Positions 1 through 7,062 of a stretch of DNA of 7,062 nucleotides are shown in pieces. The stretch is from Planctomycetota bacterium. GTDB lineage: Bacteria > Planctomycetota > Planctomycetia > Pirellulales > Pirellulaceae. The position numbers were made by a program, and so were the translations under genes. Within the stretch, counting starts at the first letter, position 1. Each line of letters opens with the position of its first letter. The notes beneath the pieces are model-generated. The model was given only the letters and a program-made list of their open reading frames with translations. It had not been told where the DNA came from and did no database searches. Location of the stretch: assembly GCA_026692885.1 (NCBI GenBank), contig JAPLNJ010000386.1, positions 1-7,062 of the forward strand. Direction: 5' to 3'.

Positions 1-143
1 AACTCCTGCTTCGAGCCGCGAGGCACGGTGCCGAAGTCGTGCGTCGTGACTCGGAACATCTCCCTGGCCCAGTCATGCGCCACGGCCTGCGAAGCCACGG
101 TCAGTAAAAAGAGACACGCCCCAACACGCCAGTGTTTCACCAC
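1..143 (-). CDS. DUF1573-type secreted protein, N-terminal part only
   Basis: The gene runs off the left edge; only about 47 codons are present. Reading from GTG at 143 gives VVKHWRVGACLFLLTVASQA, a signal peptide with two basic residues and a hydrophobic core, and then HDWAREMFRVTTHDFGTVPR. The pattern W-A-x-x-M-F followed by H-D-F-G-T-V-x-R-G is the opening of planctomycete proteins carrying a DUF1573 domain, an immunoglobulin-like fold found in exported proteins. The function of this family is unknown. GTG at 140 is an equally possible start. The frame is open further upstream, but that extension does not look like an export signal, so I place the start at the signal peptide. A GGAAA stretch sits upstream as a weak ribosome binding site. 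The TGA at 139-137 in a neighbouring frame overlaps this start as GTGA, which suggests coupling to the upstream gene (see the frameshift finding). Confidence 0.75.
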   Translation of the reverse strand, partial: MVKHWRVGACLFLLTVASQAVAHDWAREMFRVTTHDFGTVPRGSKQE

Positions 144-267
144 TTGGTTCCATTTCCAAAAGGGGGCAGCATCTGTGCCCGGCGGGCCACGGCATCGCCC
201 CAGACCGAATAGCGACCCTCGCCCGCTTTCGCCAGACGCCTGCCCCCAAGCTGCTCTCGAATCAGGT

Positions 268-1614
268 TCAGCGTGTCCGGTAGGCCCGTGGGCGACCCGC
301 CGCAGGCGAAGCGGCAGGTGCATCCCTCCGCACGAGCGGTCCCTCGGCGGCGACTTGATCCGTAAACGGGGCCAACTCGGCGCCGCGCTGTCCCGGTTTC
401 CCTCCGAACACCCGTTCGTCGTAGAGCGTCAAAGCGTGAATCGCATGCCCCTTGGCACCGATGTACCAGGGTTGACTGCGGTGGGTCCACATTAACGCCG
501 TCAGGAACTGGGCGGCCTGCGCCAATCGCGGATCGCTCAATTGCTTGTCGGGCAACGAAAGCAACAGCCATTCGAGCGTGTGCCCCGTAGTGTTCAGCTT
601 CCGCTCGATGTCTGCCGAGTTGCCAGAGCCTTCGAACCAATTGGTGCTGAAGCTGCCGTCGGTGTTCTGTGCACGCAGGGCATAGGCGGCGTAGCTGTCG
701 ACGGTCTGCTTGGCCCGCGCCCACTGTCCGGTGAGCGGTTCCCCGCGTCGTTCGCGTTTGCGGACGGCGTAGCCCAGTCCCATCAGACGGTGCGAACCGC
801 CGCAGGCCACGCCGTTATTCACCGGCTGGGCCAACTCCTCCTGGATCAGACGCTCCAGGCTCCAGGACTCGCCGGACTGGTTCTGCCAAGTCGTATCGCT
901 GTCCAGGTAATGGGACAACCCCACCAGCTTGAAGCTCAACTCGGTGCGGCTTTGGCAAGTCAGTTGTTCACGTTTGACCAAATCTGCAATCGAGAATTCC
1001 TGACCGTTGACTTGCATAGCGTAGTCTTTGGGCACGCGAGACAGGGCCATGACCTGGAGGAACTGCCCTTCGTGTCCTTGATACCCGGGTCCGATCGGTG
1101 CGATCACTTGGCCACGATCCGCGTAGAACAGCTGCATGCCACCGCAGGATCGATTCCAACACAGCCAGCCGATGGCGTTGACTTTCTCGTGGCCGGAGTC
1201 CAAGGCCGTGTCCACACCGAAACCCACGATCGCGTGCATGGCGCCCCAGGGGGCGCGCTCGGTCGTGGTTTCCGGACGCAGAAAATAGTACGCCAGGCAG
1301 CGCCGCAGTTCATCGCGCCGCCGCTGTGCTTCGGGAGATAGTTCCGGTGGCTGCGTCGCCGAGGTGCTGCCCGTCTCACCCCCTCGTGGCGACAGTTGCG
1401 GCTTGGCCGAGACGGGCCGACTCGCGTCGTCCGCTCCGGCGTTTTCGTTCGCCGGTGGAACCTTATGGGTTGGCGCAGACGGCAGGGAGGCATCCTCGGT
1501 CTGCGCGGCAGGAATCGGTTTCTCGGCGTCGGCACGCAAAGCGTCTTGCGCCCCGGCCGCGCCGCGAAGTAACAGGAACACCAGCAGGCTGCTCATGATC
1601 CGTGAGCTAGACAT
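268..1614 (-). CDS. Secreted protein of probable alpha/alpha-toroid (cyclase-like repeat) fold; 3' end possibly frameshifted
   Basis: The protein has 448 residues from ATG 1614, chosen because GGAAG lies 7 bases upstream and because residues 1-22 form a clear signal peptide (SSLLVFLLLRGAAGA). ATG 1626 and 1659 are in frame but lack a ribosome binding site. Residues 23-100 are a Pro/Ala-rich linker. The folded part is about 100-405: R-C-L-A-Y-Y-F-L-R-P at 105-114, W-G-x-M-H-A at 123-128, a C-W-N-R-S-C-G-G segment at 152-159, and A-Q-N-T-D-G-S-F-S-T-N-W at 315-326. The last resembles the Q-N-x-D-G-S-W/F motifs of squalene-cyclase and prenyltransferase-type toroid repeats, followed by a T-G-H-T-L-E-W helix at 343-349. 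Catalysis is not implied, and I see no aspartate-rich cyclase motif. Similar secreted proteins occur in planctomycetes without known function. G/C at third positions fades in this frame near 330 and is strong in the -1 frame from there to 137, so the true C-terminus may be about 43 codons longer. Confidence 0.7.
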   Translation of the reverse strand: MSSSRIMSSLLVFLLLRGAAGAQDALRADAEKPIPAAQTEDASLPSAPTHKVPPANENAGADDASRPVSAKPQLSPRGGETGSTSATQPPELSPEAQRRRDELRRCLAYYFLRPETTTERAPWGAMHAIVGFGVDTALDSGHEKVNAIGWLCWNRSCGGMQLFYADRGQVIAPIGPGYQGHEGQFLQVMALSRVPKDYAMQVNGQEFSIADLVKREQLTCQSRTELSFKLVGLSHYLDSDTTWQNQSGESWSLERLIQEELAQPVNNGVACGGSHRLMGLGYAVRKRERRGEPLTGQWARAKQTVDSYAAYALRAQNTDGSFSTNWFEGSGNSADIERKLNTTGHTLEWLLLSLPDKQLSDPRLAQAAQFLTALMWTHRSQPWYIGAKGHAIHALTLYDERVFGGKPGQRGAELAPFTDQVAAEGPLVRRDAPAASPAAGRPRAYRTR

Positions 1615-1650
1615 ATTCACTTCCATGTTAAGTGTCACAGGTATGGGCCA

Positions 1651-1730
1651 TGCACGCACGCTGCGTGCACGGGGGGAATCCGGCTCTACCGACTGCCGTG
1701 TTGGGACGGCACATCAGGCAGGCAAGCCGG
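1651..1730. promoter_or_regulatory. Hairpin-rich leader between the NifX-like gene and the secreted toroid gene
   Basis: The 130 bases between the two minus-strand genes hold three nested or adjacent inverted repeats. TGCACGCA at 1651-1658 pairs perfectly with TGCGTGCA at 1662-1669 across a 3-base loop. TGCCGT at 1694-1699 pairs with ACGGCA at 1706-1711 across 6 bases. CCGGCT at 1680-1685 pairs with AGCCGG at 1725-1730, enclosing the second hairpin. The first lies about 37 bases upstream of the start at 1614, where a leader structure or operator would sit. No T-run follows either hairpin on the minus strand, so a simple intrinsic terminator is unlikely. Its function is unknown. Confidence 0.4.
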
Positions 1731-1744
1731 ACAGGAAGGCTGGA

Positions 1745-2137
1745 CTAATGGATTTGCGGCTCCGCCGCGGTAGGGTTCAGCGGGACTCCCGGCCGATGGT
1801 GACCGACACACCCGGGCATGGCGAACCGCTCTTCATCAAGGGACCCGTTCCGGTAGGCGAGAACCACATCTTCCACATCACCACAGACCTCGTCGATCAC
1901 TTCGATTCCGTGGCTGACCAAGGCCGCCTTGAACGGCTGTGAGACGGCGCAACAGATGACGGTCTGGACTTGCAGATCCGCCAACCGGCGTACCCGTCGA
2001 GCAGGCTCGGCCTCGGGCAGCGAGACTTCCTGCCGAGACACTTCTGTCACGTCGGTCAGTTCGATCAACAGTAGATGCCGGGCGACATCGAGTACCGGGG
2101 ACACGCGGTCCCGCCAAGTGGGAATGACAACTTTCAT
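1745..2137 (-). CDS. NifX/NifB-type dinitrogenase iron-molybdenum cofactor family protein
   Basis: This is a 130-residue cytoplasmic protein. Its start, MKVVIPTWRDRVSPVLDVAR, matches the opening of the small Nitro_FeMo-Co family (PF02579), which typically reads M-K-I-A-I-P-x-x-x-x-x-x-S-P-V-F-D-x-A. The rest also fits: C-A-V-S-Q-P at 63-68, the G-I-E-V-I segment at 77-81, C85, and a C-terminal F-A-M-P-G-C at 105-110 followed by two His (113-114). Family members bind or carry iron-molybdenum or related metal clusters. Stand-alone copies are common in bacteria that do not fix nitrogen, so this is no evidence for nitrogenase. Length is normal for the family. ATG 2137 begins exactly at the conserved N-terminus; a weak GGAA lies upstream. 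It is followed after 130 bases by the toroid-like gene on the same strand and is divergent from the plus-strand gene at 2598. Cys 62, 63, 85 and 110 could be metal ligands, which is inference. Confidence 0.85.
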   Translation of the reverse strand: MKVVIPTWRDRVSPVLDVARHLLLIELTDVTEVSRQEVSLPEAEPARRVRRLADLQVQTVICCAVSQPFKAALVSHGIEVIDEVCGDVEDVVLAYRNGSLDEERFAMPGCVGHHRPGVPLNPTAAEPQIH

Positions 2138-2597
2138 GTCCGGGATTCCATTCAGTTCTTGTGCCGAGCGGCAGTCACAGATTCAACTTTCATGCCGAAC
2201 GACAACACGATCGCGAATTCTGCACGTAACAATCTTCGCACATGGAGTTTAGACCTCGCCTGGAAAACGGCCCCTTCGATCGCAGGTCTGGCAAATTGCA
2301 AGCCGTGTGGCCTGCTCCGTTGCATTCTGCCACTGGACCCAACTGCCGCGTCTGCTGAACTCACACCCCTGCAACGTCACCTCCGATCGGTTGACCATGG
2401 GGGACATCTCCGAGGAGGTCGCGAGCCCGCGATTCAGTCAGCATATCCGGCGTGCCTTCCCGAACCAGCAGTCGGAGACTCGGATCAATCACGGCCGCCG
2501 CAGATGACCGATGATAGACGGACGTTGGGCCGGGCTCGTGGAGCCAGGAGCCACAAGATTGCACCTTCTCTCCCGACAGCAGATAAGGACCAGGTAC
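2138..2597. other. Divergent intergenic region, about 460 bases
   Basis: This stretch separates the minus-strand NifX-like gene from the plus-strand secreted-protein gene and should hold promoters for both. It is less GC-biased than its surroundings, and none of the short frames within it has convincing codon use, a ribosome binding site or a recognisable protein. I see no strong -35/-10 pair. TTGCAC near 2558 with GATAAG 17 bases later (2582-2587) is a weak match in the right place but would leave almost no leader. No long repeat is visible. Confidence 0.5.
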
Positions 2598-3563
2598 ATG
2601 AGCATCCCGCTTAATCGAGTCGAATCAATTCCCCACTGGCTAATGGTAGCGTCATTGATCTTCCTCGGGACGAGCGTGGTCCGTGCCGAGCCGGTCGTGC
2701 CCGGCACAGGCAGCAAACTGCCGCAAGTCGGCGACGACTTTGAAGACGAAAGCTGGGAGTACATCTACAACCTGCCGAAGAGCAGTCAGAATATCGATGG
2801 CCAGAACCGATACCCCAGCGGGGAAGCCAAGAATGGCCGTTGGTATGAAGGGATGAAACGCGGGCAACCGGACCTCATCAAACGCGTCCCGACGCCCCCG
2901 GGCGGATTACCCGGCAGCCAAGGCTCGCTGCTGCTGCGGTCCCTGTCCACGGGGATTCCGGGACACCCCAGCTATCAGATGCAGCAGGACGACTTCATTG
3001 CCGATGTGAGTTCTCGTATCGGAGGTTCGATCCCTGCGTCGCGGACGCCCAGCGCCGTGGTCCGTGTCTTCCTCCCGGCCTTCGAGAACTGGGAGAAACG
3101 CAACGGGCCGCACTTCGCGTTCCGCACGGCGCTGGATACCACCATCACGAAACAGTCACAGGGACGGGGCATCCGCTTCTCCAGCACGCAGCGGGTCGCC
3201 GAAACGTACTGGCCAGGCTTCTTCATCGAACTGGAACGTAAGGGCGAGGGCCGGGATCACGACTCCGCCCGCCTCCGCATCCGCGCCAATCAGTGGGGCG
3301 GTGACTTCGCCGGTCCCGAGATTACGACCACCGGCTGGTGGACCTTCGGCATGTCGGTCACGCCGGATGGCATGGTGCACTACTACGCCAAGCCCGGTAT
3401 CGAAGACCTCGCGGAGAAGGACTACATCACCTCGCAGTATCCCTACGGGTATCGCTGCCAACAGTTCGGCACGTTCTTCTTCAACGTCTGCAACGGCGAT
3501 GACGGACACACCTGGTCGACCGAATGGGTCATCGACGATCCGGCGGTGTACTGCGTGCGGTAG
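2598..3563 (+). CDS. Secreted protein of unknown function, planctomycete type
   Basis: The protein has 321 residues from ATG 2598, supported by AAGGA 8 bases upstream. The frame is open further upstream, but that part does not look coding. Residues 1-30 form a signal peptide with hydrophobic core L-M-V-A-S-L-I-F-L-G and a V-R-A cleavage site before Glu31. The mature part begins with an acidic, aromatic stretch (DDFEDESWEYIYNLPKSSQN, 46-65). It continues with a Gly/Pro loop region near 98-123 and many alternating beta-like segments, such as V-V-R-V-F-L-P at 154-160, F-F-I-E-L-E-R at 208-214, A-R-L-R-I-R-A at 224-230 and G-W-W-T-F-G-M-S-V at 246-254. This could be a beta-sandwich of concanavalin/jelly-roll type, by inference from the pattern only. 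Cys287, 298 and 319 are the only cysteines. I do not recognise an enzyme motif. It is the only plus-strand gene in the window and ends 2 bases from the stop of the convergent small gene. Confidence 0.8.
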   Translation: MSIPLNRVESIPHWLMVASLIFLGTSVVRAEPVVPGTGSKLPQVGDDFEDESWEYIYNLPKSSQNIDGQNRYPSGEAKNGRWYEGMKRGQPDLIKRVPTPPGGLPGSQGSLLLRSLSTGIPGHPSYQMQQDDFIADVSSRIGGSIPASRTPSAVVRVFLPAFENWEKRNGPHFAFRTALDTTITKQSQGRGIRFSSTQRVAETYWPGFFIELERKGEGRDHDSARLRIRANQWGGDFAGPEITTTGWWTFGMSVTPDGMVHYYAKPGIEDLAEKDYITSQYPYGYRCQQFGTFFFNVCNGDDGHTWSTEWVIDDPAVYCVR

Positions 3564-3565
3564 GG

Positions 3566-3820
3566 TCATTCACCGTGGCGCGGCGGCCTCGACGCGGAAC
3601 TGCCAGGTTGCTCTGGCTCGCCGGTTGGCGATTGCCGAAGCAGTTGGTCCTCGGTGTCTTGCTGTTGGTGACGGGCGGCCGAACTCGGCCGGCAGGAGTT
3701 GCTCATTCACGTGGACACGCCGAAACGCGGCAAGATCCACGCCTGCAAAGCAATCCACAACACCACGAAGCCGAGCGCGAAGAAGATTTCCATTTTGGTT
3801 GATCCACGTTCTTGAGACAT
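3566..3820 (-). CDS. Candidate small membrane selenoprotein (U-x4-C), read through an in-frame UGA
   Basis: From ATG 3820 the frame gives 37 residues and then TGA at 3709-3707. The ten N-terminal residues (MSQERGSTKM) are polar. They are followed by one strong transmembrane helix, EIFFALGFVVLWIALQAWIL, and then P-R-F-G-V-S-T. Past the UGA the frame runs 46 more codons, M-S-N-S-C-R and then a hydrophilic tail, to TGA at 3568-3566. G/C at third positions there is about 70%, and the frame ends 2 bases short of the convergent gene. Decoding the UGA as selenocysteine would give an 84-residue protein with U38 and C43 (U-M-S-N-S-C) beside the helix, typical of a redox or metal site. A SECIS-like hairpin follows at 3676-3691. 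Alternatives are a plain 37-residue peptide ending at 3707, or reinitiation at the ATG directly after the UGA. ATG 3793 is an alternative start. There is no strong ribosome binding site; the gene begins 11 bases after the preceding stop, so coupling is possible. Confidence 0.5.
3676..3691 (-). promoter_or_regulatory. SECIS-like hairpin downstream of the in-frame UGA
   Basis: On the minus strand CGGCCG, loop AGUU, CGGCCG forms a perfect 6-bp stem. The loop begins 21 bases after the UGA at 3709-3707. Bacterial SECIS elements are known to have a short apical loop with a G in its first two positions, a stem of at least 4 bp, and about 16-37 bases between UGA and loop. This hairpin meets all three. 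GC-rich DNA makes such stems by chance, so the fit is suggestive only. Confidence 0.45.
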
Positions 3821-3831
3821 GTTCTTGAAGG

Positions 3832-3990
3832 TTACCCCGCCGCTTGATTCGCAGCCGCGTTTTGTCCCGCGCCGTTGCCTCCCGCCCAAGGTGGTCGTTG
3901 ACCTGGACCACCCTGCTGAGCCTGGACTGCTACCGCCAGCAGACCCCACATCGCCAAACTAATAGCTGCTGTCTTGAGTAACGTTTTCAT
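3832..3990 (-). CDS. Small secreted Gly/Gln/Pro-rich peptide, 52 residues
   Basis: ATG 3990 is preceded by AAGGAG at a good distance (CTAAGGAGAGTCGGTA before ATG), one of the best ribosome binding sites in the window. The product begins MKTLLKTAAISLAMWGLLAV, a clean signal peptide, continues A-V-Q-A-Q (likely cleavage after V-Q-A), and ends with a short, flexible Gly, Gln, Pro, Ala and Asn-rich mature part containing P-P-W-A-G-G-N-G. Stop TAA is at 3834-3832. The mature part resembles the first mature residues of the larger protein encoded at 5188-4205 (Q-G-G-P-P-W-A-G). Both genes are on the minus strand, with the palindromic element between them. The function is unknown. It may be a paralogous fragment, or a short exported peptide in its own right given the strong initiation site. 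The next small gene starts 11 bases after its stop. Confidence 0.65.
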   Translation of the reverse strand: MKTLLKTAAISLAMWGLLAVAVQAQQGGPGQRPPWAGGNGAGQNAAANQAAG

Positions 3991-4038
3991 TACCGACTCT
4001 CCTTAGGATCGCGAAAGAAATAACGGCGGACCTTCAAT

Positions 4039-4190
4039 GTGGTCATCACGCTCCGAGGCTGTGAAAGAATCAAATTGGCCGACAATGCTTGCACAAGGTG
4101 TAGGGTGGGCTGTGCCCACCAAGCACAAGCAGTTGTGGTGGGCACAGCCCACCCTACGATTCTTTCACAGCCTCTCCGCGTGACGACTAC
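4039..4190. repeat. Nested palindromic repeat element, MITE-like or foldback
   Basis: A 17-bp perfect inverted repeat, GAGGCTGTGAAAGAATC at 4055-4071, has its reverse complement at 4158-4174. Inside it a 22-bp perfect inverted repeat lies at 4100-4121 and 4136-4157, with a 14-base loop. Each 22-mer also holds its own short palindrome (GTGGGC, 3 bases, GCCCAC). Outside the 17-mers the pairing continues imperfectly from 4051 to 4039 against 4178 to 4190 after a 3-base mismatch. On one side the 17-mer and 22-mer arms are adjacent; on the other 28 bases separate them. No protein is encoded. Short GTAGGGTGGGC...GCCCACCAA-type palindromes recur between genes in many planctomycete genomes, as far as I recall. 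Whether it is mobile, structural or a terminator for the gene ending at 4205 cannot be told from one copy. Confidence 0.75.
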
Positions 4191-4204
4191 TATGCTTGCG
4201 ATAC

Positions 4205-5188
4205 TTACTTTTCCGATGTCTTCGGGAGCGGCGGCGCCGGCTCTGTCTTGTTCAGCGGACAAGTGCCCGCGTTGGGGCAGCCGAGGCAAGCCTTTCCGGC
4301 TGGGCACTGCTGAGCTTGGGGACAGTCCTTGCCCGCCGGACAAGCCTTTGCGGAGGGGCAGTCCTTTCCCGCGGGGCACGGCTGGGCCAACGGGCAGTTC
4401 TTGCCGGCCGGGCACTGGCCCGCGGCGGCGTGGGGACACTGGCCGGCCGGCGCCAGTGGGCAGTTCTTGCCAGCCGGGCACTGGCCGGCGGCGGCACGGG
4501 GACACTGACCGGCCGCAGCCAGTGGGCAACCTGCGCGGGGACAACCGACGGCGCCCGCAGGCGGGCCATCTGCCGCCGCTGCGCCGCCCTTAGCTCCGGG
4601 GACCTCGTGGTTCTTCCACGCCTCGGCGAAGCCGTTCTTCACGAACAGGGAAACGACGCCCCCGTGAGCCTGAATCAATTCGACCGCGTAAGGGTCATCC
4701 GAGGTCTCGACCACGCGGACACCCTTGGCGGTCTTCTCGTACTTCAAATGGATCTTATCCGCGTGCCGGAAGACCTCGGCGAACAACGGGTCTCGCGTAT
4801 GGATCGGCCGCCGCTCTTCGACACGCTTGGCCATAGCGGCGACGTGTTCCTGGATCTTGGCCGCGATTTCCGGCTGATCCGATTCCGTCAGTGTCTCCAC
4901 GCCTTGCTTGGTGTTCTGCACCTCGCGGCGAATCTGGTCGTGGTTCTGCAACAGGAAATGGAAGACGTCGCGGTCCGTTGCGAATTGCGCATCGGGACCT
5001 CCACCCTGCCTCGCCCATCCCGGTCCACGACCTGGCCCGCCCCCCTGGTTGCCCCAGGCCGGGCCTCGACCAGGGCCACCACCTCGCCCGGCCCACGGCG
5101 GGCCGCCTTGAGCTGCCAACTGGCTAGCGGCGACCGCCAACACACTCAATCCCAACACCATTCGCAACACACTAGTTCGCAGGTTCAT
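4205..5188 (-). CDS. Secreted protein with helical His-containing domain and Cys-Pro repeat tail
   Basis: The protein has 327 residues from ATG 5188, which has AAGGAG 7 bases upstream and starts a signal peptide (MNLRTSVLRMVLGLSVLAVA, cleavage near A-A-Q). Residues 28-66 are a Gly/Arg/Pro/Trp-rich linker with repeated G-G-G-P-G-R-G-P. Residues 68-197 form a conserved, mostly helical domain: D-R-D-V-F-H-F-L-L-Q-N-H at 72-83, V-E-T-L-T-E-S-D at 97-104, K-I-Q-E-H-V-A-A-M at 111-119, D-P-L-F-A-E-V-F-R-H-A-D at 133-144, E-T-S-D-D-P-Y at 161-167 and I-Q-A-H at 172-175. I recognise this as a recurring bacterial family but know no name or function. Its His residues (77, 83, 115, 142, 147, 175, 194) could bind metal or heme, which is inference. 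Residues 216-311 carry 16 Cys, nearly all as C-P, spaced 4-8 residues apart in units such as Q-C-P-A-G-K-N-C-P. Metal binding or an unusual wall or surface tail are both possible. The palindromic element lies just downstream. Confidence 0.85.
   Translation of the reverse strand: MNLRTSVLRMVLGLSVLAVAASQLAAQGGPPWAGRGGGPGRGPAWGNQGGGPGRGPGWARQGGGPDAQFATDRDVFHFLLQNHDQIRREVQNTKQGVETLTESDQPEIAAKIQEHVAAMAKRVEERRPIHTRDPLFAEVFRHADKIHLKYEKTAKGVRVVETSDDPYAVELIQAHGGVVSLFVKNGFAEAWKNHEVPGAKGGAAAADGPPAGAVGCPRAGCPLAAAGQCPRAAAGQCPAGKNCPLAPAGQCPHAAAGQCPAGKNCPLAQPCPAGKDCPSAKACPAGKDCPQAQQCPAGKACLGCPNAGTCPLNKTEPAPPLPKTSEK
4392..4530. repeat. 66-bp in-frame tandem repeat encoding the Cys-Pro tail
   Basis: GGGCAGTTCTTGCC occurs at 4392-4405 and again at 4458-4471, and its first bases (GGGCA) recur at 4524, giving a 66-bp period over about two copies. 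Because 66 is a multiple of 3, each unit adds 22 residues with four Cys-Pro pairs and keeps the frame. Shorter C-P-A-G-K-x-C-P repeats continue towards 4270. Copy number is likely to vary between strains and may be misassembled from short reads. Confidence 0.8.
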
Positions 5189-5244
5189 CGGATGCTCCTT
5201 CGCGTTAGACGGGATTACTCCAGGCAAATCGCTGGCTCGATGCT

Positions 5245-5307
5245 GATTCGCAACCCGCATGCCGATTCCCGCCGATGAGATCGTTCTTAGGCAAGTTGTT
5301 GCGAATC
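5245..5307. promoter_or_regulatory. Spaced 10-bp inverted repeat upstream of the Cys-Pro protein gene
   Basis: GATTCGCAAC at 5245-5254 is the perfect reverse complement of GTTGCGAATC at 5298-5307, with 43 bases between the arms. It lies 57-119 bases upstream of the start at 5188, partly inside the doubtful ORF ending at 5287. It could be a pair of operator half-sites or a long-range stem in the leader. I see no convincing promoter boxes beside it. Confidence 0.3.
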
Positions 5308-5595
5308 GCGGCCTGACATGGGGCCGATGGCGGCAAGGCCGGCCGCGAGCAATCGTTCGGACCTCGACCTGCGTGCAGAATATGGCGCGTTTGACCTTCT
5401 CGTACTGAGCAATTCTTGCGCACCGTCCTGTGGACGCTCGACGGGGCTTTCGAGACAGGACGCCAAGACGTGTTCGCACAAGAGCTGCAGTGTTTCCGGA
5501 ACCACCGTAATGCGAACGGTCCCCGCCAGGGCCTTGGCCTTCACGAGAGGGACCTTCCGAACCGCGTGTGCGATCTTCTTAGTCGTAGGAGACAC
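5287..5595 (-). CDS. Doubtful ORF overlapping the end of the CGGC gene, possibly frameshifted
   Basis: GTG 5595 overlaps the CGGC gene stop by 17 bases and opens 102 residues starting MSPTTKKIAHAVRKVPLVKA. I do not recognise the protein. It has no signal peptide or membrane helix and no good ribosome binding site (only a GAG about 9 bases upstream). The first 60 or so codons have high G/C at third positions and a natural composition (V-R-I-T-V-V-P-E-T-L-Q-L-L-C-E-H). After about 5410 codon bias drops and the product becomes Ser/Arg-rich, while the -1 frame there looks better (I-A-Q-Y-E-K-V-K-R-A-I-F-C-T-Q-V-E-V). This may be a broken gene, a gene with one base missing, or chance. Overlap with the CGGC gene hints at an operon if it is real. 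Confidence 0.35.
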   Translation of the reverse strand: MSPTTKKIAHAVRKVPLVKAKALAGTVRITVVPETLQLLCEHVLASCLESPVERPQDGAQELLSTRRSNAPYSARRSRSERLLAAGLAAIGPMSGRDSQQLA

Positions 5596-6028
5596 GCGTG
5601 TTCTCGTCGCCCAGGGTGGCTTGCAGCAAGGGCTGCCACTGCGGCGATTCCCAGGTACCCAACTGCGTGTGTATCAAGAAATACTTCTGCGGAATCGGGT
5701 GCGTTCCGACGACGACCTGCAGTTGGTACTTCACCGGGATCATACGGCGGAAATGATCGAGGTAGGGGCAAGGCGGATAGCCCACGATCAAACCGGTGGC
5801 CAAGTGGATGACACTGGCGCCGTTCCTTTTCATCTCTGCCGGCGCGTCCTCCACGTTGCCGCCGGGGCAACCACCGCACGTGGCATATCCGACCAATTCG
5901 ACAGCCTTTTCTCGGTAGCTGGCGAATGCGCCCTCCCGATTGGTCAACGCTCGCAGGCACTTTCCTCCGGCACAAGTCCGATAGCGATCGCAAATGATGA
6001 TGCCGACCTTGATGACGTTGTCGTTCAT
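5579..6028 (-). CDS. CGGC domain-containing protein
   Basis: The protein has 149 residues from ATG 6028, chosen because GAAGG lies 7 bases upstream and the family begins right there (M-N-D-N-V-I-K-V-G-I-I-I-C-D). The frame is open to 6076 but that part is not family-like. Diagnostic features of the CGGC family (PF08821) are the C13 and C19/C24 pattern after the first strand (C-D-R-Y-R-T-C-A-G-G-K-C), V-E-L-V-G-Y-A-T-C-G-G-C-P-G-G at 43-57, and A-S-V-I-H-L-A-T-G at 71-79 followed by P-P-C-P-Y at 85-89. The family is cytoplasmic and thought to bind metal through its cysteines; its biochemical role is not established. It is common in anaerobes. The sequence after about 105 is a family-specific extension containing a Trp/Gln segment. 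All the expected cysteines are present, so the gene looks intact. It lies between the TIGR03000 gene and the Cys-Pro protein gene on the same strand. Confidence 0.85.
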   Translation of the reverse strand: MNDNVIKVGIIICDRYRTCAGGKCLRALTNREGAFASYREKAVELVGYATCGGCPGGNVEDAPAEMKRNGASVIHLATGLIVGYPPCPYLDHFRRMIPVKYQLQVVVGTHPIPQKYFLIHTQLGTWESPQWQPLLQATLGDENTRVSYD

Positions 6029-6273
6029 GCAGGAGCCTTCAAATCCTAGGATGGTGCTATCACAATTGCAGCACACCGCCGGCGCTGGAGGGCGTCACGG
6101 TGCTCAGCGCCGTCTGGAGTCGCTGCCATAGTTGCCGAAGCGCCCGAGCCGCGGGGCCTGATGATCTTGTCCGGGCGAGATGATCGCTGCAGCCAGACGG
6201 AAGGACCTCGCCGATGAGGACACCGGCGAGGTCTTGAGGGTGTTCTTAAGAAGCCTCCCCACGGTAACCGTGG
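6029..6273. other. Intergenic region with hairpins
   Basis: No gene is supported here. GGCGCTG at 6081-6087 pairs with CAGCGCC at 6105-6111. GACCTCGCCG at 6204-6213 pairs perfectly with CGGCGAGGTC at 6224-6233 around a 10-base loop. Neither is followed by a clear T-run on the minus strand. The second could be a backup terminator or a processing stem 41 bases after the TIGR03000 gene. No clear promoter for the CGGC gene is visible. Confidence 0.45.
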
Positions 6274-6280
6274 CTACTTC
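6248..6280 (-). terminator. Terminator-like hairpin at the end of the TIGR03000 gene
   Basis: CCACGG, TTA, CCGTGG form a perfect 6-bp stem on the minus strand (6273-6268 with 6264-6259). Outer GAAG and CTTC (6280-6277 and 6254-6251) can add a second stem across a small internal loop. The stop codon TAG of the upstream gene lies inside the 5' arm, and CTTCTTAAG follows, a short T-containing tail. It fits a compact intrinsic terminator, though the T-run is poor. Confidence 0.5.
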
Positions 6281-7020
6281 TGTGCGATGCGTTGGTCGGC
6301 GAGGTGGAAGTCCAGCGCGAGGGAGTCGCCGGCATGCACTTGGACCACCTGCGTGTCGCTCAGACGCTGGCCGTTACGTTCCAGCACGACCTCGAAGCGG
6401 AAGTCGTAGCGATAGCCGGGAAGCAGTCCTTCGGAGAAATATCGGCGGTCCGTCCCCGTGGTCTCGGTCAGGACGCCGTTGACATAGACGCGCGCTTCCG
6501 CCGGCACCTTGGCCGTCAACACGGCACTGTTGGCGACGGTTCGCCCCGTGCTTTTTTCGCCTTGACTCTGTCTGGCGGAGGTGCTGCCCGCCAGCGACGT
6601 CAAGGCGTGGGTCACCGACGGTGCCGAGGGGACCGCGGTACGCAGCTGAAGCGACCGGTCGAGACTACCGACTTTCGGACGCAGCACGGAGTCATCCCCG
6701 GCGGGGGCTTGGCTCTTGGGGCTGGGATGTGCCTGGGGAGCTTGCTCCACAGATTTGACTGGGGCACCGCCACAGCATGGTTCAGCGACCACACGCCAAC
6801 CGGGACCGCAACTCCAGCAGCAGTCGAAACAGGGGTCACAGCACCAATCGCAGCACGAAACCACACGGACCGGGTAACGCACGACGTACGACGGGCAGCA
6901 GTCGTACCACCACGCCGGATAATGCCCCCAACCGGCTTGCGCAGGCTTGGCAGGCAACGACACAACCGCGGCGGTTAGCACCGCAACCAACAACAACTTC
7001 TTCACACTGGGTCTCAACAT
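6274..7020 (-). CDS. Secreted TIGR03000-domain protein with Cys-rich N-terminal segment
   Basis: The protein has 248 residues from ATG 7020, with GGAGG 9 bases upstream. Residues 1-29 are a signal peptide (basic start, L-L-L-V-A-V-L-T-A-A-V-V core, A-Q-A cleavage). Residues 30-83 are aromatic and very Cys-rich, with 12 Cys mostly as pairs (C41-C42, C56-C57, C60-C61, C67-C68, C82-C83). Residues 84-163 are a low-complexity Ser/Pro/Ala linker. Residues 165-240 form the planctomycete-specific TIGR03000 domain: L-T-A-K-V-P-A-E-A-R-V-Y-V-N-G at 168-182, T-T-G-T-x-R at 187-192, P-G-Y-R-Y at 201-205, V-V-L-E-R-N-G at 211-217 and a closing V-H-A-G-D-S-L-A-L-D-F at 228-238. This is a small beta domain resembling PEGA-type surface repeats. 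Its role is unknown; secretion and disulfide-linked surface assembly would fit, by inference. This is the clearest taxonomic marker in the window. Confidence 0.9.
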   Translation of the reverse strand: MLRPSVKKLLLVAVLTAAVVSLPAKPAQAGWGHYPAWWYDCCPSYVVRYPVRVVSCCDWCCDPCFDCCWSCGPGWRVVAEPCCGGAPVKSVEQAPQAHPSPKSQAPAGDDSVLRPKVGSLDRSLQLRTAVPSAPSVTHALTSLAGSTSARQSQGEKSTGRTVANSAVLTAKVPAEARVYVNGVLTETTGTDRRYFSEGLLPGYRYDFRFEVVLERNGQRLSDTQVVQVHAGDSLALDFHLADQRIAQK

Positions 7021-7062
7021 GTCAACAGTCCTCCATTAGTCTTGAAGCAACACAGGGTCCAA

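Follow-up and report, generated by a model that had tools for sequence, protein, structure and literature searches.

Known systems and the place of this family

Bacterial selenoproteins have been catalogued in 119 families and subfamilies (Table 1 of PMC13188914, 2026). According to the same source, a bSECIS hairpin has a loop of 3-9 nt with a G in the first two loop positions, a stem of 4-16 bp, a distance of 16-37 nt from the UGA and an MFE of -7.5 or better. GOS_A and GOS_B are uncharacterized predicted selenoproteins with Cys homologues (PMC2398784), and GOS_B has the model NF041374 (Table 1, PMC13188914).

The gene described here was found in a stretch of planctomycete DNA of 7,062 nucleotides, referred to below as the window. 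It shares with the catalogued bacterial selenoproteins an in-frame UGA, a bSECIS-type hairpin just downstream, Cys homologues and Sec machinery in most of the genomes. The eukaryotic proteins SELENOK and SELENOS likewise cross the membrane once and carry Sec close to the C-terminus, but their sequence, host and decoding differ, and no homology is claimed. The BigR/SqrR-type sulfide operons include Blh/PDO, SQR, rhodanese and TauE. In a subset of planctomycetes the neighborhood of the gene is similar to these operons, although matches to the BigR, Blh and SQR models are below cut-off. No small Sec/Cys membrane protein is known to be part of a BigR/SqrR-type operon.

The single-helix family with its U-[ML]-S-x-x-C (U-x4-C) motif corresponds to no description in Table 1 of PMC13188914. 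Because some entries of that table give no motif, the distinction from the catalogued families rests also on the lack of a match between 30 members and any curated NCBIfam family model (best E 0.076). The family was not found in the available text of PMC12013277, PMC4807772, PMC9312934 or PMC2398784 or in open-licence literature searches. The GOS_B model NF041374 was matched by no member tested, and the family could be identical to GOS_A (PMC2398784). Aside from this possible identity, the lack of a match in Table 1 of PMC13188914, in NCBIfam and in the literature points to a new selenoprotein family with no known domain. The gene had been called undescribed in an earlier note made from the DNA letters, and as far as the 119-family table, NCBIfam, Pfam and the open-licence literature go, this holds.

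The gene in the window

Read directly, the minus-strand frame from 3820 to 3566 is MSQERGSTKMEIFFALGFVVLWIALQAWILPRFGVST-TGA-MSNSCRPSSAARHQQ...RHGE-TGA. The earlier note's description is borne out: a single-helix ORF meets a TGA, here at 3709-3707, after GVST, and the frame runs 46 codons past this first TGA to a second one at 3568-3566, with a tail that begins MSNSC. The continued frame fills the gap downstream and nearly abuts a convergent plus-strand ORF ending at 3563. The features of the gene are as follows.

3569..3793, minus strand: predicted small membrane selenoprotein CDS of 75 aa with Sec at position 29, closed by the TGA at 3566-3568
3794..3820, minus strand: in-frame ATG extension MSQERGSTK; the start common to the family is 3793
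3725..3790, minus strand: predicted single membrane helix, residues 2-23 (AlphaFold2; Kyte-Doolittle)
3707..3709, minus strand: in-frame TGA, predicted to be read as selenocysteine; homologous codon TGA in 44/45 loci of the contig scan and TGC in 1
3692..3709, minus strand: U-M-S-N-S-C motif (residues 29-34), close behind the membrane segment
3676..3691, minus strand: bSECIS-type hairpin CGGCCG-AGUU-CGGCCG, loop 21 nt after the UGA; stem covariation in 12 planctomycete sequences

A start candidate lies 18, 19 or 21 codons ahead of WILPRFGV in all 46 genes compared (the window and its relatives). The family-wide start corresponds to the ATG at 3793, so the window protein is MEIFFALGFVVLWIALQAWILPRFGVST-U-MSNSC..., of 75 aa with U29, and not the 84-residue protein with U38 that had been proposed. 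The MSQERGSTK segment is probably the leader/RBS region and not protein.

A GC3 of about 70% in the tail had also been put forward. The value is correct (0.70), but GC1 is likewise 0.70 and GC2 is 0.61; since GC1 equals GC3, the tail GC3 is uninformative, and codon-position bias was dropped as coding evidence. A synonymous test on 27 close pairs gave pS 0.124 vs pN 0.072 and was set aside because the pairs are non-independent, the excess is mild and the hairpin also constrains the DNA.

AlphaFold2 predicts a helix at residues 2-23 (block pLDDT 96 for residues 1-10 and 92 for residues 11-20; pTM 0.32) and, at low confidence, an unstructured tail beyond it. The Kyte-Doolittle mean of the window protein reaches 2.38 over 19 residues. 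The mean net charge is -0.5 in the first five residues and +1.5 in the 26 residues from the helix end, a bias which by the positive-inside rule suggests an N-out, C-in orientation, and the tail is probably cytoplasmic. The protein matches no solved structure. Among 30 members no Pfam or NCBIfam family was found at E 0.001; the top hits, ATP synthase protein 8 in Pfam (E 0.0066) and ATP synthase subunit B in NCBIfam (E value given above), each concern one member and are chance-like. A thioredoxin fold of the UxxC/CxxU type is not indicated, as the prediction is one helix and an unstructured tail (low confidence) and no thioredoxin is among the Pfam matches of the 30 members.

Relatives and the codon at the Sec position

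GTDB contigs were scanned with the pattern WILPRFGV. The pattern matched 65 stretches, of which 45 passed tblastn and were counted while 20 failed; their records are titled Planctomycetota/Pirellulaceae, Deltaproteobacteria/Desulfuromonadales/Myxococcales, Acidobacteria and Spirochaetes. Pattern matches in viral contigs (21) include no relative. When proteins were searched with the TGA read as C, 16 came back, of which 13 stop at ...GVST; in 2 others Cys is followed by M-S-x-[SA]-C, and the last has Gly (P0007). A profile search returned 1066 proteins at E up to 1, and 45 further proteins read among them comprise 24 that end at T, 20 with Cys and 1 with Arg (P0089) at the codon. The Gly and Arg may be sequencing errors, losses or real variants.

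Profile searches of genomes gave a match in 80/198 genomes of the phylum of G021 (title: Deltaproteobacteria), 50/199 of the phylum of G018 (title: Terriglobia) and 39/392 of Planctomycetota (the phylum of G001, from the title of L001), with at least one false genome among the 80/198 and at least one among the 39/392. Match rows with an internal stop number 78, 43 and 28, respectively, or 149 in 789 genomes, and each contains a single TGA; this is our own count of the rows, and the identity of the stop as the Sec codon was checked for the retrieved rows, loci having been retrieved for the best 30 matches of each search. Among the stop-free matches are ten that end just ahead of a TGA (L100, L172, L173, L180-L186), ten Cys forms (nine planctomycete loci and L144), five copies of a paralogue (L174-L178) and two non-members (L179, L187). 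Neither TAA nor TAG occurs inside the profile matches or after the ten partial members.

A combined tally holds 128 genes, 117 with TGA and 11 with Cys, after removal of the duplicates L047, L048, L112 and L142. Four unparsed loci (L067, L070, L072, L133) were left out; the first three fall within L094, L108 and L106, where the codon is TGA. Most members have an N-terminal hydrophobic helix followed by P-x-x-G-[VI]-x-T-U-[ML]-S-x-x-C. Of the 117 TGA genes, 104 have M or L at +1, 91 have S at +2 and 105 have C at +5; a C falls within +4..+8 in 113 and is absent there from 4 tails. The profile that found part of these genes includes the motif. The earlier note had named a lack of conservation of M-S-x-x-C and the tail as grounds for rejecting its proposal; the motif after the UGA is conserved. 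Sequence on both sides of the in-frame UGA is conserved in the relatives, more weakly downstream in nine divergent members.

In these nine (L172, L173, L180-L186) the TGA comes right after ...PxxG[VI]xT (after GLG in L182). They have a hairpin of -7.2 to -14.9 kcal/mol and no M-S-x-x-C, with the C at +5 kept only in L182. From these members, Sec seems better conserved than the second Cys. The paralogue (L174-L178, in G583, G452, G490, G526 and G555) is a related small membrane ORF, ...VVPRLKPPTSFSCPT-TGA-ATKRPHSAGRRNNK, with a CxxU-like motif and a hairpin of -6.5 kcal/mol 24 nt after the UGA. It is possibly a sister selenoprotein.

The downstream hairpin

The window hairpin is present at 3691-3676 as first described, with a perfect 6-bp stem, the loop AGUU 21 nt past the UGA and a folding energy of -10.7 kcal/mol, and it lies within the bSECIS limits of PMC13188914. 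A strict scan (unbulged stem, G at loop position 1 or 2, 16-37 nt from the UGA) found such a hairpin in 44 of 45 TGA genes (the window and 44 contig-scan loci). At -7.5 kcal/mol or better the count is 27/45, against a mean of 1.7 (maximum 6) of 45 in 100 dinucleotide-shuffled sets and 16/227 at other ORF-ending TGAs of the same loci.

Among the 117 non-duplicate TGA genes, strict-rule hairpins were found in 114 at any energy, 103 at -5 kcal/mol or lower and 66 at -7.5 kcal/mol or lower. The rule finds none in 3 genes (L020, L060, L141), and 11 more have hairpins weaker than -5. At -5 kcal/mol or lower the Cys genes have none (103/117 vs 0/11; Fisher p 1.8e-9), and the loop starts 19-24 nt past the UGA in 97 of the 103. 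The stem covaries in 12 planctomycete sequences, 5 of its 6 pairs showing changes on both sides, with a score of 0.515 vs a shuffled mean of 0.181; one row (L010) is one base out of register and was kept in the count. Taken in full, the 76-nt region shows no unusual stability (z +0.90): 166 of 200 shuffled versions fold equally well or better.

Sec machinery

The searched genomes that hold the gene are mostly equipped for Sec insertion. The 45 genomes of the contig scan (44 TGA-form and the Cys-form G016) have SelA in 43, SelB over cut-off in 38 and tRNA-Sec at 60 bits or more in 40. The 60-bit threshold is our own choice and not the model cut-off, because the model RF01852 matches all 14 control genomes and exceeds its cut-off in 5. 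The two genomes without SelA (G038, G039) have tRNA-Sec, so that none of the 45 lacks both SelA and a tRNA-Sec at this threshold. The Cys-form G016 has SelA, SelB and tRNA-Sec.

In Planctomycetota, where SelA is found at E 1e-40 in 242/392 genomes, SelA accompanies the TGA form in 26/29 genomes (28 from the profile search plus G214, which holds L100) vs 0/9 for the Cys form (p 1.3e-6). No tRNA-Sec was found at E 1e-9 in the nine Cys-form genomes. Among TGA-form genomes, tRNA-Sec is present and SelA not found in G334, SelA is present and tRNA-Sec not found in G317, and neither was found in G168 and G095.

Decoding of the UGA

The window gene most probably encodes a single-pass membrane selenoprotein with Sec at the UGA at 3709-3707, a reading to which a probability of about 0.95 is given from comparative sequence data. 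SelB and tRNA-Sec would read this UGA as selenocysteine, directed by the hairpin at 3691-3676. The insertion of Sec that the earlier note had proposed is supported by comparative genomics, namely the TGA/Cys pattern, the hairpins and the SelA association. The same data support, for the family, predicted decoding of the UGA as a Cys-interchangeable residue where the Sec machinery exists, with a bSECIS.

If the TGA were an ordinary stop, the product would be a single-helix peptide of 28 or 37 residues, and chance or a terminator would account for the hairpin and the frame beyond it. The annotated ends of database relatives at this codon (13/16 and 24/45), a tail GC3 no higher than GC1 and the lack of a global fold excess in the 76-nt region agree with this. 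However, not all homologues end at the UGA; Cys homologues continue with a similar tail, and both kinds of relative that the earlier note had asked for (Cys at the position, or an aligned TGA with a conserved tail) were found. TAA or TAG is absent at the codon in all sequences examined, the hairpin falls in a narrow range of distances from the UGA, has G in loop positions 1-2 and is not in the Cys genes, the tail motif is conserved and SelA is associated with the TGA form. An ordinary stop is therefore highly improbable, and its combination with a chance hairpin is rejected on the strength of the Cys homologues, the TGA-only codon and the hairpin controls. Reassignment of TGA (e.g. to Trp or Cys) or leaky reading without selenium draws on the Gly and Arg found once each, which mean that the codon is not fully fixed, but can be dismissed as having next to no likelihood, as TGA is the final stop of 54/117 TGA genes and ends 227 other ORFs in the loci, Cys is the usual replacement and most of the genomes have SelA and tRNA-Sec.

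Gene neighborhood

Two ORFs lie upstream of the selenoprotein gene in the window.

3832..3990, minus strand: small ORF of 52 aa, immediately upstream in the same orientation; its start resembles a signal peptide (by eye)
4205..5188, minus strand: upstream gene encoding 327 aa if read from the likely ATG; N-terminal domain as in the DsrE-fused protein

The 52-aa ORF matches nothing in Pfam and, above cut-off, nothing in NCBIfam. The product of the longer gene has no Pfam family; it has a signal-like start and, in the place of DsrE, a Cys-rich repeat tail. Over 172 aa it shares 51% identity with the N-terminal part of the L081 protein, in which Pfam finds DsrE and whose N-terminal domain recurs fused to DsrE in the sulfide operons of relatives. 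The window joins the sulfide-operon set because of this identity; MBL-rhodanese, SQR-like and other named sulfur genes were not found within it by Pfam or NCBIfam.

Elsewhere on its minus strand the window encodes a member of the dinitrogenase iron-molybdenum cofactor family (1745-2137, PF02579), a protein with a CGGC domain (5579-6076, PF08821) and a TIGR03000 plancto_dom_1 protein (6274-7020), the last in keeping with a planctomycete source. A near-perfect inverted repeat at 4100-4157 looks like a dispersed palindromic repeat. Three microRNA-named Rfam matches fall on it, below the gathering score, and are not SECIS.

A gene for an MBL-rhodanese (persulfide dioxygenase-like) protein occurs at E 1e-20 in 22 of 49 family-bearing planctomycete genomes (about 35 genes), and none was found at this threshold in the other 27. 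By tblastn it lies within 5 kb of 12 of 50 planctomycete loci (window included), which are not independent because some of these genomes are closely related; the chance expectation is about 0.05 genomes (random placement, 6 Mb genomes). None was found near the remaining 38, where contig ends limit the reach. At 10 of the 50 loci it is directly upstream on the same strand, in 7 Cys-form genomes (L076, L081, L082, L086, L092, L093, L097) and 3 TGA-form genomes (L010, L012, L077).

The other neighbors at these 50 loci are an SQR-like flavoprotein downstream (7), TauE (10), a DsrE-fused protein (8), ArsR (6), YeeE (4), MFP (6) and RND (4). These tblastn counts replace, for the planctomycetes, counts of six-frame ORF clusters, which mix real and antisense ORFs. 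They are lower for RND, MFP and the DsrE-fused protein, the last of which falls to 8 because the window and L001 have no more of it than the N-terminal domain. Among the nearest specific NCBIfam models of the neighbors are type III sulfide quinone reductase, Blh and BigR, none of which was matched above its cut-off. The MBL protein matches hydroxyacylglutathione hydrolase best, also below cut-off, and the ArsR neighbor is above cut-off only for the general metalloregulator model NF033788.

In other phyla, 91 stretches (six-frame ORF clusters, two genes counted twice: L112 = L021 and L142 = L018) show an FmdB zinc ribbon at 18, a YgaP-like TM protein at 14 and thioredoxin at 12. Recurrent neighbors at Desulfuromonadales loci are a NuoG-like molybdopterin oxidoreductase, a cupin and rubrerythrin, and a few Acidobacteria loci have a di-haem cytochrome c peroxidase as a neighbor. 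Strong in one planctomycete subset, the sulfur context is not general; many loci have no such neighbors.

Possible roles

The MBL-rhodanese upstream (10/50) and the SQR-like gene downstream (7/50) suggest a membrane-anchored selenol that handles sulfane sulfur. The protein would be a membrane anchor ending in the short tail G-V-x-T-U-M-S-x-x-C. Its selenol would accept sulfane sulfur at the membrane, donated by the SQR-like flavoprotein or by persulfides, and transfer it to the persulfide dioxygenase/rhodanese whose gene is the neighbor in part of the family. The nearby Cys34 would resolve the Se-S bond, and thioredoxin would recycle the tail. This sulfane-sulfur role is put forward tentatively, at a little under even odds, and the Cys form of 7 of the 10 tight MBL-rhodanese pairs is counted against it, as are the genomes and loci where no MBL-rhodanese gene was found, the lack of named sulfur genes in the window and the different neighbors at Desulfuromonadales loci. 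Only for some members can the redox or metal role first suggested be restricted to a sulfur role.

The tail might instead bind or deliver a soft metal (Hg, As, Cu) or aid RND efflux. An MFP-like gene lies within 5 kb of 6/50 and an RND gene of 4/50 planctomycete loci, a further RND-like cluster (named by eye) occurs at 9/91 stretches elsewhere, and the ArsR neighbor exceeds the cut-off of the metalloregulator model; many catalogued selenoproteins are linked to metals, according to PMC13188914. The closest-spaced recurrent neighbors in planctomycetes, however, are sulfur-metabolism genes, and a metal role is considered unlikely. Doubtful, too, is a general membrane thiol/peroxide redox protein, e.g. 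an electron relay from thioredoxin to the YgaP-like protein or DsrE. Thioredoxin (12/91) and the YgaP-like protein (14/91) in other phyla, the di-haem cytochrome c peroxidase at a few Acidobacteria loci and rubrerythrin near Desulfuromonadales loci speak for such a role, but the protein lacks a thioredoxin fold, and its tail is short and predicted, at low confidence, to be unstructured.

Implications for selenium and sulfur biology

The sulfane-sulfur role may have a broader form, in which a large overlooked class of membrane-tethered Sec carriers, present in about 40% of the sampled genomes of one phylum, would be a dedicated relay of sulfane sulfur from sulfide oxidation at the membrane to the cytoplasmic persulfide dioxygenase. 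This proposal is speculative and is held with less confidence than its alternatives taken together. If it is true, selenium would be a catalyst of sulfide detoxification, and Cys versions would take over where Sec decoding is absent.

The putative new family without a known domain is matched in 80/198, 50/199 and 39/392 sampled genomes of three phyla (at least one false genome each in the first and last counts). The gene is very short and usually cut at the UGA in databases, and as a result selenium use by these bacteria is probably undercounted. Its setting points to a link between selenium and the handling of sulfide and persulfide at the membrane. The occurrence of Sec and Cys forms in related operons may serve as a natural experiment on why cells pay for selenocysteine.
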